A stretch of DNA of 64,000 nt from Planctomycetota bacterium (lineage in GTDB: Bacteria; Planctomycetota; Planctomycetia; Planctomycetales; Planctomycetaceae), in contig QQVO01000007.1 of NCBI GenBank assembly GCA_003388505.1, positions 1-64,000 of the forward strand, written 5' to 3'. Shown here one piece after another: positions 1 to 64,000 of this stretch. Under the pieces are notes generated by a model. It saw nothing but the letters and a program-made list of their open reading frames with translations, was not told where the DNA came from and did not search any database. Numbering within the stretch: position 1 is the first letter of the stretch; the number at the start of each line of letters is the position of its first letter. A program made the translations under genes and the position numbers.

Positions 1-1439
1 CTTACGATGAAACTCTCGCTGGTGAAGACGCCCGTGAACTCGACGACGTTGTCTACGATCAGATCGCGCAGCGGCCTGCGAACCGTCTGCTCGCTCGGCT
101 GGGTCAGCTCGAGAGTGACCACTGCGTCCGGATCAGCCTCGACGGCGCAAACGAGTGCCTTCGTCGGATCCTCGGCGTAACAGTTTACCCGCGACGTGTA
201 CGACCTGAGCCGCAGCTTTTGGGGCGATTCCATCTCCAACCGGTCCCGCAGGTCTTCCTCGAACGGGCCCGACTGGAAGCACGGTGTCACCGAAACGAAT
301 TGCCCCCCGTCGATGCGAACGGTTATGTCCCAGTGACAGGTCCGGCCGAGATCGAGCGCCGCCCACGGTCCCCAGCCGTAGTTGATGCGGAACTTGCACT
401 CGCCCGGGAACTCCGGCGGGCCGGTGACGTCGTCCTCGGGGAAGTGCCGCTCGATCACCCGGCCATTACGAATCAGTTCGATCATCTGGATCGAGTCGTC
501 GCCTTCCACGCGGACGTCGATCTGCCGGCCGGGCGAGAGATTCAGTTCCGAACCCATCGGCCATTCGTTGATTGCGAATTCCAGCGCAATCCGGTCGCCG
601 GTCGCCGCATATGTCCGGCGGGCCCGGACCGCTTCGAAGAGCGCCTCCCGCGAGTTATCACGTGCCCACACACCGAGCACCCCTTCACCCCAAGCACCCG
701 GATAACCCCGGTGGTTGTCGCTCGATGCGACAAAGCCGAACCGCATCCCCTTCTGCAGTTGCGGGACAACCGTGTTCGATGTCGAGCGGCCGCCGTTGCT
801 GTGGCGGATCATCGGGTAAGGAGCCCGATCGGTCTCGGTGCAGCCATGCTCGGAAAAAATCTCGACAACCGGGCTGGTCGCTGCCCGGAAGTGGTCGAAA
901 TTCGCCCCGCGCCAGCCCAGCTTGTAGCCCACATGATGCGGAATCGCCAGCGCTCCCTTCTCGTGTGCGAAGTCGAGCAGCGTCTCCACGTGATCAGGCA
1001 GAAACAACTCCGGCTGATCGTCCGGAAAGATCATGCAGTAATCGCCGAACGCGCTGGAATGCCACTCGTACCCGAGCAATGCGGTGAACTCGTCCGAGTT
1101 GGCTTCATCGATCAGCCGCCGCGTCTTCTCCCAGTGATCGGCGTGCACCTTGAATCCGTTGACCCACTTCATGTGCCGATCGCCCGGCATCTTCGGCATG
1201 TCGTGCCAGGAGGCGTGGCCGGTGAACGCGAAAAAATCGAGATGCTCGCGGGCATTGTCGATCGACCGCTCCAGCGAGCCTTTGGCGTACCCCACGGCGT
1301 TGTGGTTGTGCAGATCGCCCCAGTAGAGCTTGTACTGGTCTCCCTCGTCCGTCGTCGACAGCCGGGACTGCTGCCGGACTCCCGAAAGCAGCGCCGCCGC
1401 CAGGCCGCTGCCGAGAAAAGTGCGCCGCGAGATGGACAT
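1..1439 (-). CDS. Tat-exported PHP/DUF3604-like metallohydrolase (3' end beyond window)
   Basis: The frame is open from an ATG at 1439 to the left edge, so about 479 residues are visible and the C-terminus is missing. The N-terminus carries a twin-arginine signal (SRRTFLGSGLAAALL), predicting folded export. PHP-type metal ligands follow in order: DLHNH at about residues 41-45, then GYEWH, IPHHVG and SSDNH. This set is typical of PHP-superfamily phosphoesterases and of DUF3604 proteins, which begin with a similar YWGDLH motif. The region after about residue 300 looks like a beta-rich accessory domain. The substrate is unknown. The identification rests on motifs only. Confidence 0.8.
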   Translation of the reverse strand, partial: MSISRRTFLGSGLAAALLSGVRQQSRLSTTDEGDQYKLYWGDLHNHNAVGYAKGSLERSIDNAREHLDFFAFTGHASWHDMPKMPGDRHMKWVNGFKVHADHWEKTRRLIDEANSDEFTALLGYEWHSSAFGDYCMIFPDDQPELFLPDHVETLLDFAHEKGALAIPHHVGYKLGWRGANFDHFRAATSPVVEIFSEHGCTETDRAPYPMIRHSNGGRSTSNTVVPQLQKGMRFGFVASSDNHRGYPGAWGEGVLGVWARDNSREALFEAVRARRTYAATGDRIALEFAINEWPMGSELNLSPGRQIDVRVEGDDSIQMIELIRNGRVIERHFPEDDVTGPPEFPGECKFRINYGWGPWAALDLGRTCHWDITVRIDGGQFVSVTPCFQSGPFEEDLRDRLEMESPQKLRLRSYTSRVNCYAEDPTKALVCAVEADPDAVVTLELTQPSEQTVRRPLRDLIVDNVVEFTGVFTSESFIV

Positions 1440-1535
1440 GAAAGGCTCCTCCGAAAAACGAACGGGCGTCGACGAGCCTCCGGATCGTTATTGCACCGGC
1501 GAATTACCAGAAGACAGTTGCGCCGCGATTCGAGT

Positions 1536-2777
1536 TCACTCTGCCGCAACAGCGCCCGACTCTTCCTGCAGCAATGCAGCGGTGTATCCCACCAGGTCGT
1601 CCCGTTCGCGCATCACCCGCTGTAAGGCGTCAAGCCGGCCGGCTTCGCGGCACAGTTCGGCAAACGAAAATGAGACGTCTTCTCCGAGATTCGTCAGATA
1701 TTGAGCAGCCACGTCGACCGCTTCATCGAGCCGGTCGCTTCGCATCAGCAGGTCGACCAGCACATACGCCAGCAGAGGCTTGTCCTGCTCGTCCGGTTCG
1801 TTGTCGAGCTTGTCGCGAAAGTACTGCAGCGACGGGTCGACGTCTTTCCCCAGCAGCACCTTCAGGAACGCGATGTGTGCCGGGTAGAAGTCCTCGAACG
1901 GCGGCTCGGCCGCGTATTGCAACTGCGAATCGAGATGCGAACCGTACTCCGCCATCTGTAGCGCCAGTTCCAGCTCCTCCGCCGGCGCTTCGATCGACCG
2001 GGCGAAGCGCACCACCGCGCTCAGGTGCGAAACGTCGACGTGGTAATTGCCGCCCTCAAAGATCCAGTCCCGGCCCGCCAGCAGTTCCCGCAACGACGCA
2101 TTCGGAGGAACGGTCGGCATCCGCTGCTGCACATGCCGCAGCACCGACTCGCGCAGGTCGGAATACAGGCTGCGGACCATCAACCGGGCGCACTCCCGCC
2201 GCTGCCCCGGCGAGAGATTGTGCAGAACCTGATCGAGCGTCGTGATCGTGCTGCACGTCCCCTGCGAGGCGAGCATCATTTCGATCCCCTTCACCGGATG
2301 CACCCCTTCGTACAGCGCGATGTTGAGAATCTGTTCACTCCCTGGTTCGTATTCGCGGGGAACCGGCGTCTCTTCAATCTTGGCCGCCACCTTTTCCGGC
2401 TCCCGGATCACTTTCAGATACATCCAGGCTTCGGGAATGTTCCCCTCCTCCAGAAGCAATTCGCCCGCCTCCCGGGCCGCTTCGATGTACGTCTCTTCGA
2501 CGTCCTTGCGCAGGTCTTCCGGAACGTCGCTCAGCGTGGACGGCCGGGAGAGAGGCAACCCCAGTTCGAATTTGCGCTTGAGCATCCGCGCGTCGAACAG
2601 CTTGTGATATTTGCGCTCTTCGCGGAGTGTCTCAATCAGCCGGTCAATCGCCGCGACCGGTCCGTCTGAGGACTTCGTTTCCGCAATCTGGTCAAAAGTC
2701 GCGTCGGGCATTGTAATCGTCATTCTGCAGAAGTCGCGCACCCTCTCGGTGCATTGCTGAATCTGTCGATCGTTCAT
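1536..2777 (-). CDS. Hypothetical alpha-helical (TPR-like) protein
   Basis: A 413-residue soluble protein without signal peptide or membrane segment. It is rich in Leu, Glu and Ala in helical periodicity, and the last third (motifs such as LLAYVLVDLLMRSDRLDEAVDVA) resembles degenerate TPR helices. No catalytic motif is recognisable. The start is uncertain: ATG at 2777 was chosen, but a TTG at 2804 and internal ATGs at 2723 and 2711 are in frame. None has a strong Shine-Dalgarno. It ends about 100 bases from the start of the secreted PHP-like gene on the same strand. Function unknown. Confidence 0.7.
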   Translation of the reverse strand: MNDRQIQQCTERVRDFCRMTITMPDATFDQIAETKSSDGPVAAIDRLIETLREERKYHKLFDARMLKRKFELGLPLSRPSTLSDVPEDLRKDVEETYIEAAREAGELLLEEGNIPEAWMYLKVIREPEKVAAKIEETPVPREYEPGSEQILNIALYEGVHPVKGIEMMLASQGTCSTITTLDQVLHNLSPGQRRECARLMVRSLYSDLRESVLRHVQQRMPTVPPNASLRELLAGRDWIFEGGNYHVDVSHLSAVVRFARSIEAPAEELELALQMAEYGSHLDSQLQYAAEPPFEDFYPAHIAFLKVLLGKDVDPSLQYFRDKLDNEPDEQDKPLLAYVLVDLLMRSDRLDEAVDVAAQYLTNLGEDVSFSFAELCREAGRLDALQRVMRERDDLVGYTAALLQEESGAVAAE

Positions 2778-2833
2778 CGTAACAGTCGGCTCTGACCCAA
2801 CCAACCGTCGTCATCGTGCTGTGTGGAGTGCTT

Positions 2834-2905
2834 GGTTTCACCCAGAGAAAGCAAAGAAATGCGTCGCATTGCACCCCTTGGCGTCTTTGCGCCTTGGCGT
2901 GAGCC
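2834..2905. repeat. CCAGAGAAAG / TTGGCGTCTTTGCG intergenic repeat
   Basis: The gap between the unknown protein and the NHL gene carries the imperfect inverted text CCCAGAGAAAGCAAAG ... CTTTGCGCCTTGGCG. It belongs to the loose ACCACAGAGACACAGAG-like repeat family also seen near 33.3, 42.4-42.7, 55.5 and 62.1 kb. No protein is supported here. Confidence 0.45.
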
Positions 2906-2911
2906 CCCCCA

Positions 2912-3967
2912 TCAATCCCGCCGCACGAACTTCCGCAACGTCGGACAGCCCTCAGCACTGTCGGCTGCGCGTCCCGACGCCGATGCAACCACTTCGGCCG
3001 TGTAAATCGTGCCCTCTCGATCAACGCTGACGTCGTGCAGCGCATAAAAATCGTCGGCAGCCGTCGGATTCAGACCGCCGCCCCAGCGCAACAAGAGTTC
3101 GCCCCCGCGGGAGAAAATGCTCATCCGGCTGCCAACGGCGGTCGGGTCAACGTCCATCCAGGGAAACATCCCGGAGCGACCGCCCAGTTCCGCGACGTAC
3201 ACCAGGTCATCCTGCCCCACGAACACCTCGCACGGCCGGATCACGTCGGTCCACACCGCCAGCAGTTCGCCGGCGGTCGAGAAAATCTGAATCCGGCTGT
3301 TCTCCCGGTCCGCCACGTACAGCCGATCGTCGCGGTCGATGCCGATCCCGTGCGGCACCTTGAATTCCGAGTCGCCGGTCCCCGGCTCACCCCACGAATG
3401 TTGCAGTTCGCCGGCCGCACTGAAGGCGTGCACTCGCGCATTGCCGTAGCCGTCCGTGATGTAGATGTCTCCGTTCGACGCCGTCACCAGATTCGTCGGC
3501 AGATTGAACGGCCCGGCCGCGTGCAGACTGCGATGATCGAAACCCTCGACCCCGGTATCCGATGGCTGCCCGCTGGGACCGATCGTCCGCAGCAGTTCCC
3601 CCTCCTGCGTGTACTGTCGCACGCTATGCCCGATATCGTCGACGAGGTACAGCGTGTCATCCTCCGCGATCCAGATGCCGTGCGGCCGTTCAAACGACCC
3701 GCCCCCCCACGCATTCACGAAATTCCCGTCCGGAGCGAAGACCAGGATTGACTGATCGCCACGACAACTGGCAATCACCCGGCCGCGAGAGTCCACCACC
3801 ACGCCGACCGCCTCCTGCACCGTCAATCCGTCCGGCCACTGCGGCCAGTCCGAAACGGCTTCAAATTGCAATTCCCCGTCGCCAATCGTGGTCATCTCTT
3901 CAAGCGCCTCAAAGAATTCTGTAGCCGGCCTCACGGAGCCAGGTCGCATTTGATTCGGACGGATCAC
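2912..3967 (-). CDS. NHL-repeat (six-bladed beta-propeller) protein
   Basis: A 351-residue protein made of NHL repeats. Recurrent units such as GVVVDSRGRVIASCRGDQ, GIWIAEDDTLYLVDD, LVTASNGDIYITDGYGNARV and GIGIDRDDRLYVADRENSRI each read D-G-x-[IV]-Y-V-[AT]-D. They predict a beta-propeller, as in peptidyl-glycine lyase-like and SMP-30-like proteins. There is no signal peptide, so a cytoplasmic location is likely. A GTG start at 3967 is supported by GAGG seven bases upstream; an ATG at 3895 is the alternative. The gap to the upstream dehydrogenase gene is 22 bases, so the two are probably one operon. Substrate unknown. Confidence 0.85.
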   Translation of the reverse strand: MIRPNQMRPGSVRPATEFFEALEEMTTIGDGELQFEAVSDWPQWPDGLTVQEAVGVVVDSRGRVIASCRGDQSILVFAPDGNFVNAWGGGSFERPHGIWIAEDDTLYLVDDIGHSVRQYTQEGELLRTIGPSGQPSDTGVEGFDHRSLHAAGPFNLPTNLVTASNGDIYITDGYGNARVHAFSAAGELQHSWGEPGTGDSEFKVPHGIGIDRDDRLYVADRENSRIQIFSTAGELLAVWTDVIRPCEVFVGQDDLVYVAELGGRSGMFPWMDVDPTAVGSRMSIFSRGGELLLRWGGGLNPTAADDFYALHDVSVDREGTIYTAEVVASASGRAADSAEGCPTLRKFVRRD

Positions 3968-3989
3968 TTCATCGCCTCAATCAGGCCTC

Positions 3990-5048
3990 TCACGAGGTCT
4001 TCACAACCGCCTCGACCACCTCCTCCGCCACTTCGCACGTCCGGGCCGCTTCGACAAGCTGCCCCCACGTCGCCTCGTCCAGTTCTAGACCGGTCCCCCG
4101 CGCCGCGCGGGCCCGATCCTCAACCTCGCCCGGCACGAGCACTTCTCCCCCTGGAACGAGAGGACGCGACGATTTCACAAAGTCGACGTACCTCCGCACC
4201 TCACCGAAAAACGCATCGGCCGACTGCAGCCGCAACGGATCGACATACACCGAGAACATCGACTGCTCTAGGCGGTCCTTGCCTTCATCGCTGCACCCGC
4301 CGCCCGACAAAGCGCCCGCCAGCAGATCGGCCACCAGTCCCAACCCATAACCCTTGTGCCCGCCCAGCGGGAGAATCGCGCCCTGCGGCGGACCATAGAA
4401 AACATTGGGATCGTTCGTCGGGTTCCCGTCCACGTCGACAATCCAGCCGTCAGGCACAGGGATTCCCTGATTCCGCGCAACCTTCAGCTTCCCCTCGGCC
4501 GTCGCCGCGGCGGCAATATCGAGAATCACCGGGCGTGCCCCCTCGATCGGGACGCCCGCAGTCACCGGATTGACCGAAAGCCTGCGGTCCTTGCCGCCCG
4601 CCGGAACCACATGCATCCCGAGCCCGCTGGTGTTCACGAAGTGCAGCGAAACCAGCCCGGCCTCGGCCGCCATCTCGGCCCAGTGACCGATCCGCCCGAG
4701 ATGCCCGCTGTTGCGGAGGGCGAAGATCGCACACCCTTGTGTGCGGCACTTACTGATGCCGATGTCGACCGCCTGCTTGCCGATCCACTGGCCGAACCCG
4801 AGCCCCCCGTCGGCGACCGTCAGCGTGTCAGTCTCGCAGACGACCTCAAGCGTGCGGCCGGCAAACACCTTCTTGGCCCGGAACCACTCCAGGTACGGGG
4901 TCACCCGGATCACCCCGTGAGAATCGTGCCCGGCCAGATTCGCTTCCACCAGGTGATCGGCGATGCACCGCGCCTCGGCGTCGGCGCAGCCGATTGCCGA
5001 GAAAATCCGGCCGGTCATTGCCTTGAGTGCATTGGGATCAGCCAGCAT
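3990..5048 (-). CDS. Ldh-family (malate/L-lactate-type) NAD(P)-dependent oxidoreductase
   Basis: A 352-residue member of the Ldh2/malate-L-lactate dehydrogenase family, which oxidises 2-hydroxy acids with NAD(P). Family hallmarks are visible: the N-terminal helix with HLVEANLAGHDSHGVIR, the segment FALRNSGHLGRIGHWAEMAAEAGL, and LPLGGHKGYGLGLVADLLAGALSGGG in the cofactor/substrate cleft. The ATG at 5048 was chosen because family similarity begins just after it, although the frame stays open upstream. It is divergent from a secreted lactonase and followed by an NHL protein, suggesting a sugar-acid or hydroxy-acid catabolic module. The exact substrate cannot be read from sequence. Confidence 0.9.
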   Translation of the reverse strand: MLADPNALKAMTGRIFSAIGCADAEARCIADHLVEANLAGHDSHGVIRVTPYLEWFRAKKVFAGRTLEVVCETDTLTVADGGLGFGQWIGKQAVDIGISKCRTQGCAIFALRNSGHLGRIGHWAEMAAEAGLVSLHFVNTSGLGMHVVPAGGKDRRLSVNPVTAGVPIEGARPVILDIAAAATAEGKLKVARNQGIPVPDGWIVDVDGNPTNDPNVFYGPPQGAILPLGGHKGYGLGLVADLLAGALSGGGCSDEGKDRLEQSMFSVYVDPLRLQSADAFFGEVRRYVDFVKSSRPLVPGGEVLVPGEVEDRARAARGTGLELDEATWGQLVEAARTCEVAEEVVEAVVKTS

Positions 5049-5190
5049 GCAGGACTGCCTTCGTTTCAGATTCACTGTGCCCGTCGACGAAACGCCCCAT
5101 CGCTTGACGGCTTCGCATCCGTCCGGCATTCTCGCAGCGAGTCGTTGCCGCAATCTCACACTCAGAATCTGCCACATACTGAGGACCATC

Positions 5191-6231
5191 ATGCCGGGAA
5201 TCAAGAACGCGCTCACAGTTCTCGTTGCTCTCACTCTACTTTCCTCCGCGGCTGCGGCAGATCTCCCGCCCACGCAGGACGATTACGTCGATCCCGATGC
5301 CGAACTCGAACTGCTCTTCGATGGCGCGTGCATCCTGACCGAAGGCGTGGCCGCCGGGCATGACGGCAGGGTGTACTTCAGCGACATCACCTTCTCGCAC
5401 GCCTGCCGGGGCGACGACGGCAGCATTGAGGCCGGCCACATCTGGGCGTTCGACCCGGAAACCGGAGAGTCGACCGTCTTCCGCTCTCCCAGCGGAATGT
5501 CGAACGGCCTGAAGTTCGACGCGGCCGGCAACCTGATCGCAGCGGAAGGCGCCGACTACGGCGGCCGACGGGTCACCCGGACCGACATGAAAACCGGCAA
5601 GACGTCGATCATCGCCGGCTTGTACGAAGGTCGACCTTTCAATTCGCCCAATGACATCACGATCGATGAGCAGGGACGCATTTACTTCAGCGACCCCCGC
5701 TACCTCGGCCACGAGCCGATCGACCAGCCGGTCATGGCGGTCTACCGCATCGACACCGACGGGTCGATCGAGCGGATCATCACCGACGCCGGCAAACCGA
5801 ACGGCGTCTGCATTTCGCCCGACCAGAAGTCGCTCTACGTCGTCAGCAACGACAACGGATCAACCGGCATCGGCGTGATCCCGGACGACGCCCCGCTGCA
5901 CAAGGGCCGGATGGCGCTCCTCGCCTACGACCTCTCCGCCGACGGCACCGCCGAGTTCCGTGAAACCCTCGTCGACTACGCCCCCCAGGACGGTCCCGAC
6001 GGCCTGGTCGTCGATGAGAAAGGCAACCTCTACGTCGCCGTCCGCGACCTCACCCGCCCCGGCATCTGCATCTACGCCCCCGACGGCACCGAACTCGCCT
6101 ACATCGAGACCGAACTCCCCACCAACGTCGGCTTCGGCCGCGGCAAGGAGTCCCGCATGCTCTACATCACCGCCGGCAAGAGCCTGTACCGGATCCCGGT
6201 GAAGAACAAGGGGTATCACCTGCCGGAGTAG
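5191..6231 (+). CDS. Secreted SMP-30/gluconolactonase-family lactonase
   Basis: A 346-residue protein with a Sec signal peptide (residues 1-23, ending LLSSAAAA). The mature part is an SMP-30/gluconolaconase/LRE-like beta-propeller: LTEGVAAGHDGRVYFSDI, SNGLKFDAAGNLIAAEGADYGGRRV, NSPNDITIDEQGRIYFSDPRY and DGLVVDEKGNLYVAV. The E, N and D positions that bind the divalent metal in gluconolactonases (E of LTEGVA, N of SPND, D of GPDG) are present. It likely hydrolyses a sugar lactone in the periplasm. The start is at ATG 5191 because the signal peptide begins there. It shares a 142-base divergent promoter region with the Ldh-family gene. Confidence 0.88.
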   Translation: MPGIKNALTVLVALTLLSSAAAADLPPTQDDYVDPDAELELLFDGACILTEGVAAGHDGRVYFSDITFSHACRGDDGSIEAGHIWAFDPETGESTVFRSPSGMSNGLKFDAAGNLIAAEGADYGGRRVTRTDMKTGKTSIIAGLYEGRPFNSPNDITIDEQGRIYFSDPRYLGHEPIDQPVMAVYRIDTDGSIERIITDAGKPNGVCISPDQKSLYVVSNDNGSTGIGVIPDDAPLHKGRMALLAYDLSADGTAEFRETLVDYAPQDGPDGLVVDEKGNLYVAVRDLTRPGICIYAPDGTELAYIETELPTNVGFGRGKESRMLYITAGKSLYRIPVKNKGYHLPE

Positions 6232-6237
6232 CCGTAG

Positions 6238-6254
6238 GGCCGGCTGTGCCGGCC
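6238..6254 (+). terminator. Hairpin after lactonase gene
   Basis: GGCCGGC, loop TGT, GCCGGCC: a perfect 7-bp GC stem seven bases after the lactonase stop codon. There is no clear U-tract, so termination is inferred from position only. Confidence 0.4.
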
Positions 6255-6298
6255 GATGGTTGCCAGCGACTCACCCGTAACCTTTTGCCTGAGATGAC

Positions 6299-6733
6299 GT
6301 GAACCGACAACAACTGCAGGCGAAGCTCGGGAAGGTGATATCCGAACTCTTTCGAGAGAAAGGGTACGTCGCTTTCGTCGACGTGTTCATGAAGCTCGGC
6401 TATCTCGCCCCGAAGGATTACGAGAGTTGGCGGATGAAACGCGTTCCCGATCTGGAAAGCGTTGTGGGTGTCAACCTGGGCAAGATCAACTTCATCATGA
6501 AGACCGTCCGCAAGAACTGCCGTGACGGCGGCTGTCGCGAGAGCCGGACCGGATACAAATCGTGGGGCAAGGGACGCAAGTTGTGGCTGCGTTTCTCGAA
6601 GTCCGGAGAGGAATCGATCGAGCGCGCCTACGCGACCCACTTCCTGGAGCCGAACACGAAAAACCAAGACAAACCGCAAAACGATGCACCGGATCCTCCC
6701 CGCCCGGTCACCTTCAGAGCTAGAGCCCAGTGA
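6299..6733 (+). CDS. Hypothetical conserved small basic protein
   Basis: A 144-residue Lys/Arg-rich protein with a GTG start at 6299. The first 115 residues look structured (helix KVISELFREKGYVAFVDVFMKLG, then YESWRMKRVPDLESVVG) and the tail is a Pro/Asn/Lys-rich linker. The pattern suggests a small nucleic-acid-associated protein, but I cannot assign a family. It stands alone between the lactonase and the ABC exporter genes. Confidence 0.65.
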   Translation: MNRQQLQAKLGKVISELFREKGYVAFVDVFMKLGYLAPKDYESWRMKRVPDLESVVGVNLGKINFIMKTVRKNCRDGGCRESRTGYKSWGKGRKLWLRFSKSGEESIERAYATHFLEPNTKNQDKPQNDAPDPPRPVTFRARAQ

Positions 6734-6785
6734 GGGCACGATGGCCGAACTCGATGAAACAGAAACGACGGATGTGGCAAGCCGC

Positions 6786-6808
6786 GCACGCTGCCAACGT
6801 GCGCTACG
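6786..6808. repeat. GCACGCTGCC palindrome, copy 1
   Basis: GCACGCTGCCAACGTGCGCT is a near-palindrome that overlaps the last bases of the ABC exporter gene. A near-identical copy lies at 36838-36860 beside the REP transposase, both followed by ACG. It is a dispersed palindromic element and may act as a 3'-end structure. Confidence 0.55.
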
Positions 6809-8633
6809 TTTCACCGAACGAACTATCGATCTTCACAATGTCCCGCATCGATTGTTCCGTGTAGAGCTGATAGTAGTGCCCCCGTTCGCGGAGCAGGTCG
6901 GTGTGCGTGCCTTGTTCGGCGATGCGGCCTTTCTCGATGACGACGATCTGGTCGGCGGCGCGGATTGTTGACAGGCGGTGGGCGATGACGAAGCTGGTGC
7001 GGCCGCCCAGGACGCGTGTCAGGCCTTGCTGAATGCGGCGTTCGGTTTCGGTGTCGATCGATGAGGTGGCTTCGTCCATCACGAGCAGCCGGGGCTGCTT
7101 GAGGACGGCGCGGGCGAAGGAGACGAGTTGCCGTTCGCCCAGGCTGAGTTGGCTGCCGCCCTCGCCGACCTGCGTGTCGTAAGCGTCTTCGAGTTCCATG
7201 ATGAAACCGTGGGCGCCGGCCAGTTCGGCGGCCGCGACGATCTCCTCCTGCGTCGCGTCGAGGCGTCCGTAGCGGATGTTGTCGCCGATCGTGCCGCTGA
7301 AGAGGTGCGGTTGCTGCAGGACGATGCCCAGGTTGGACTGCAGCCAGGCCAGGCTGCGGTCGGTGTAGTCGATGCCGTCGATCAGAATCCGGCCGTCGGT
7401 CGGTTCGTAGAACCGGCACAGGAGGTTGACCAGCGTCGACTTCCCGCCGCCCGTCGCACCGACCAGGGCCACCGTCTGCCCCGGTTCGACGCTCAACTGG
7501 AAGTCGTTGATGATCTGCGGACCGGTTCCGTAGCGGAATCCGACGCTGTCGAACTCGATGCGGCCGATCTGGTCGGGATGGCCGTCGCTGCCGGTCTCTT
7601 CCAGCCGGCGGACCACGGCGTCGGTGTCGCGGACTTCAGGCACGGCTTCCACCAGACTCAGCACCCGCTCCGCCGAGGCCTGGGCCATCTGCAGTTCGGC
7701 GAACCAGGCGGAAATCTCCTGCACCGGGTGGAAGAAGAGTTCCGCGTAGTACATGAACATGATTACTTCGCCGGCCGTCAGCGCCCCGGCCAGCACCTGA
7801 TGCCCGCCGACGACGAGCGCGGTCGCGATCGCGATGCTGGCGACCGTCAGCACGAGCGGCAGATAGATCGCCGAGAGCACGGCGTTGTGCACCGAGTGGT
7901 GATACATCTCATCGGCCAGCTTGTCGAATTCGGCAAGGTTTTGCCGTTGGCGGACAAACACCTTGGTCGTCCGCACGCCGACGATCCCTTCGTTGTAGGT
8001 TCCGGTGATTCTGGAGTTGAGCTTGCGCACCAGGCGTGACGCCCGCAGAATCCGCTTGCGGAAGAAGACGCTGATCACGAACAGCACCGGCACGACCGCC
8101 AGCACGGCGAAAGCCAGTTTCCAGTCGTAGATCACCATCACCAGCGCGACGCCCGTCATCAGCGTCGAGCCCCAGATCATGTCCATCACGCCCCAGGCCA
8201 GGATGTTCGAGAGGCGGTTGCAGTCGGACGTCAACCGGGCCATCAGCCAGCCGACCGGCTTTTTGTCATAGAAGCTGAACGAAAGCGCCTGCAGGTTCTC
8301 GAAGGCGTCCCGGCGAATATCGTGGCTCACATGCGTGCGGATCTTTCCCGCGCAATTGATGAAGCCCCAGATGCAACAACAGAGCGAAAGCGTGAGACCG
8401 GCATAACACCAGGCGTACCACCACAGATCGACGCCGCCGGGATCGCGTTCGATGTCGGAGATCAGCCGGCCGGTCAACAGCGGGAAACTGAGATCGCTGC
8501 AGGCGAGCCCGAGTGCGACGAAGCAAAACAAGATCGCCGTCTTGCGATAATGCAGCGTGTACCGCAGCAGCTTTTTCCAGAGCTGCAGATCGACCGCCTG
8601 CTCCTGATCGTCGTCAAACCAGTCGGTGCTCAT
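6804..8633 (-). CDS. ABC exporter half-transporter, consensus-Walker-B subunit
   Basis: A 609-residue type IV ABC exporter: six membrane helices in residues about 30-330 followed by an ATPase domain. Walker A is GATGGGKST, the Q-loop reads VLQQPHLFSG, the signature is degenerate (LSLGERQ instead of LSGGQ), and Walker B with catalytic Glu is LLVMDEATSSID; the switch His is in IAHRLST. A degenerate signature with an intact Glu is the expected partner of the upstream subunit, which lacks the Glu. The ATG at 8633 overlaps the upstream stop (ATGA), so the two are translationally coupled. Likely a heterodimeric drug/lipid-type exporter of the BmrCD/LmrCD/TM287-288 class. Confidence 0.92.
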   Translation of the reverse strand: MSTDWFDDDQEQAVDLQLWKKLLRYTLHYRKTAILFCFVALGLACSDLSFPLLTGRLISDIERDPGGVDLWWYAWCYAGLTLSLCCCIWGFINCAGKIRTHVSHDIRRDAFENLQALSFSFYDKKPVGWLMARLTSDCNRLSNILAWGVMDMIWGSTLMTGVALVMVIYDWKLAFAVLAVVPVLFVISVFFRKRILRASRLVRKLNSRITGTYNEGIVGVRTTKVFVRQRQNLAEFDKLADEMYHHSVHNAVLSAIYLPLVLTVASIAIATALVVGGHQVLAGALTAGEVIMFMYYAELFFHPVQEISAWFAELQMAQASAERVLSLVEAVPEVRDTDAVVRRLEETGSDGHPDQIGRIEFDSVGFRYGTGPQIINDFQLSVEPGQTVALVGATGGGKSTLVNLLCRFYEPTDGRILIDGIDYTDRSLAWLQSNLGIVLQQPHLFSGTIGDNIRYGRLDATQEEIVAAAELAGAHGFIMELEDAYDTQVGEGGSQLSLGERQLVSFARAVLKQPRLLVMDEATSSIDTETERRIQQGLTRVLGGRTSFVIAHRLSTIRAADQIVVIEKGRIAEQGTHTDLLRERGHYYQLYTEQSMRDIVKIDSSFGET

Positions 8634-10411
8634 GTGTGCGTGACTCGCGAAAGGTCGCGCTCGATGTCTTCTTCGAGCGCTCCCTGAATGGTCCACAGCC
8701 GGCTGTACGGCCCGCCCGCCTCCAGCAGTTCGTCGTGCGTCCCCTGCTCAACGATGCGGCCGTGATCCATGACGAAGATCCGATCGGCCAGCCGCGTCGA
8801 CGAGAGGCGATGCGCGATCAGGATCGTGGTATGCCGCCCGCGCCGTTCGGCGAGCGACCGGAGAATGTGGGCCTCGGTTTTCGTGTCGACGGCGCTGAGG
8901 CTGTCGTCGAGCACGAGAAACTCCGGGTTCATCAACAGCGCTCGCGCGATCGCGACCCGCTGTCGCTGCCCTCCGGAGAGCGTCACCCCGCGTTCGCCGA
9001 CCCGCGTGTCGTACCCCTCTTCAAACTCGACGATGTTCCCGTGGATGTCGGCCGCCCGCGCCGACTCCTCCACCTCATGGTCGGCCGCCGTGGAACGCCC
9101 GATGACGACGTTCTCCCGTACGGTCTTGGAGAACAGAAACGGGTCCTGCAGCACCATGCCGAAGGCGCTCCGCACGGCATCTCGATTGAGGTCCCGGACC
9201 TCGCGGCCGCCGATGCGGATCGATCCCTGTTCGTAGTCGTACAGCCGGACGAGGAGGTTCACCAGCGTCGATTTCCCGGCTCCGGGCGGCCCGAGCAGAG
9301 CGACCGTTTCGCCCTCGGCGATCGTGATGGACAGATCGTCGAGTGCGGCCGGACCGTCGCCGTAAGCGAACGAGAGATTCTCGACTGCAATGTCTCCGCG
9401 AACCGGTTCGCCCGCGGTCTCGTCGATGCTCTCTGGCGCTTTGTCGAGGATCTCGCGGATGCGTCCGATGGCGACGGTCGCCTTGCCGGTGTCGGCGAGA
9501 ACACGGCCGATATGCCGCACCGGCCAGATAATCGTCCGCAGCAGCCACCAGAACAGCACCCAGGTACCGAGCGAAATGCTGCCCTGCATGACAAAGTATC
9601 CGCCGCCGATGAGGACGATCCCCAGTTGGGACAGGACCAGCAGATCGGAGAGCGTCCAGTAGTTGCTGAGCACGCGGAACAGCCGGTACTCCAGGTCGCG
9701 AAACTCGCCGTTCCGTTCGAGGAACTTCTCGATCTCATAGTCCTGCCGCGCAAATGCGCGGACCACGCGAACTCCCGTGAGGTTTTCCTGGATGACGGTG
9801 GTGAGGCTGCCTTCCGACTCGTCCACCTGCTGAAACAGTGTCCGCACGCGTCGAAAAAACAGCAGCGCGAAGAAGATGATGACTGGAACCAGTGCGAGCG
9901 ACAGCGCGCTCATCGTCAGATCCTGCGACAGCATGATCGGGATCGCCACGATCAGAAACAGCGACACGCGGGCGATTTCGACGACCTGCGCCGCGAGAAA
10001 CACCCGCACCGTCTCCACGTCCGATGAACACCGCTGCACCAGGTCGCCGGTTTCGGCCCGGTCGTGATAGGCGCACGGCAGGCGCTCCAGTTGCTCATAC
10101 AGCCGATGCCGCAACCCGCGCGTGATGCCTTCGCTGGCCTGAGCCGCCCAGCGGCCGCGGAGAAACGTGAAGAATCCGTGCAGCGCGTAACAGAGCACAA
10201 TCAGCCCCGCCGCGGGAAGCAGCGTCCCGGTCAGGTCGACCTCGTCACTGACGAGGGCGTCGAGCGCCCGCTTGAGGACGTACGGGACCAGCAGCAGAAA
10301 GACCGTCCCGACCGCCATCGCGGAGACTGCCGCCGCGTACCTCCCCCGCTGCCCCGAGGTCAACGCCCAGAGCGTCCGTGCAGCACCCGGCGGTGAGGCG
10401 GTTTCGTCCAC
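8630..10411 (-). CDS. ABC exporter half-transporter, degenerate-site subunit
   Basis: A 593-residue six-helix membrane domain plus ATPase domain. Walker A is GPPGAGKST, the signature is canonical LSGGQRQRVAIARALL, but Walker B reads FLVLDDSLSAVD, so the catalytic Glu is Asp. The switch His is in IAHRLSS. Asp at this place with a canonical signature defines the degenerate half of heterodimeric exporters, in line with the following gene. It is the first gene of a two-gene operon and ends in a 4-base ATGA overlap with it. Substrate not readable. Confidence 0.92.
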   Translation of the reverse strand: MDETASPPGAARTLWALTSGQRGRYAAAVSAMAVGTVFLLLVPYVLKRALDALVSDEVDLTGTLLPAAGLIVLCYALHGFFTFLRGRWAAQASEGITRGLRHRLYEQLERLPCAYHDRAETGDLVQRCSSDVETVRVFLAAQVVEIARVSLFLIVAIPIMLSQDLTMSALSLALVPVIIFFALLFFRRVRTLFQQVDESEGSLTTVIQENLTGVRVVRAFARQDYEIEKFLERNGEFRDLEYRLFRVLSNYWTLSDLLVLSQLGIVLIGGGYFVMQGSISLGTWVLFWWLLRTIIWPVRHIGRVLADTGKATVAIGRIREILDKAPESIDETAGEPVRGDIAVENLSFAYGDGPAALDDLSITIAEGETVALLGPPGAGKSTLVNLLVRLYDYEQGSIRIGGREVRDLNRDAVRSAFGMVLQDPFLFSKTVRENVVIGRSTAADHEVEESARAADIHGNIVEFEEGYDTRVGERGVTLSGGQRQRVAIARALLMNPEFLVLDDSLSAVDTKTEAHILRSLAERRGRHTTILIAHRLSSTRLADRIFVMDHGRIVEQGTHDELLEAGGPYSRLWTIQGALEEDIERDLSRVTHT

Positions 10412-11024
10412 GCTCGCCTCAAAGCCTCTCTGTTCATCGAATAGTCGTGCGTACCCGCATCCGGCAGCCGCGGCCGGCCGGAAGTATTGCGAATGAGGCC
10501 CGCGCTCTCAACTTGCCTGTCTCTCGCGAGGCACGGACAACACAGGGGGAGAAAAGTTCGGCCCATTCCGGCAACGATTCATGGTGAAAAAGGGGGCAGG
10601 ACTGTTGATTCGCCTCCCCGGCCTTCCGCGCGGGCCCGCGGTGGCTGCGAACGGGTGACGGCACATACGGGAACGAACGTAATGACGGGCGGGATGTTTG
10701 AGGCGGTGTCTCTCGCGGAGACGCAGAGGCGCGGAGAGTTTGTGGCGTTGCACTCTTCGATGTTCGCGTGCGCAATCGACCAAATAGCGTGCGCCGGGAG
10801 AGTCTCGCACACATGCCGGGGCGAGTTGAACTGTGACTGCAGGTCAGGGGTTGGTTAGAATCAACGCAGTCCACCGTCGCATGAATTGAGACGGTGGTGC
10901 AACTTGGTGGGCAACCATGACTTCGTGTGGCTGCGCCATACCGGTTCAAAGAACCTGATGCCACCCTGTGTGGTTAGTCTGGTCGTTATCCTCTCGCCAA
11001 CATCCCGTAATCCAGAGTCTCCTC
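10412..11024. other. 613-base intergenic region, no gene seen
   Basis: It separates the divergent ABC operon from a small membrane-protein gene. Around 10705-10740 it holds GGAGACGCAGAGGCGCGGAG, a fragment like the ACACAGAG repeat family. Open frames here have no coding character. Promoters for both flanking operons must lie inside, but I could not identify convincing boxes. Confidence 0.5.
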
Positions 11025-11324
11025 ATGGATGCGTTCGTCATTGTCTCGATGATCATTGGTGCGGTGTTTATCGCAGCAGGGCTGGTGGTCACCCTGGTCA
11101 ATGCGGACATCAGCGATCGGGCGTTCTGGATTGTGAGGGTGATGGTGTCGCTCGGCGCCGCACTATTGGCCGCTGGGATTCTTGGCGAGATTGAGGTGAG
11201 TGGAGACGTGCTCGGGTTGACGGTGAAAGCAGGGGGGCCGATCGCCGTGTTTGTGATCATTTATTTGCTCAATCCCCCCAAGACAATCGAAGCGTTCGTC
11301 AATGAGGCTGGTCCTCGCGGGTGA
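11025..11324 (+). CDS. Small three-helix membrane protein, unknown
   Basis: A 99-residue protein that is almost all hydrophobic: three predicted membrane helices (about residues 2-23, 33-55, 65-84) and a short polar tail. ATG 11025 was chosen because the first membrane helix starts directly after it. The stop overlaps a potential GTG of the following frame, so it may be co-transcribed with the LRR lipoprotein. No family recognised. Confidence 0.65.
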   Translation: MDAFVIVSMIIGAVFIAAGLVVTLVNADISDRAFWIVRVMVSLGAALLAAGILGEIEVSGDVLGLTVKAGGPIAVFVIIYLLNPPKTIEAFVNEAGPRG

Positions 11325-11491
11325 GTTCACGCCAGCGGAGGAGCACACAAACCGCAGCGGGATACCGATGTCTTGGAGGATTGTCACAAACTGCGGACGG
11401 CGTTGGAACGTCCCATAGAATCGACTTTCGCTTCAGCGCGATTCCCGTCGCCGTTGCGGCAGCGCCCGCGCTGACTGCTGGATCAACCATT

Positions 11492-12379
11492 GTGCGTTCG
11501 GCTGCGCTCCTTCTGCTGATGTTGCCTCTCACCGGCTGCGATTTTCGACAGCCCGGCGGAGAACGGACTGCGTCGACATCGTCTTCCCCGACGCCGCGAT
11601 TGCGGGATCCCGTGGTCGACGACGCCGTCAAAACTCTTCGAGGACTCGGGGCGGAAGTCGAGTTCTTTAATGACGAAGTCGTCTCCATGCGCGTGTGGCC
11701 TGAACGAGGTGAATCGATCACGTTCAGGAACAAGGATCTGGCGATTGCGACTGCGTTTCCCCACCTTGAAAGACTCGCTCTTGGCGATACGCAGGTCACT
11801 GATGCCGGGCTCGTCTCCCTTGCAAAACTTCTACGGTTGAAGAGCCTGACACTCGTCGGGGCGCCGATCTCGGATGCGGGGCTCGCGCATGTTGCAACGC
11901 TGCAGGACCTGGAAAGCCTGAGTCTCGCCGGAACAAACGTCTCCGACGCGGGGTTGGCGCATCTGAAGGACATGGCGCAACTGACGCTCCTGAATCTGTC
12001 CGGGACGTACATTACCAATGAGGGATTGCACCATCTGAAGTCTCTGACAAATCTCGAAGACCTGTACCTGGGCCATACGGATATCACCGATCGAGGACTT
12101 GTTCACCTCAATTCGCTGATTCGCCTCAAGAATCTCGATCTGTCAGGGATCGAAATCACAGACACAGGCGTCGGCCAATTGAAAGCGTTGCCCAACCTGC
12201 GTGGTCTGAGTGTCGAGAATTCAGAGATCAGTGACACGACTTTGGCATCACTTTCGCAGATGAAGGATCTGGAGTGGCTGTCGCTGATCAACAGTCGGGG
12301 GATCTCCGATGAGGAGTTGATGCATCTGCGCCGGGCATTGCCTCGAACGGAAATTTCCTATTTCTGGGCGCATGATTGA
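11492..12379 (+). CDS. Leucine-rich-repeat lipoprotein
   Basis: About 295 residues. From the GTG at 11492 the N-terminus reads as a short lipoprotein signal, RSAALLLLMLPLTGC, with lipobox LTGC. The frame is open further up to a GTG at 11321, but that would put an improbable 57 residues before the signal. The mature part has about eight 24-residue leucine-rich repeats of the type L-x-x-L-x-L-x-x-T-x-[IV]-[ST]-D-x-G-L, the GALA-like variety common in planctomycetes. It is likely an envelope protein-protein interaction scaffold. Partner unknown. Confidence 0.8.
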   Translation: MRSAALLLLMLPLTGCDFRQPGGERTASTSSSPTPRLRDPVVDDAVKTLRGLGAEVEFFNDEVVSMRVWPERGESITFRNKDLAIATAFPHLERLALGDTQVTDAGLVSLAKLLRLKSLTLVGAPISDAGLAHVATLQDLESLSLAGTNVSDAGLAHLKDMAQLTLLNLSGTYITNEGLHHLKSLTNLEDLYLGHTDITDRGLVHLNSLIRLKNLDLSGIEITDTGVGQLKALPNLRGLSVENSEISDTTLASLSQMKDLEWLSLINSRGISDEELMHLRRALPRTEISYFWAHD

Positions 12380-12937
12380 CCACGAGCAGCGACGATGCGC
12401 GGACTGGAGCGTGTCTCGGCTGCCAAGGAACTCAGCGTCGCGACGGGCAGGGCTCTGTCGAGCCGAATCCGCGCAGTTCGCTGGCAATCGTGACATTCCA
12501 GGAACTGAGTTCTTCTTCCTATCTCGATCCTCGTCCGAGTAACTCTCCGACAGATTCGAATGGAACGCGGATGACCACGGATTGGACCGATTCTCGCTGA
12601 TTGCTTTCTTTCGTGTTGACGCCTTGCGCGACTGAATCAACGCGATCCTGGGGCTGCCACGTCTTGAGGAATTCCCCGCAAGAACCGTGCTGATCCGCCA
12701 AATCCGCGAGAATCTGCGTCCTGTTCGAGAATCCCCTGGGTCCGGTTCCTCGAGGCGCGCCAGCCGAGTTGTGTGTCACACATGGGAACCCGGAGCCGTC
12801 GCGCTCCCCTCTGGGTCGCGGATCAAGGGTTCTCAACGAATATTGTGCGGGCTGGGTGGGGGCGGGTATTATTTGCGGAGGGTTTGGGTTTCGCGTTGTT
12901 CTTCTGCCGAGTGATTGGTCTTGCGAAGGCTGATGGA
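12380..12937. other. 558-base intergenic region holding a dispersed repeat
   Basis: No credible gene. The core (12556-12780) is a dispersed repeat described separately. The rest, up to the thioredoxin-like gene, presumably contains that gene's promoter. Confidence 0.55.
12556..12780 (+). repeat. Dispersed ~225-base intergenic repeat, copy A
   Basis: It starts TCGAATGGAACGCGGAT and ends CCGAGTTGTGTGT. It aligns along its length, in the same orientation, to 40455-40688, sharing blocks such as GTGCTGATCCGCC, TTCGAGAATCCC and GCCGAGTTGTGTGT. The open frames inside are not conserved as protein, so this is a noncoding repeat. Confidence 0.8.
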
Positions 12938-13492
12938 ATGAAACGAGTGGTCGCGACCGTTGCCGCCGTGTTGATCGGTTTTCTCCCGGGGATGCTGGTC
13001 GGCGAAGATGCGCCGCCGGCGCTCAGCGTGGGGGATGAGGTGGCGATGTTCTACGTGAAGGACGTCACCGGGCCGGCGGCGGGGAAGCAGCTTTGCTATC
13101 GCTGCAGGTATGGAGATCAGCCGGTGGTGGCCGTGTTTACGCGACGCATGACGGACGAAGTGACGGCGCTGGTCGACGAGATCGACGGGCTGGTCGACCA
13201 GCACATGCAGGAAGACCTGGCGGCGTTCGTCGTGCTGATGGACGACGATCCGGTCAATCGCGAGGACGAGTTGAAGCGACTGGCGCGGGAGAAGGGGGTC
13301 GACAATGTGCCCCTGACGACCTTCGACGACGTCTACGGTCCGCGCAGCTACCGTTTGGAGCGGGACGCCGACGTGACGGTGATGATGTGGGTCGACCGGA
13401 AGGTCCGCTTCAATCGCAGCTTTGCCAACAAGGAACTGACAGAGGAGTCGATCGCCGAATTGATCGCTGAGACGGCGACGATTCTTGAGTGA
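12938..13492 (+). CDS. Exported thioredoxin-like-fold protein
   Basis: A 184-residue protein with an N-terminal signal or anchor (MKRVVATVAAVLIGFLPGMLVGE). It contains a C-Y-R-C motif at about residue 53, followed by PVVAVFTRRM and an alternating beta/alpha pattern ending KELTEESIAELIAE, resembling thioredoxin-like proteins that carry a modified active site. The CxxC is not the usual WCGPC, so redox activity is uncertain. ATG 12938 was chosen because the signal begins there. Confidence 0.7.
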   Translation: MKRVVATVAAVLIGFLPGMLVGEDAPPALSVGDEVAMFYVKDVTGPAAGKQLCYRCRYGDQPVVAVFTRRMTDEVTALVDEIDGLVDQHMQEDLAAFVVLMDDDPVNREDELKRLAREKGVDNVPLTTFDDVYGPRSYRLERDADVTVMMWVDRKVRFNRSFANKELTEESIAELIAETATILE

Positions 13493-13511
13493 TCGGCGGC
13501 GTAGTGCGTCC

Positions 13512-13671
13512 CGCTATTGCAGGTCGCTTGTCGGCGGTTACTGTGGCTCATGCACCGGGGCTTCCCTCGCTTCGCTCAGTCCAGCCCTTGCCACCAAGTC
13601 GCGGCCACGCTCTCCGTTGCGCTGCGCTTCACTCAGGGCGTGCCAGCCGATTCGCTATTGCAGGTCGCTTG
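13512..13671. repeat. 19-bp direct repeats flanking a 122-base insert
   Basis: CGCTATTGCAGGTCGCTTG occurs at 13512-13530 and again at 13653-13671. The second copy contains the stop and last codons of the reverse-strand gene ending at 13655. The 122 bases between them carry copy 1 of the stem-loop repeat. It looks like a target duplication around a small insertion, or a local tandem duplication. Confidence 0.7.
13555..13585 (+). repeat. Stem-loop repeat family, copy 1 (partial)
   Basis: CCGGGGCTTCCCTCGCTTCG followed by CTCAGTCCAG, shared with 15724-15804 and, inverted, with 25224-25329. Only the right arm of the longer repeat is present here. Confidence 0.75.
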
Positions 13672-15340
13672 ACCGGGTGGCTTCGCGCGGCGGGAGGGGG
13701 ATGTTGACCGGACGGTCACCCTGGTCGACGCTGACCGGTTCCGCCTCAAGGTCGGGATCGGGGTTTGTGGCCACCCGGGTTGTGCCGACTTCGATGCTCG
13801 AGATGCGAAGCGTGCTGGATGAGCCGGGCCGCGCGGTGATGCGGCGGGTCAGACCGTTGGCGTCGGTTGTTGATTCCGAACCGAGCGCCAGGCGGACTTC
13901 GGTGCGGTCGGGATAGGAGAGCCGCACTTCAAAGTCGGCGACGCCTTCCGTCTGGCCGAGGGGGTTGCCCCAGTCGAACTGTCCGGCGTAGCGCAACTGG
14001 TAGTACCCGTTGCCGGCAGTAACTTCGGGGGCGGGGAGTTCGTTTCCACGGTAGACGACCCGCATGACGGCCAGGTTCAGCAGCCAGCCGGACGAAGCGG
14101 TGAGCACGAAATCGTCGGGGCCGAACTGCACGCGGGGGTGTCCCTCAAGGGAATCGACCACCGTTTGCAGGACGTGCGGAGGGGTTCGCTCCTGCCCGAG
14201 CGCGGCCGCGCACCGCAACAGCACCGGAGCGGGGATTCCGGCGACGATCTGTGGATCGCTCAATTGCTGGAGCAGCTTTTCGTGCTCTCCCGAGACCTCG
14301 TACAGGGCCACGAGGAAGACGCGGCTCTGTTCGCTTTCGAGTTCGACGTCGAGGTTTCTCAGGATGGCGTCTTCGGCTGCTGCGAACTGTTCGTGGCGCT
14401 GCAGGATTCTCGCGCACACGAGGTTCGCCTCCCAGACTTCCGTGGAATAGCGGAGCGCGCGTTCGGCGGAGGCGACGCAATCGGACTGCCCGAGGTAGTC
14501 CTGGATGGCCGCGCGATTGGCCAGACCGGTGGCCAGCATGTCGTCCTTGCGGAAGTGCCGGTCTCCGAGGTCGACGAGTCTGGAGTAGGTGTTGCTGGCG
14601 GCGAAGAGCTGGCCGAGTTCCTGCTGTGTTCGGGCGAGGTAGTAGAGGTAGGGCGGATAGGCCTCCATGAACGGGTCCATCCGTTTGAGGACGCGGAGGC
14701 GGACTTCGGCGTCGCGCTCCTGCATCGCCTCATCGAGGGCGTCGAGGTCGTCGGCGCGGACCAGCCAGCGATCGGGGATGTGCTTCTTCTGGGCCATTTG
14801 CCAGAAGGTGTCGAGGAACTGCGAGGACTTCTCGACGACGGCCGTCATCCGCGCGCGGTCGATCTTGAGCAGATCCCGGTCGCGGTTGTAGGACATGGCC
14901 CGATAGTCCCACCAACTGTTGGCGCCGGACCGGACGGCGTTGCCGTATTGGCCTGTCGCGGCGTCGGCCCCGATCGCAAGGACGTCCCACACGATCTTCT
15001 TCTGCATGGTGGTGTTGTGGTAGCCGCGGACCAGTTTCCGCTCGTAGTCGGCGAAGCTGACCTGATTGATCTCGTCGAGGACGGACGAATAGAGCTGAAT
15101 CACCTCGCGGTCAGCGATGCCGTCGAGGTTGATGTTGTTGAGAATCTTGTCCTGTTCCTCAGCGAGCACGTCGCGCGTCGGCTGCTTGCGGATGCGGTGG
15201 AAGGCGGCGCGGCAGTAGTTGAGCGCGACGGCGGTTTCCCGCGCATCGGGAGTCGGGGCGGTGGGGTCTGCTGCTTCCTGTGCGATCGCGCCTCGCGGGA
15301 ACAGGACGACGACGAACAGCAGGCTGGCAAGCTTCAGCAT
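13655..15340 (-). CDS. Large secreted protein with TPR-like region, unknown
   Basis: A 561-residue protein with a Sec signal peptide (MLKLASLLFVVVLFPRGAIAQ). The central part (about residues 200-370) has TPR-like helix pairs, for example QELGQLFAASNTYSRLVDLGD and AEDAILRNLDVELESE. The last 150 residues are beta-rich and Pro-rich. No catalytic motif is visible. It begins beside a 517-base gap and is convergent with the thioredoxin-like gene. It is probably a periplasmic planctomycete-specific protein. Confidence 0.8.
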   Translation of the reverse strand: MLKLASLLFVVVLFPRGAIAQEAADPTAPTPDARETAVALNYCRAAFHRIRKQPTRDVLAEEQDKILNNINLDGIADREVIQLYSSVLDEINQVSFADYERKLVRGYHNTTMQKKIVWDVLAIGADAATGQYGNAVRSGANSWWDYRAMSYNRDRDLLKIDRARMTAVVEKSSQFLDTFWQMAQKKHIPDRWLVRADDLDALDEAMQERDAEVRLRVLKRMDPFMEAYPPYLYYLARTQQELGQLFAASNTYSRLVDLGDRHFRKDDMLATGLANRAAIQDYLGQSDCVASAERALRYSTEVWEANLVCARILQRHEQFAAAEDAILRNLDVELESEQSRVFLVALYEVSGEHEKLLQQLSDPQIVAGIPAPVLLRCAAALGQERTPPHVLQTVVDSLEGHPRVQFGPDDFVLTASSGWLLNLAVMRVVYRGNELPAPEVTAGNGYYQLRYAGQFDWGNPLGQTEGVADFEVRLSYPDRTEVRLALGSESTTDANGLTRRITARPGSSSTLRISSIEVGTTRVATNPDPDLEAEPVSVDQGDRPVNIPLPPREATRSSDLQ

Positions 15341-15857
15341 AGTGCGGCAGGTTCGGTTCGAGCTCCGCGGGAAAACGCCGATCCGGGCCGGGTGATCGGG
15401 CTGCCGGCCACTGTGCAGTCCGAAAACATCACCGCTCTGCGGGAGGCGGCGGATGACGATCGTTTCTCGTTCCCCACCACTCTATCGCCCTGTGCATTGT
15501 CGGCGGGGGGGATTTCGGTCTTGAAGGGCCGGATCGGGCGGGGCGATGCCTGTCGCGTCGGCTGCGCAAAGTTGCACGGCGCAAGCGGTCCGGGGGGCGA
15601 CCGGCAGAGTTTACCCAGGCGGCAAACTCGCCGGGCGTCCGCGGGGAGAAAGCCGAATAGGCCGCGGATGTCGCGTCGGGGTGGTCGGGGCTGGAGCGAC
15701 CAACGGGAGTGAAGCCCCGGTCGTGGGAAGTGTTCGTCCGAAGTCTCACGACTTCGGCTACACGTCCGGGGCTTCCCTCGCTTCGCTCAGTCCAGTTCCG
15801 GCCACCCGGAGAAGGTGTGTGAAATGGACAGAGTTGAAAACCTGCCCTCGCGGGGGT
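15341..15857. other. 517-base intergenic region with stem-loop repeat
   Basis: It lies between the start of the secreted protein gene and the end of the aminotransferase gene. It holds copy 2 of the stem-loop repeat (15724-15804) and otherwise no supported feature; open frames in it are out of keeping with local codon use. Confidence 0.5.
15724..15804 (+). repeat. Stem-loop repeat family, copy 2
   Basis: It contains CCGAAGTCTCACGACTTCGG, an 8-bp stem with a 4-base loop, then the CCGGGGCTTCCCTCGCTTCG block. The whole unit recurs inverted at 25224-25329 with few differences. Confidence 0.8.
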
Positions 15858-17075
15858 TCAGGCGGCTCTGCGCCGGGGTGTGTCGAACGGGATGGTCCAG
15901 GAGCGGCGGCCGGCGTCGGCAACGGAATCGGCGAGGGCCTGGACGACGCGGCATTGCCTTGCTTCGCCGAGTTCGGCGTAGATGGGCAGCGCGAGGACTT
16001 CGGCCGACGCCCGTTCCGCTTCGGGGAACTCGCCTGGCTTGTGTCCCAGTTCGGCAAAGCAGGGCTGCAGGTGCAGCGGCTGCGGATAGTAGATCGCCGC
16101 CCCAATTTGACGCTCGTGAAGCCCGGAGAGAACGGTGTCCCGGGTGCCGCCGGGAATCCGGGGGCAATACTGGTTGAAGACGTGACGGCCTTCCGTGGAG
16201 TCGTGCGGCAGATGCATCGACTCGGTGAGACCGGCCTGTCCCAGGAGGTCTTTGTAGCGCGCGGCATTTGCGCGCCGGGCGGTGGTCCACGCATCGAGGT
16301 GTCGCAGTTTCACGCGGAGGACGGCCGCCTGCAGCGCGTCAAGCCGGCTGTTGAGGCCGACCTCGAGGTGCTGGTAGCGACCGGCGTCGCCGTGGACGCG
16401 GAGGCGGCGGAGTCTGGCGGCAAGGTCGGCGTCGTCGGTCACGATCATGCCACCGTCGCCGGCTCCGCCGAGGTTCTTGGTCGGGAAGAAGCTGAAGCAG
16501 GCGAGCGTGCCGAGGACGCCGGCGTGCCGGCCGCGGTAGGTCGCACCGATGGCCTGAGCGGCGTCCTCAACGATGGCGAGACCGTTACGGACCGCGGTGC
16601 GCCAGAGCGGCTCCATTTCGGCGCAGCGACCGAAGAGATGCACCGGCATGATGGCTTTGGTGCGATCGGTGACGGCGGCTTCGACAGCCGCCGGATCGAG
16701 GTTGAACGTGGCGGGGTCGATGTCGACAAAGACCGGTTTTGCGCCGATGCGCTGAATCGAGCTGGCCGTGGCGAAGAATGTGAAGGGGGAGGTAATCACT
16801 TCGTCGCCGGGCCCGATGTCGAGAGCCATCAGCGCCAGGATGAGTGCATCGGTGCCGGAGGCGCAACCGATGGCGTGGCGGGCGTCGCAGTATTGGGCAA
16901 TTTCGGACTCGAAGTCGCTGACTTCATCGCCGAGCACGAACTTCTGCGATTCGAATACCTGGTCGACTGCGGCGCGGACCTCGTCGCGGATCGAGTCGTA
17001 TTGTTCGACAAGATCGATCAGCGGAACGGGATCGGGCGTTGACCCGGAAATCGACAGGATATTCTCGGCAGACAT
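15858..17075 (-). CDS. DegT/DnrJ/EryC1/StrS-family PLP aminotransferase
   Basis: A 405-residue fold-type I aminotransferase that makes amino sugars for surface polysaccharides. Visible signatures are GCASGTDALILAL (PLP phosphate site), PVHLFGRCAEMEPL, EDAAQAIGA and CFSFFPTKNLGGAGDGGM with the PLP-binding Lys near residue 199. The N-terminal PLIDLVEQYDSIRDEV is also typical. It is a single gene, divergent from a universal stress protein, and no other nucleotide-sugar gene is nearby. Sugar substrate unknown. Confidence 0.93.
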   Translation of the reverse strand: MSAENILSISGSTPDPVPLIDLVEQYDSIRDEVRAAVDQVFESQKFVLGDEVSDFESEIAQYCDARHAIGCASGTDALILALMALDIGPGDEVITSPFTFFATASSIQRIGAKPVFVDIDPATFNLDPAAVEAAVTDRTKAIMPVHLFGRCAEMEPLWRTAVRNGLAIVEDAAQAIGATYRGRHAGVLGTLACFSFFPTKNLGGAGDGGMIVTDDADLAARLRRLRVHGDAGRYQHLEVGLNSRLDALQAAVLRVKLRHLDAWTTARRANAARYKDLLGQAGLTESMHLPHDSTEGRHVFNQYCPRIPGGTRDTVLSGLHERQIGAAIYYPQPLHLQPCFAELGHKPGEFPEAERASAEVLALPIYAELGEARQCRVVQALADSVADAGRRSWTIPFDTPRRRAA

Positions 17076-17303
17076 GCAGCGACTCCATTCGCGGCAGGAG
17101 GGAAGGGGCCCCGGAGTCGGCCGCGTGTCGTCGGGCGATCGCCGGGGGGCGGAAAGCTACGCATCCGGTTCGATTGTGTCAATATGAAGGCGTCCCTGAA
17201 GTGGCGTCTCTTGACGCGTCGGTGTTTGCGCGCATCCAATGGTGATAGAATGAGTTACCGGCCTAAAGTCGGGCAGATTCGAGCCTCGCGAGGAGACGCC
17301 GCC

Positions 17304-17771
17304 ATGATCAAACTCGACCGCATCCTGTGTCCGACCGACCTCAGCGACTTCAGCAAGCATTCGCTGCGTTACGGCTGCGAGTTTGCGAATCGTTTCGGGG
17401 CCGAGTTGCATCTGTTGAACATCGTGCAGGACGTTGTGGCGCTTGTGCCCGAGCCCGGCATGGCGTTCCCCGCGCCCGGGGAATACATGCAGGATCTCGA
17501 AAAGGCCAGCCGGGATGCCCTTGAACAACTACCCGAAGCCGATTGGTTGCGCGACGTCGCAGTGTTTCGCGACGTGCGGGTGGGAACGCCGTTTCTCGAG
17601 ATCGTGCGGTACGCGAAGGAGGCGGAGATCGACATGATCGTGCTCGGCACGCACGGCCGCTCGGGGCTGGCGCACGTGCTGCTGGGCAGCACGGCGGAAA
17701 AGGTGGTCCGAAAGGCGCACTGTCCTGTGTTGACCGTGCGTCCGGAGGGGCACCAGTTCGTCATGCCTTAG
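17304..17771 (+). CDS. Universal stress protein (UspA family)
   Basis: A 155-residue single Usp domain. The ATP-binding motif G-x2-G-x9-G-[ST] is present as GTHGRSGLAHVLLGSTAEKV (about residues 115-134), and the N-terminal strand reads ILCPTDLSDFS. ATG 17304 follows a GAGGAGA Shine-Dalgarno. ATP-binding Usp proteins act in general stress tolerance. The stop codon TAG is the first part of a TTAGAGCG repeat element. Confidence 0.93.
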   Translation: MIKLDRILCPTDLSDFSKHSLRYGCEFANRFGAELHLLNIVQDVVALVPEPGMAFPAPGEYMQDLEKASRDALEQLPEADWLRDVAVFRDVRVGTPFLEIVRYAKEAEIDMIVLGTHGRSGLAHVLLGSTAEKVVRKAHCPVLTVRPEGHQFVMP

Positions 17772-17873
17772 AGCGCCTTGCGAATCCGTGTTGGCGATCT
17801 GTCTCGCGGCATCTCGGGCTCGACAGTCAGGAGACCGCTCGACGCGGACACATCGTAGGGCAATTCGCTCTAA
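17768..17873. repeat. TTAGAGCG inverted-end repeat, copy 1
   Basis: It starts TTAGAGCGCCTTGCGAA, taking in the Usp stop codon, and ends GGCAATTCGCTCTAA. The ends are inverted repeats. Internal blocks CGATCTGTCTC and CCGCTCGACGC recur at 49245-49338. Confidence 0.75.
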
Positions 17874-18235
17874 CGTCTGGTCAGGGCTTGGTTTTCGGGT
17901 TGGCGAGAGGGCCGATTCGGGCAACGTGCGGTGAGATTTGCGCGGCAGCGACGACGGTCGATCGAATCCCCCGGCGGGCGTGGATGTTGTGTTGATAAAC
18001 TTACAGACAACGGGTGGAAGTCGTCCGATAATGGAATAAGTGACGGAAACCCGGTCTCGCTCCGGATTTCCGGATTTCCTAAGATCGCCGACGAACATTT
18101 TGAACAGTTTGACAAGCTCGTCGCGGTCGGTGTGCGTCGTCTCCTGGTCATCGGAAGAGCAAATTCAAGGTGAATGGGATGGTTGCTGCCCTGTCGATTC
18201 CCGGTCTGCGAGATCGAACTCAGGTTGTGTCTGGA
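17772..18235. other. 464-base intergenic region upstream of the DsbD-like gene
   Basis: The left quarter is the TTAGAGCG repeat. The rest carries no supported gene and probably includes the promoter of the DsbD-like gene. Confidence 0.5.
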
Positions 18236-20290
18236 ATGAATCCGCGAGCCACACTCCGGCGGTTGCTGCTGCTCTTGCTCACGTGGAGCGTTCTCGTGAC
18301 GGCGACGCAAGCTCAGGAATCGACGAACAATCCGTTCCCCAATGGGTCGATCGAAGATCTGATTTCTAACGATCCGGCGTTTGCCGCACCGACTGGGGCA
18401 GCGCCGGAGACGGCCACGGAAGCGGAAGAGGCGGGTGACGGGGAGACCGCTGCGGTATTCGAGGGAACGGTGATTCCCAGGTCGCGGACCGGCGCACCGG
18501 AACCGGTTGAGGTGCGGTTCCGGATGTCTCCCGAAGACGCCGCTGAAGGTGATACCGTGACGCTGGCGATCACCCTGGCCGTCGAACCGGGCTGGCATAC
18601 GTTCGGGCTGAAAGAGGGACCGGATCAGATCGGTCTGCCGACACTGATCGAGATCGACGCCGCTCACAATCTGCGGCTCAAAGGCAAACTGACCCCGGAC
18701 TCGGAGCCGGAGCTGTACAAAGGGACCGATCTGGCGCATTTCGGCGAGGTGACCTGGACGCAGCAGTTTACGGTCACGGGCGACGGAGGGTACGGCGTCC
18801 TCGGTTCGATTCGCTACAGCATCTGCGACGCAAACACCTGCAAGCCGCCCAAGAAGGTTCCCTTCGAGTTGGGCGTCGTTCCGGAGGACGCTTCGGTCGG
18901 ACCGGGGGCCATCTCGGTGCAAGAGGCGAGCGACTCCGATCCGGCGGGAGCGGAGAGCGTCGAGATCTCGGAGTTCAAACTGCTTGAGGCCGCGCCTCCG
19001 GCGAATCTGGCGATGAACCTGGTCTTCGCGTTTCTGGGGGGCCTGATTCTGAACGTGATGCCGTGCGTGCTGCCGGTCATCGCGATCAAGGTGCTCAGCT
19101 TTGTGCAGCAGGCGGGTGAAAGTCGGGGGCGGATCCTGGCTCTCAACGGCGTTTACTCGCTGGGCGTGATCTCCGTCTTCCTGACGCTCGCGGCGCTGGC
19201 GGTCTTCCTCGGGAAGGGCTGGGGGTCGCTGTTTCAGGACGACTATTTCAACCTCTTCATGGCGGCTGTGGTGTTTGCGATGGGGCTGAGCCTCCTGGGT
19301 GTGTTTGAAATCCCGGTGCCGGGGATGGTGGGCTCGGCCGGCGGCGTCGCCCACAAGGAAGGGCTGACCGGCGCATTCCTGACCGGCATCTTTGCAACGC
19401 TGCTGGCCACTCCCTGCACGGGCCCCTTCATGGGGACGACGCTGGCCTGGTCGCTGGATCAACCAACCGGGACCGTGTTCTTGATCTGGGGCGTGATGGG
19501 ACTTGGGATGGCGTCGCCTTACCTGGTGCTGGGCGCGTTTCCCCGGCTGGTGCACTGGCTGCCGCAGCCCGGCATGTGGATGGTCCGCTTCAAGGAGTTC
19601 GCCGGCTTCGTGCTGATGGGCGCCGTGATCTGGATTCTGACGTTCATCAACCGCGACCTGATCGTGCCCACTCTCGTCATGCTGGCAGGCATCTCACTTG
19701 GCCTGTGGATGATCGGGAATCTTTACGATCACTCGACTTCCAGGCAGACGAAGTGGACGGTGCGAGCCGCGGCCCTGGTGCTGACGGTGAGCATCTGCGG
19801 ATTCGGCTACTGGATGCAAGCCGCCTCGACCCATCTGCCGTGGCAGGAATTCTCGACGGCGAAGGTGGAAGAACTTCGCGAAGAAGGAAAGCCGATCCTG
19901 ATCGACTTTACGGCGGACTGGTGCAACATCTGCAAGACGAACGAGGCGTTGGCCTTGAATCGCCGAGCCACGATATCATTTGTCGAGGAACACGACATCG
20001 TGCCGCTGATGGCCGATTACACGCATCTCGACCCGGAGATTACGGCGTGGCTCGACGCCGCCAACCAGGAGGGCGTGCCGCTGACGCTGATCTTCCCGGC
20101 AGGCCGTCCCAACGAGGCGATCCCGTTGCGGGGACCGTATTCGCAGGGAACGCTGCTGCAGAAGCTGCAGCAGGCGGTGTCGATGGAATCGGAAGATTCC
20201 GGCAAGTCGAACGTCGCGGATAACGAAGACTCGGCGTCGAATCAGGCGCGGCAGCCGGCGTCAGCCGCCGGCGTGGGCGTGGTTCGGTAG
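18236..20290 (+). CDS. DsbD-like thiol:disulfide interchange protein
   Basis: A 684-residue three-part protein. There is a signal peptide (residues 1-28), then a periplasmic DsbC/DsbD-alpha-like beta domain (about 75-215) with a C-x4-C pair (CDANTC). An eight-helix CcdA/DsbD membrane domain follows with its redox cysteines in NVMPCVLPV (about 277) and ATPCTGPF (about 393). The C-terminal thioredoxin domain has DWCNICK (about 562-565). The family passes electrons from cytoplasmic thioredoxin to periplasmic thiol proteins. ATG 18236 begins the signal peptide. The C-terminal 35 residues are a low-complexity tail. Confidence 0.93.
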   Translation: MNPRATLRRLLLLLLTWSVLVTATQAQESTNNPFPNGSIEDLISNDPAFAAPTGAAPETATEAEEAGDGETAAVFEGTVIPRSRTGAPEPVEVRFRMSPEDAAEGDTVTLAITLAVEPGWHTFGLKEGPDQIGLPTLIEIDAAHNLRLKGKLTPDSEPELYKGTDLAHFGEVTWTQQFTVTGDGGYGVLGSIRYSICDANTCKPPKKVPFELGVVPEDASVGPGAISVQEASDSDPAGAESVEISEFKLLEAAPPANLAMNLVFAFLGGLILNVMPCVLPVIAIKVLSFVQQAGESRGRILALNGVYSLGVISVFLTLAALAVFLGKGWGSLFQDDYFNLFMAAVVFAMGLSLLGVFEIPVPGMVGSAGGVAHKEGLTGAFLTGIFATLLATPCTGPFMGTTLAWSLDQPTGTVFLIWGVMGLGMASPYLVLGAFPRLVHWLPQPGMWMVRFKEFAGFVLMGAVIWILTFINRDLIVPTLVMLAGISLGLWMIGNLYDHSTSRQTKWTVRAAALVLTVSICGFGYWMQAASTHLPWQEFSTAKVEELREEGKPILIDFTADWCNICKTNEALALNRRATISFVEEHDIVPLMADYTHLDPEITAWLDAANQEGVPLTLIFPAGRPNEAIPLRGPYSQGTLLQKLQQAVSMESEDSGKSNVADNEDSASNQARQPASAAGVGVVR

Positions 20291-20311
20291 GCCGGATCCT
20301 TCACCACGGAG

Positions 20312-20333
20312 CCACGGCCTTGAAAGGCCGTGG
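20312..20333 (+). terminator. Perfect 10-bp hairpin between convergent genes
   Basis: CCACGGCCTT, loop GA, AAGGCCGTGG, lying between the 3' ends of the DsbD-like gene and leuB. It can serve as a two-way terminator, though it lacks a clear T-run. It may also be a dispersed palindrome. Confidence 0.5.
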
Positions 20334-20359
20334 TACGGCGTCTGGTCGCGTTTCTGCCG

Positions 20360-21451
20360 CTAATCTGCGGTGAGAGCGTCGACGACGAGACGGCCCATCT
20401 CCCGCGTGCCGATGGAGTCTTCCCCCTGGCGGGCCAGGTCTCTGGTGCGGTGGCCGGCGTCGAGCACCTCGGCGACTGCCTGCTCGACTGCGGTCGCTTC
20501 CCGCTCAAGGCCGAGCGAATGCCGCAGCAGCATTGCGCCGGCGAGAATCGTCGCCAGGGGATTGGCCGCGTCCTGCCCGGCGATGTCGGGGGCGGACCCG
20601 TGGATCGGTTCGTAGAGTCCGGGACCGGGGTCTCCCAACGATGCGGACGGCAGCAACCCGAGCGAACCGGGCAGCATCGACCCCTCGTCGGTGAGGATGT
20701 CGCCGAACATGTTGCCGGTGACGACGACGTCGAAGGTTGAGGGGCGGGAGATGAGGTGCATCGCCATCGCGTCGACCAGCACGACTTCATACTCCAGATC
20801 CGAGAACTCTTCGCGGACGACGCGCTCGGCCACGCGACGCCACAAGCGGGAGACTTCGAGCACGTTGGCCTTATCAACCGACGTGAGTTTGCCCCTGCGA
20901 TTGCGGGCCGCTTCGGCCGCCATGCGGACGATCCGCTCGACTTCACCGGCCGAGTAAATCATGACGTTGTGCGCGGTTTCATCGGCTCCTGCGCCGGTGA
21001 CGCCCGATTCGCCGAAGTAGATGCCTCCGGTGAGTTCCCGAAAGAACAGGACGTCGGTGCCTTCGATGTACTCCCGCTTGAGCGGCGAGGATTCCAGCAG
21101 CGCCGGATGCGGTTTGATCGGCCTGAGGTTGGCGAACAGTCCGAGTTCCTTGCGGAGTTTGAGGAGTCCCTGTTCCGGACGCACTTTGGCCTGCGGGTCG
21201 TCCCACCTGGGGCCGCCGACTGCGCCGAGCAGGATCGCGTCCGCCGAACGGCAGGCGCTCAGCGTCTCGCCCGGCAGCGCTTCGCCGAATTCATCGATCG
21301 CGCAGCCTCCGATGGGAAACGACTCGTACGAGATTTCATGCCCGAACAGTTCGGCGGTTCGGCTCAAGACGGCCTGGGCCTCGGTGACGACTTCGGGACC
21401 GATTCCGTCTCCCGGCAACACGACGATGGACGACTTCACGACAAACCTCAT
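20360..21451 (-). CDS. leuB: 3-isopropylmalate dehydrogenase
   Basis: A 363-residue enzyme of leucine biosynthesis that oxidatively decarboxylates 3-isopropylmalate with NAD+. Hallmarks are [15 protein letters not shown] at the N-terminus, the GGPRWDD and [12 protein letters not shown] segments, the catalytic-site stretch [13 protein letters not shown], the K of [15 protein letters not shown], the metal-binding [17 protein letters not shown], and [18 protein letters not shown]. Length and motifs are those of LeuB rather than of isocitrate dehydrogenase. ATG 21451 was preferred over the upstream in-frame ATG at 21490. It is not clustered with leuA, leuC or leuD here. Confidence 0.96.
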
Positions 21452-21720
21452 CGGACGATGTGAATCAATGGGGAAAACCGGGGCTCTCAAGCCGCCCCGA
21501 AGGAAAACGAATCTACGTCGTTGGGGGGACGGAGACCAGTCTCAGCAGACATTCCGCTGCACAACCCGCAGAATCGGAACCATACAGACAGTTTGACCAG
21601 TGTGAGCGCGGCCAATTCGCTCGGCGAAACCGCAGCGGCCGGTCGTGCATCGAGAATCGGAGTGGGAGGGGTCGATAGCAGTTGGCAGGAAAGGAGTTGC
21701 TGCGCGCGGAAAGAAAACCG

Positions 21721-21972
21721 ATGTTACGGGCAATGTTTCTTGCGATCGGAACGTTCGTCGCCTTGTGCGGCCTGCTGCTGTTCCGCGTCGATCGCATTGT
21801 GCTGACGCCGCCCGAGACCGGTGACCCGGCGATCCTGAGCACGATCAGCCGCCCCCTGGATGACGGCTGCCGGGAGATTGATCCGCCCGGCTGGCTTCCG
21901 TATACGCTGGCGAGCACGGGCCTGCTGACGATGCTGTACTCGGTGGCGATGCCGCGCCGAGAGTCAGGCTGA
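21721..21972 (+). CDS. Small two-helix membrane protein, unknown
   Basis: 83 residues with a membrane helix at each end (about 5-24 and 62-79) and a polar middle. ATG 21721 has GGAAAG upstream; a TTG at 21682 would add 13 residues. It converges on and overlaps by nine bases the CBM9-like gene. No family recognised. Confidence 0.55.
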   Translation: MLRAMFLAIGTFVALCGLLLFRVDRIVLTPPETGDPAILSTISRPLDDGCREIDPPGWLPYTLASTGLLTMLYSVAMPRRESG

Positions 21973-22671
21973 GACGTCGGCAGTCTTCGAATCGGCGTCG
22001 CGCGGATCGTCGGTCAGCAGGAGCGTGCTCCACAGGCTGGGGTCCGACGCGAAGGGATAGTCGCCTTCGACCGAGAGGGTCTGGGAGCCGAGTTCGGCGT
22101 CGAGGACGCGGTAACAAAAGCCGAGTCGAGGCTGGTCGACCGGATCGAATCCGTGCAGCACGCTCTGCGGCAACCATGCTTCGAGGCGGTATCCGTCGGA
22201 ATCGGCCTCCGAGGCGACGAGCAGGTCGTCCGGCTCGCAAAGCGGTGCGTCCTCGCGCGCCCGGGCGACCGGGAGTTGCACGCCGACCGCAGCCGAAGGA
22301 TCGGGTCCGCCGCACGGCAACAGGCAGAAATGATGGCAGTACCGTGTGGCACGGTGGACGGTTTGCGTGTTGCGGGTGTCGATCCAGAGTTGGAGGCCGT
22401 CGGACGCGGAGGGTTTCTCAAAATCGCAACGGGGCGCACTCTGTTTGCCGCTGATGAGGACGGAGAACCCGATTCCGTCCGGATTCCATCCGACTCTGAG
22501 TTCGGCGAATTGCGGGCCGCCGTCCAGTGCAGCGAGATTCGGCAGCAGGAATCGATCGTCGAAGTTGAGGGGACGGCTGCCGCGACGCCGGGGGCGGCCC
22601 TCCGCCCGCGCGACCGGGAACTCACAGCGAAACAGAAATCGAGCCGGAACGACCGACGACAGTTCGTTCAC
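21964..22671 (-). CDS. CBM9-like (DOMON-type) carbohydrate-binding-fold protein
   Basis: 235 residues resembling the family-9-like carbohydrate-binding/cellobiose-dehydrogenase cytochrome fold: GFSVLISGKQ, a DGLQLWIDTRNTQTVHRATR strand pair, and HHFCLLPCG. This D-x-[LV]-x-[LV]-W-[IV]-D pattern is typical of that fold. There is no signal peptide, so its location is uncertain. Its start overlaps the stop of the upstream gene (ATGA), making a coupled pair. No catalytic residues are evident. Confidence 0.75.
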   Translation of the reverse strand: MNELSSVVPARFLFRCEFPVARAEGRPRRRGSRPLNFDDRFLLPNLAALDGGPQFAELRVGWNPDGIGFSVLISGKQSAPRCDFEKPSASDGLQLWIDTRNTQTVHRATRYCHHFCLLPCGGPDPSAAVGVQLPVARAREDAPLCEPDDLLVASEADSDGYRLEAWLPQSVLHGFDPVDQPRLGFCYRVLDAELGSQTLSVEGDYPFASDPSLWSTLLLTDDPRDADSKTADVSA

Positions 22672-23762
22672 GGCGCTGGCTCCGCGGCGGGTGAGGCCGG
22701 CCCGGTCGGCTGCTCGCCGGGGGGAATTTCGGATCTCAGAGCTTCAATCATTCGCAGATAGGCGGCCGTCTCGTCAATTTCGTTCACGTTTGTGGGCGGG
22801 ATGTAACGGAACACCTCGGGGTCGAGTTCTTCATTAAATCGCACGTCGCTCATTTCCAGGGACAGGATGGCGCGGAAGGTGGCCGGCTCCGCCGCATACT
22901 GCTTCAGGTAGAGGATCCTCATGGGGAAGAGCGTTTCGGCGTCAAAGTAGACCCGCACGCGCTCCGGCATGTAGACGGACATTGCCTGGGCGTTTTGTCC
23001 CAACTTCGGCGCCAGCTCATCGAGGTACTCCTGTTTCCACTGCCCCTCGATGACGGTGTAGGACTGTCCTTTCCACGTTTCCTCGCGCATGCCATCGAAG
23101 ACCATCGCGGTCTCGAGCGCTGCCAGCAGGGTCGGGAGACCGCCCAGACCGAGTTCCGCCTGCACAATCGCCTGTGTCGAACCGGCGTTCCCTGCTTCCT
23201 TGCCGGCCTGCAGGATCTTCTGCACTTCCTTGCGGGTGACCTGGATTTCGTCCGGAGCGGTCTCGGTCGATTGGTCGTCGCCCGGGCGGATGCTGCGGAT
23301 CTCCTTGCTGGAGCGGAGGATCTGTCCGTCGCAGACTTCGATCAGCTTACCTTCGCTGCCGCCGACCTGAACGGTGTACTCCAGCCGCATCTGCGGGAAG
23401 GTTCCGGCGATGTAGATTCCCTCGGCGGTGAAGCTTCTCGGTCCGATTGCGGCCCGTTCGACGATGCGCGCCTGTACGGAGTCGTAGGCATAGAGCCGGT
23501 CGCGCGATTGCTGGAGCAGCGCGACGCAGGCGGCGGCGACCTCCGGATCGGGCTGACGAGAGGTTGGTTCGGCAGTGGTTTCTTCGGTGGGGGCCGGTTC
23601 CTCATTGTCGGCGGCGGGCTGCTCGTCGTCGGTCGCTTGCTGCGACGTATCTTCCGTGGCTTCAGAGGGTTCGGCCTGGAGGGCGCGGGCGTCTCGCTGC
23701 TGCCAGACGAGCCCGGCCCAGACGACAATGGTCAGGACAGACAGGATAGGAAGAGTTTTCAT
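22668..23762 (-). CDS. Exported protein of LolA-like appearance, unknown
   Basis: 364 residues. An N-terminal signal or anchor (MKTLPILSVLTIVVWAGLVW) is followed by a 50-residue acidic Glu/Thr/Pro linker. A beta-rich domain then begins at about residue 85 and contains GIYIAGTFPQMRLEYTV and IEVCDGQILRSS. The pattern resembles LolA/outer-membrane lipoprotein-sorting folds, but without a diagnostic motif. ATG 23762 is chosen at the signal start. It is translationally coupled (4-base overlap) to the CBM9-like gene downstream. Confidence 0.72.
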   Translation of the reverse strand: MKTLPILSVLTIVVWAGLVWQQRDARALQAEPSEATEDTSQQATDDEQPAADNEEPAPTEETTAEPTSRQPDPEVAAACVALLQQSRDRLYAYDSVQARIVERAAIGPRSFTAEGIYIAGTFPQMRLEYTVQVGGSEGKLIEVCDGQILRSSKEIRSIRPGDDQSTETAPDEIQVTRKEVQKILQAGKEAGNAGSTQAIVQAELGLGGLPTLLAALETAMVFDGMREETWKGQSYTVIEGQWKQEYLDELAPKLGQNAQAMSVYMPERVRVYFDAETLFPMRILYLKQYAAEPATFRAILSLEMSDVRFNEELDPEVFRYIPPTNVNEIDETAAYLRMIEALRSEIPPGEQPTGPASPAAEPAP

Positions 23763-24029
23763 GATGTCGCGAAAATGAGGGATTTCCCAAAGATTCCGAG
23801 GCTCAAGCGCCGAAAAAAGAATTGACTGCGAACCGATGCCGTGTCGCCGGAGGCGGCGCTGTATCGACCGGGATTCCCGCGTGGGAGGGAACCTGCCGGT
23901 CGCAGGCAGCGGCATTCGACTGACGGATCAGCGAAGCCGCAGAGACCAGACATTTTAGCGACACGGGAACGCATCGGTCGACCGCAATCGGGGCGAATCG
24001 ACGGACCAGCAACCGAAAGAGGGACGGTC

Positions 24030-25190
24030 ATGAAGGTTTACTTTCTGGCGTTGGCGACGCTGCTGGTCGTATGCGTCGGTTGCGCGTACGACGGACAACA
24101 GATCCTGCAGAAACCGACCGAGTATCATGCACCTCCCGCGGAGATGCTGGCTCATCCCGGTCCCATGGTCGGAGGGCCCGGACCGGGCGTGATGGCCATG
24201 ATGGCGGCGCCCCCGGCGATTCCTGCGGGTCCGCCCCGGACTACGCAGGTCCGCGTGCTGGGACCGGCCGGGATGGCGATCGGCTGGCAGATTGAAGGAG
24301 GCTTCGCCGACAATCAGCTCACCGCTCCCGACCGCTACAACTTCGTGCAGGGTTACACCTACCGGCTGAAGTTCAGCGGCATTCCGGGCCGCGAAGGGAC
24401 GCCACTGTACCCGACGCTGCACGTTTACCCGGCGCACCCGACGACGGACGCCTACCTCTCGCACAACGCACTTCCGATTCGCCTGACCGACGAAGACCTC
24501 GACCAGATCGAGACCAACAACTTCGTCACGAAGGTGATCTACCTGCCGGACGCCCGCTACCAGGAACTGGCGATCGCCGGTGTTGAGGAACTTGTTTCGA
24601 CGCGGCTTCCGCCCGGAGGCGATCCGGTCGTCGAAGCTGACCGTCGCGGCACGATCATGGCCGTTCTGCGGGTCGGCAACATGGACCTCGAAATGCCCGA
24701 AGAGATGGGCGGCGAGATTCAGCAGACCGGGCACGTGGTGCAGGTCGATGGCGAGGACGAGCAATTCGTTCCGCCGATGCCGGTGGGAGCGTACGACGGC
24801 AGTGCCGCCGGCGTCCCGGGCGACCTGATGATGGGCGGCCCCGGCGGCCCCGGCCAGCCTCCGTTCGATCCGATCCTCGGTGCGACGGGTGCGATGATGT
24901 ACGGCTACCCGAACACGGGCACGCCGATCGGACTCGTCGGCCCGCCGCACATTCCGCTCGGCAAGCGAGCCGGTCTGCAGAATCACCGGGTGGTCAACGA
25001 AACGGACGTCGATCTGGCCCCGCCGGTTGAGACCTTCACGATCCGCTCCAAGCATGAGCCGGGCATCAGCCTGCCTCCGCCGGTCCGGGAAGTGGAATAC
25101 ACGGAGACGCATCCGGTTTACCATGCCGGTGAACTCTCCCATCCTCGCTGGGCCGCCGGTGCCGAGCCGTTCCCGGTTCCGCAGCCGTAA
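24030..25190 (+). CDS. Envelope lipoprotein, first of a three-gene operon
   Basis: 386 residues with lipoprotein signal [18 protein letters not shown] (lipobox VCVGC). The mature part has a beta-rich domain with the conserved string [13 protein letters not shown], shared with the next gene (SDRMVTKVIYLER), so the two are paralogues. A Gly/Pro/Met-rich region (residues about 245-310) follows. ATG 24030 has AAAGAGGGA upstream. It is probably a planctomycete envelope structural protein. It has no enzymatic motif. Confidence 0.8.
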
Positions 25191-25223
25191 CGTCAACGAA
25201 ACGCTTAAGAGGCACAAACAGGA

Positions 25224-25329
25224 TTTGGTTGGGAGACGGGCGGCCGGGGCTGGACTGAGCGAAGCGAGGGAAGCCCCGGTCAAGTCGCCGAAGTCGTGAG
25301 ACTTCGGACGAACACTTCCCCCGACCAAA
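25224..25329 (-). repeat. Stem-loop repeat family, copy 3 (inverted)
   Basis: The fullest copy. Outer arms TTTGGTTGGG and CCCGACCAAA enclose the CCGGGGCT...AGCCCCGG arms and the CCGAAGTCGTGAGACTTCGG stem-loop. It sits between the first and second genes of the envelope operon, so it would be transcribed within the mRNA. Confidence 0.82.
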
Positions 25330-25442
25330 TACTTGAAGCGACGTAAAGACCTGCCTTCTGAATTCATCAGTGCGGCGTTCCGGGAATCGTCCGGAACGCC
25401 GCGCTGTTCGGAATCCTCCCCTTCAAGACAGAGTCCGCTCCG

Positions 25443-26615
25443 GTGAATCGGCTAACTCTGGCGACACTTGTTCTGACGGGACTGCTGCTGGTCGGTGTAG
25501 TCCGGCCCTTGGCGGCTCAGCAGTATCCGCCGCCGGGACCGCATCCGCTCGATCATCGAGTCCCGGAAGGCGTGGCCGGCCGCTGGGCCGTCATCGCCAA
25601 GCCCGGTTTGCACTGTTACCTGCAACCGGTGCAGTTTCGGCTGCCCGGAGCGGGAAACGTCACCTTCTATGACGGCATGTCACCCGACGGTGTGACGCTG
25701 CCGGCCCCCGCCCAGGCCCGACTCGGCGTGGGGGGCGTCTATCGTGCCAAGCTCAGCGAGATCGAGGGATATCCCGGACTGGAGCTTTATCCCAGCGTGG
25801 AAGTTCTCGACCGGCTTCATCCGCCCCCGTCGCTCGTCGACGAGTACCCGATTCCCGTAGAGATCACGGCTGAAGAGATTGAAGCGGTGCTTTCCGACCG
25901 GATGGTGACCAAGGTGATCTATCTGGAACGCGAAAACCTGCCTCGCCGCGGGACGCGCAGTTTCTTCTCCTTTCCGGTGGAGGATGTTTCAACCGGTCAG
26001 TTTACCGGGGGAGCGGCGGACCTGAACGAAGAGTTTCCTTCGGACGCCGACTTCGCTTTCGGTGCGGACAATACGGCCGACACTCTGGAAGTGCGGCTCG
26101 CAAAATTCAGGGATCCCGGCATCGGCGATCATCACACGGTCCGTTACCGCGCGGCAAAGACCGCTTCCGGAATGGTCGACGGCGAAGGGAGCCCGGTGAG
26201 TCTGTCGGTCTCGCTCTGGCAGGGAACGACACTGATCGCGCGGGACACAACCCGCGAGCTGACGGGCGAGTGGACCACCTATTGGTTCACCCTCGAACCA
26301 TCGGTTGCCGAGCAGATTACCGACTACGGCGACCTGCGATTGAAGTTTGAAACATCGAAGTCGGGCGGTGAACCCGGCGACCAGCGCGGCGGTGCGATAT
26401 CGTGGGCCGGGTTTGAGATTCCCGAGCCGACCGATCTCGTCAACAACACGGAAGTTGAACCGCAGTCGAACCTGCTGGATACAGCCGCGCAGATGGGCCG
26501 TCCGGTCGCGATCCTCCGCTTGGGCGGTCGCACGCCTGCTCCGGGCGATCTGGTCAATCTGCTCGCGCCGACCGGTCCAGTGCAGGTTCCCCTCCTTTCG
26601 GATTCTGATCCATGA
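25443..26615 (+). CDS. Secreted envelope protein with inserted beta domain
   Basis: 390 residues, GTG start, signal peptide MNRLTLATLVLTGLLLVGVVRPLAAQ. The N-terminal 180 residues and the C-terminal 60 residues (GRPVAILRLGGRTP) match the organisation of the preceding paralogue. Between them, at about residues 190-330, sits a separate jelly-roll-like domain with VRYRAAKT, SVSLWQGTTLIARDTTRELTG, WFTLEPS and LRLKFETS. The downstream gene starts within its stop (ATGA). Confidence 0.8.
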   Translation: MNRLTLATLVLTGLLLVGVVRPLAAQQYPPPGPHPLDHRVPEGVAGRWAVIAKPGLHCYLQPVQFRLPGAGNVTFYDGMSPDGVTLPAPAQARLGVGGVYRAKLSEIEGYPGLELYPSVEVLDRLHPPPSLVDEYPIPVEITAEEIEAVLSDRMVTKVIYLERENLPRRGTRSFFSFPVEDVSTGQFTGGAADLNEEFPSDADFAFGADNTADTLEVRLAKFRDPGIGDHHTVRYRAAKTASGMVDGEGSPVSLSVSLWQGTTLIARDTTRELTGEWTTYWFTLEPSVAEQITDYGDLRLKFETSKSGGEPGDQRGGAISWAGFEIPEPTDLVNNTEVEPQSNLLDTAAQMGRPVAILRLGGRTPAPGDLVNLLAPTGPVQVPLLSDSDP

Positions 26616-27982
26616 TCTGGCGGTTTATGACTCCTCGATTTCGTTCAGCATTCCCGGTGGGCGCGAACCATCTGGCGCTAACCGTGGCGGCCGGGATGCT
26701 GCTGTCGGCCAGTGCGTGCCAGACTCCGCGGCAGACCGCGCAGCAGTCGCGGCCGGGAGGCGCCACGGTCGACGTAATTCCGCCGGTCGACGTCACGGAC
26801 ACTACACCGTCGCGCGGTGAAATCGAGCATGCTGTGGTGTCGGAACACCCGCACGGTTCGCAGCCGATTGAACTCCTGGGTCATGAAGACCGTAGCGTCG
26901 CGACGGACAATTCGGGGAATGCCACTGACGCCGTGGAGACGGTGACGAGCGCGCGACCGGTGTGGGCCGGAGAGGGCGATCCGTGTCGTCCGATCCCTCA
27001 CGGCCATAATCCACGAGTCGCTCTGCCGCCGGCTGATTTCTGTGCGGTGTGCGACGACGGAACCCTGGCGGGGCCTTATCCGGAAGAATTGATCTGCGAC
27101 GGGGGCGATCGGGCGTATCCCTTCCACTATGAGGGCTATGACATTGCGGGACTCGACACGGAAGACACCGTCGGCGAGTTCATCAACGAAGACGGGGAAC
27201 GCGAGGTGCGCATCAGCACGCGGGCATGCGTGTACGCTCCCCGGTTCGGTTCCGTGCGGACGATCAGCCAACCGGTTGCGGACCATTCGATCGCCAAGCT
27301 GGGCGGCGTGCATGATCGATTGCCGGCTTCCGGCTTCGAAACAACGCAGAATCCCGAGGTCGGCCGGCAAGCCGACCAACTCAACACGGCCCGGGTGCGA
27401 TCGAGAGCCAGCGGACTCGCGCTCGAAACGGCTGAGATGGGCCTGCACCTGACTGTGGGCGCTGAAGAACACCACAAGGTGCAGAACATCGGCGAAGACC
27501 GACAGACGACGCGGTCTGTGCAGGTCGACAAGACGGAAGAGGCGACTCAGGCGTACGTCGTGCAGACGGCCGGCGTCTGGTCGAAGGACGACAGCCCGAT
27601 CATCATCGGGTACGACCAGTCGGGACAGGAAGTGCACGGCCGTCGCATGGCTCAGGACTACACGGGCGTCGAAGACCAGCGCACGCCGGGTGATCTCGCG
27701 ATCATCAAGGAAGCCGACCGGGACAGCGCCCAGCCTGGCGAGACGGTCACCTTCACGATTCGCTTCAAGAACACGGGCGAACGCGAGCTTTCGCGGGTCC
27801 GCATCATGGACCACCTCACCACGCGGGTTGAGTATGTGCGCGGCAGCGCGTTCTCTGAGCTTGACGGCGGGCTGACGCTGGAGGAAGAACCGGACGGCAG
27901 CCAGGTCATCATCTTCGAACTGGCCGAACCGCTCGCCGGCGAGGCAGAAGGCGAGATCACGTTCCAGGTCAAGCTGCGGTAA
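26612..27982 (+). CDS. Lipoprotein with C-terminal DUF11-type domain
   Basis: 456 residues. An N-terminal signal ends in SASACQTPRQ (lipobox SASAC). The last 100 residues, GDLAIIKEADRDSAQPGETV followed by FTIRFKNTGERELSRVRIMD, are the DUF11/CARDB-like repeat common in bacterial surface proteins. The middle contains Cys-rich PADFCAVCDDG and a paired-helix segment. It is third in a co-directional operon with the two paralogous envelope proteins and overlaps the second by four bases. Role likely structural. Confidence 0.82.
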   Translation: MIWRFMTPRFRSAFPVGANHLALTVAAGMLLSASACQTPRQTAQQSRPGGATVDVIPPVDVTDTTPSRGEIEHAVVSEHPHGSQPIELLGHEDRSVATDNSGNATDAVETVTSARPVWAGEGDPCRPIPHGHNPRVALPPADFCAVCDDGTLAGPYPEELICDGGDRAYPFHYEGYDIAGLDTEDTVGEFINEDGEREVRISTRACVYAPRFGSVRTISQPVADHSIAKLGGVHDRLPASGFETTQNPEVGRQADQLNTARVRSRASGLALETAEMGLHLTVGAEEHHKVQNIGEDRQTTRSVQVDKTEEATQAYVVQTAGVWSKDDSPIIIGYDQSGQEVHGRRMAQDYTGVEDQRTPGDLAIIKEADRDSAQPGETVTFTIRFKNTGERELSRVRIMDHLTTRVEYVRGSAFSELDGGLTLEEEPDGSQVIIFELAEPLAGEAEGEITFQVKLR

Positions 27983-28108
27983 ATACATGGGAGCCGATCT
28001 GACTCACAGAGAGCAGCAAAAAACCGATTCACCAGACAGGGGGGACCCTCATCGCGCTCTTCGCGGGACGGCGCGATCGACGGAGATTTGGTGAACTCCC
28101 GCGAGAGC

Positions 28109-28137
28109 GGGCCTGCCGCAGTCACTGCGGCAGGCCC
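28109..28137 (+). terminator. Strong terminator of the envelope operon
   Basis: GGGCCTGCCGCAG, loop TCA, CTGCGGCAGGCCC, then GTTTCCTGTTT. A perfect 13-bp stem with a T-rich tail, about 125 bases after the last operon gene. Confidence 0.85.
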
Positions 28138-28158
28138 GTTTCCTGTTTGGGCGGGCGT

Positions 28159-28359
28159 TTAGAGCGCTTTGCAGTTCGGTCTGTGGCCCCGGGAACGATC
28201 CGTTCTTGATTCGCGGAGGCAAGATCGCCAATAGCTATTAGCCAATAGCCATTAGCGACCTCTTGACCCTCGGCTCTCGACCCGCCACTTCGCCGGAGAT
28301 GGCGAACTCCAGCCAACCTGCCCCCCTCAGCACAAACACAGTTCTGCAAATCGCTCTAA
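28159..28359. repeat. TTAGAGCG inverted-end repeat, copy 2
   Basis: TTAGAGCGCTTTGCAG at 28159-28174 and CTGCAAATCGCTCTAA at 28344-28359 are 16-bp inverted ends with one mismatch. Inside, at 28228-28255, a 14-base unit CCAATAGCTATTAG is repeated twice with one change. Confidence 0.78.
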
Positions 28360-28505
28360 TTGTGACGCGGGCTGCAGCCTCATCCTGCCCTTGGTGCGAT
28401 CAGGCGTGCGGCCCCAAGCGCCCCACAGCTTTACCGCACTGTTGCAAACCGGGCCGAATCACCTCCACATCGCCGGACCGGCGTCGCTGCGCTCCTTGTT
28501 CCGGC

Positions 28506-31205
28506 CTACTCGACTTGTCCGACAAATTCGCGGTGAGCCGTCCTCTCGAACGTCTCCAGACGAGAGAGGAGCGTGTCGCGTACTTCGTTGAGCCGGGACC
28601 GGCCCTGAACTTTGCCGTTGTCTTTCTCCCGAACGTAGAACACGTCGACGACCTGATCGTAGTGTGTCGAGATCTTGGCGAGTTCGATCGAGAGGTTGAG
28701 TTCGTAGATTGCGCGTGCGATCCAGAACAGCAGGCCGGGGCGATCGTGGGCAAACACGTCTATCACCGTGCGGGACTCGGACGAATCGTTGTCGAGTTCC
28801 ACGCGCAGCGGCAGATCGGAGACGCCCCCGCCTTCGCGGTCGGCGCCGAACCTGCGGTAACGGCGGAAGAGTTTTTCGACGGCCAGCGGGTTCTGTAAAC
28901 CGTCGCGGAGGGCGGCCGTGACTTCGTGAATCCGATCGGGGGGCGCTTCGCCGTCAAAGTCCCGGTCGATGACCTTGAAGCTGTCGATGACGAGACCGTC
29001 GCGGGTGGTGCTGATCTCGGCGGAAACGATCTCCATCCGCATGGCCGTCAGGACGCCCGCCATCTTGTGAAAGCAACCGTCGGCGGCCGCCGGATTGCGC
29101 GTCAGCACCCGGTATTCCAGGGTCGCCGCCTCCGGATCGGAGCGGCCGTCGGTGTAGACTTCGTCGTTGTTCAAACGGCGAATCAGTTCGAGGTCTTCTC
29201 TGATCCTCTCCGGCGGGGTGCAGCTCAAATAGGACGCCGGGAACTCGTCAAGTGTGCGCCCGGCCCAGGCCCGCCAGGGGGCATCATGATCAATGGACTC
29301 CAGGGCGTCTTCGCGTACCTGCTGCAAACGCCGTTCGATGGAATAGTCGTCGCGCCGCCCCCCCAGGATGACGCGGCTGCGATCGAACAATTCGGTGAGC
29401 AACTCGTCCTTCCAGCCGGTCCAGGCGCCGGGGCCCACCGCGCGGATGTCGACCGCGGTCAGCACGAAGAGCATCGCCAGATTCTCCGGCGTCCCGACGC
29501 TGTGACAGAAGTTGACCAGCACCCGCTCGTCGGCAATGTCGCGTCGAAACGCGCAATGCGACATCTCGAGATGATGATGGACGAGAAACACGAGTTGATC
29601 GCGATGATGCCTGGTAAGCCGCAGCCGCGCGCCGATCCGATGGGCGATCCGCCTGCCGACTTCGCTGTGACTCTCACCGAAGCCTTTTCCCAGATCGTGC
29701 AGGAGCAGCGCGAGATGCAGAATCTCCGGATGCTTCAATTCGCGATAGACGGAGCCGACGTGTCCCTGCTCCGTCGCCAGTCGGCCTGCGATCTCGACGG
29801 CTCGCAGCGTGTGCTCATCCACGGTGTAGTGGTGATACTGGTTGAACTGTATCAGGCAGCGGGCGTGCCGCATGTCGGGAACGATCAGTTCCAGAACGCC
29901 GACGTCGTCCATGCTCCGCAGGATCGGTCCGACGTGAGACGTGGCTTTGAGAATCTGCATGAACAGTTCAGCCGACTCGGCGGAAATCTCGTCGGTATAC
30001 GTCGGTGCGAATCTCTCAATCCCCTCGAGCAGACGGGGGGACGGAAGCACGGAATAGAACGCACACGATCGGTACAGTCGCAGCACCGATTCGAGCGACC
30101 CGCATAAGCGACCGATGTGGCGAGGCGCCGCATCGAGTTCGTCTCTCGTCACCCGCAGAATGCCCTCCGCCCGATGAGCCGTGAGTGCCGATCGGGCCCG
30201 TGCGAACGGACTGCGGGGGCGGTGCCTTCGGATGAACCGTGACGTGACTCTCGCCATTTCGGAGCTGTGGCGGAAATACTCCTGCATGAAGCGTTCGACG
30301 CTGCTCTGGCCGGCGGTGCAGGCGATGCCCCGCGCGTCGGCGATACGCATTTGCTCCTCCCGTGTGAGCTGGTCCTGGGGGCGTCCGCTTTCGAAATGGA
30401 GATCGAATCGGATCCGCGTCAGGAATTCCCAGGCGTTTCGCAGCCCTCGAACTTCGTCATTGGACAGGAGGCCCCGGTCCCTCAAGTCGTCGAAATCCCG
30501 CGTGTTGAACAAGGCGAACGCGACCCAACGCATCAGGTGCAGATCGCGCAGCCCTCCCAGCGACCGCTTGACGTCCGGTTCGAGTTCCAGCGCTGGGCGG
30601 CCCGGCTCGGGAAATTCCAGCGACCGCGCCTGGATGCATTCTTCCACGAAGACGCGGCGGCGGCTGTCGACGACGCGCTTGCGGAATTCGGCGTGCAGCC
30701 TGTCGAACAACTCGCGGCTGCCCCACAGCAGGCGGGCCTCGACCAGGGAGGTGGCGATTTCGCAGTCTTGCCGCGCCAAAGCAGCGCATTCGGAGACGGT
30801 CCGAATGCTGTGCCCAAGATCGAGCCGCGCGTCCCAGCAGTGTTGGACGATCTCCGCCGAGGCGTCTCGGAACGCCGCCGACGCCCCGCCATTGTCCAGG
30901 AACAGCAGGTCGAGATCTGAACACGGCGAAAGTTCACCCCTACCGGTGCCCCCGACGGCAATGACGGCCCCGTCCCGTGGAACGCTTTCCGGATCGCCGG
31001 GAGCAATCGACTGCGCCGCGTGATCGGCGAACCCGACAACGACCTCGTCCGTCATCCGTGAGAGCGCAGCGGCCATCTCCAGACCGTCCGCGCCTCCGGT
31101 AAACATTGTTCGTGCGCGACGTCGAATCGCCTCAACCTGCGCCCGGCGTCGAGAGAAATCGTCCACGGCTACTTCACGTGCAGTTCTGGGACCGCCGGCA
31201 ATCAT
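28506..31205 (-). CDS. glnD: Bifunctional [protein-PII] uridylyltransferase/uridylyl-removing enzyme
   Basis: 899 residues, the normal GlnD length. The nucleotidyltransferase motif GGTGRGELSPCSDLDLLF lies near residues 84-101, the HD hydrolase motif LLLHDLGKGFGESHSEVG near 500, and two ACT domains occupy the last 190 residues (the final one includes VFAHDRPGLLFWIARAIYEL). GlnD uridylylates or deuridylylates PII proteins in response to glutamine, controlling nitrogen assimilation. No glnB or glnA is in the window. ATG 31205. It heads no visible operon. Confidence 0.96.
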   Translation of the reverse strand: MIAGGPRTAREVAVDDFSRRRAQVEAIRRRARTMFTGGADGLEMAAALSRMTDEVVVGFADHAAQSIAPGDPESVPRDGAVIAVGGTGRGELSPCSDLDLLFLDNGGASAAFRDASAEIVQHCWDARLDLGHSIRTVSECAALARQDCEIATSLVEARLLWGSRELFDRLHAEFRKRVVDSRRRVFVEECIQARSLEFPEPGRPALELEPDVKRSLGGLRDLHLMRWVAFALFNTRDFDDLRDRGLLSNDEVRGLRNAWEFLTRIRFDLHFESGRPQDQLTREEQMRIADARGIACTAGQSSVERFMQEYFRHSSEMARVTSRFIRRHRPRSPFARARSALTAHRAEGILRVTRDELDAAPRHIGRLCGSLESVLRLYRSCAFYSVLPSPRLLEGIERFAPTYTDEISAESAELFMQILKATSHVGPILRSMDDVGVLELIVPDMRHARCLIQFNQYHHYTVDEHTLRAVEIAGRLATEQGHVGSVYRELKHPEILHLALLLHDLGKGFGESHSEVGRRIAHRIGARLRLTRHHRDQLVFLVHHHLEMSHCAFRRDIADERVLVNFCHSVGTPENLAMLFVLTAVDIRAVGPGAWTGWKDELLTELFDRSRVILGGRRDDYSIERRLQQVREDALESIDHDAPWRAWAGRTLDEFPASYLSCTPPERIREDLELIRRLNNDEVYTDGRSDPEAATLEYRVLTRNPAAADGCFHKMAGVLTAMRMEIVSAEISTTRDGLVIDSFKVIDRDFDGEAPPDRIHEVTAALRDGLQNPLAVEKLFRRYRRFGADREGGGVSDLPLRVELDNDSSESRTVIDVFAHDRPGLLFWIARAIYELNLSIELAKISTHYDQVVDVFYVREKDNGKVQGRSRLNEVRDTLLSRLETFERTAHREFVGQVE

Positions 31206-31285
31206 GAAACCCCGGCGGCCGCGATCGTCGTCGACGACCGACCGCCGTCCGGACGCCGTCAGATCGAGTGTGCCCTGTCAAGGCC

Positions 31286-31435
31286 TTAGATCTGATAGTC
31301 CGGAAAGATCGAATCATCTTCTCCGGAGGCAGAGTTGCGATTCTGCCAGAGGTCGAACAGCGAGTTGACCCCCACACCCCACGCGATCGGCAGGATCAGG
31401 CAGGCGATGACGAACAGCACTCGATGCAGGACCAC
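31286..31435 (-). CDS. Tiny single-helix membrane protein (49 aa)
   Basis: GTG start at 31435: VLHRVLFVIACLILPIAW forms one membrane helix, then a short tail ending DDSIFPDYQI. Base composition and third-position GC match real genes. It lies 42 bases downstream of another tiny membrane gene on the same strand and 80 bases upstream of glnD, forming a small co-directional set. Function unknown. Confidence 0.55.
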   Translation of the reverse strand: MVLHRVLFVIACLILPIAWGVGVNSLFDLWQNRNSASGEDDSIFPDYQI

Positions 31436-31477
31436 GCTCTGCCTCGTCCGGATGAAGGACTCCGACCATCAACGTTG

Positions 31478-31687
31478 CTATCGCAATTCCCGATAGGCGT
31501 CCCAGGCAAGATAGCCGACGATCGCAGCCGAGATGATGAACATGATGTCCATCAGGAAGGTATGCGTTTTCCCTGACTCGTTCCCGCTGAAGGGGACGCC
31601 GATCACCAGGTCCGAAATGGCCGCCAACGCGATCAGGCCGGCGACGACCATTGAACCCACCACCATTTTCTTGGGTGCATCCGACAT
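31478..31687 (-). CDS. Small two-helix membrane protein (69 aa)
   Basis: It starts MSDAPKKMVVG and has two membrane helices, about residues 8-30 and 44-62, separated by a short polar loop (FSGNESGKTHTF). ATG 31687. It is probably co-transcribed with the 49-residue membrane protein and perhaps glnD. No family recognised. Confidence 0.65.
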   Translation of the reverse strand: MSDAPKKMVVGSMVVAGLIALAAISDLVIGVPFSGNESGKTHTFLMDIMFIISAAIVGYLAWDAYRELR

Positions 31688-32124
31688 AAGGCAGCGTCTG
31701 TCTCCGGCGGGAACGGTTCCGGCGCCTGCTTACTGGCAGTGGCCGTCTGATTGAGTATAAGCCAACTCCCGGAAGACAAGCCAGTCGTTTTTTGCTGCTT
31801 CGCTCCCGGTTAGGCAAGCCGCGCCGACGAACCGAAAGGCGGCGCCCGCCGGTCATTCGACTTCAGGAGACTGCCACGGGGATCAGAAAGGCGCATTTTT
31901 TTTTGTGTTGCGTCAGCCTGTGTTGTGTGACGCGTCGTAATCGAGAATTCGCGGTGCAAGCCGCTGGAATTGAGCATTGCCGGTCGCTAGAGTCTCCTCT
32001 GCCACAGGGGGAGTGAAGCCTTTTCCATCCTGCGACGCGAGCCTGACGGGCTTGGTCGGTGTCAAACACGCCGGCCGCCGGTTGCGTCCGTTCGCGAGGT
32101 GGGATTCGGGCCCCGCCTTCTGCC
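31688..32124. other. 437-base intergenic region upstream of tRNA-Ser
   Basis: No gene is supported. It holds an AT-richer stretch (TTTTTTTTGTG near 31900) and presumably the tRNA promoter. Open frames overlapping the tRNA are artefacts. Confidence 0.5.
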
Positions 32125-32211
32125 GGAGAGGTGCCAGAGTGGCCGAATGGGCCGGTCTCGAAAACCGGTGTGCCCTCACGGGTACCGAGGGTTCGAATCC
32201 CTCCCTCTCCG
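32125..32211 (+). tRNA. tRNA-Ser (anticodon CGA)
   Basis: An 87-base class II tRNA. The acceptor arm GGAGAGG pairs with CCTCTCC, discriminator G. The anticodon stem CCGGT/ACCGG closes a 7-base loop CTCGAAA, giving anticodon CGA. A long variable arm (GTGCCCTCACGGGTAC) and the T-arm GTTCGAATC follow. CCA is not encoded. It decodes UCG. Confidence 0.97.
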
Positions 32212-32356
32212 CTTGCTTGATCCGCCTCAATTCCCGGCGTGGCCGGTTCCCCGCAACGAGGCAGGGCCTCGGACTCTGCGAGCTGCCGCTCGAAAGCGGG
32301 AACCCGCTCCCGCCCGCCGCTGGAACCTGACTCAACCGCAGCGACTTCAATGTCAC

Positions 32357-33193
32357 TTAAGGCAGCGGCCAGTCTCCGGTGAAGACTTCGACGGCGGGAC
32401 CGGTCATGAAGACATCTCCCGCCTCGGACCATTCCAGCGTCAGGTCGCCGCCCGGGAGGTGGGCGAGGATCCGGCGCTGAGTGAGATCGTTGAGGACGCC
32501 GGCGACCGCGACGGCGCAGGCGCCGGTGCCGCAGGCCTGGGTCTCGCCACTGCCGCGCTCCCAGACCCGCATTGTGACCTCATCGCGCGCATCGACCCGG
32601 ACGAACTCGGCGTTCACGCGTCTTGGAAACGCCGGGTGGCGTTCGACCAGAGGTCCGAGGCCCAGCACCTGTTCGTCGGTGATTTCGTCGACGAACGTGA
32701 CGCAGTGCGGGTTCCCCATCGACACGCAGGTCACTTCCAGCGTTCGCCCGGCCACGTCGAGCGGCACGCCGACCGGAGGGTCGCCTTCCAGCGTGGTGGG
32801 GATCTGGTCGTGAGCGAGAATGGGCTGCCCCATGTTGACCGTCACCTGTGACACCTTGCCGCCGTCGACGTCCAACTGCAGCGTGAGCAGTCCGGCGCCG
32901 GTTTCGATCGTCAGTTCGGGCTTTCGGGCGATTCCGTGATCGTAAACGTACCTGGCGACGCAGCGGACGCCGTTGCCGCACATCTCCGCCTCGCTGCCAT
33001 CGGCGTTGAACATCTGCATCCGCGCGTCGGCCCGTTCGGAGGGCCGGATGAGGATCAGCCCGTCGCCGCCGATTCCGCGATGCCGGTCGCTGACGTCGCG
33101 GGCCAACTGCGCGACGTCGCCCGGCAACCGCTCCTCGAAGCAGTTGACGTAGACGTAATCGTTCCCCGCCCCGTGCATCTTTGTGAATCGCAT
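32357..33193 (-). CDS. dapF: Diaminopimelate epimerase
   Basis: 278 residues. It interconverts LL- and meso-diaminopimelate for lysine and peptidoglycan synthesis. The two catalytic cysteines are in [13 protein letters not shown] and in [13 protein letters not shown], and the N-terminus [16 protein letters not shown] is diagnostic. ATG 33193 has GGAGG five bases upstream, which decides it over longer in-frame starts. It is a single gene between tRNA-Ser and a repeat-filled gap. Confidence 0.97.
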
Positions 33194-33330
33194 TGTTCCT
33201 CCCACAGTCTGCCTGCGACCGTCAGGGTAGCAGACGTTTGTCGCCGTGGAGAAGTTCGCGGCCCGGTCCGGCCGCCGGCCGGTTGGACGGGGTCGTTTAG
33301 CAATCACTGTCCGGGCAGACCGTACATTGG

Positions 33331-33453
33331 TTGTGAACCACGAAGACACAAAGGACACGAAGCCAACTCCCCACGCGAGCGCAAAGACCTGTCGGCGCTT
33401 GGAGTTCAGCATCTCTGGCCCTTCCTGGTGTTCTTTGTGCCGTTGTGGTTGGC
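33331..33453. repeat. ACCACGAAGACACAAAGG inverted repeat
   Basis: AACCACGAAGACACAAAGG (left) and, about 100 bases on, TTCTTTGTGCCGTTGTGGTT (right), which read as imperfect inverted copies. It lies within the 511-base gap between dapF and the restriction-modification gene (33194-33704), which otherwise holds no gene. Confidence 0.6.
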
Positions 33454-33704
33454 CGATCGAGCACTCGAATGCTGGACACGTTGGCGGAATCGGCGCACCG
33501 CCCGAGGTTTCTGCCAGGTAGTCGCCCGGACTTTCCAGCGCAGGCGTCGCCGGCAGGGCTCTTTATGAGCACGGCCTTACCGAGGTTTGCTCAGTTTGCA
33601 AGACCTGATCAACCTGACGGGGTGGGGGGAGAGCGTTGCACGATGGTTGGCGGGGGGGCTACAACGGTCTTTCATTTCGCAGGACCACGAGGCCGGGCCG
33701 GCAT

Positions 33705-36653
33705 ATGACGCCGCAGCAGTTTATCTCCAAGTGGCAGCGGACTTCGCTTTCGGAGCGGAGCGCGTGCCAGCAGCACTTTCTGGATCTGTGCGATCTGCTC
33801 GGGCAGCCGAAGCCGGCCGAGGCGGACCCGGACGGCGCTTACTACACGTTTGAGCGGGGCGTGGAGAAGACCGGGGGCGGCAAGGGGTGGGCCGACGTCT
33901 GGTATCGGGAGCGGTTCGGCTGGGAGTACAAGGGCAAGCACAAAGACCTGGCGGCCGCGTACCAGCAGTTGCTGCAGTACCGGGAGGATTTGGAGAATCC
34001 GCCGCTGCTGATCGTGTGCGACATGGACCGCTTCGAGGTCCACACCAACTTCACCGGGACGGTGAAGACGGTGCACGCGTTCGATCTGGAGGGGCTCTCC
34101 GACCCGAAAAACCTGGACGTGCTGCGGAAGGTGTTCACCGATCCGCAGTCGCTCAAGCCGGGGCAGACGCCGGAAGGGGTGACGCGGCAGGCGGCCGAAC
34201 TGATCGGGCAGATTGCGGACGGCATGCGGACGCGGGCGATTCCAGCGCCTGATGCGGCGCACTTTCTGATGAAGCTGATGTTCTGCATGTTCGCGGAGGA
34301 CATCGGACTGCTGAAAGGACACGTGTTCCAGAAGATTCTGGAGACCGGCAAGGACGACCCGCCGGGGCTGGCGAACCGGATGGAGGCGCTGTTTACGGCG
34401 ATGTGCGAGGGGGGCTACTTCGGGGCGGACCGGGTCGACCACTTCAACGGGGGGCTGTTCGCGGATGCGGACGTGATCGAACTGAAACGGGGGGAGATTC
34501 AGAAGCTGAGCGACGTGAACCGGCTGGACTGGAGCAGCGTGGAGCCGTCGGTGTTCGGGACGCTGTTTGAACGGACGCTCGATCCGGACAAGCGCTCGCA
34601 GATCGGGGCGCACTATACGAGCCGCGAGGACATCGAGACGCTGCTGGAACCGGTGGTGATGCAGCCGCTGCGGCGGGAGTGGGAGGAGGTGCGGGCGAAG
34701 TGTGAGTCGCTGCTTCCGAAGATTCGCACGGCGGCGAAGAAACAAGGCGGACCGCGTTTACCGTCACGCAAAGGCGCAAGGCCCGTCAAGAAGCCGAAGG
34801 AGTCGAAGGCGCGTCGCGATCTGGACAAGGCGCTGCATGCGTTCACGGACCGTTTGGCGCACGTGACGATTCTGGACCCGGCTTGCGGGTCGGGGAATTT
34901 TCTGTACGTGGCGCTGCACCTGCTGCTGGACCTGGAGAAGGAGGTGATTTCCTACGCCGCCCGGCAGGGAGTGGGGTTATTGCCGCAGGTGCGGCCGACG
35001 CAACTGGCGGGGATCGAGATCAACCCGTATGCGCAGGAACTGGCATCGGTCGTGATCTGGATCGGGTATCTGCAGTGGATGCGTCACAACGGATTCAACC
35101 CGCCGAGCGACCCGATCCTGGAGCCGATCGAAACGATCCGGCTGATGGACGCGATCCTCGATCTGAGCGACCCGGAGCATCCTGCGGAACCGGAGTGGCC
35201 GGAGGCTGAGTTTATCGTGGGAAACCCGCCGTTTCTGGGTAACCGATTTATGGCAGCCCATTATGAAGGAGGCTATCTCGAATCCCTCTATCGCATCTAT
35301 CAGGACCGCATGGGGGGCAAGCCGGATCTGTGTTGCTATTGGTTCGAGAAAGCGCGGAGTTCGATCCAGCGCAATCGTACGAAGCGAGCAGGTCTCTTGG
35401 CGACACAGGGAATCCGAGGGGGCACAAACCGAAACGTTCTGAAACGCATCAAGCAAAGTGGCGATATCTTCTTCGCCATTCCCGACCGCGAGTGGCTACT
35501 GGACGGCGCAATGGTCCATGTTTCTCTCGTAGGTTTCGACAACGCAGCGGAATCAGCGCGTCGTGTAAATGGGACGGCGGTCACTTCGATCAACTCCGAT
35601 CTGACATCGGGTACAGACATCACGCAGGCGCGCTCGATCGATCAAAACCGAGCCATCGCGTTCCAAGGGGGGATCAAACGCGGATCGTTCGACATCAGTG
35701 ACAACCGCGCTCTGGAATTCCTTCGAGCCGATGGGAATCCGCACGGACGTCCGAACAGCGACGTCATCCTACCCTATGCCAACGCTACTGATGTCACCCG
35801 GACAAATCGGGGCGTCTGGATCATTCATTTCGGCAAGAACACCCCGATAGACGCGGCAGCCCTCTATAGCGCCCCGTTCGCATACCTTGAGTCTACTGTG
35901 AAGCCGGAGCGTGCGACTGCGAATCAGGCGTCGGCTCGGGAGAATTGGTGGCTCCACTGGAATGTGCGTGAGCAGCTTGAAGAGTCCTTATCTCATCTCG
36001 ATCGATGGATCGTGACGCCGCGTGTCTCGAAGCATCGAGTTTTCGCTTGGGCATTTCCTCCGACGTACGTCGACAACGCGCTCGTTGCTTTTGCGAAAGA
36101 CGACGACTACACGTTTGGCTTGCTTCATTCGCGCATCCATGAAGTCTGGGCACGAGCACAGGGCACGCAGCTCCGTGAGCGGGAAAGTGGCTTTCGGTAT
36201 ACGCCCACAACCTGCTTTGAAACGTTTCCGTTCCCGGAAGCCACGGAGGCTCAACGGGAAGCGATCGCCGACGCAGCATGTAAGCTCAATCAGCTTCGAA
36301 GCGCCTGGCTCAGCCCGCCGGAGTGGACGCGGACGGACGTGCTGGAGTTTCCCGGGTCGGTGGACGGGCCGTGGAAGCGGTATATCGATGGGGCGAGTGT
36401 CGAGAGGCAAGGGGCGAGGGGGGTGGGAACGGTGCGGTATCCGCGGATCGTGGCGAAGGACGAGGACTGCGCGAAGCGGCTCAGGAAGCGGACGCTGACG
36501 AACCTGTACAACGAGCGGCCGACATGGCTGGAGTTGGCGCACCGGAAACTGGATGAGGCGGTGTTCGCCGCGTACGGGTGGGACGCCGGGATGGGGGATG
36601 AGGAGTTGCTGGAGAAGTTGCTGGGGTTGAATCTGGAGCGGGCGGGGGCGTGA
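33705..36653 (+). CDS. Single-chain MmeI-like (type IIL/IIG) restriction-modification enzyme
   Basis: 982 residues combining nuclease and N6-adenine methyltransferase. A PD-ExK-like site occurs as D64-x9-E74-Y-K76, the MmeI spacing. A helical connector follows, then the SAM motif LDPACGSGNFL (about 390) and catalytic EFIVGNPPF (Asn about 507). The C-terminal half should be the target-recognition domain. In this family one polypeptide cuts and methylates, so no separate subunits are needed and none is seen. ATG 33705 begins the conserved domain. Bases about 35260-36310 are visibly less GC-rich, with different codon preference from the flanks. A RAYT transposase follows. Confidence 0.9.
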   Translation: MTPQQFISKWQRTSLSERSACQQHFLDLCDLLGQPKPAEADPDGAYYTFERGVEKTGGGKGWADVWYRERFGWEYKGKHKDLAAAYQQLLQYREDLENPPLLIVCDMDRFEVHTNFTGTVKTVHAFDLEGLSDPKNLDVLRKVFTDPQSLKPGQTPEGVTRQAAELIGQIADGMRTRAIPAPDAAHFLMKLMFCMFAEDIGLLKGHVFQKILETGKDDPPGLANRMEALFTAMCEGGYFGADRVDHFNGGLFADADVIELKRGEIQKLSDVNRLDWSSVEPSVFGTLFERTLDPDKRSQIGAHYTSREDIETLLEPVVMQPLRREWEEVRAKCESLLPKIRTAAKKQGGPRLPSRKGARPVKKPKESKARRDLDKALHAFTDRLAHVTILDPACGSGNFLYVALHLLLDLEKEVISYAARQGVGLLPQVRPTQLAGIEINPYAQELASVVIWIGYLQWMRHNGFNPPSDPILEPIETIRLMDAILDLSDPEHPAEPEWPEAEFIVGNPPFLGNRFMAAHYEGGYLESLYRIYQDRMGGKPDLCCYWFEKARSSIQRNRTKRAGLLATQGIRGGTNRNVLKRIKQSGDIFFAIPDREWLLDGAMVHVSLVGFDNAAESARRVNGTAVTSINSDLTSGTDITQARSIDQNRAIAFQGGIKRGSFDISDNRALEFLRADGNPHGRPNSDVILPYANATDVTRTNRGVWIIHFGKNTPIDAAALYSAPFAYLESTVKPERATANQASARENWWLHWNVREQLEESLSHLDRWIVTPRVSKHRVFAWAFPPTYVDNALVAFAKDDDYTFGLLHSRIHEVWARAQGTQLRERESGFRYTPTTCFETFPFPEATEAQREAIADAACKLNQLRSAWLSPPEWTRTDVLEFPGSVDGPWKRYIDGASVERQGARGVGTVRYPRIVAKDEDCAKRLRKRTLTNLYNERPTWLELAHRKLDEAVFAAYGWDAGMGDEELLEKLLGLNLERAGA

Positions 36654-36682
36654 GGCGGAGAGGTGGGGCGTTGCGGGGCGCG

Positions 36683-36710
36683 GGGCGCGCTCCGCTGCGA
36701 GTCGCGGCTA
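36683..36710 (+). repeat. REP element, left copy
   Basis: A 28-base unit ending CGAGTCGCGGCTA. It recurs directly at 37559-37586 with two substitutions, thus bracketing the transposase gene. Confidence 0.82.
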
Positions 36711-36875
36711 ACCCGGATTATTCATGACGAGGGCCCGGTTCACTATAAGCGTTCGCCAAACAGCAGGTTATCGAGAAGTTGCCCAAAGCGCCGCGCTTTT
36801 CGAACGCATTACACGCCGACGCCAAGTCAACGGTGACGCACGCTGGCAGCGTGCGCTACGAATAATCCGGGCTAA
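36709..36875. repeat. CCCGGATTATTC-ended inverted-repeat element, copy 1
   Basis: TAACCCGGATTATTC at 36709 and its complement GAATAATCCGGGCTA ending 36874 are 15-bp inverted ends (14/15). The GCACGCTGG palindrome (36838-36860) lies just inside the right end. The same ends bound 42383-42670. Confidence 0.78.
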
Positions 36876-36913
36876 ACGACGGGTTTGCGTGTCGTGGGTC
36901 AACGAAGGTGGGT

Positions 36914-37516
36914 ATGGTTATTGCTTCGCACGTGATTTTCGGGGCTTACGGGTTCTGGCTGCCGAACGATCCGCGGGGGTCGTGGTCGACGTTTGTGGGC
37001 GCGTGGGAGTTGTACCGGAACGGTGGGAATGCGACGAAGGTCTCGACTCGCGGCTCGCTCGCCGGCGAGGCTCACGACGTGATGCGGCGACTGGCGGCGA
37101 AGGAGGAACGGAAATACCCCACCGTGCGCTTTGACGAACGGCAGCGACACGCGGTGGGCGAGGGCTTCGGCGGATTCGCCAAGCGGAACGGGCTGCGCAT
37201 CCTGGCCTGCGCCGTACTGGCAGAGCATGTGCATCTCGTGATCGCGCGCCACCACTACAAAGCGGAGCAGGCGGTGCTGTTATTGAAGGGCGCGGCGAGT
37301 CGCGAGTTGGAGGAACGGAAACTGCATCCGATGGCGCAGTTTCCGCGTAAGAAGGGGCGGTTGGTGAGTTGCTGGTCTCGTGGCGAGTGGAAGGTGTTTC
37401 TGAGCGACGCGACGGATGTCGAGCGGGCAATCGCGTATGTGGACGAGAATCCGGTGAAAGAGGGGCTGCCGGCGCAGACGTGGGATTTCGTGCGGCCGTG
37501 GGCCCCGGAGGTTTAG
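36914..37516 (+). CDS. REP-associated tyrosine (Y1/IS200-like) transposase, RAYT
   Basis: 200 residues. The HUH metal motif is in LAEHVHLVIARH, and the terminal ERAIAYVDENPVKEGL followed by WDFV is the RAYT-type ending (Y-x-x-x-N-P-V-x-x-G-L). The N-terminus SHVIFGAYGFWLPNDPRGSWS is also typical of this group. RAYTs are Y1 nucleases linked to spread of REP palindromes rather than to their own transposition. GTG 36908 is an alternative start. Its stop codon is the first base triplet of a long palindrome, and a direct REP copy lies on each side. The catalytic Tyr cannot be fixed by eye. Confidence 0.88.
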   Translation: MVIASHVIFGAYGFWLPNDPRGSWSTFVGAWELYRNGGNATKVSTRGSLAGEAHDVMRRLAAKEERKYPTVRFDERQRHAVGEGFGGFAKRNGLRILACAVLAEHVHLVIARHHYKAEQAVLLLKGAASRELEERKLHPMAQFPRKKGRLVSCWSRGEWKVFLSDATDVERAIAYVDENPVKEGLPAQTWDFVRPWAPEV

Positions 37517-37586
37517 CCGCGACTCAAAGAGGAGCGCTGGCGCGCGAATGGCGCGTGCGGGCGCGCTCCTCTTCGAGTCGCGGCTA
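37514..37586. repeat. REPIN-like long palindrome at the RAYT 3' end
   Basis: TAGCCGCGACTC (37514-37525) pairs with GAGTCGCGGCTA (37575-37586), and GAGGAGCGC with GCGCTCCTC inside, giving a 73-base hairpin. Its right arm is the REP copy at 37559-37586. The RAYT stop codon is the first three bases. Confidence 0.88.
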
Positions 37587-37597
37587 GACGATTCGCG

Positions 37598-38776
37598 CTA
37601 TTCGAGCGTGAACTGGGTTGAGAGGGGGGCGGCCTTTTTGGGGAGGGGGCCGGGGCGGCCGAAGTAATAGCCTTGTGCGTAACCGAACCCCAGTTCGCGG
37701 CACGCTTCGGCCTCGGCCTCGGTTTCGACGCCTTCGGCGATGGTGAGGGCTTCAAAATCGTGAGCCATCTCGACCAGGACTTTGAGCATTCTGGACTGCT
37801 GGGTCGATGCGCAGTCGCTGTGGCGAACGAGGCAGGCGTCGAACTTGAGGAAGTCCGGGGGCGCTTCGACGAGTTCGAGGAGTCTTGACTGGCCGGCGCC
37901 GAAGTCGTCGTAGGCGATGGCGACGTCGAGTTCGGCGAACCGCTGCTTGATATCGTACATCCGCGACGGGTTGTCGATCGCGCCTTCGTGGATTTCGATC
38001 GTCAGGGGGACGTGCGGAAACCGCTCGCGGAGTTTGACGACGGACTCGTAGACGTCGCGCTGGAGGTCTTCGCGGGGATGCGTATTCAGAAACACGCCGA
38101 CCCCCTCGGGCAGATTCTTGACAGCGGCGGCGACTCCCTGACGGCGGCAGAGGATGCTGAGTTCCACTTCGCGGTTGACGAGTTGCGCGGTCTGGAACAT
38201 CGCGGCGGGATTGGTGAGCCCCGAGATGCTGCTGCGGGCCAATGCTTCGTAACCGATGATCGAGCGGTCTTCGAGCGAAACGATCGGCTGATAGTGCGGG
38301 GTGACGGCTTCCTGCTGCAGGAGGTCCTGGAACTGGCTGAGGATCCAATCGGGTTCGAAGGAGTCCATGGCCTTGGCTGTTTTCCGCAGCAAGGGATCGA
38401 CGAGGAGGCCGTGCTGGCGCGGCCGGGCGGCGTACTCGAGGCGGAACTCGACGTCGGCCAGTTCGATGTGGTCCCCTTCTCCGATGGGGGTGGGCCGGGT
38501 CACGCGGCGGCGATTGACGAAAGTTCCGTTGGTGCTGCCGAGGTCGCGGATCAGCAGGTTGTCGCCGATGACGAGGATCTCCGCATGGCGACCCGAGACC
38601 CGCGCCGAGGGCAGGGAGAGGGAGAGGCCCGGACGGCGTCCGATGATGAACGATTCGGAATTGATGGGGATGCGGCTGATCCCGCGGTCTGCCGAGATGC
38701 AGCCGGAAAGAAACCAGCCGGTTTCGATGGACAGGACGACCGGTTCGACCGGGCGATGTTTTGTACCGACTTCCAT
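37598..38776 (-). CDS. FHA-EAL protein, candidate c-di-GMP phosphodiesterase
   Basis: 392 residues. An FHA domain occupies about 40-110 (FIIGRRPG, SGRHAE, LGSTNGTFVN), so it can bind phosphothreonine. An EAL domain follows (about 160-385). Its catalytic set looks intact: YEALARS, LNTHP, TIEIHE, YDDFGAGQS, LKFD, AEGVET and AQGYYFG supply the expected Glu, Asn, Glu, Asp-Asp, Lys, Glu and Gln. It should hydrolyse c-di-GMP. The fusion would let a Ser/Thr kinase address c-di-GMP turnover. It is cytosolic, with no membrane helix, GGDEF or REC domain. Divergent from a PH-like gene. Confidence 0.9.
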   Translation of the reverse strand: MEVGTKHRPVEPVVLSIETGWFLSGCISADRGISRIPINSESFIIGRRPGLSLSLPSARVSGRHAEILVIGDNLLIRDLGSTNGTFVNRRRVTRPTPIGEGDHIELADVEFRLEYAARPRQHGLLVDPLLRKTAKAMDSFEPDWILSQFQDLLQQEAVTPHYQPIVSLEDRSIIGYEALARSSISGLTNPAAMFQTAQLVNREVELSILCRRQGVAAAVKNLPEGVGVFLNTHPREDLQRDVYESVVKLRERFPHVPLTIEIHEGAIDNPSRMYDIKQRFAELDVAIAYDDFGAGQSRLLELVEAPPDFLKFDACLVRHSDCASTQQSRMLKVLVEMAHDFEALTIAEGVETEAEAEACRELGFGYAQGYYFGRPGPLPKKAAPLSTQFTLE

Positions 38777-39118
38777 ATCCAGCCTCGTGATGCGCGCAGC
38801 AGAGGGGCGTCAAGTCCCCAAGTGTAGGCCGTATTTCGCGCCCCGGCGGAATGATCGCCGCCCGGAGTGTTGAGGTCCGGCATCAGAGGCATCGTGTGGC
38901 GAGCAATCTCGCTGTTTGCACGATTCTGCAGGTTGTAGGCCCGGTGTGGGAGGTGCTTGTGAGGGGACGGGGGGCGGTCGCGTCGCTGGTCAGGTCCGGG
39001 GCGGTGTGCTAAGTTCCTTCGCACCGGGAGATTGGGTGGGCCGGCTTGCGATGCGGATTTCCGGTCTCGGCGGTGTGCGGGTGCGTGTCAACGGGAACAG
39101 TAGAGGAGTGGATCGGTT
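38777..39118. other. 342-base divergent promoter region
   Basis: It lies between the FHA-EAL gene and the PH-like gene. GC-rich on the right side. No clear promoter boxes or small gene were found. Confidence 0.5.
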
Positions 39119-39637
39119 ATGGCGGCCGCTGCGCAAGGGCAGGCGATTGCCGGCGTGAGTGCCGGGAAAGAAGCGATTATCGAGACGGTGTATCCGTCGA
39201 TCGCGAAGTCGGGACTGGGCCGAATGATCGGCAGTCTGTGCGACTCGATTGACGCGAAGGTGAACGGCGTGAAGATCTCGGCGCTGCTGTTCGGGCTGCC
39301 GCTGGCGCCGCTCGGCGTGCTGGGGTATTTCAAGTTCAAGATCTTCGATCCGAAGTACGTGCTGACGAATCGCAGCGTGCAGGTTCGCGCCGCGATTGGA
39401 AACCGCCTGTTGCAGCGGGTGGACCTGGTCGACATCGACAACATCGCGGTGACGGTTCAGTCGGGTCAGGCGTTCTATCACGCGGGCGACCTGGACCTGA
39501 TCAATGATCGCGAAGAGGTGCTGCTGACTCTGCCCGGAGTTCCGCGGCCGAAACGCTTTCGGCAGGTGATTCTCGACGCGCGGGACGCGCGAGTCCGCAG
39601 CGACCGGGCTCTGGGGACGATCGAAGCGCGGGGGTGA
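39119..39637 (+). CDS. PH-like (bPH) domain protein
   Basis: 172 residues. A short hydrophobic stretch ALLFGLPLAPLGVLGY (about residues 57-72) is followed by YVLTNRSVQVRAAIGNRLLQRVDLVDI, the strand pattern of bacterial PH domains, where an L-T-N-[RK] motif is common. The end RFRQVILDARDARVRSDRA is helical. Possibly membrane associated. No enzymatic residue. ATG 39119. Confidence 0.75.
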   Translation: MAAAAQGQAIAGVSAGKEAIIETVYPSIAKSGLGRMIGSLCDSIDAKVNGVKISALLFGLPLAPLGVLGYFKFKIFDPKYVLTNRSVQVRAAIGNRLLQRVDLVDIDNIAVTVQSGQAFYHAGDLDLINDREEVLLTLPGVPRPKRFRQVILDARDARVRSDRALGTIEARG

Positions 39638-39784
39638 CTTCGGGCGGCTGGGGTGGGGCGTCAAAGGGTGCGCACCCTGCGCAAATCACACGGATGAGTC
39701 TGCCCAGTTGCACGACCGCCCCGCGACGGTGAGCGTAAGCAGTCGCTCCTGTTCCGCATGTCCATCCCCGGCTGATCTGGGCTG

Positions 39785-40186
39785 CTAAATCACCGTGCGC
39801 GATTTTTGGACACTCGTTGAATCATGCGGCAAGGGTGGTCTGTTGTTTTCGTTCCTGGTTGTTGTGTCGCCGGAGGAAGCCGCGGGCGATGACCGGGTGA
39901 CCTCGTGCAGTCGCGTCAGATACTCGTCGTCCAGCTTGCGGCTGCCGTTCTCCTCCCGGCGATCGATCAGCCCCGCCTTGCCCCACTCGCGAAACCGCTG
40001 CGCCACGTGATACACCGTCGAGCGGGACACGCTGAGAATCTCCCGGATCTGTGTGGGCGTGCGATGGTTCAGCAGGTTGAGAATGATCAAGTCCCGCGTC
40101 CTCAGCTTGGCGTCGCGGTATTTTCGCAAATGCCGACACAGCCGCTCTTTGGCGCTGGGGGCCAGCGCCGGTAGGATGCCTTCCAT
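39785..40186 (-). pseudogene. Truncated IS630-type transposase (HTH part only)
   Basis: 133 residues. The first 95 form the IS630-family N-terminal helix-turn-helix: TRDLIILNLLNHRTPTQIRE, ILSVSRSTVYHVAQRFREWG and GLIDRREENGSRKLDDEYL. The DDE catalytic domain is absent; after TRSSP the sequence loses similarity and ends at 39785. This is therefore a remnant. No terminal inverted repeats are visible. ATG 40186. Confidence 0.75.
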
Positions 40187-40211
40187 GGGGTCTCCCTCCT
40201 TGGGCCGCTGG

Positions 40212-40355
40212 ATTCCGCTCAACCACACGATCGCCGTCAACGAACTGCTGGGATACGAGAACCGCATCGGCCTGACGAGCCGCCCCATGCATTCCCCGAC
40301 GGCCGAATCGAACGCGATCCTGTTCGCCTTCTTCGAGCACTTTCTCGCGGAGTAA
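40212..40355 (+). pseudogene. C-terminal remnant of an unknown coding sequence
   Basis: The frame reads NHTIAVNELLGYENRIGLTS then RPMHSPTAESNAILFAFFEHFLAE and stop. It has the GC-rich third positions of local genes, but has no start and joins the transposase remnant. The ending resembles an alpha/beta-hydrolase C-terminus, which is only a guess. Probably the 3' end of a gene broken by rearrangement. Confidence 0.35.
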
Positions 40356-40454
40356 TCCGACGCGGCCTCAGCCCCGGCGCGATTCGCCAAGCTCCCGTCG
40401 ATTACACGGAACTCCTGAGAAACCCTTCTTCGATCAGTCCGCTTCACAGAAGTC

Positions 40455-40688
40455 TCGAATGGAACGCGGATCAGCGCGGAGTGAACAGATTCTCGCTGTT
40501 TGCTTTCTTGCGCGTCGACGCGATGTGCGCCTGAATCGGTGCGGCCGCCTCTTGAGGCACACCCGGAAAAATCCGTGCTGATCCGCCGAATCCGTGAAAA
40601 TCTGTGTCCTATTCGAGAATCCCTTGGGCCCGGTTTCTCTGTGCGAGCCCCGATTCGACAGGTTGAAGCCGAGTTGTGTGTACGCGAC
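40455..40688 (+). repeat. Dispersed ~225-base intergenic repeat, copy B
   Basis: The partner of 12556-12780 in the same orientation. It lies in the 566-base gap 40356-40921, which carries no gene. Copies diverge by scattered substitutions and small gaps, as expected of an old repeat. Confidence 0.8.
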
Positions 40689-40921
40689 AGCGCCAAACTC
40701 CCGTCCCGACACCGATTCCGATCAAGACTGAACATCCGCACCCGTCCCGCCTGCCAGCGTCACCCCACCACCGCCATCCCGCACCCTGCGCTGGCTTGCA
40801 GCCGACGCCCCCGCTGAGGTATTCTTCCCCCCGCGTGAGCGGCGGTCGATTCTGATCGACCGCTTCCTCCGCACTGCGGAAACGGATTTCCAAAGTCAAT
40901 CGAATCGGGAGATGCTCAAGG

Positions 40922-41233
40922 ATGAGCCAGTCAGCCCTTGCTGTCGGTATTGACCGTCGTTCCGGTGATGCGGCGGTGATTCTTGCTCACCCCGCTCTGG
41001 GAGGCCGGCCTGCTCCGCAGTCGGTCCTCGCGAGAGCACGCCTGCTCCACCGCAATCAGTGCTGTCCGCGCTGCGGACGCGTTACCGTCGAACCGCTCGA
41101 ACGTGACGACGCGTTGTTCGATCGCAACGGAACGCCAATCCCCGGCAGCGCGTCAGTCGCCGGATTTACCTGCAATTCCTGCCACGGTGAGTGGAGTACA
41201 TCACACCTCAGGCTCGCCGAATTTCCCAATTGA
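40922..41233 (+). CDS. Small zinc-ribbon-like protein
   Basis: 103 residues. Two C-x2-C knuckles, CPRCG (about 49) and CNSCH (about 84), separated by about 33 residues, suggest one zinc ribbon. The N-terminal 40 residues look disordered. ATG 40922. No neighbour suggests a role; it may be a nucleic-acid or protein-binding adaptor. Confidence 0.62.
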   Translation: MSQSALAVGIDRRSGDAAVILAHPALGGRPAPQSVLARARLLHRNQCCPRCGRVTVEPLERDDALFDRNGTPIPGSASVAGFTCNSCHGEWSTSHLRLAEFPN

Positions 41234-41708
41234 TTCGGCTTCGACCGCAGGAACAGGAAATGAGTGGGAGTCCGGTTCGCTTCGGCGTTTCCGAAATCCA
41301 TCAGCCTGCGCGCGATGATGCTTTGCACCGATGTCCTCTTATGCAAAGGGGTTGCGTCGGTGATCGAATCCGGCTTGTCACAACGACGATGCCGAAAATC
41401 ACCATGCCTTCCGCCGCCTCGTTGACACGAGACGGCGATCCCGAGGCCGCTGCAATGCGCGTAACCTCTTTTCTGCACGGTGGTAACGCCGCGTTTCGTG
41501 AGTCTGCCCGTTAAGATTCCGTATCGCGCAAATCGCTTCGGCATTCAGCTTGCTTAACGTGCGGGCGTGCCAGTTGTCGCGACGCACGGCATACGTCCTC
41601 AACGGCAGAATGCAACCGACGCCGGCCGCCCAGAACGCAGACCAACGTTCGGCCGGAACAGCCTCTCTGCCGACCCCAGACCTGATCCCGATTCCCGAGG
41701 AATGACAA
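41234..41708. other. 475-base intergenic region before the pilin gene
   Basis: Nothing is supported in either strand. It should hold the promoter of the Flp-like gene, whose ribosome site (GAGGAATGACAA) is directly before ATG 41709. Confidence 0.5.
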
Positions 41709-42026
41709 ATGAACACACTCTTCAACCAACTGTATGTGGACGAAGCCGGCTTTATCGTCTCGGCCGAACTCGTGCTCATCGCCACAATCGCCGTGCTCGG
41801 CATGCTCGTCGGACTGAGCGAAGTCAGTTTCAACATCAACAAAGAGCTTGAAGACGTCGGTTCGGCGTTCGGCAGGATCAATCAGTCCTTTCGCTATGCA
41901 TCTGTCTGCGGCCACAAGGGCAACATCTCCGGCAGCCGCTTCCGCGACCGGGCCGACTTCTGCGATGACGAATGCGACATCACCTGTGATTCCGGCGACG
42001 TGTACGGCGAGTACCAGAAGTGGTAA
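41709..42026 (+). CDS. Flp/type IVb pilin-like protein with Cys-rich tail
   Basis: 105 residues. The N-terminus DEAGFIVSAELVLIATIAVL followed by GMLVGLSEV resembles the Flp pilin hydrophobic helix with a G-F-x(4)-E leader-type site (E at about 20). After the helix comes a polar part and a tail with five Cys (CGHKG, FCDDECDITCDSG). Flp proteins normally lack such cysteines. No tad/cpa assembly genes are in the window, so this is an isolated gene. ATG 41709 has GAGGAA upstream. Confidence 0.65.
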   Translation: MNTLFNQLYVDEAGFIVSAELVLIATIAVLGMLVGLSEVSFNINKELEDVGSAFGRINQSFRYASVCGHKGNISGSRFRDRADFCDDECDITCDSGDVYGEYQKW

Positions 42027-42093
42027 ACCCGCCGCTCTCTCTCGACGGCACCGGAGGACTCGTTCAACGTCTCCGGTCGCGAACCCGATTCCC

Positions 42094-42129
42094 GTCAGCG
42101 CCTCGCAACCCCGGTTGCGAGGCGCTGAC
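42094..42129 (+). terminator. 17-bp perfect hairpin after the pilin gene
   Basis: GTCAGCGCCTCGCAACC, two-base CC loop, GGTTGCGAGGCGCTGAC. A very stable stem 67 bases after the pilin stop. There is no T-tract, so it may be a terminator or an mRNA 3'-protector. Confidence 0.7.
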
Positions 42130-42382
42130 GCGCGCGCTTCGAGTTTGCATCATTGCGTGATCGCCCGGCGTTGCGTGTGGCCGAATTGCAACATCCGCAA
42201 TCACAAGCAGTGATTGCCGGAACTTCTCTTACACAGTCAGGTTCCGGTCACGAACCGGCTGTGAACACCCCACGGAATGCAGTCGGCACCCGCTTTGCGA
42301 GAGCAACGGCCGGGCTCAGACGTCGCCGTGCGGCGCCGCCGGCCGGAGCTTCGCCTCGAACACAAACTGTTCCAATGAAGCT

Positions 42383-42670
42383 GGCTCGGATTATTCATCA
42401 AGGATTTCACCACAGAGACACAGAGGATACAGAGAAAAGGACTTACGGAGAAGATTCAGGCGCAGCAAGTTCGACACTGTGTGCTGCCTGCGCTGGAATC
42501 CTGGTGAAGTTGATCTCGCAATTCGGCGCGGCCGCTGGATGACGAATTGCCACGATTTCTTCATCATCGCAGGACATGCGTGCGTCATACGGCGCCGTGA
42601 CTGTGAGAAGCGCGATCAACATCCTCCGTGTCTCCGTGTCTCCGTGTCTCCGTGGTGAATAATCCGGGCC
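42383..42670. repeat. CGGATTATTCA-ended inverted-repeat element, copy 2
   Basis: Left end GGCTCGGATTATTCAT, right end GAATAATCCGGGCC inverted. Inside each end lie ACCACAGAGACACAGAGG (42410) and, inverted, TCTCCGTGTCTCCGTGTCTC (42626). The whole is a 288-base palindrome-bounded unit without an open gene. The 676-base gap 42027-42702 around it holds only this and the pilin terminator. Confidence 0.75.
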
Positions 42671-42702
42671 GGCCCACCTGCATCAACTCCGTGGTAATCC
42701 GG

Positions 42703-43575
42703 ATGAATCAACTGACTCTGAGTGACATCGGCGAATCGGCCGGCCTGATTGCGATTCATGCTTCCCACATCTCGTCCGCCGCAGTCCCGCCGGACAACGC
42801 ACGGCTCCTGGAGTGCGTCACGCTCTCCCGCCGGACCCTCAGGCTCTGGATGTCGGCCGTCGATGAGTACGGCGACGATCCGGCTGCTGCCGAGCGGCTG
42901 ATCCGGCTCTCCAGCGAAGTCCTGGTCGTCGAGGTGCTCAACCGGGTGTCTGCCGCCGTCTTCGCAGTGTCGGACGCACGCCGTCATGTTCAGCAGGCGA
43001 CGCCGTTCGCGCGGCAGGCTCACCTCAACCACTTGCACGCGCGTCACGCTGTGCTCTCAATGCTCGTCGACCACGCGTTGCCGCTGGGAGCAACCCTTCG
43101 CCTCAATCAACTCCGTCGAAAAACGGAACGCTGGTCCGACTTTCTGCTCTCTTCGCTCAAGCCCTTTGACGTCGCCAGTGAATTCGCGGTCGACAAACCG
43201 CGCTGCGCCGAGTTTCGGTCCACAACCGCGCCTGTCTGGAACAGCGGCGTCCGCGATCTCACCCTCGCGGCTCTCCGGAATGCGATCCCCAACGAACCGA
43301 TCGACTGCGACCGTCGTGAACTTCTCCATGCCGACATGTTGCGTTTGATGTTCTCCTTCCTCCCCCCAACGGCCTGCCATGCCGACGGCCGCCCGCACTC
43401 CCGGCAGTTGAATCAGCTCTTCGATCCAACTCTCCTCGGCGACCGTTCGACCTGGTCGGAAATCGCGGCGACAGCCCGTCAATCCTCCAGGCTCCGGAAC
43501 GACGCACCGGCGAGCGCGGCGATGATTTCCCGACATTCCCGCTCAGACGAACGCCCGCACGGACAGAACAGCTGA
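42703..43575 (+). CDS. Hypothetical helical protein
   Basis: 290 residues starting MNQLTLSDIGESAG. Mostly alpha-helical, with several Leu/Ala-rich helices (LLECVTLSRRTLRLWMSAVDEY and AAAERLIRLSSEVLVVEVLN type). Ser/Arg-rich C-terminus. No signal peptide or known motif. ATG 42703 was chosen because upstream sequence is a repeat. It converges on the Fpg/Nei gene. Confidence 0.6.
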   Translation: MNQLTLSDIGESAGLIAIHASHISSAAVPPDNARLLECVTLSRRTLRLWMSAVDEYGDDPAAAERLIRLSSEVLVVEVLNRVSAAVFAVSDARRHVQQATPFARQAHLNHLHARHAVLSMLVDHALPLGATLRLNQLRRKTERWSDFLLSSLKPFDVASEFAVDKPRCAEFRSTTAPVWNSGVRDLTLAALRNAIPNEPIDCDRRELLHADMLRLMFSFLPPTACHADGRPHSRQLNQLFDPTLLGDRSTWSEIAATARQSSRLRNDAPASAAMISRHSRSDERPHGQNS

Positions 43576-43619
43576 CCCGCCATCCCAAAACGGTGTTGCT
43601 GGCGTAGCATTCATTCCCC

Positions 43620-44513
43620 TCACGGCGGCGTTTCCAGCTCCTCCACGGATCGAGGCCAGTCCGATTTCAGCAGCCGCGAGAGAGACCGATCGGCCAGGAT
43701 CTTCCCGCCGGTCTGGCAGCGGGGACAGTAGTTCGTCTCGTTCTCGGCATAACGGATCCGCTGGACCGGTGTCCCGCAGACGGGACACGGCTCTCCATAT
43801 CGCCCGTGGACCGCCATCTCAGGTCGAAACGCCGTGACCTTCTCCGGGAATCGCTCTCCGGCCTGCCGGCGCAGACGCTCCGTCCACTCGGTCAAGGTCT
43901 CCCGCACCGCCTCGTACAAGCGAGTGCACTGCTCCCGGTCGATTTTCTGCGTGAGTGCGACGGGAGAAAGCCGGGCCCGATGCAGAATCTCGTCCGAGTA
44001 AGCGTTGCCGATCCCGCTGAAGAGCGTCGGATCGGTCAGCGCCCGCCTCAGCGTATGGTTCCGCCGGGTGAGCGCGGCCAGAAACTCATCAAGACTTGCG
44101 GAGAGCACTTCGAGGCCACCCGGATCATGCGACGTCAGCCCGCTCTCTCCGCGAACGAGATGCAACGACGCCCGTTTCTTCGCCCCGGCTTCGGTGATGA
44201 CCAGAGACCCCTTCTCGAAATCGAGAGCCGCCAGCGACGCTTTCCCGCCAAGCCTGGCATCGGCGGGTCTCCAGTGCAGCCGGCCCGCGATCATCAGGTG
44301 CAGCACCAGCCAGACGTCGTTTTCCAGCCCGATCGCGATGCGCTTCCCGATCCGCCGGAGTTCGGTGACCATCTGGTCCTGCACGGCCTCAATGGGCGGC
44401 TCAGCCGTTCTCAGGAGAAACGGACTCGCCACCCGCACCCGCTGCAAGACGTGTCCCCCAATCCTCCGCTGGAGCGACTCAAGGTAAACCGTGATGTCGG
44501 GCAGTTCAGGCAT
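43620..44513 (-). CDS. Fpg/Nei-family DNA glycosylase
   Basis: 297 residues. It excises oxidised bases and nicks abasic sites. [10 protein letters not shown] supplies the catalytic N-terminal Pro and the adjacent Glu. The core has [11 protein letters not shown], the [10 protein letters not shown] segment, and [16 protein letters not shown] with the H2TH motif. The C4 zinc finger is PCPVCGTP and YCPRCQTGG. The conserved zinc-finger Arg of MutM/Nei is replaced in ENETNYC, so this is a side subfamily with possibly altered substrate range. Its 5' end overlaps the upstream gene's stop by eight bases. Confidence 0.92.
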
Positions 44514-45117
44514 CGTGATTCACAGCAGACGTCAGCCGAGGCAGGAAACGGCCGGTCCTGCGACAGTAAGTCCGGTAATCCTCGCCGAACCGGTCGATCA
44601 ACGCCGCTTCTTCGCGAGACGTCCGCGTCGCCATCAACAACCACACCAGCATTCCGCCCGCTCCGATGAGCCAGTTGGCAGTCAGCAGTGCCAGACCCGC
44701 CGCGATTCCCAGGAATGAGGAGTACATCGGGTGCCGCACAAATCGGTACGGGCCGCTCGTCACCAGTGTTGCATTGCCTCGCGGCGCCACCGTGTCTGTC
44801 AGATTGCGGCCGAGCGCCTGATACGTCCAGACCAGCAGCGCTAATGAGAGAACCCACAGCACGGCGCCCAGCCAACGGCTCCAGATCGGAAGCGGGCACG
44901 CAGAAGAGGACAACCACTCCGGTTTCGCCACGTACACCACGATGGCTGCGATCCACGCGGCCCCCAGCGGTCTGAGCAAAGACCGCGACAGCGGCCGCTC
45001 CTGCTGTCTGTCCGCCCTCTCTCCCCCTGACAGCGCCCGCACCCGGTAGTACAGTGCAATCGGACTGACCACAGCCATTCCAACCAGCAGAATGAAACGG
45101 AACATGGAATCATCCAT
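44506..45117 (-). CDS. Isoprenylcysteine methyltransferase-like (ICMT/PEMT) membrane protein
   Basis: 203 residues, about five membrane helices. The C-terminal motif [18 protein letters not shown] and then [21 protein letters not shown] is that of the ICMT/phospholipid N-methyltransferase group, which binds SAM at the membrane. The true methyl acceptor in bacteria is unknown. ATG 45117; ATG 45105 is possible. It is translationally linked to the glycosylase gene. Confidence 0.85.
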
Positions 45118-45313
45118 CAGCGACGCGTTCCGCGATCTTTAAGAAGATAGACCGTTTCACCGAAAACAAGACAGTCGTTGCCCGCGACTTCGTTGCGGCA
45201 GAGTGCACAGGAAACAGAGCCGCCGGGACTTCGTATCTTCCCCGGCCGAAAGTTGTTTCACCGCACATCGCGACGAGAGCCCGCTCTCCCAAACTGCCTG
45301 TGAGCGATACATG

Positions 45314-46234
45314 TCAGCATTCAGGGTCACCGAGATGATCCCGGAGAGACGCAGCCAGAAAATAGCCGTTGGTCGTCAGGGCCTTGAACCAGCCGCGAAG
45401 TTGCGCCGGGAGATCGTCCGGATCGCAGTCCGCATGCCTCACAGCGCGCTCGATTGCTTCACCCAGAGGCAGACCGTCCCGCAGGGACCGCAAGAGTTCG
45501 AAAGGGAGCGGCGGAAGCGATCGTCGGCGGACGATGTAATCGCGGCGATTGATCGCCAGCCGGGTCGGCGCGGGATCGGGCGGGGAAGGCGACTCCCCTT
45601 TTTTCACGGATGTAATGTACTCGTGCACCGGGAATCGGAACTCGACAAGTCGCAGTGAGTCGACTGTCGTCAAACGCACGAGCGGCCAGCTCTCCCGCGG
45701 AATGGCGGTCAGCCTCTCGGCGCTCAGCAGCGGCAGCTTTTCCTCTCCCGGTCCGTCGAACACCTCGGAATAAAGTCGCTCCAGCCGCGCGACTTCGATC
45801 AGGAAGTCCATCCAGTCGGGCTGACCATCCGCTGAGACTCGCGCGGGCCGGGTTTCAGCCAGATATTGTGGGAACTTTGCCCCGAGTTGGGTGAGCGTGT
45901 AAGTCGTTGACGGGTGCTGTTGCAGGTATCCGAAACAGAAGGCGCCGAAGGCCTCCTCGCCGGCTGCGTGGCGGAGCGTCGGAAACTCGGCGGAGAGACA
46001 GTCGAGCAGGCGGGCGTAATAGGCGTTGCCGTACACCTGCAGCCTGCCGATGCTGTCCAGCGCCCGCGAGCGGGTGATGACCTGTTCGATCTCTTCAGCC
46101 GCAACATCAATCTCATTCCGCGCCGCCTCGGAGTCGATGCCCGCCGTAACGCCCGCTGGATGCGTGATCACGGACTGCATCCAGCGCTGCAGAGTGCTCA
46201 GGGAAGGCTCAGACTGCGCCATCGGATCGTCCAC
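45314..46234 (-). CDS. DUF2063 (HvfC/BufC-like) partner of an MNIO RiPP maturase
   Basis: 306 residues. The N-terminal domain RLQVYGNAYYARLLDCLSAE, with FPTLRHAAGEEAFGAF, is the DUF2063/HvfC family fold. Members act with DUF692 MNIO enzymes, probably bringing the precursor to the oxidase. The C-terminal half is less conserved. The start GTG at 46234 overlaps the MNIO stop by one base (TAGTG); ATG 46222 is possible. It is the third gene of the set precursor, MNIO, partner. Confidence 0.88.
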   Translation of the reverse strand: MDDPMAQSEPSLSTLQRWMQSVITHPAGVTAGIDSEAARNEIDVAAEEIEQVITRSRALDSIGRLQVYGNAYYARLLDCLSAEFPTLRHAAGEEAFGAFCFGYLQQHPSTTYTLTQLGAKFPQYLAETRPARVSADGQPDWMDFLIEVARLERLYSEVFDGPGEEKLPLLSAERLTAIPRESWPLVRLTTVDSLRLVEFRFPVHEYITSVKKGESPSPPDPAPTRLAINRRDYIVRRRSLPPLPFELLRSLRDGLPLGEAIERAVRHADCDPDDLPAQLRGWFKALTTNGYFLAASLRDHLGDPEC

Positions 46235-47163
46235 TATTCCGCCTCAGCGGTTACGAAGACGGCCGGATGAGGAACGGCCTCGCTCTTCGCGGCTCCGTGA
46301 TCCGGAGCGGTCTCCTGCGTCACGACTCCGTGCGGCTCCCGCGAAATCACCTGCCTGGCCTTGAGGACTTCCGCATGGACCTCCGGAAACGACGGAATGC
46401 TCGAATCCCATTCCAGCAGCGTCGACATGCCTCCCGTCAGCCGATGCGCGTGAGCATAGAGATTCCACACCGGATCGATCACGGGGCCGTCGTGCGTGTC
46501 GACGATGTGCGTCCCCATGTTCGTGTGCCCGGCGAGATGGCACTGCACAACCCGTTCGTGAGGGACGTTCTCGATGTACTCCAGCGGGTCAAAGTCGTGA
46601 TTGACGCTGGAGACGTACACGTTGTTGACGTCGAGCAGCAGTCCGCAGTCGGCCTCCTCCGCCATCCGCGTCAGGAATTCCCACTCGGGCATCGTTGAAG
46701 CCGCGAAGGTCACGTAGCTGCTGGGATTCTCCAGCACCAGCGGGCGTTCCAACACCTCCTGCACAATGCGGATGCGGTCGACGACGTGAGCCAGCACCGT
46801 TTCGTTGAGCGGGACCGGCAGCAGATCGTGTGAATTGCGGCCGGCCACACCGGTCCAGCAGAGATGGTCGGAGACCCAGCGGGCGTTGATCTCCCCGGCG
46901 AGCGCCTTCAGCTTGCCGAGGTAATCGAAATCAAGCGGATCACTGCTCCCGATCGAAAGCGAAACTCCGTGCATCACGACCGGATAGCGTTCGGCGATCT
47001 GATCGAGAACGTATCGGGGCCGGCCCTGCGAGTCGATGTAGTTCTCGGAGATAATCTCGAACCAGTCGACCGCCGGCTCATGTTCCAGCAGAAACGGGTA
47101 GTGGACGCTGCGCAGGCCGACTCCCAGCCCCAGCAGCGGATGTCCCAGTCGCGGTTCGGTCAT
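46234..47163 (-). CDS. bufB: MNIO-type RiPP maturase (DUF692, BufB/HvfB-like)
   Basis: 309 residues, a TIM-barrel multinuclear non-heme iron oxidase. Conserved metal-ligand motifs are seen: [47 protein letters not shown], and [20 protein letters not shown]. In the family these bind two or three irons and oxidise Cys residues in short peptide precursors to oxazolone/thioamide or thiooxazole-type groups. It lies just after a cysteine-repeat precursor gene and just before its DUF2063 partner. ATG 47163. Reaction on this substrate is inferred, not shown. Confidence 0.93.
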
Positions 47164-47195
47164 GGAGATTCAATAGTAACAAGCGCTCGTGCACG

Positions 47196-47225
47196 AACGC
47201 CCACGGGTTGCAACCCGTGGGCGTT
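47196..47225 (-). promoter_or_regulatory. 15-bp perfect palindrome between precursor and MNIO genes
   Basis: AACGCCCACGGGTTG followed by its exact complement CAACCCGTGGGCGTT, in the 87-base gap after the precursor stop. As RNA it forms a strong hairpin. It could cap the precursor message, so that precursor is made in excess of the enzyme, or be a dispersed palindrome. Confidence 0.6.
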
Positions 47226-47250
47226 GCGCAGTTCTCACGACGACAATCGC

Positions 47251-47760
47251 TCAAGCGGCGCCCGCCTCCGGTGCCGGCCCGACCGTCCTGCCCGCTTCTT
47301 CCATCGCCTTCTCAAAGGCCGCGCGGGCCTTCTCCCAGGCGTCGTCCATCAGCGGCACGTGGCACGCCCCCTGGCCCTTGCACCCGTTCTGGCCGGGGTA
47401 CTCTCCACAACCCCCTTGGCCCTTACAGGCGTTGTCCCCTCCACAGGTTTGCTCCGGCACGCTGTGGCAGGTGCCCTGCCCGGCGCAGGCGTTCTCTCCG
47501 CTCTTGCCGAGGTTCTCACACGTATTGAGACCGCGACAGACGTGCGGCTCTTCCAGCAGGTAGGCGACGTCAGGTTCGGCGGCGGCCGCATCATCCCCTC
47601 CGGAAGCGTCGGTCGATTCGGGACCATCCTCCGGTGAAGGCGACTCGGTCGCATCGTCCCCTCCACCGGGACACCCGGCCAGGGTTCCGGCGACAACGCC
47701 TCCGAATGCCGCCGCCGAAAGGCGATTGAAGTCTCGCCGACTGAGATCCGTCTTCTTCAT
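47251..47760 (-). CDS. Cys-repeat Tat lipoprotein, candidate MNIO-modified RiPP precursor
   Basis: 169 residues. The leader LSRRDFNRLSAAAFGG has a twin-arginine motif and ends in lipobox LAGC (C30), so export by Tat and lipid anchoring are predicted. Residues 31-72 are an acidic, disordered linker. Nine Cys follow at 75, 81, 92, 98, 106, 112, 118, 127 and 133, making five C-x-G-x-[N/G]-x-C units (CRGLNTC, CAGQGTC, CGGDNAC, CKGQGGC, CKGQGAC; two are fused). It ends in a helix (DAWEKARAAFEKAMEEAG). GGAGTG precedes ATG 47760. Adjacent MNIO and DUF2063 genes mark it as their substrate. Confidence 0.85.
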   Translation of the reverse strand: MKKTDLSRRDFNRLSAAAFGGVVAGTLAGCPGGGDDATESPSPEDGPESTDASGGDDAAAAEPDVAYLLEEPHVCRGLNTCENLGKSGENACAGQGTCHSVPEQTCGGDNACKGQGGCGEYPGQNGCKGQGACHVPLMDDAWEKARAAFEKAMEEAGRTVGPAPEAGAA

Positions 47761-47930
47761 GAATTCACTCCAGATAGAGATCGATCGATGTTGGGAACTC
47801 TATTCCGCGCGGCCCGCTCGTTGAAAGTCTGGACAACCGAGTCGTTGCGTTCTGTTCAGTATCTCACATTTGCCGACTTGTGCGACCGCTGACTCGCAAC
47901 TCGTTCTGTTGTCCCGTGAGATATTGTCGA

Positions 47931-49211
47931 TCAACGGCACAGCCGGATTCCCGAAAACTGCCAACGGCTCTCGGGCGGAAAGAAGTTGCGGTAAGTTCGG
48001 CGGATGTGCGTCGATGATGTGGCGCACGAGCCACCTCGCAGCACGAACTGATTGCACATGAACTTGCCGTTATATTCGCCCAGCGCTCCGGCCGGCGGCG
48101 CATAGCCGGGATAGGCAACGTACGGACTGGCTGTCCACTCCCACACGTCGCCGTAGATGCGTGGCAGGGCAGCGCCAAGCGCAGGCCGGCAACCGGGGTG
48201 GATCGCGGTGCCGGCCTCCCAATACTCGCCGACAAAATTGCCTGAGAGGTCGTCGCCCGCTGCGACTTCCCACTCCGCCTCGGTCGGAAGGCGGGCGCCG
48301 GCCCACCGCGCGAAAGCGTCCGCTTCAAAGTAACTCACATGACACACCGGCCGATGCAGGTCGATTGTCTGAGCCCCGGCCAGCGTGAACTCCCGCCACT
48401 TGTTCCCCGTCCGCGACCAGTAGAGCGGCCCGGTCCAGCCCTCCCGCCGGACCGCGTCCCAGCCCAGCGACAGCCACAGTTCGGGACGCTCATAGCCCCC
48501 GTCCTCCATGAAGTGCAGGTACTCCCCGCATGTCACCAGCCGGTTGCTGATCTCGAACTCCTCCAGAAAAACGCGATGCCGCGGCGACTCGTTGTCGAAC
48601 GCAAAGTCGTCGCCGGCGTCATATCCGATGCGATACACCCCCTCGTCATGCAGCGACCAGCCGTCCGGGTCTGCCGCCGGGCTGTCCCCAAAGCGGCCGT
48701 CACGGTAGACAGGCTGCAACGGGTTCTGCGCAAGCGCGTGCTTGATGTCGGTCAGGATCAGCTCCTGATGCTGCTGCTCGTGATGCAGACCGATCTCAAT
48801 CGTCGCGGCGAATCTCGCAGCCTCAGAGCTTTCGGATTCCAGCAGATCCAGAATCTGTTCGTCGACGACGCGTCGATACTCCAGCGCCTCGGTCAATCCG
48901 GGCCGCGAGATCATGCCCCGGCGGGGTCGCGAAAACTGCGCGCCGATCGTGTTGTAGTACGAGTTGAACAGGTACGCGAAGCTCTCGTCGAACGGCCGAA
49001 AGCCGGGACAGCGAGCCAGTACGAACGTCTCGAAAAACCACGTCGTATGCGCCAGATGCCACTTCGTCGGGCTGGCATCGGGCATCGACTGCAGATTGCA
49101 GTCCTCGGCGGACAGGGGCCGCGCGAGGTCTTCCGAAAAGCGGCGCACCGCGTCGTATCGAGATGCAAGAGCGGCGGCGGCGACGAGGCTTGGTAAAGTC
49201 TCTGTGAGCAT
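47931..49211 (-). CDS. egtB: Ergothioneine biosynthesis sulfoxide synthase
   Basis: 426 residues: an N-terminal DinB-like helical bundle and a C-terminal FGE-sulfatase (SUMF1) domain. Iron ligands are in WHLAHTTWFF (about 52-55) and HHEQQHQEL (144 and 148). The C-terminal signatures are PVCHVSYFEADAFARW, RIYGDVWEWT and LRGGSCATS. EgtB joins cysteine or gamma-glutamylcysteine to hercynine with O2. It is third in egtD, DUF427, egtB on one strand. EgtA, EgtC and EgtE are absent in the window, as in other two-gene EgtBD organisms, so direct use of cysteine is likely. Confidence 0.93.
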   Translation of the reverse strand: MLTETLPSLVAAAALASRYDAVRRFSEDLARPLSAEDCNLQSMPDASPTKWHLAHTTWFFETFVLARCPGFRPFDESFAYLFNSYYNTIGAQFSRPRRGMISRPGLTEALEYRRVVDEQILDLLESESSEAARFAATIEIGLHHEQQHQELILTDIKHALAQNPLQPVYRDGRFGDSPAADPDGWSLHDEGVYRIGYDAGDDFAFDNESPRHRVFLEEFEISNRLVTCGEYLHFMEDGGYERPELWLSLGWDAVRREGWTGPLYWSRTGNKWREFTLAGAQTIDLHRPVCHVSYFEADAFARWAGARLPTEAEWEVAAGDDLSGNFVGEYWEAGTAIHPGCRPALGAALPRIYGDVWEWTASPYVAYPGYAPPAGALGEYNGKFMCNQFVLRGGSCATSSTHIRRTYRNFFPPESRWQFSGIRLCR

Positions 49212-49244
49212 GTCAAAGGCTTTCGCTCGGCTCGGAGCGTATCA

Positions 49245-49338
49245 CGAATCGGTGTAGACGATCTGTCTCACGGAAGCTCCGCCCGGAAAGTCTGAAAAAC
49301 CGCTCGACGCAGACACACGATTGAGCGTTTCGCTCTAA
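49245..49338. repeat. TTAGAGCG repeat, copy 3 (one-ended)
   Basis: It shares CGATCTGTCTC, CCGCTCGACGC and CGCTCTAA, in order, with 17768-17873. The right end contains the stop codon of the DUF427 gene. It lies in the short gap before egtB. Confidence 0.7.
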
Positions 49339-49619
49339 TCCTGGACCTGCACGCCCTTCCAGAAGGCGACGTGTCCCTTGATGTTCTCCGCCTCGGGCTT
49401 CGGGTCTTCGTAGCTCCAGGCGGCTTGCTGGTTCGTCTGGCCGTCGACTTCGAGGTCGTAGTAACTGGCTGTCCCTTTCCAACCGCAGAATGTCGTAGCG
49501 TCGCTCTTTCGGAAATACTCGCGTCGCAACGAATCCGGGGGGAAGTAGTGGTTTCCCTCGACGACTTCCGTATCATCGCTTTCGGCAAGAACCGCCCCGT
49601 TCCAGATCGCCTTGGGCAT
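49335..49619 (-). CDS. DUF427 domain protein
   Basis: 94 residues starting MPKAIWNGAVLAESD. The pattern VEGNHYFPPDS, FCGWKGTASYYD and NQQAAWSYEDPKP is characteristic of DUF427 (a small beta-barrel family). Its function is unknown. It sits between egtD and egtB on the same strand, 16 bases after egtD, so it may act in ergothioneine metabolism. ATG 49619 is chosen because the conserved domain starts there. Confidence 0.9.
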   Translation of the reverse strand: MPKAIWNGAVLAESDDTEVVEGNHYFPPDSLRREYFRKSDATTFCGWKGTASYYDLEVDGQTNQQAAWSYEDPKPEAENIKGHVAFWKGVQVQD

Positions 49620-49635
49620 CTGTCTGCTCCCTGTT

Positions 49636-50619
49636 TCACTGTTCGGCTTCGGCGACGGCAAAGTGCAGCACGGCGAAGTAATCCCTTTCGTCGGTCCACG
49701 CGCGGTGCAATTCCAGCCCCGCCCTCGCCGCCAGATCTGCGAAGCCGTCGATCGTGTACTTGTGCGAGTGCTCGGTGCAGATTTTCTCACCGGCGGAGAA
49801 ATCAAACGACGCATCGCCCACTTCCACCGTCTGCTCACACAGGCTGACAAGGTCGATCTCAACCCGGTGCAATTCCCGGTTGTACTTCGCCCGATGCTCA
49901 AAGCGGTCCACGTCGATATTGCCGCCAAGTTCCTCGTTAATGCGATGCAGCAGATTCAAATTGAACTCCGCCGTCACGCCCCGCGCGTCGTTGTAGGCCG
50001 CTTCAATGGTGGCAATGTCTTTCTGCAGGTCGACGCCGATCAGCAGCCCGCCGCCGCATCCGCATTTTTCCACAATCCGCCGCAGCATTCTCTCAGCCAG
50101 GTCCGGCGTGAGATTTCCGATCGTGGAACCGGGAAAATAGACCGCCTTGTGCGTCGGAGTCCGCCGGGAGACCGGCAACTCGAACTCGCCGGTGAAGTCC
50201 GCGCAGACCGGCAGAATCTCGATCTCCGGATATCGCCGCGCCAGGCTCTCGGCCGTCTGGTGCAGATGCTCCCCTGAAATATCGACCGGAACATACGCCA
50301 CAGGGCCTTCGAGACGATCAAGCAGCAAAGTCGTCTTCGTGCTGCTGCCGCTTCCGTACTCCACCAGCATCACGCCCGGGCCGATCTGCTCGGCCATTTC
50401 ACCGGCGTACCGCCGCATGATGCCCAACTCGGTGCGCGTCGGGTAATACTCTTCCAGTTCGCAGATCTGTTCAAACAGGTGAGAGCCGCGCTCGTCGTAG
50501 AAGAACTTGCAGGGCAGCGACTTGGGCGCCCGGCCGAGGCCTGTGATCACTTCTTCAAGAAACTCGCTCGACGTCGGCTCGAAGTCGAGCAACTGCGTTG
50601 CCGTTCTGAATGCAGGCAT
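49636..50619 (-). CDS. egtD: L-histidine N-alpha-methyltransferase
   Basis: 327 residues. It methylates histidine three times to hercynine (trimethylhistidine), the first step of ergothioneine synthesis. The SAM motif is VEYGSGSSTKT, and PKSLPCKFFYDERGS with ELEEYYPTRTE is the EgtD N-terminal signature. YFPGSTIGN and KICTEHSHKY also match. First gene of the egtD-DUF427-egtB set, ATG 50619. Confidence 0.96.
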   Translation of the reverse strand: MPAFRTATQLLDFEPTSSEFLEEVITGLGRAPKSLPCKFFYDERGSHLFEQICELEEYYPTRTELGIMRRYAGEMAEQIGPGVMLVEYGSGSSTKTTLLLDRLEGPVAYVPVDISGEHLHQTAESLARRYPEIEILPVCADFTGEFELPVSRRTPTHKAVYFPGSTIGNLTPDLAERMLRRIVEKCGCGGGLLIGVDLQKDIATIEAAYNDARGVTAEFNLNLLHRINEELGGNIDVDRFEHRAKYNRELHRVEIDLVSLCEQTVEVGDASFDFSAGEKICTEHSHKYTIDGFADLAARAGLELHRAWTDERDYFAVLHFAVAEAEQ

Positions 50620-50859
50620 TATCTGTAGCCGTTGTCCCGGCGCGCTCAGCCGGGAAGGTCAGCGGAATGGGGTGAGGATCGGCCACAACCATAACCGCTC
50701 CCCCGCCGAGGGTCTATCGGGTGTTTTCCCCATAGTGGAAACTTCACCGGATCGCTGCGGCACGACTGTTGCGTCGAGCAATTCCTGCAGAGTCGCAGCC
50801 GGCAAGCTCGACGCATTCAGCGCAGAGCGATCGAGACGGCTGACACCGATGCAACCACC

Positions 50860-52578
50860 CTACATCGCCGCCGCCACCGGGACGTTCAGCCACTCGAGCA
50901 GCGCGTCCTTGAACTCCATCGGAGTCTGAAAGCGATCTGCCGGCTGCTTTTCCATGGAGCGACGGAGAATGCCGGCAAGATCAGGATCGAGGCCGTGAAG
51001 CTCCGGAGCGAATTCCTGAATGTGCTTCTTCGCGAGCAGCACCGGGTTGTCCGCGTGAAACGGGCAACGCCCCGCCAGCGCCGCGTACATCGTGCAGCCG
51101 AGGCTGTAAATGTCCGTCCGTGCGTCGATCTGGTCGGAACAGAGCGCTTGCTCTGGAGACATGAAGTCCGCCGTCCCGACGGCGCACCCAATGCGAGTGA
51201 TTCCCGCGTACGCTTCGTCGCTCCCGCCCCAGCCCCCGACGCTTTCGTCCAGCCGCGCCAGACCCAGATCGAGCAGCATCGCTTTGCCCACGTCGTCGAC
51301 CATGATATTCGCCGGCTTGATGTCGCGATGGATCACTCCCGTACCACGCGCGTACTCGAGCGCGTCGGCGGTCTCCGCGATCCAGCGAACCACCGACTCG
51401 ACCGGTTGAGGCCCTTGCGTCGCAACGATCTGGCTGAGCGACAACCCCGCCACGAAGTCAAACACCAGAAACCGCAGGTCTCGCCCCACGTCCAGCAGTC
51501 GCACGATGTGCGGATGGTGCAGGCGGGCGGAGATGAGAATCTCCCGGCGAAGCCGCGCGGGATCGGCAACCAGCGTCTTCGGCATCTTCACGGCGACCGT
51601 CTCATCGGTGTCCAGATCCACCGCGCGGTAAACGGTCCCCATCCCGCCGCGACCCACCGCTTCCATCAGGAGGAATCGATCATCCAGAATCATCCGTGTC
51701 GGGTCTTTGCGCATTGCCTTGCGCGCCTGCCAACTGGTGATTCGTCCATCGGCGATCCGTGCGTTGATCGGTGCGGCGCGCATCGATTCCGAAACACCGC
51801 GGAGCTGTTTCAAGAACCGCGTCAATTCTGCAGCAGCGGTTTCGCGACGAACAGGCGCGGCAGCCCGCGCAGCCGCAGGTCGTGTGTTCGCAGTCTGGAG
51901 CCGGCAGGCGGCGACCTCGATCAAATGCCCGCCGATTTGAAACCGCCCCCCTTCGGTCAGAGCCGCATGCAGCGTGGGCCGGCCGTCAACGGCGACTCCG
52001 CTGCGGCTCAGCGTATCGACCAGCGTGAGCCCCGACTCACCGAGAATGAGGCAGGCGTGAACCCTCGAGATCGCCTTGCTGTCTCGCAGCCGGACCTTGC
52101 ATCGCGGACCGCTGCCAATCAGAGTGATCGACCGCTTCAGCCTGTATTTCGTGCCCTTGAGGGAACCTCCGATAAAGCGCAGTTCGACCTCGGGAATCCT
52201 GTCGACCTCGCCCACGAATCCGGACATCGGATTCGAGGCCGTCTCTTCCGATTCCACCCCACCCCCGTCGATCGAGATGCGGTAGGGACCGATGTTCGCC
52301 GGCCTGGCCTCACTGATCCAGGCGGACTGCCGGATGTTCCCTTGCGTGCGAATCCCCGTGCGGCTGCCGAGATCGAGCAGAAATACCCCGCAACCAAACG
52401 GAATGGCCACCGCATGCCGGAGACTCACGTCTTCGTGCGTCAGCCGCACGGGACAGCGCTCATGACGCCCCAACAGCCAGCATGGGCCCTCCGGCGGCGT
52501 GCGGGACGTTCGCTTGTCTGGACCTTGGATGAGAAGGTTCGGCAGCGCAGCAATTTGAGACGGCGGCCCGACACGCAT
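50860..52578 (-). CDS. Double-FHA Ser/Thr protein kinase
   Basis: 572 residues. Two FHA domains (about 30-110 and 130-225, with LLGRHERC, SLRHAV and SRVHAC) precede a Hanks-type kinase: GRGGMGTVY (about 309), AVKMPK, HRDIKPANIM (about 417), DLGLA, and GTADFMSPEQ. The second FHA has S-G-V-A-V-D-G instead of the usual N-G pair, so binding may be weak. No membrane helix or PASTA. It may phosphorylate FHA partners; the FHA-EAL protein in this window is one candidate, with no direct evidence. ATG 52578. Confidence 0.92.
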   Translation of the reverse strand: MRVGPPSQIAALPNLLIQGPDKRTSRTPPEGPCWLLGRHERCPVRLTHEDVSLRHAVAIPFGCGVFLLDLGSRTGIRTQGNIRQSAWISEARPANIGPYRISIDGGGVESEETASNPMSGFVGEVDRIPEVELRFIGGSLKGTKYRLKRSITLIGSGPRCKVRLRDSKAISRVHACLILGESGLTLVDTLSRSGVAVDGRPTLHAALTEGGRFQIGGHLIEVAACRLQTANTRPAAARAAAPVRRETAAAELTRFLKQLRGVSESMRAAPINARIADGRITSWQARKAMRKDPTRMILDDRFLLMEAVGRGGMGTVYRAVDLDTDETVAVKMPKTLVADPARLRREILISARLHHPHIVRLLDVGRDLRFLVFDFVAGLSLSQIVATQGPQPVESVVRWIAETADALEYARGTGVIHRDIKPANIMVDDVGKAMLLDLGLARLDESVGGWGGSDEAYAGITRIGCAVGTADFMSPEQALCSDQIDARTDIYSLGCTMYAALAGRCPFHADNPVLLAKKHIQEFAPELHGLDPDLAGILRRSMEKQPADRFQTPMEFKDALLEWLNVPVAAAM

Positions 52579-52781
52579 TGAATACGCCCCAATGTCGCTT
52601 GAACATTGACGCCGCCATTATGACCGAACCGGGAACGTGGAACAACCACGAATGCAGTTTCGCTGCATTCTTGCATTCTTTGAGTTGATTGCGTCCGACA
52701 AGAGGGGGCCCCTGCCGCCCGGAAGCCGCACGACATGACGCAGCACCGCATCCGTGGCAGGCGAATGCGGCGTACGATTCC

Positions 52782-55076
52782 TCACAGACGAGCCGGCACG
52801 CTTTCCTCCGCGTCCGCTTCGCTGGGTTCGATTTCAGGTTCGGAGGACAGTTGGGGTGTCGCTTTCTCCGTCGATTCGGCTTCGGCTGCCGACCGCCCGA
52901 ACAGCGAACTCACGGTTCTCCAGAACGATCCTCCCAGAGATTCGTGATGCGTCGACCGCAGCTTCAGTTGCAGCAACGCCAGTGAGTGCGGTTGCAACGC
53001 GTACGAATCTCCCCGCTGAAACCGTCGTTTCGGCACGCGGCGCCGCGATGTATCGAGCACGGGACGCCAGGACGCCTCCGGCAGAATTGCCGGGACGTGG
53101 AACGGCACGGCCTCCGGCAGCGCATTCAGCAACAGGAGCATCGTCTGACCGACGACCGGCCGCCCCGTGTCGTCCACCTCATCCTGCATTACCCCCTCCA
53201 GCCGGACTCCCAGACACCGCGCCTGCGCTGAGTGCCAGTCCCGATCGCTCATTTCCACGCCGTCGGGCGTCAGCCAATGGATGTCCTTCACCGCGCTGCC
53301 CCGAATCTCGCGCCCCTGAAAGAAGCGGCGGCGCTGGAACACGGGATTCGAACGCCACAGGCGGATCACCGATTTGACGAAATCGAGAAACTCTTCCTGG
53401 TCGGCGGTCAGATCCCACTGCAGCCAACTGAGGTGGTTGTCCTGGCAGTAGGCGTTGTTGTTGCCCTGCTGGGTGTGACTGAGTTCGTCCCCGGCACGGA
53501 GCATCGCCACGCCTTGAGAGAACAGCAGCGTTGCGACGAAATTCCGTTTCTGCCGGGCTCTCAGCCGGCGAATCCGTTCGTCGTCAGTCGGCCCTTCGTC
53601 GCCGCAGTTCCAGCTCAGGTTGTGGTTGTCCCCATCCTCGTTGCCGTGACGGTTCGCTTCGTTGTGCTTGTGGTTGTACGACACCAGATCGTGCAGCGAG
53701 AAGCCGTCGTGTGAAGTGACGAAGTTGATGCTGGCGTAGGGGTAACGGCCGTTGTGCTCGTACAGGTCGCTGCTGCCGGTGAGCCGGGTGGCGAACTCGG
53801 AAACAACATGGCCGTCGCCCCGCCAGAAGCTGCGGACCGTGTCGCGATATTTGCCGTTCCACTCGGTCCAGCCGACGGGAAAGTTCCCGACCTGATAGCC
53901 TCCCTCTCCCAGATCCCAGGGCTCCGCAATCAGCTTCACCTGGGACAGCACCGGGTCCTGATGGATGATGTCGAAAAAGGCGCCCAGCTTGTCGACGGCG
54001 TGGAGTTCCCGCGCCAGCGCCGCCGCCAGGTCGAAACGGAACCCGTCGACGTGCATCTCCGTGACCCAGTACCGCAGGCTGTCCATGATCAGTTGCAGCA
54101 CGCGCGGGCAGAGCATGTTGAGCGTGTTGCCGCACCCGGTGTAATCCATGTAGTGCCGGCAGTCGCCGGCGACAAGACGGTAGTAATTCGCGTTGTCGAG
54201 TCCGCGGAGTGAGAGCGTCGGGCCGAAGTGGTTTCCCTCGCCGGTGTGGTTGTAAACCACGTCCAGGATCACTTCGATCCCAGCGCGGTGCAGTCGCTTC
54301 ACCATCCGCTTGAACTCGGTGACCGAGCCGAGCGGATCGCGGGCCGCGGCGTAGCGGGTGTCCGGTGAGAAAAACGAGAGGGTGTTGTAGCCCCAGTAGT
54401 TGCACAGCCCCTGGTCGACCAGGTGCCGGTCGTCGACGCGATGATGGACGGGCATCAGCTCAACCGCCGTCACGCCGAGCTGCTGCAAGTGCCGGATGAC
54501 GGGCCGACTGGCCAGCGCCGCGTAAGTGCCCCGCAGCGGCTCGGGAATGTGCGGATGCAACATCGTCATCCCGCGGACGTGCAACTCATAGATCACCGTC
54601 TGATGCCACGGAACGCGGGGCGGGCGGTCGCGCCCCCAGCGAAACCGCGGATCGATCACCGCCGCGAGAGGCGCTTCGGCGGCGTTGTCGCTCTCGTCGA
54701 ACGACAGATCTTCGTCCGCGTGGCCCACCTGGTAGCCGAACATCGCGTCCGACCACTTCAGATTGCGGCCGATCGCCTTGGCATACGGATCGAGGACGAT
54801 CTTGTTGGCGTTGAATCGATGTCCCCGTTGCGGTGCGTAAGGTCCGTGCGCGCGGTAGCCGTACAATTGTCCGGGCCGCAGGCCGGGGACGTAGCAGTGC
54901 CACACGAAGTCGGTCCGCTGCGTGAGGCGAATGCGATGCTCCTCACGGACCTCTTTCGCCGCGCCGAACAGACACAGTTCCATTCCCTCCGCGTGTTCGG
55001 AGAACACGGCGAAGTTCACTCCCTTCCCGTCCCACGTCGCGCCCAACGGGTAAGGGCGCCCCGGCCAGACTTCCAT
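52782..55076 (-). CDS. glgX: Glycogen debranching enzyme (isoamylase family, GH13)
   Basis: 764 residues. It cleaves alpha-1,6 branches of glycogen. An N-terminal CBM48-like domain ([20 protein letters not shown]) precedes the GH13 barrel with catalytic Asp in [10 protein letters not shown] (about 345), acid-base Glu in LIAEPWDLG (about 382) and Asp in VTSHDGFS (about 455). The stretch [19 protein letters not shown] is diagnostic for GlgX/TreX. C-terminal 50 residues are an Arg/Ser/Glu-rich extension. ATG 55076. Not clustered with other glg genes here. Confidence 0.95.
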
Positions 55077-55590
55077 GCAAGTTTCCTCCGTGATGGCGCA
55101 AGCCGGCTGTGCGAACGCGTCTTTGCAGCGGGCCGAGCGCGCGTGGTCGGATTTTACGGTCCGTGCACGCAGGGCGGAAGACCTCCGGAAGGGAGAGTTG
55201 AAAGATGAGGCCGGACTGACACTGGAGGCCGCAGCGCCGCCGGAAACGTCCGAGTTCCAGCATGTTGACTCCGCACTGCCGGAAACGGCTCACGACTGTT
55301 TCGGCCCCTTGCCCGCTCCCGTTCGCTGCTCATCCTTCAGCTTGCGCAGCTTCTTCCTCAAGTGTGGCTGCTTGGAGGCTGGTTGTCGTGCAACTCGACG
55401 TTCCTTGCCAGTCATTGGAAACACCCTCAATCCGGTTGATCGTTCTTCAGACTGGCGTAATCTCCCAGTGGCACGTTTCGGACAACTCTGCATCAGGTTC
55501 CGAAACGGTAGTTTGCAACCCAGGGAATCGCCGAAGTCCCGTCTCCGTGAAACCTCCGTGTCTCCGCGACTCCGCGGTGAACCTCGGCCG
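55077..55590. other. 514-base gap with a tiny ORF and a CTCCGTGTCTCCGC repeat
   Basis: Apart from the tiny frame at 55290-55415, it holds GTCTCCGTGAAACCTCCGTG and TCTCCGCGACTCC (55540-55585), belonging to the ACACAGAG-like family. Otherwise nothing is seen. Confidence 0.5.
55290..55415 (-). CDS. Tiny basic protein (41 aa), tentative
   Basis: It reads MTGKERRVARQPASKQPHLR, continuing KKLRKLKDEQRTG and ending in PKQS. Very Lys/Arg-rich and hydrophilic, with protein-like composition, but no strong ribosome site. It may be a nucleic-acid-binding peptide, or a chance frame. Confidence 0.35.
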   Translation of the reverse strand: MTGKERRVARQPASKQPHLRKKLRKLKDEQRTGAGKGPKQS

Positions 55591-56496
55591 CTACACGTCC
55601 AGCAGTTCGTCCATCAGTTCGGACGTGTCTGCCAGTGAATTGTCCCCCCCTTCGCGGGTGGCCCAGCCGGTGAAGCCGGTTTCCGCCAGCGCGGCTCGGA
55701 CTTCCGGCCAATCGACGTCCCCCTCGCCGAGGCGGCAGAAACCGTTCTCCTCTCCCCAGTCCTTGACGTCGAGCTTGACGATTCGCGTGCCGAGCGTGCG
55801 AATCCAGTCTTCCGCCGGGCCGAATTTGCGGCAGTTGCCGATGTCGAAGTACGCCCCCACCCACGGGCTGTCGATTTCGTCGATGTAGTCCCGGAACTGA
55901 TCGGGCGTTTCGCAGAAGCCGTTCCAAACGTTCTCGATCAGTACGTGGATGCCGTACCATGAAGCAGTGGGCAACACCTTGCGAATCTCGACGATCGACC
56001 GCTCCCACACATGGTCGTGGTTTTCCTCCGGCCCGGTCACTTTGCCCGGCACAAGCAGCACCGTCGATCCGCCGACGGCGTGGGAGTCCTTGATCGCCTG
56101 CTTGAGGGCGGCCACCCCTTTGGCGCGGGCCGCTTCGTTGGGAGAGGAGAGCCGCGCGTCGTCTCCCCAGTGCACCATGTCGACGACCCCGTGCACCGGC
56201 ACGCCCGTCTCCTGCACCGCTTCCCGCAGGGCGCTCAGATCGCTGATTCCGGGGCTGACGCCCTCGATGCCGTCGAATCCGAGTTCCTTGTACTCGTTGA
56301 GTTTCGCCAGCATTTCTTCCTTGTTGCCGCCGATTGCGCCTCCCTTGTTCGACTTGTAGATCCGTCCCTGATTCGATCGCTCCCGCCCGGCGCCGAGTGC
56401 GGGATGGCCGCTCAACAGGCCGCCGGCGGCGACTCCGGCCGCGGCGATCGTGCTCGTGCGCAGGAAGTCGCGTCGATTCGATTGGTTGAGGTTCAT
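55591..56496 (-). CDS. Tat-exported sugar-phosphate isomerase/epimerase-like protein
   Basis: 301 residues. The leader QSNRRDFLRTSTIAAAGVAA is a twin-arginine signal. The mature protein is a xylose-isomerase-like TIM barrel: ELGFDGIEGVSPGISDL, HGVVDMVHWG, LLVPGKVTGPEENHDHVW, IENVWNGFCETPDQF, and IVKLDVKDW with GDVDW near the end. Metal ligands in this fold (E of IENVW, D of FDIGN, H/E near the end) are likely retained. Likely substrate: an extracellular sugar or polyol derivative. ATG 56496. Confidence 0.85.
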   Translation of the reverse strand: MNLNQSNRRDFLRTSTIAAAGVAAGGLLSGHPALGAGRERSNQGRIYKSNKGGAIGGNKEEMLAKLNEYKELGFDGIEGVSPGISDLSALREAVQETGVPVHGVVDMVHWGDDARLSSPNEAARAKGVAALKQAIKDSHAVGGSTVLLVPGKVTGPEENHDHVWERSIVEIRKVLPTASWYGIHVLIENVWNGFCETPDQFRDYIDEIDSPWVGAYFDIGNCRKFGPAEDWIRTLGTRIVKLDVKDWGEENGFCRLGEGDVDWPEVRAALAETGFTGWATREGGDNSLADTSELMDELLDV

Positions 56497-56630
56497 CTGC
56501 GGCGCTCCAGTCCTATTCTGTCGGATGCAACTCGCTGGGCGAGTCGCGGAATTCAGTTTGTTCACTGTAAAAACAGTAGCACCCGCCCGCCGAATTGAAC
56601 AGTTTGCGCCGGCTCGGTACGTTGCCCGCC

Positions 56631-57332
56631 ATGCTGACTCTGGGAATCGAAACGTCGGATCGCACCGGCAGCGTAGCTCTGCTGCGCGACGGCGCGCTGC
56701 TCGGCCAAACGCTCCTGTCGCAGACCGGCCGTCGTCACGCGAGAACGCTTGTGGTGGAACTGCGCGACCTCCTTCGCGGGCAAGATCTGTCCCCGGCCGA
56801 GGTGGAAACGGTCGCCGTCAGTGTCGGTCCGGGGAGTTTCACGGGTCTCCGCGTCGGCGTGGTCTGCGCAAAGACGTTTGCCTACGCCGTGAACTGCGCC
56901 ATCGTCGCCGTCGACACGTTCGAGGCCGTCGCGGCGGCCGCGTCGCCTGACGTTAACGACCTCGACGTCATTGGAGACGCTCAGCGAGGCGACCTTTATG
57001 TCGGCCGCTATCAGCGCGGCTCGTCCGGGGAGTGGCGGTCGAGCGGCCCGATGGAAGTCGTTGCACTGAAATCATGGCTGTCGACGCTGACAGGCGAGCG
57101 CATCGTCAGCGGGCCGGCGGCCGCAGCGCATGCTGAAGAGATTGAGCGCCGCAGCCGGTTGCTTCCGGAAGCGCTGCGTCACCCGCGCGCGGAGTTCGTC
57201 GCCCGCATCGGCGAACGGCGTGCGTCCGCCGGGGAAGCGGACGACCTCTGGACGCTGGTCCCGCGGTACATCCGTCGCAGCGCCGCCGAGGAAAAGGCGG
57301 CGGCGCGCGACGAACAACACAACTCCGGTTGA
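56631..57332 (+). CDS. tsaB: tRNA threonylcarbamoyladenosine biosynthesis protein TsaB
   Basis: 233 residues of the ASKHA fold. It partners TsaD in making t6A at position 37 of ANN-decoding tRNAs. Diagnostic motifs are LTLGIETSDRTGSVAL and SVGPGSFTGLRVGVVCAK. ATG 56631. Divergent from the isomerase-like gene and unlinked to tsaC, tsaD or tsaE here. Confidence 0.93.
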   Translation: MLTLGIETSDRTGSVALLRDGALLGQTLLSQTGRRHARTLVVELRDLLRGQDLSPAEVETVAVSVGPGSFTGLRVGVVCAKTFAYAVNCAIVAVDTFEAVAAAASPDVNDLDVIGDAQRGDLYVGRYQRGSSGEWRSSGPMEVVALKSWLSTLTGERIVSGPAAAAHAEEIERRSRLLPEALRHPRAEFVARIGERRASAGEADDLWTLVPRYIRRSAAEEKAAARDEQHNSG

Positions 57333-57351
57333 CCCGCACGCCGTTCTCAGT

Positions 57352-57594
57352 TCAAGCGGCTTCGCTCTGCACGTCGGTCTCGTCGTCGTCGCTGTAGACG
57401 AGGTGGAAGACGTTTTCGATCGCGTCTTCGAGGTACCAGCGGATGTTCTCGCTCTCGACCGTCGCCATCAGCGTTTCCAGCGCTTCGACGACCCGGTCGA
57501 CCTCTTCGCTCGAAATCTCTTCGTAATCGCCGTCGTCGTCCGCCACCGGGACCGATTCCAGTTCATCCGAATCAAACTGCAGTTCGTCGGACAT
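57352..57594 (-). CDS. Small acidic protein (80 aa), unknown
   Basis: MSDELQFDSDELESVPVADD followed by an acidic region and two helices (VDRVVEALETLMATV and NIRWYLEDAIENVFHLV). Ends in an acidic tail. Strongly negative. ATG 57594. It converges on tsaB and precedes nothing obvious. The helices are conserved-looking, so it is probably a real planctomycete protein. Confidence 0.7.
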   Translation of the reverse strand: MSDELQFDSDELESVPVADDDGDYEEISSEEVDRVVEALETLMATVESENIRWYLEDAIENVFHLVYSDDDETDVQSEAA

Positions 57595-57681
57595 AACGCG
57601 CCTCCATGCATGATTGTCTGGACGGGTCGCGGCCGACCGCATCCGGGGGACATTCGAACGACGCTCGAGAACGTGCGAGCG

Positions 57682-57825
57682 CTATTTCTTCTTCGACTTG
57701 GACTGAGACTTTCCGGCGGTCTTTTCGGATTTGGATGCGCTCGCCTTCTTCTTCTTGCCGAAGATGCGATCCCATCCGCCGGAAAACTTATCGTTCGATC
57801 CGGTGTGCACTGTGTAACCCGTCAC
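57682..57825 (-). CDS. Very small basic protein (47 aa), unknown
   Basis: GTG start at 57825 with a GTGAGG ribosome site seven bases upstream. It reads VTGYTVHTGSNDKFSGGWD, then RIFGKKKKASASKSEK and a Lys/Ser tail. The N-terminus is folded-like, the tail strongly basic. It could be a nucleoid- or ribosome-associated peptide. It lies upstream of the 80-residue acidic protein on the same strand. Confidence 0.55.
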   Translation of the reverse strand: MTGYTVHTGSNDKFSGGWDRIFGKKKKASASKSEKTAGKSQSKSKKK

Positions 57826-58079
57826 GACGCGCCTCACTCTGCTGCATTCAAATTCGCGGGCAATCGATCCGTCGCCGTTGTCTTCGTCCTTGCCCGGCCC
57901 AGCGCCGGGTCGGGAAATTAGCAACTGCCTTGCAGCGATGCCAGAGCAGTTGCCAGCCTCCCGAAATTGCCGGAAAACCCCCGTTGACACGCCGGGTGTG
58001 TTACGATCCAGCCCGACGCGGGACGCCTGCCGAACCGCCGTCCCTTCAGTTTATCGAGCGTTACCCCGGGAATCAAAAA

Positions 58080-59087
58080 ATGACTCGCACAATCGCCCTC
58101 AGCGCCTTCGTGGCGTTCCTCACCGGTTCGCATGCCGCCGCGCAAGACGTGACGATTCAGGACACCGACGAGGCGCTCCGCATCGAGACGCCCGAACTCG
58201 AAGCGGCGATCAGCAAGAGTGGCTACGTCACCGGCGTGATGCGGCAGTCATTCCTCGACAAGCAGACCGGGTTTCGGGACGCCGGTTTTGGTCTCGACAT
58301 TGTCGACTGGATCATGGAGCCCGGCAGCGACGAGGCGTACCGCGATCAACTCGAACCCGAACTTGTGTACGAGTTCGGCACCCCCTACCACGGCGACACG
58401 CCGAAACGGTCCATCGAAGGTCCGCAGATCTGTACGCAGGCCAAAGAAATGTCTCCGGCCCTGATCCGGGGAGACGGCTTCATCGCCGTCAGGCAGCAGT
58501 TCCGCTACCGGACCGCCGCGCCGGGCAAGCAGACCGGTTCGCTCTGGACGCAGTGGATCGTCTTTCCTGAGGGCAAGCGGTACTTCATCTCCATGGACCG
58601 CATCGACGCCGTCAACGACTCCGAAGCGATGTTCCTGCGGATCGACATGCCGGGGCATATCCGCCACGACCGGGGCGATACGTTCGAGAGCGTCTACCTC
58701 AGTTATCACGGCGAGATTCCATCGAGCGAATTCTTCCACGATTTCGCCCCGGATGAGAAGTTCGACTACCGCAGAGTGCGCGACGACGTCCCGCGCCGTT
58801 TCATTCGCGCCTACCGCCTCCGCAACCCGGAGACCGGCGAATCCGGACCTTGGCTGGCCGGCATGACGCTCGATCCTGACGTGGTTCACGAGGCATGGTG
58901 TCACCAGCGAGGGTACGTCTGCATGATCGAAGAGTTCGGCGGGCGTCCGGTGAAGGCGGGTGAGTCGTTCAGCGCGGCCTTCATCGTCGGTTACTTCGAC
59001 TCGATTGAAGAGATGCAACGAGTCTACGACGCGCACAAAGGGCACACCGCGCTCGAAGTCACTCCCGACGGCTGGGAACTCCGGTAA
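58080..59087 (+). CDS. Secreted hypothetical protein, beta-sandwich-like
   Basis: 335 residues with a Sec signal peptide (MTRTIALSAFVAFLTGSHAAAQ). The mature protein has beta-rich strings such as SLWTQWIVFPEGKRYFISMD and VYLSYHGEIPSSEFFHDFAP, resembling the galactose-mutarotase/heparinase-like carbohydrate fold, but no catalytic residue can be named. ATG 58080 follows a poly-A stretch. Ends two bases before the reverse-strand gene. Confidence 0.75.
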   Translation: MTRTIALSAFVAFLTGSHAAAQDVTIQDTDEALRIETPELEAAISKSGYVTGVMRQSFLDKQTGFRDAGFGLDIVDWIMEPGSDEAYRDQLEPELVYEFGTPYHGDTPKRSIEGPQICTQAKEMSPALIRGDGFIAVRQQFRYRTAAPGKQTGSLWTQWIVFPEGKRYFISMDRIDAVNDSEAMFLRIDMPGHIRHDRGDTFESVYLSYHGEIPSSEFFHDFAPDEKFDYRRVRDDVPRRFIRAYRLRNPETGESGPWLAGMTLDPDVVHEAWCHQRGYVCMIEEFGGRPVKAGESFSAAFIVGYFDSIEEMQRVYDAHKGHTALEVTPDGWELR

Positions 59088-59089
59088 GC

Positions 59090-60085
59090 TCAGTGCAGAG
59101 CGCCTTCGCCGAAGGCGTCGCGGCAGGTGTGCTCCAGCAGCAGCAGCATTTCCTCCCATTGGATGCGCCGCGCAACGAGTCCGGCGTCGCTCTCTTCTTC
59201 GCCGGCCAGTTCTTCACAGAGATCGACGAAGGCGAACGGATCCCATTCTCCGGAGAGCTTCAAGCGGCCTTGGAAGCGCCCGGCCACATCGGTGGCGACG
59301 CCGCTGAGCAGCGCCGCAGCCCGATCAGCGAGTTCCGGAAACAGCGGATGGCGGTCCACGCGGCGGAACCAGTATTTCGAGTTCCCGTAGTCCGGTTCGC
59401 GCCGATGCATGATCGCATGCCAGTAGTCGCCGGCGCGATGAAGCCCCTCTCCCTCCACGCTCTGCGACTCGGCGTGACTCGCCTCGAGCAGGTCGTGCAT
59501 CTGGAACAATCCCGCGCGGAGTGCGACGGCATCCGGCCGGGACTGGACGTTTGCGATGGAATCCGGCTCGAACGAGTGCAGCCCTTCCTCCGCATCCCGA
59601 GGAATCCCGCGCGGCGCCAGCGGGGGTGGACGGAAGGGAAACTCCGGTTGAGCCGCGGGCGGGTCGGCCTCAAGCACGATCAATCGCCGGGCCTGTTCGT
59701 CGCCGGCCCGGGAATGCAAGACTGCCTGCAGGGGCGGCTCACGGTGCGGTTGCGCCTTGCGACGTTCGACGGTCAGCACTCCGTCGCTGATGAACGGCAG
59801 CCGGGCGAACAGGCTGGCCGGCAGTCGCCCGCACCGCGCAACCCAGTCGTAGCTTGCCAGCGGCAGCACAACGATTGCCTGTTCATCCTCCCCCGCCTCT
59901 TCGGCGGCAGCGAGAACGCGAGCGGCGTTGACGCTTCCCTCGACGCGTCCCCGGGCGAGATGCGTGCCGGAGAGCTTTGCCTTTGCGGAAAGATCGCTCG
60001 ATTTGTGGACCTCGACGGCCCGATCGTCGCATCGAACCTCCCCCGCAGAGTCCGACACGAGGTCAACTTGCGGGCGGGAATTCAT
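59090..60085 (-). CDS. Hypothetical protein with a conserved Trp/His/Tyr core
   Basis: 331 residues. No signal peptide. The C-terminal half contains GLFQMHDLLEASHAESQSVE then GDYWHAIMHRREPDYGNSKY and WFRRVDRHPLF, a His/Tyr/Trp-dense stretch suggesting a ligand or metal site. The N-terminal half is variable. I know no named family. Convergent with the secreted gene at 58080. Confidence 0.75.
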   Translation of the reverse strand: MNSRPQVDLVSDSAGEVRCDDRAVEVHKSSDLSAKAKLSGTHLARGRVEGSVNAARVLAAAEEAGEDEQAIVVLPLASYDWVARCGRLPASLFARLPFISDGVLTVERRKAQPHREPPLQAVLHSRAGDEQARRLIVLEADPPAAQPEFPFRPPPLAPRGIPRDAEEGLHSFEPDSIANVQSRPDAVALRAGLFQMHDLLEASHAESQSVEGEGLHRAGDYWHAIMHRREPDYGNSKYWFRRVDRHPLFPELADRAAALLSGVATDVAGRFQGRLKLSGEWDPFAFVDLCEELAGEEESDAGLVARRIQWEEMLLLLEHTCRDAFGEGALH

Positions 60086-60565
60086 GGAATTCTCACAAGA
60101 TTCACATCCAGCGACGGCGCTGCGGGATCGGGCGGAGGGGGTCGTCGCGGTCCCCCGATTCTAACGACAACTCCCCCGGTCCTCCAACTTTCGCAATCCG
60201 GAATCGTCGGAACCACTTCCGAAAAAAGAAGTTCAGGAATGTGAATCGGGGTTCACACGGGTTGCGGCGGCGTCGAAACTGTGTAATCTTGTGTCCATGA
60301 ACCAATCAATCCGGCCGTCGGGCCGATTGGGGGAAGGGTTGAGTCGTCAGGTTGGGTTCCCCGGTCTCGCACGGTGATTTGGTCAGCCGAGGATCAGGCG
60401 TCGAGTGGGTAAGTCTTCGGACTGCTTCTCTCAAGGACGATTGATGCAGCCGCACAACACGAAGCGTCGGCGGCCCCCCGCCGGCCGTGTGTCAGTACAG
60501 CGCCGATCGTCGCGGCCGCCAGACGCGGAAAGTCGATGCAGCGCGTGCTGAATTGAGTGCGTGAC
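60086..60565. other. 480-base intergenic region
   Basis: It lies between the divergent His/Tyr-rich protein gene and the membrane-protein gene. No gene was found. A GTCTTCGGACTGC segment near 60413 and flanking GC-rich text could hide an RNA, but no hairpin is convincing. Confidence 0.45.
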
Positions 60566-61921
60566 ATGCAAATTCTCGCGACAGGAATCATTCCGCAACT
60601 GCCTGGTTATGAACTTAACCCGGCCACGTGGCTTTATCTCTCCATCGTGCTGATTGTGGCGGTGTTCTTCCGCTTCAATCGCGTGTGGTCGTTGCGTAAC
60701 TTCGATCTCCTGCTGCTCCTCTCCGCTTCGCCCGCACTCTATGCGTTGAAGAATGTCGCCTCCGACGGGGACGGCAGCACGCACGCTCATTACGCGTTCC
60801 TGTTCACAATCACGGGCCTGATCTTCATCCGGCTGATGCTCGATCCCGTGCTGCGGAGGCGACCCCACTTCGGACAGAACCTCAATGCGCAGGGCTCCGC
60901 ATTTCTCTGCATCGCGGCGTTCATGCTGCTGACGATGGAGGCGATCCACACCGATCCCCCGCCGGTCACCGCCGAAAGCGTCGAGCGCGCCACGGACATG
61001 ATCCTGGGCACCGAACACCCGGCTGAGACCAGCGGAGACGCCGCGGCAGGGCCCGTCGTGCCGATTCTGTGTCTCCCCTTCAACACCGTCTTTCAGGTCG
61101 ATGCATCAGCCGCGAAAGCGGTGGCCATTCTGGCCCACCTGGTCGTCATCTGCGGTCTGCTCCTCGTCGGCCGAAATCTCTTCGGCGACCTTCAGCTCGG
61201 CCTCGGCATGGCCACCATGTACCTGCTCCTGCCCTGCACCGCCTACGACGTCGGGGAGGTGCACCACGTGCTGCCGGCGGCGCTGATCGTCTGGGCCATC
61301 GTATTCTACCGGCAGCCTCTCGTCTCGGGGGTGCTGCTGGCGCTGGCCTGCGGAATGATGTTCTTCCCGGTCTTTCTGGTCCCGCTGTGGGCGGCGTACT
61401 ACGGGCGACGCGGCGGACTTCGCTTCGCCGCGGCCCTGCTGCTGGTCGGAGCCGTCGTCTTTACGATCGTGGCGATGACCTCGCCGGGGCCGGAATCGGT
61501 CTTCCGGCGTACGTTCGGCGCGATTCAGATCGGAGAACTCCTTTCGTTCAATATTCCTGGACCGACGGCCGGGTTCTGGACGGGCGACATGAACTGGTAC
61601 CGCTTCCCCGTCATCGTCTCGTTCGCAATCTTCCTCGCCGCACTCACCTTCTGGCCGCGGCGCATGCAGTTCGAACAGCTCTCCGCCTACTCGGCGGCCG
61701 TGATCGTCGCCACGCAGTTCTGGTACCCCGTCCACGGCGGCGCCTACATGCTGTGGTATCTGCCACTGCTGCTGATCGTCGTCTTCCGCCCGCGCCTGGT
61801 GTACGCTCAAACGCAGGAAGCCGCCTCTCAGCAGTCCGCCAAGGCGACCTCGCCCGGCCTGAGCGGCCCGCACGCCCCCCGCGCCAAAACACCCGCCGGC
61901 CGGTTCCACCTGTTCCGCTGA
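60566..61921 (+). CDS. Polytopic membrane protein, possibly GT87-like
   Basis: 451 residues with about ten membrane helices (for example WLYLSIVLIVAVFFRF and AILAHLVVICGLLLVGRN). Its layout, with few catalytic-looking loops and D-x-G-E-V-H-H-V in one loop, resembles lipid-linked mannosyltransferases of the GT87/DUF2029 group, but no firm motif shows it. C-terminal 40 residues are a Gln/Ser/Ala-rich cytosolic tail. ATG 60566. Confidence 0.7.
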   Translation: MQILATGIIPQLPGYELNPATWLYLSIVLIVAVFFRFNRVWSLRNFDLLLLLSASPALYALKNVASDGDGSTHAHYAFLFTITGLIFIRLMLDPVLRRRPHFGQNLNAQGSAFLCIAAFMLLTMEAIHTDPPPVTAESVERATDMILGTEHPAETSGDAAAGPVVPILCLPFNTVFQVDASAAKAVAILAHLVVICGLLLVGRNLFGDLQLGLGMATMYLLLPCTAYDVGEVHHVLPAALIVWAIVFYRQPLVSGVLLALACGMMFFPVFLVPLWAAYYGRRGGLRFAAALLLVGAVVFTIVAMTSPGPESVFRRTFGAIQIGELLSFNIPGPTAGFWTGDMNWYRFPVIVSFAIFLAALTFWPRRMQFEQLSAYSAAVIVATQFWYPVHGGAYMLWYLPLLLIVVFRPRLVYAQTQEAASQQSAKATSPGLSGPHAPRAKTPAGRFHLFR

Positions 61922-62122
61922 ACGCTTACCTGCCGCGGCGCTTCGACGTCACATTGCTCCTGAACGGAAGCTGGGGAACGAGGGAAGGGCTGACCCCTTC
62001 ACGGCATCATGGAAACCGAATCCCGCACGGGTTCATCACGCTCCTCTCCGCGACTATGATGCAGGCTCTGTGCATTCTCCGTGCACCCTCTGTGCCTCAG
62101 TGTTGAAAGGAAGCCCCCCGGA

Positions 62123-62746
62123 ATGCCCCGCATCTCACCGATCGCCGAGAACGACGCCTCCGAGAAAGTCGCCCAGACGTTCGGCCGCATCCGGGAACTC
62201 CTCGGGACCGACGAAGTCCCGCCGATGTTCCTCGCCATGGGCCGCGTCGAAGCCTTTCTGCGCGACGCTTTTATGAACTTCAAGAAGTTCGTCGGGACCG
62301 ACGGCGCCATCGACTCGCAAACGAAGGCCGCGCTCGCGCTGGCCGTGAGTTGCCATGCCAAGAGCGAGCCGTGGATCGAGTTCTACGCCGAGCGCTGCCG
62401 GGCCACCGGCTTCTCCGACCAGCAGGTAGCCGAGATCATCGCCGTCGCCTCGACCAACTACATGTACAACACGTTCTTCAAGTTCCGCGATCTCTCCGGC
62501 AGCGATCTCTTTGAAGGGATGGGCGTCGGCCTCCGCGCGCACACGTTCGCGAACACCTCGCTCGATGAGAAGACGGTCGAACTCATCAACACCGCCGTCA
62601 GCGACCTCAACGCCTGCCAGCCCTGCACCAGCGGCCACGTCGAGAGCGCCCGCAAGCTCGGCATCAAGGACGATCAACTCCTCGAAGCGATCCAGTGCGC
62701 CGCCACGGTCTACGCCCTCGCCCAGTTCACCAACGCCGCCGGCTGA
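62123..62746 (+). CDS. AhpD/carboxymuconolactone-decarboxylase-like protein
   Basis: 207 residues, two AhpD-like repeats. The C-terminal half has the CxxC-type site LNACQPCTSGHVESARKLGI with a downstream His. The N-terminal half has SCHAKSEPWIEF where the second Cys is Ser-like, so one active site is likely lost. The fold reduces or senses peroxides through the Cys pair. ATG 62123 has a GGAAG site. Convergent with the CobW-like gene. Confidence 0.85.
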   Translation: MPRISPIAENDASEKVAQTFGRIRELLGTDEVPPMFLAMGRVEAFLRDAFMNFKKFVGTDGAIDSQTKAALALAVSCHAKSEPWIEFYAERCRATGFSDQQVAEIIAVASTNYMYNTFFKFRDLSGSDLFEGMGVGLRAHTFANTSLDEKTVELINTAVSDLNACQPCTSGHVESARKLGIKDDQLLEAIQCAATVYALAQFTNAAG

Positions 62747-62785
62747 GACACGCTCCAGAACCTGCCGATCGCAGGAGCGGGTCGC

Positions 62786-63895
62786 TCACACATCCGCGAA
62801 CCGGTGCGTCGGGACCGGCCGCCCGGGGCGAAAGCTCTGCGTTTGCCGGAATTCCGCTTCACCGCCGATCCGGCCGCACTCCGCTTCAACCGCCTCCATC
62901 ACCAACCGCTCCAGTTCGGCGGGGTCGCACGCGACGCGGGCATTCACAATCACCTCCACCTCGCGCACATTGCAGCCCGACGGCAGCGACAACTCCGGCG
63001 GCACGTCGCTGCTGATGAGATTCGCCACGCCGAAGAAACCCTCCCAGAGCCCGATCGTCTTCAGGTGGGCCGCCTCCGCTCCCGTCGCCTCCAGCAGATC
63101 CCGTAACCGGGTCACAATTCCCAACAACAGATCATCTAGCGGAAACTCGTCCGCGGCCCGCACCGTCAGGCTGCTGTTGAGCCATCCGAGTTCCGCCTCC
63201 CCCTCGGCGTAGGTGTCGTAATCGATGTCGAGCACCTTCCGCCCGAAGTCCCCCTCCTGATCGAGATACTCGACCAGACCGTCAATCCCTTCCCCCGTCC
63301 GCGCAGAGATTCTGAGAATCGGCGTCGCCGGGTGATGCTCGCGCACCAGCGTTTCGAGGCTCTCCAGTTCGCCGGCGGACAATTCGTCGATCCGGTTGAT
63401 CAGAATCGCGTCGGCTTCTTCGAGTTGCTTCTTCAAGATGTAAGCCGCCTTGGGCGAAAACCCGGCCCGCTTCGCACCGCTCAGAATTCGCTGCCCGTGG
63501 CTTGGCTTGAGGATGACGGCGTACGGCGCAATGTGGAACTCCGCGTCGAACAGCCGCTTGATCGGCTGGATGACCGTCGCCACCAGGTCGGTGCAGCTTC
63601 CGACCGGCTCGGCCAGGATCACGTCTGGCCGATCCTCTTTCGACAGCCGGCTGATCGTGTCCATCAGTTCGTTGAAGTGGCAGCAGAAACACGCCCCCGC
63701 CACCTCGCCCACGTCAAACCCCTGTGCCCGCAGCGTATTCGTATCGACCAGGTCGCTGGCCTGATCGTTCGTCACGATCCCGACCTTGAGTCCCTGCGAC
63801 GTGTACTTTTCGGCAAGCCGGGCGATGGTCGTCGTCTTCCCGGCCCCCAGGAAGCCGCCGAGCATGACGTAGCGAACCGTATTCGGCATTGTCAA
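62786..63895 (-). CDS. CobW/COG0523-family GTPase (metallochaperone-type)
   Basis: 369 residues. Walker [12 protein letters not shown] is near residues 12-22, the metal-binding C-x-C-C loop [11 protein letters not shown] near 67-77, the Mg-site EPVGSCTDL near 95, and guanine-specificity NRIDEL near 163. The family inserts or handles Zn, Co or other metals using GTP. Start ATG 63895; ATG 63889 is also possible. A palindrome in the promoter suggests regulation. Its cargo is unknown. Confidence 0.9.
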
Positions 63896-63907
63896 ATTCC
63901 GAGATTC

Positions 63908-63936
63908 AAGGTTGATAGAATTGTGCGATCAACCTT
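63908..63936 (-). promoter_or_regulatory. Inverted repeat upstream of the CobW-like gene
   Basis: AAGGTTGAT (63908-63916) and ATCAACCTT (63928-63936): a perfect 9-bp inverted repeat with an 11-base spacer, 12 bases upstream of the gene start. It looks like an operator or an mRNA leader hairpin. Confidence 0.55.
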
Positions 63937-64000
63937 TGTGAGTAACAGGTTTGCTGGTGTCGTTCAACCGCCACTCCATCGGGCCATCTCCCCGCTCCGC

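Follow-up and report, generated by a model that had tools for sequence, protein, structure and literature searches.

A bufferin-like gene set with a putative Tat-type lipoprotein precursor in a planctomycete

Several MNIO substrates resemble the precursor described here. The closest is bufferin 2 (BufA2, Buf_6/12Cys), which is encoded with BufB and BufC (PMC12452194). It shares with the present locus the gene order, a BufB-type MNIO, a DUF2063-RRE partner, repeats of the C-x-G-x-N-x-C type and an exported precursor; lipoprotein forms are also known, about 16% of Buf2 being predicted lipoproteins (PMC12452194). In contrast to bufferin 2, the precursor here has nine core cysteines (not 6 or 12), an extra C-terminal helix and a Tat-type rather than a Sec signal, its BufA2 score is far below the cut-off, and in 27 of 85 genomes the genes are not adjacent. 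The RiPP-lipoproteins DybA (with DybH) and NedA (with NedBC) are also MNIO substrates with a lipobox, and both have been shown to be lipidated, in E. coli (PMC12636315). They differ in other core motifs and in being described with SPII signals, Tat being unmentioned in the text available (PMC12636315). That survey kept ORFs of 50-160 residues, whereas 61 of the 82 lipobox members of the present family, the precursor of this locus included, are longer than 160. Oxazolin HvfA (with HvfBC; Buf_EGKCG) has in common an MNIO and a PME1, and its signal is needed for good modification (PMC13419390); it differs in its EGKCG repeats and Sec signal. Other putative MNIO precursors with Cys motifs are the Adjamnio families and the unnamed small ORFs of Table S2 (PMC12452194). 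These were compared by description only, and they may include the present family.

A word search of the main text of PMC12452194 found neither Tat, twin-arginine nor ferritin. In a wider search, with subscription papers and supplements outside its scope, no paper was found on a Tat-exported MNIO substrate, and none that held both a RiPP precursor and twin-arginine translocation; among the matches listed, none of the MNIO papers mentions a ferritin-like protein. The literature compared also includes passages of PMC12538549 and PMC3511200. Within the papers searched, a Tat-type export signal on a bufferin-like MNIO substrate is new. An earlier note on this DNA had called a Tat and lipobox leader uncommon for such a peptide. 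This stands for the Tat signal, which is present here together with a lipobox, but not for the lipid anchor, which was already known. Within the same search scope, MNIO and twin-arginine were mentioned together solely in an unrelated paper on a moss mitochondrial genome.

Gene set, enzyme and partner

The window, by which is meant the whole stretch of DNA analysed, comprises 64,000 nucleotides of a Planctomycetota contig (QQVO01000007.1). The trio of genes reported earlier, for a Tat/lipobox precursor, a DUF692 MNIO and a DUF2063 protein, is present at the places given for it (Table 1). The spacing is as tight as had been claimed, with 87 bp between precursor and MNIO and an overlap of 1 base between the MNIO stop and the start of the partner. 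The gene order matches that of bufA-bufB-bufC. All three genes are on the minus strand, a detail absent from the first description.

Table 1. Positions of the features of the locus in the window
Feature	Position	Strand	Basis
Precursor, 169 aa: Tat/lipobox signal, nine-Cys core, C-terminal helix	47251..47760	-	ORF listing, homologues, weak BufA2 match
Signal peptide by motif, residues 1-30: RRDF 8-11 (RR 8-9), lipobox LAGC 27-30	47671..47760	-	homologue conservation; TatC and LspA in genome
A18-x2-G21-x3-G25 in the h-region, proposed as leader element for MNIO and partner	47686..47709	-	family signals against controls
Cys core, residues 75-133, nine Cys, proposed modification site	47362..47538	-	ORF, alignments
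Predicted C-terminal helix, residues 139-155, with W142, R146, F149, E150	47296..47346	-	AlphaFold and conservation
MNIO, BufB type, 309 aa	46234..47163	-	NF050167, PF05114, solved relatives
DUF2063 partner with RRE-like predicted fold (PME type 1), 306 aa, GTG start	45314..46234	-	PF09836, model, Foldseek
Upstream element TGTGAGATACTGAACA, degenerate copy of the relatives' palindrome TGTGAGATAACTCACA	47853..47868	-	92 nt before precursor start codon
Perfect 30-base palindrome in the precursor-MNIO gap	47196..47225		sequence

The MNIO scores 354.2 bits against NF050167 (MNIO_BufB, cut-off 310) and 362.5 bits against PF05114. Eight residues that we take to be its metal ligands, as is usual for the family (H65, H100, E145, D178, H209, D222, H224 and E251), each reach a conservation of 97% or more across 144 MNIOs of the fetched loci, that of the window included. 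They lie in stretches that align with the solved MNIOs 3bww, 8hci and 7dz9. The partner matches PF09836 with 68.5 bits (cut-off 27.2). Its predicted model (pLDDT 94.3) retrieves 8hi7_A from the TglI complex (E 4.5e-6) and 3dee, NGO1945 (E 2.8e-5), in Foldseek; the leader-bound RRE TbiB1 (5v1u_A) aligns with a TMt of 0.70 but an E of 0.82. On this model the partner is a DUF2063 protein with an RRE-like fold, PME type 1, as in bufferin loci. The bufferin-type MNIO/DUF2063 pathway proposed earlier is thereby supported.

Because the MNIO passes the BufB cut-off, the partner is of the DUF2063/RRE-like kind, the gene order is that of the bufferins and the core aligns with BufA2 arrays, and also because of the RR motif, the h-region element, the co-occurrence of precursor and enzyme and the presence of TatC and LspA, the locus is probably a bufferin-like RiPP pathway with a Tat-exported lipoprotein substrate. 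In the cytoplasm, the RRE-bearing DUF2063 protein would bind the precursor, most likely via the A-x2-G-x3-G of its Tat signal and perhaps also via the C-terminal W/R/FE helix, and would present the Cys core to the MNIO for oxidation of the core cysteines. The products would probably be copper-binding 5-thiooxazoles, each formed with the loss of about 4 Da. The modified precursor would exit via the Tat system and be lipidated at Cys30, and on the outer side of the cytoplasmic membrane the lipoprotein would buffer a metal, which by analogy with the bufferins is most likely copper.

Speaking against this reading, none of four neighbouring proteins scanned (EgtB, EgtD, ICMT-like and Fpg-like) points to metal handling. 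A link to ergothioneine, suggested by egtB and egtD upstream on the same strand, was rejected because among the loci below L242 a tblastn search found EgtB solely in the window's own loci (L001, L003 and L005) and in L072, where it is on the other strand.

The cysteine core and its relatives

The precursor contains ten cysteines (30, 75, 81, 92, 98, 106, 112, 118, 127 and 133), Cys30 being that of the lipobox. The other nine form the five C-x-G-x-[N/G]-x-C units described for this 169-residue protein, two of which share Cys112. In 52 aligned homologues 22 columns are invariant, including R8, R9, F11, A18, eight of the nine core cysteines and, in the C-terminal helix, W142, R146 and E150, so the pattern is not due to chance; C81 is nearly invariant. 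Exactly nine cysteines from the core onward are found in 109 of 117 Tat members of the family.

Against the BufA2 model (NF050166) the precursor scores 15.8 bits, for a cut-off of 60, and its nine core cysteines depart from the 6 or 12 conserved cysteines of BufA2. DUF2282 (PF10048, Bufferin 1) is absent from its Pfam hits up to an E of 1. Bridging proteins of the 12-Cys type reach 67.7 (L086) and 63.7 bits (L108) in the BufA2 model, with others under the cut-off (L084, 44.2; L103, 42.2; L090, 33.6). In the alignment, the nine-Cys core is the 12-Cys array shortened at two places, with a C-terminal helix added. As judged by this homology, the core is a shortened relative of the 12-Cys Buf2/BufA2 arrays, and not the unrelated oddity that the cysteine repeat had first appeared to be. 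The helix is modelled by AlphaFold at residues 139-155 with fair confidence (pLDDT blocks of 84-85). It is also present in the signal-less rows and in two of three rows fused to ferritin-like domains, and is absent from the five 12-Cys-type rows of the alignment. The core blocks have a low pLDDT of 40-67 (mean of the model, 60.2), and this model gives no support to folding before export.

The core is also found in other settings. It occurs without a signal in L094, L095, L096, L099, L101 and L114. In other loci, of which L080, L089, L105, L106 and L111 were tested, it forms the end of proteins of 492-698 residues that carry a PF12902 ferritin-like domain; the most diverged fusions (L106, L109 and L113) match the core model weakly, with E values of 3e-4 to 2e-3. 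L095, L099 and L101 encode the ferritin-like protein on its own, in a gene immediately upstream. L100 has a substrate of a divergent Tat type. Since the MNIO was the starting point for finding these loci, its presence in them is not independent evidence of a link. PF09836 was detected in all nine partners scanned (L079, L089, L095, L096, L100, L105, L106, L111 and L114). Signal-less substrates have been reported to correlate with PME type 2 (PMC12452194), and the PF09836 partners of the signal-less substrates here depart from that correlation. PF12902 has no match in the window's own genome.

Tentatively, and with considerable doubt, the nine-Cys core can be pictured as a movable MNIO substrate domain, whose thiooxazoles would be a built-in metal site and not a released metallophore. 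It would be exported folded, possibly metal-loaded, by Tat in Planctomycetota and Verrucomicrobiota, be signal-less in Bacteroidota and Cognaticolwellia, and, in Pseudomonadota, Acidobacteriota and Bacteroidota, form part of fusions with di-iron-type ferritin-like domains, which in the cases observed adjoin a BufB-related MNIO; in many planctomycetes the enzyme would act in trans on a substrate encoded elsewhere. Of the alternatives to the bufferin-like reading, the one that survives best overlaps with it and differs in function alone: the chemistry would be the same and the role another, such as zinc or iron handling, or redox. The ferritin-like fusions favour it; six E/H residues are invariant in all 14 aligned ferritin-like sequences, a pattern compatible with a di-iron site. 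Nevertheless it is rather unlikely, as the characterised MNIO-PME1 products are copper-associated (PMC12668002, PMC12452194) and, in the text available, the genes of two Caulobacter DUF692 loci were copper-induced in every condition tested (PMC8224329).

Linkage and upstream elements

Among 170 genomes of the order, and with BufB counted at 260 bits or more, 85 have both precursor and BufB, three have the precursor only, none has BufB only and 82 have neither. Dropped from this count were precursor hits in G127 and G129 (E 0.005) with other weak or partial pieces, and MNIO matches below 260 bits, both those of G069, G099 and G168 and the second copies in G151, G089, G028 and G160. If G069, G099 and G168 are taken as MNIO genomes, the numbers become 85 with both, three with the precursor only, three with the MNIO only and 79 with neither. 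As for the precursor-only genomes, a cut-off MNIO adjoins the precursor in G074, the one MNIO of G046 (59% complete) scores 179.7 bits and lies elsewhere, and no MNIO was found in G135. The Fisher value overstates the co-occurrence because the genomes are related. Four genera (g2, g6, g7 and g18) have both states represented in the genomes listed, and in these precursor and MNIO agree.

The two genes are often not neighbours. An MNIO lies within 3 kb on the same strand for 61 of 96 precursor genes, leaving 35 that are not adjacent to BufB (the one in G074, with its cut-off MNIO, is counted here), and in 27 of 85 genomes precursor and BufB occur only apart; for example, in G148 they are separated by 2.98 Mb on one 7.07-Mb contig. 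Some genomes, e.g., G044, G070 and G092, have several precursor genes. In ten unlinked pairs examined with their flanks (only 554 bases on the downstream side of L177), there is no MNIO beside the precursor and no precursor-like Cys-repeat ORF beside the MNIO. The earlier note had counted homologous repeats regularly found without an MNIO nearby as evidence against its reading. Taken literally such repeats exist, yet 85 of the 88 precursor genomes hold BufB, and for that reason the unlinked genes point to action of the MNIO in trans, not to the lack of a relation. By eye, the recurring neighbours of unlinked precursors look like housekeeping genes.

The separation of the genes in those 27 genomes would also be expected if the nine cysteines bound metal as free thiols, in a metallothionein-like lipoprotein, and the MNIO had another substrate. 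This is improbable: no BufB genome among the 170 (at least 260 bits) lacks the precursor, the ten unlinked MNIO loci offer no Cys-repeat ORF of the precursor kind in its place, and the precursor's signal shares an element with Sec-type BufA2 signals.

Upstream elements also accompany the bufferin-like gene set. Of 116 upstream stretches, 13 have an exact copy of the palindrome TGTGAGATAACTCACA that precedes the precursor start by 79-101 nt. In 15 genomes from a single genus this is the sole exact site, and the other five genomes searched, including that of the window, have no exact copy. A looser form (at least 12 of 14 positions) is present in 16 of 84 representatives for 0.05 expected from block shuffles, its consensus being partly derived from the window and its relatives, whose scores are thus not independent. 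A regulon scan gave the 15 exact sites and 11 one-mismatch places in 10 genomes; as a control, TGTGAGATAACTCACA read backwards had matches in 3 of 20 genomes. None of nine flanking proteins scanned (L296, L298, L302, L304 and L306) is named as a metal gene, one being DsbD-like. By eye, the one-mismatch sites of L297, L300, L302 and L303 precede the same kind of gene, which in L302 is PSCyt2/DUF1549. A shared palindrome ahead of unlinked MNIO genes was considered and is unsupported: the best scores at ten such loci, 9-12 of 16, fall in the shuffled range. In the window, the inner 20 bases of the 30-base palindrome have no other copy with up to three mismatches. For 57 of 75 precursor-MNIO gaps, folding is more stable than in their shuffles (z at or below -2.1), the control being a weak one of 20 mononucleotide shuffles each.

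Export signal and proposed leader element

A first list of homologues had been picked by the RR motif and was unfit to test it. A second set was picked by core and helix (at least 60 bits, reaching the helix; 172 hits, 123 distinct), with a core model built from 69 sequences that were first picked by the RR motif and then stripped of their N-termini. RR-x-[FLMIV] followed by a hydrophobic stretch is present in 117 of these 123 homologues, compared to 275 of 12,300 shuffled upstream stretches. The six without it are five signal-less proteins (L094, L095, L096, L099 and L114) that belong to other phyla (Bacteroidota, Cognaticolwellia) and L203 (G049), which has an internal stop in frame. TatC is encoded in the window's genome. 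By motif, then, the export signal is of the Tat type, in place of the Sec-dependent signal of bufferins.

The precursor had also been proposed to be lipid-anchored. The LAGC motif that closes the signal with Cys30, and the presence of LspA in this genome (PF01252 match), agree with a bacterial lipoprotein; the anchor is not constant in the family, as a cysteine at the lipobox position is found in 82 of 117 Tat members and is missing in 35. Judged from these sequences, the lipid anchor is optional and the RR motif constant.

In a quick tree of 86 MNIOs (34 open forks, substrate labels set by hand, the fusion L107 carrying the label 'none'), substrate type is strongly clustered, with 20 changes against 46.4 in shuffles. 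One MNIO clade (SH-aLRT 98) mixes Tat-type and Sec-type 12-Cys substrates (6 Tat, 2 Sec, 2 unlabelled), which is compatible with the export route having changed while the enzymes remained related. That the precursor is an ordinary Sec-exported bufferin 2, its twin arginine being meaningless for export, is very unlikely: this mixed clade and the lack of a match over the cut-off of a curated Tat model (absent for TIGR01409 among 96 genome places up to an E of 10, 150 of 220 candidates scored; 15.5 bits for PF10399, cut-off 24) speak for it, but RR is not needed by Sec signals and is kept in 117 of 118 members beyond the five signal-less ones, the sole exception being L203 with its internal stop.

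The h-region of the Tat-type signal has a further constant feature. In 113 distinct family signals, counted after the first R, position 10 is A in 112, position 13 is G in 111 and position 17 is G in 109. The corresponding numbers for 17 RR-x-F stretches of the window's genome are 4, 2 and 3, in a small control set that came from 15 of 30 control loci and in which at least four stretches look spurious. A-x2-G-x2-[AGS]-G, with the same spacing, is present in 9 of 11 hand-picked Sec-type BufA2 signals. Modification of HvfA is poor when its signal is missing (PMC13419390), and a 2026 bufferin paper, cited there, names the Sec signal as leader in its title. Since Sec signals have been reported as leaders, the Tat signal probably combines the functions of leader and export signal.

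The proposed leader element seems to have come through a switch of export route, and this limits the features that the RRE may be reading. The tight co-occurrence of unlinked genes is a warning that neighbourhood mining misses MNIO substrates, and published filters that ask for a predicted Sec signal (PMC12452194) or for 50-160 residues (PMC12636315) could pass over many members of this family, 61 of its 117 Tat members being longer than 160 residues. If the bufferin-like reading is true, then within the literature searched this family would be the first among RiPP precursors to leave the cell via the folded-protein pathway, and it would allow a test of the modification and folding of an MNIO substrate before export.

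DNA around the precursor gene

A perfect palindrome of 30 bases lies in the gap between the precursor and MNIO genes and is perhaps an attenuator; the same gap folds in many relatives as well. The palindrome upstream of the precursor gene (see table) also occurs before that gene in relatives, for example in loci L006 to L031, L115, L093 and L085. In four genomes, sites with one mismatch to it are found near a gene of the PSCyt2/DUF1549 type. The ergothioneine neighbourhood of the trio is not conserved among the relatives' loci.

Features of the window and of relatives' loci (L numbers)
Feature	Position	Context
egtB and egtD (ergothioneine)	47931-50619	same strand as trio, upstream
Conserved palindrome (TGTGAG-N4-CTCACA in relatives), degenerate copy	47853-47868	upstream of precursor gene
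30-base palindrome	47196-47225	precursor-MNIO gap
PF12902-Cys core fusion	L080:3270-4991	adjoins BufB-related MNIO
PF12902-Cys core fusion	L089:3461-4936	adjoins BufB-related MNIO
PF12902-Cys core fusion	L105:3354-4910	adjoins BufB-related MNIO
PF12902-Cys core fusion	L106:3004-4998	adjoins BufB-related MNIO
PF12902-Cys core fusion	L111:2872-4965	adjoins BufB-related MNIO
Separate ferritin-like gene	L095:2872-4281	directly upstream of signal-less precursor
Separate ferritin-like gene	L099:2853-4220	directly upstream of signal-less precursor
Separate ferritin-like gene	L101:2387-3949	directly upstream of signal-less precursor

Other MNIO loci and precursors

The window's genome encodes a second MNIO (L002, G000:C2:282156-282815; PF05114, 188 bits), followed by a 251-aa ORF. 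Gemmataceae locus L059 has two Tat precursors, one preceding the MNIO and the second between MNIO and partner. The Blastocatellia precursor at L092:4439-4915, with a Tat-type start (MNRRDF), many SCKGEKA repeats and 17 Cys, is an oxazolin-like core bearing a Tat-type signal.

Ferritin-like partners of the Cys core

The Cys core is also found fused to a ferritin-like domain (PF12902). Six E/H residues are invariant in the alignment of ferritin-like sequences (14 of 14). The separate ferritin-like gene with its signal-less precursor is a split version of this fusion.
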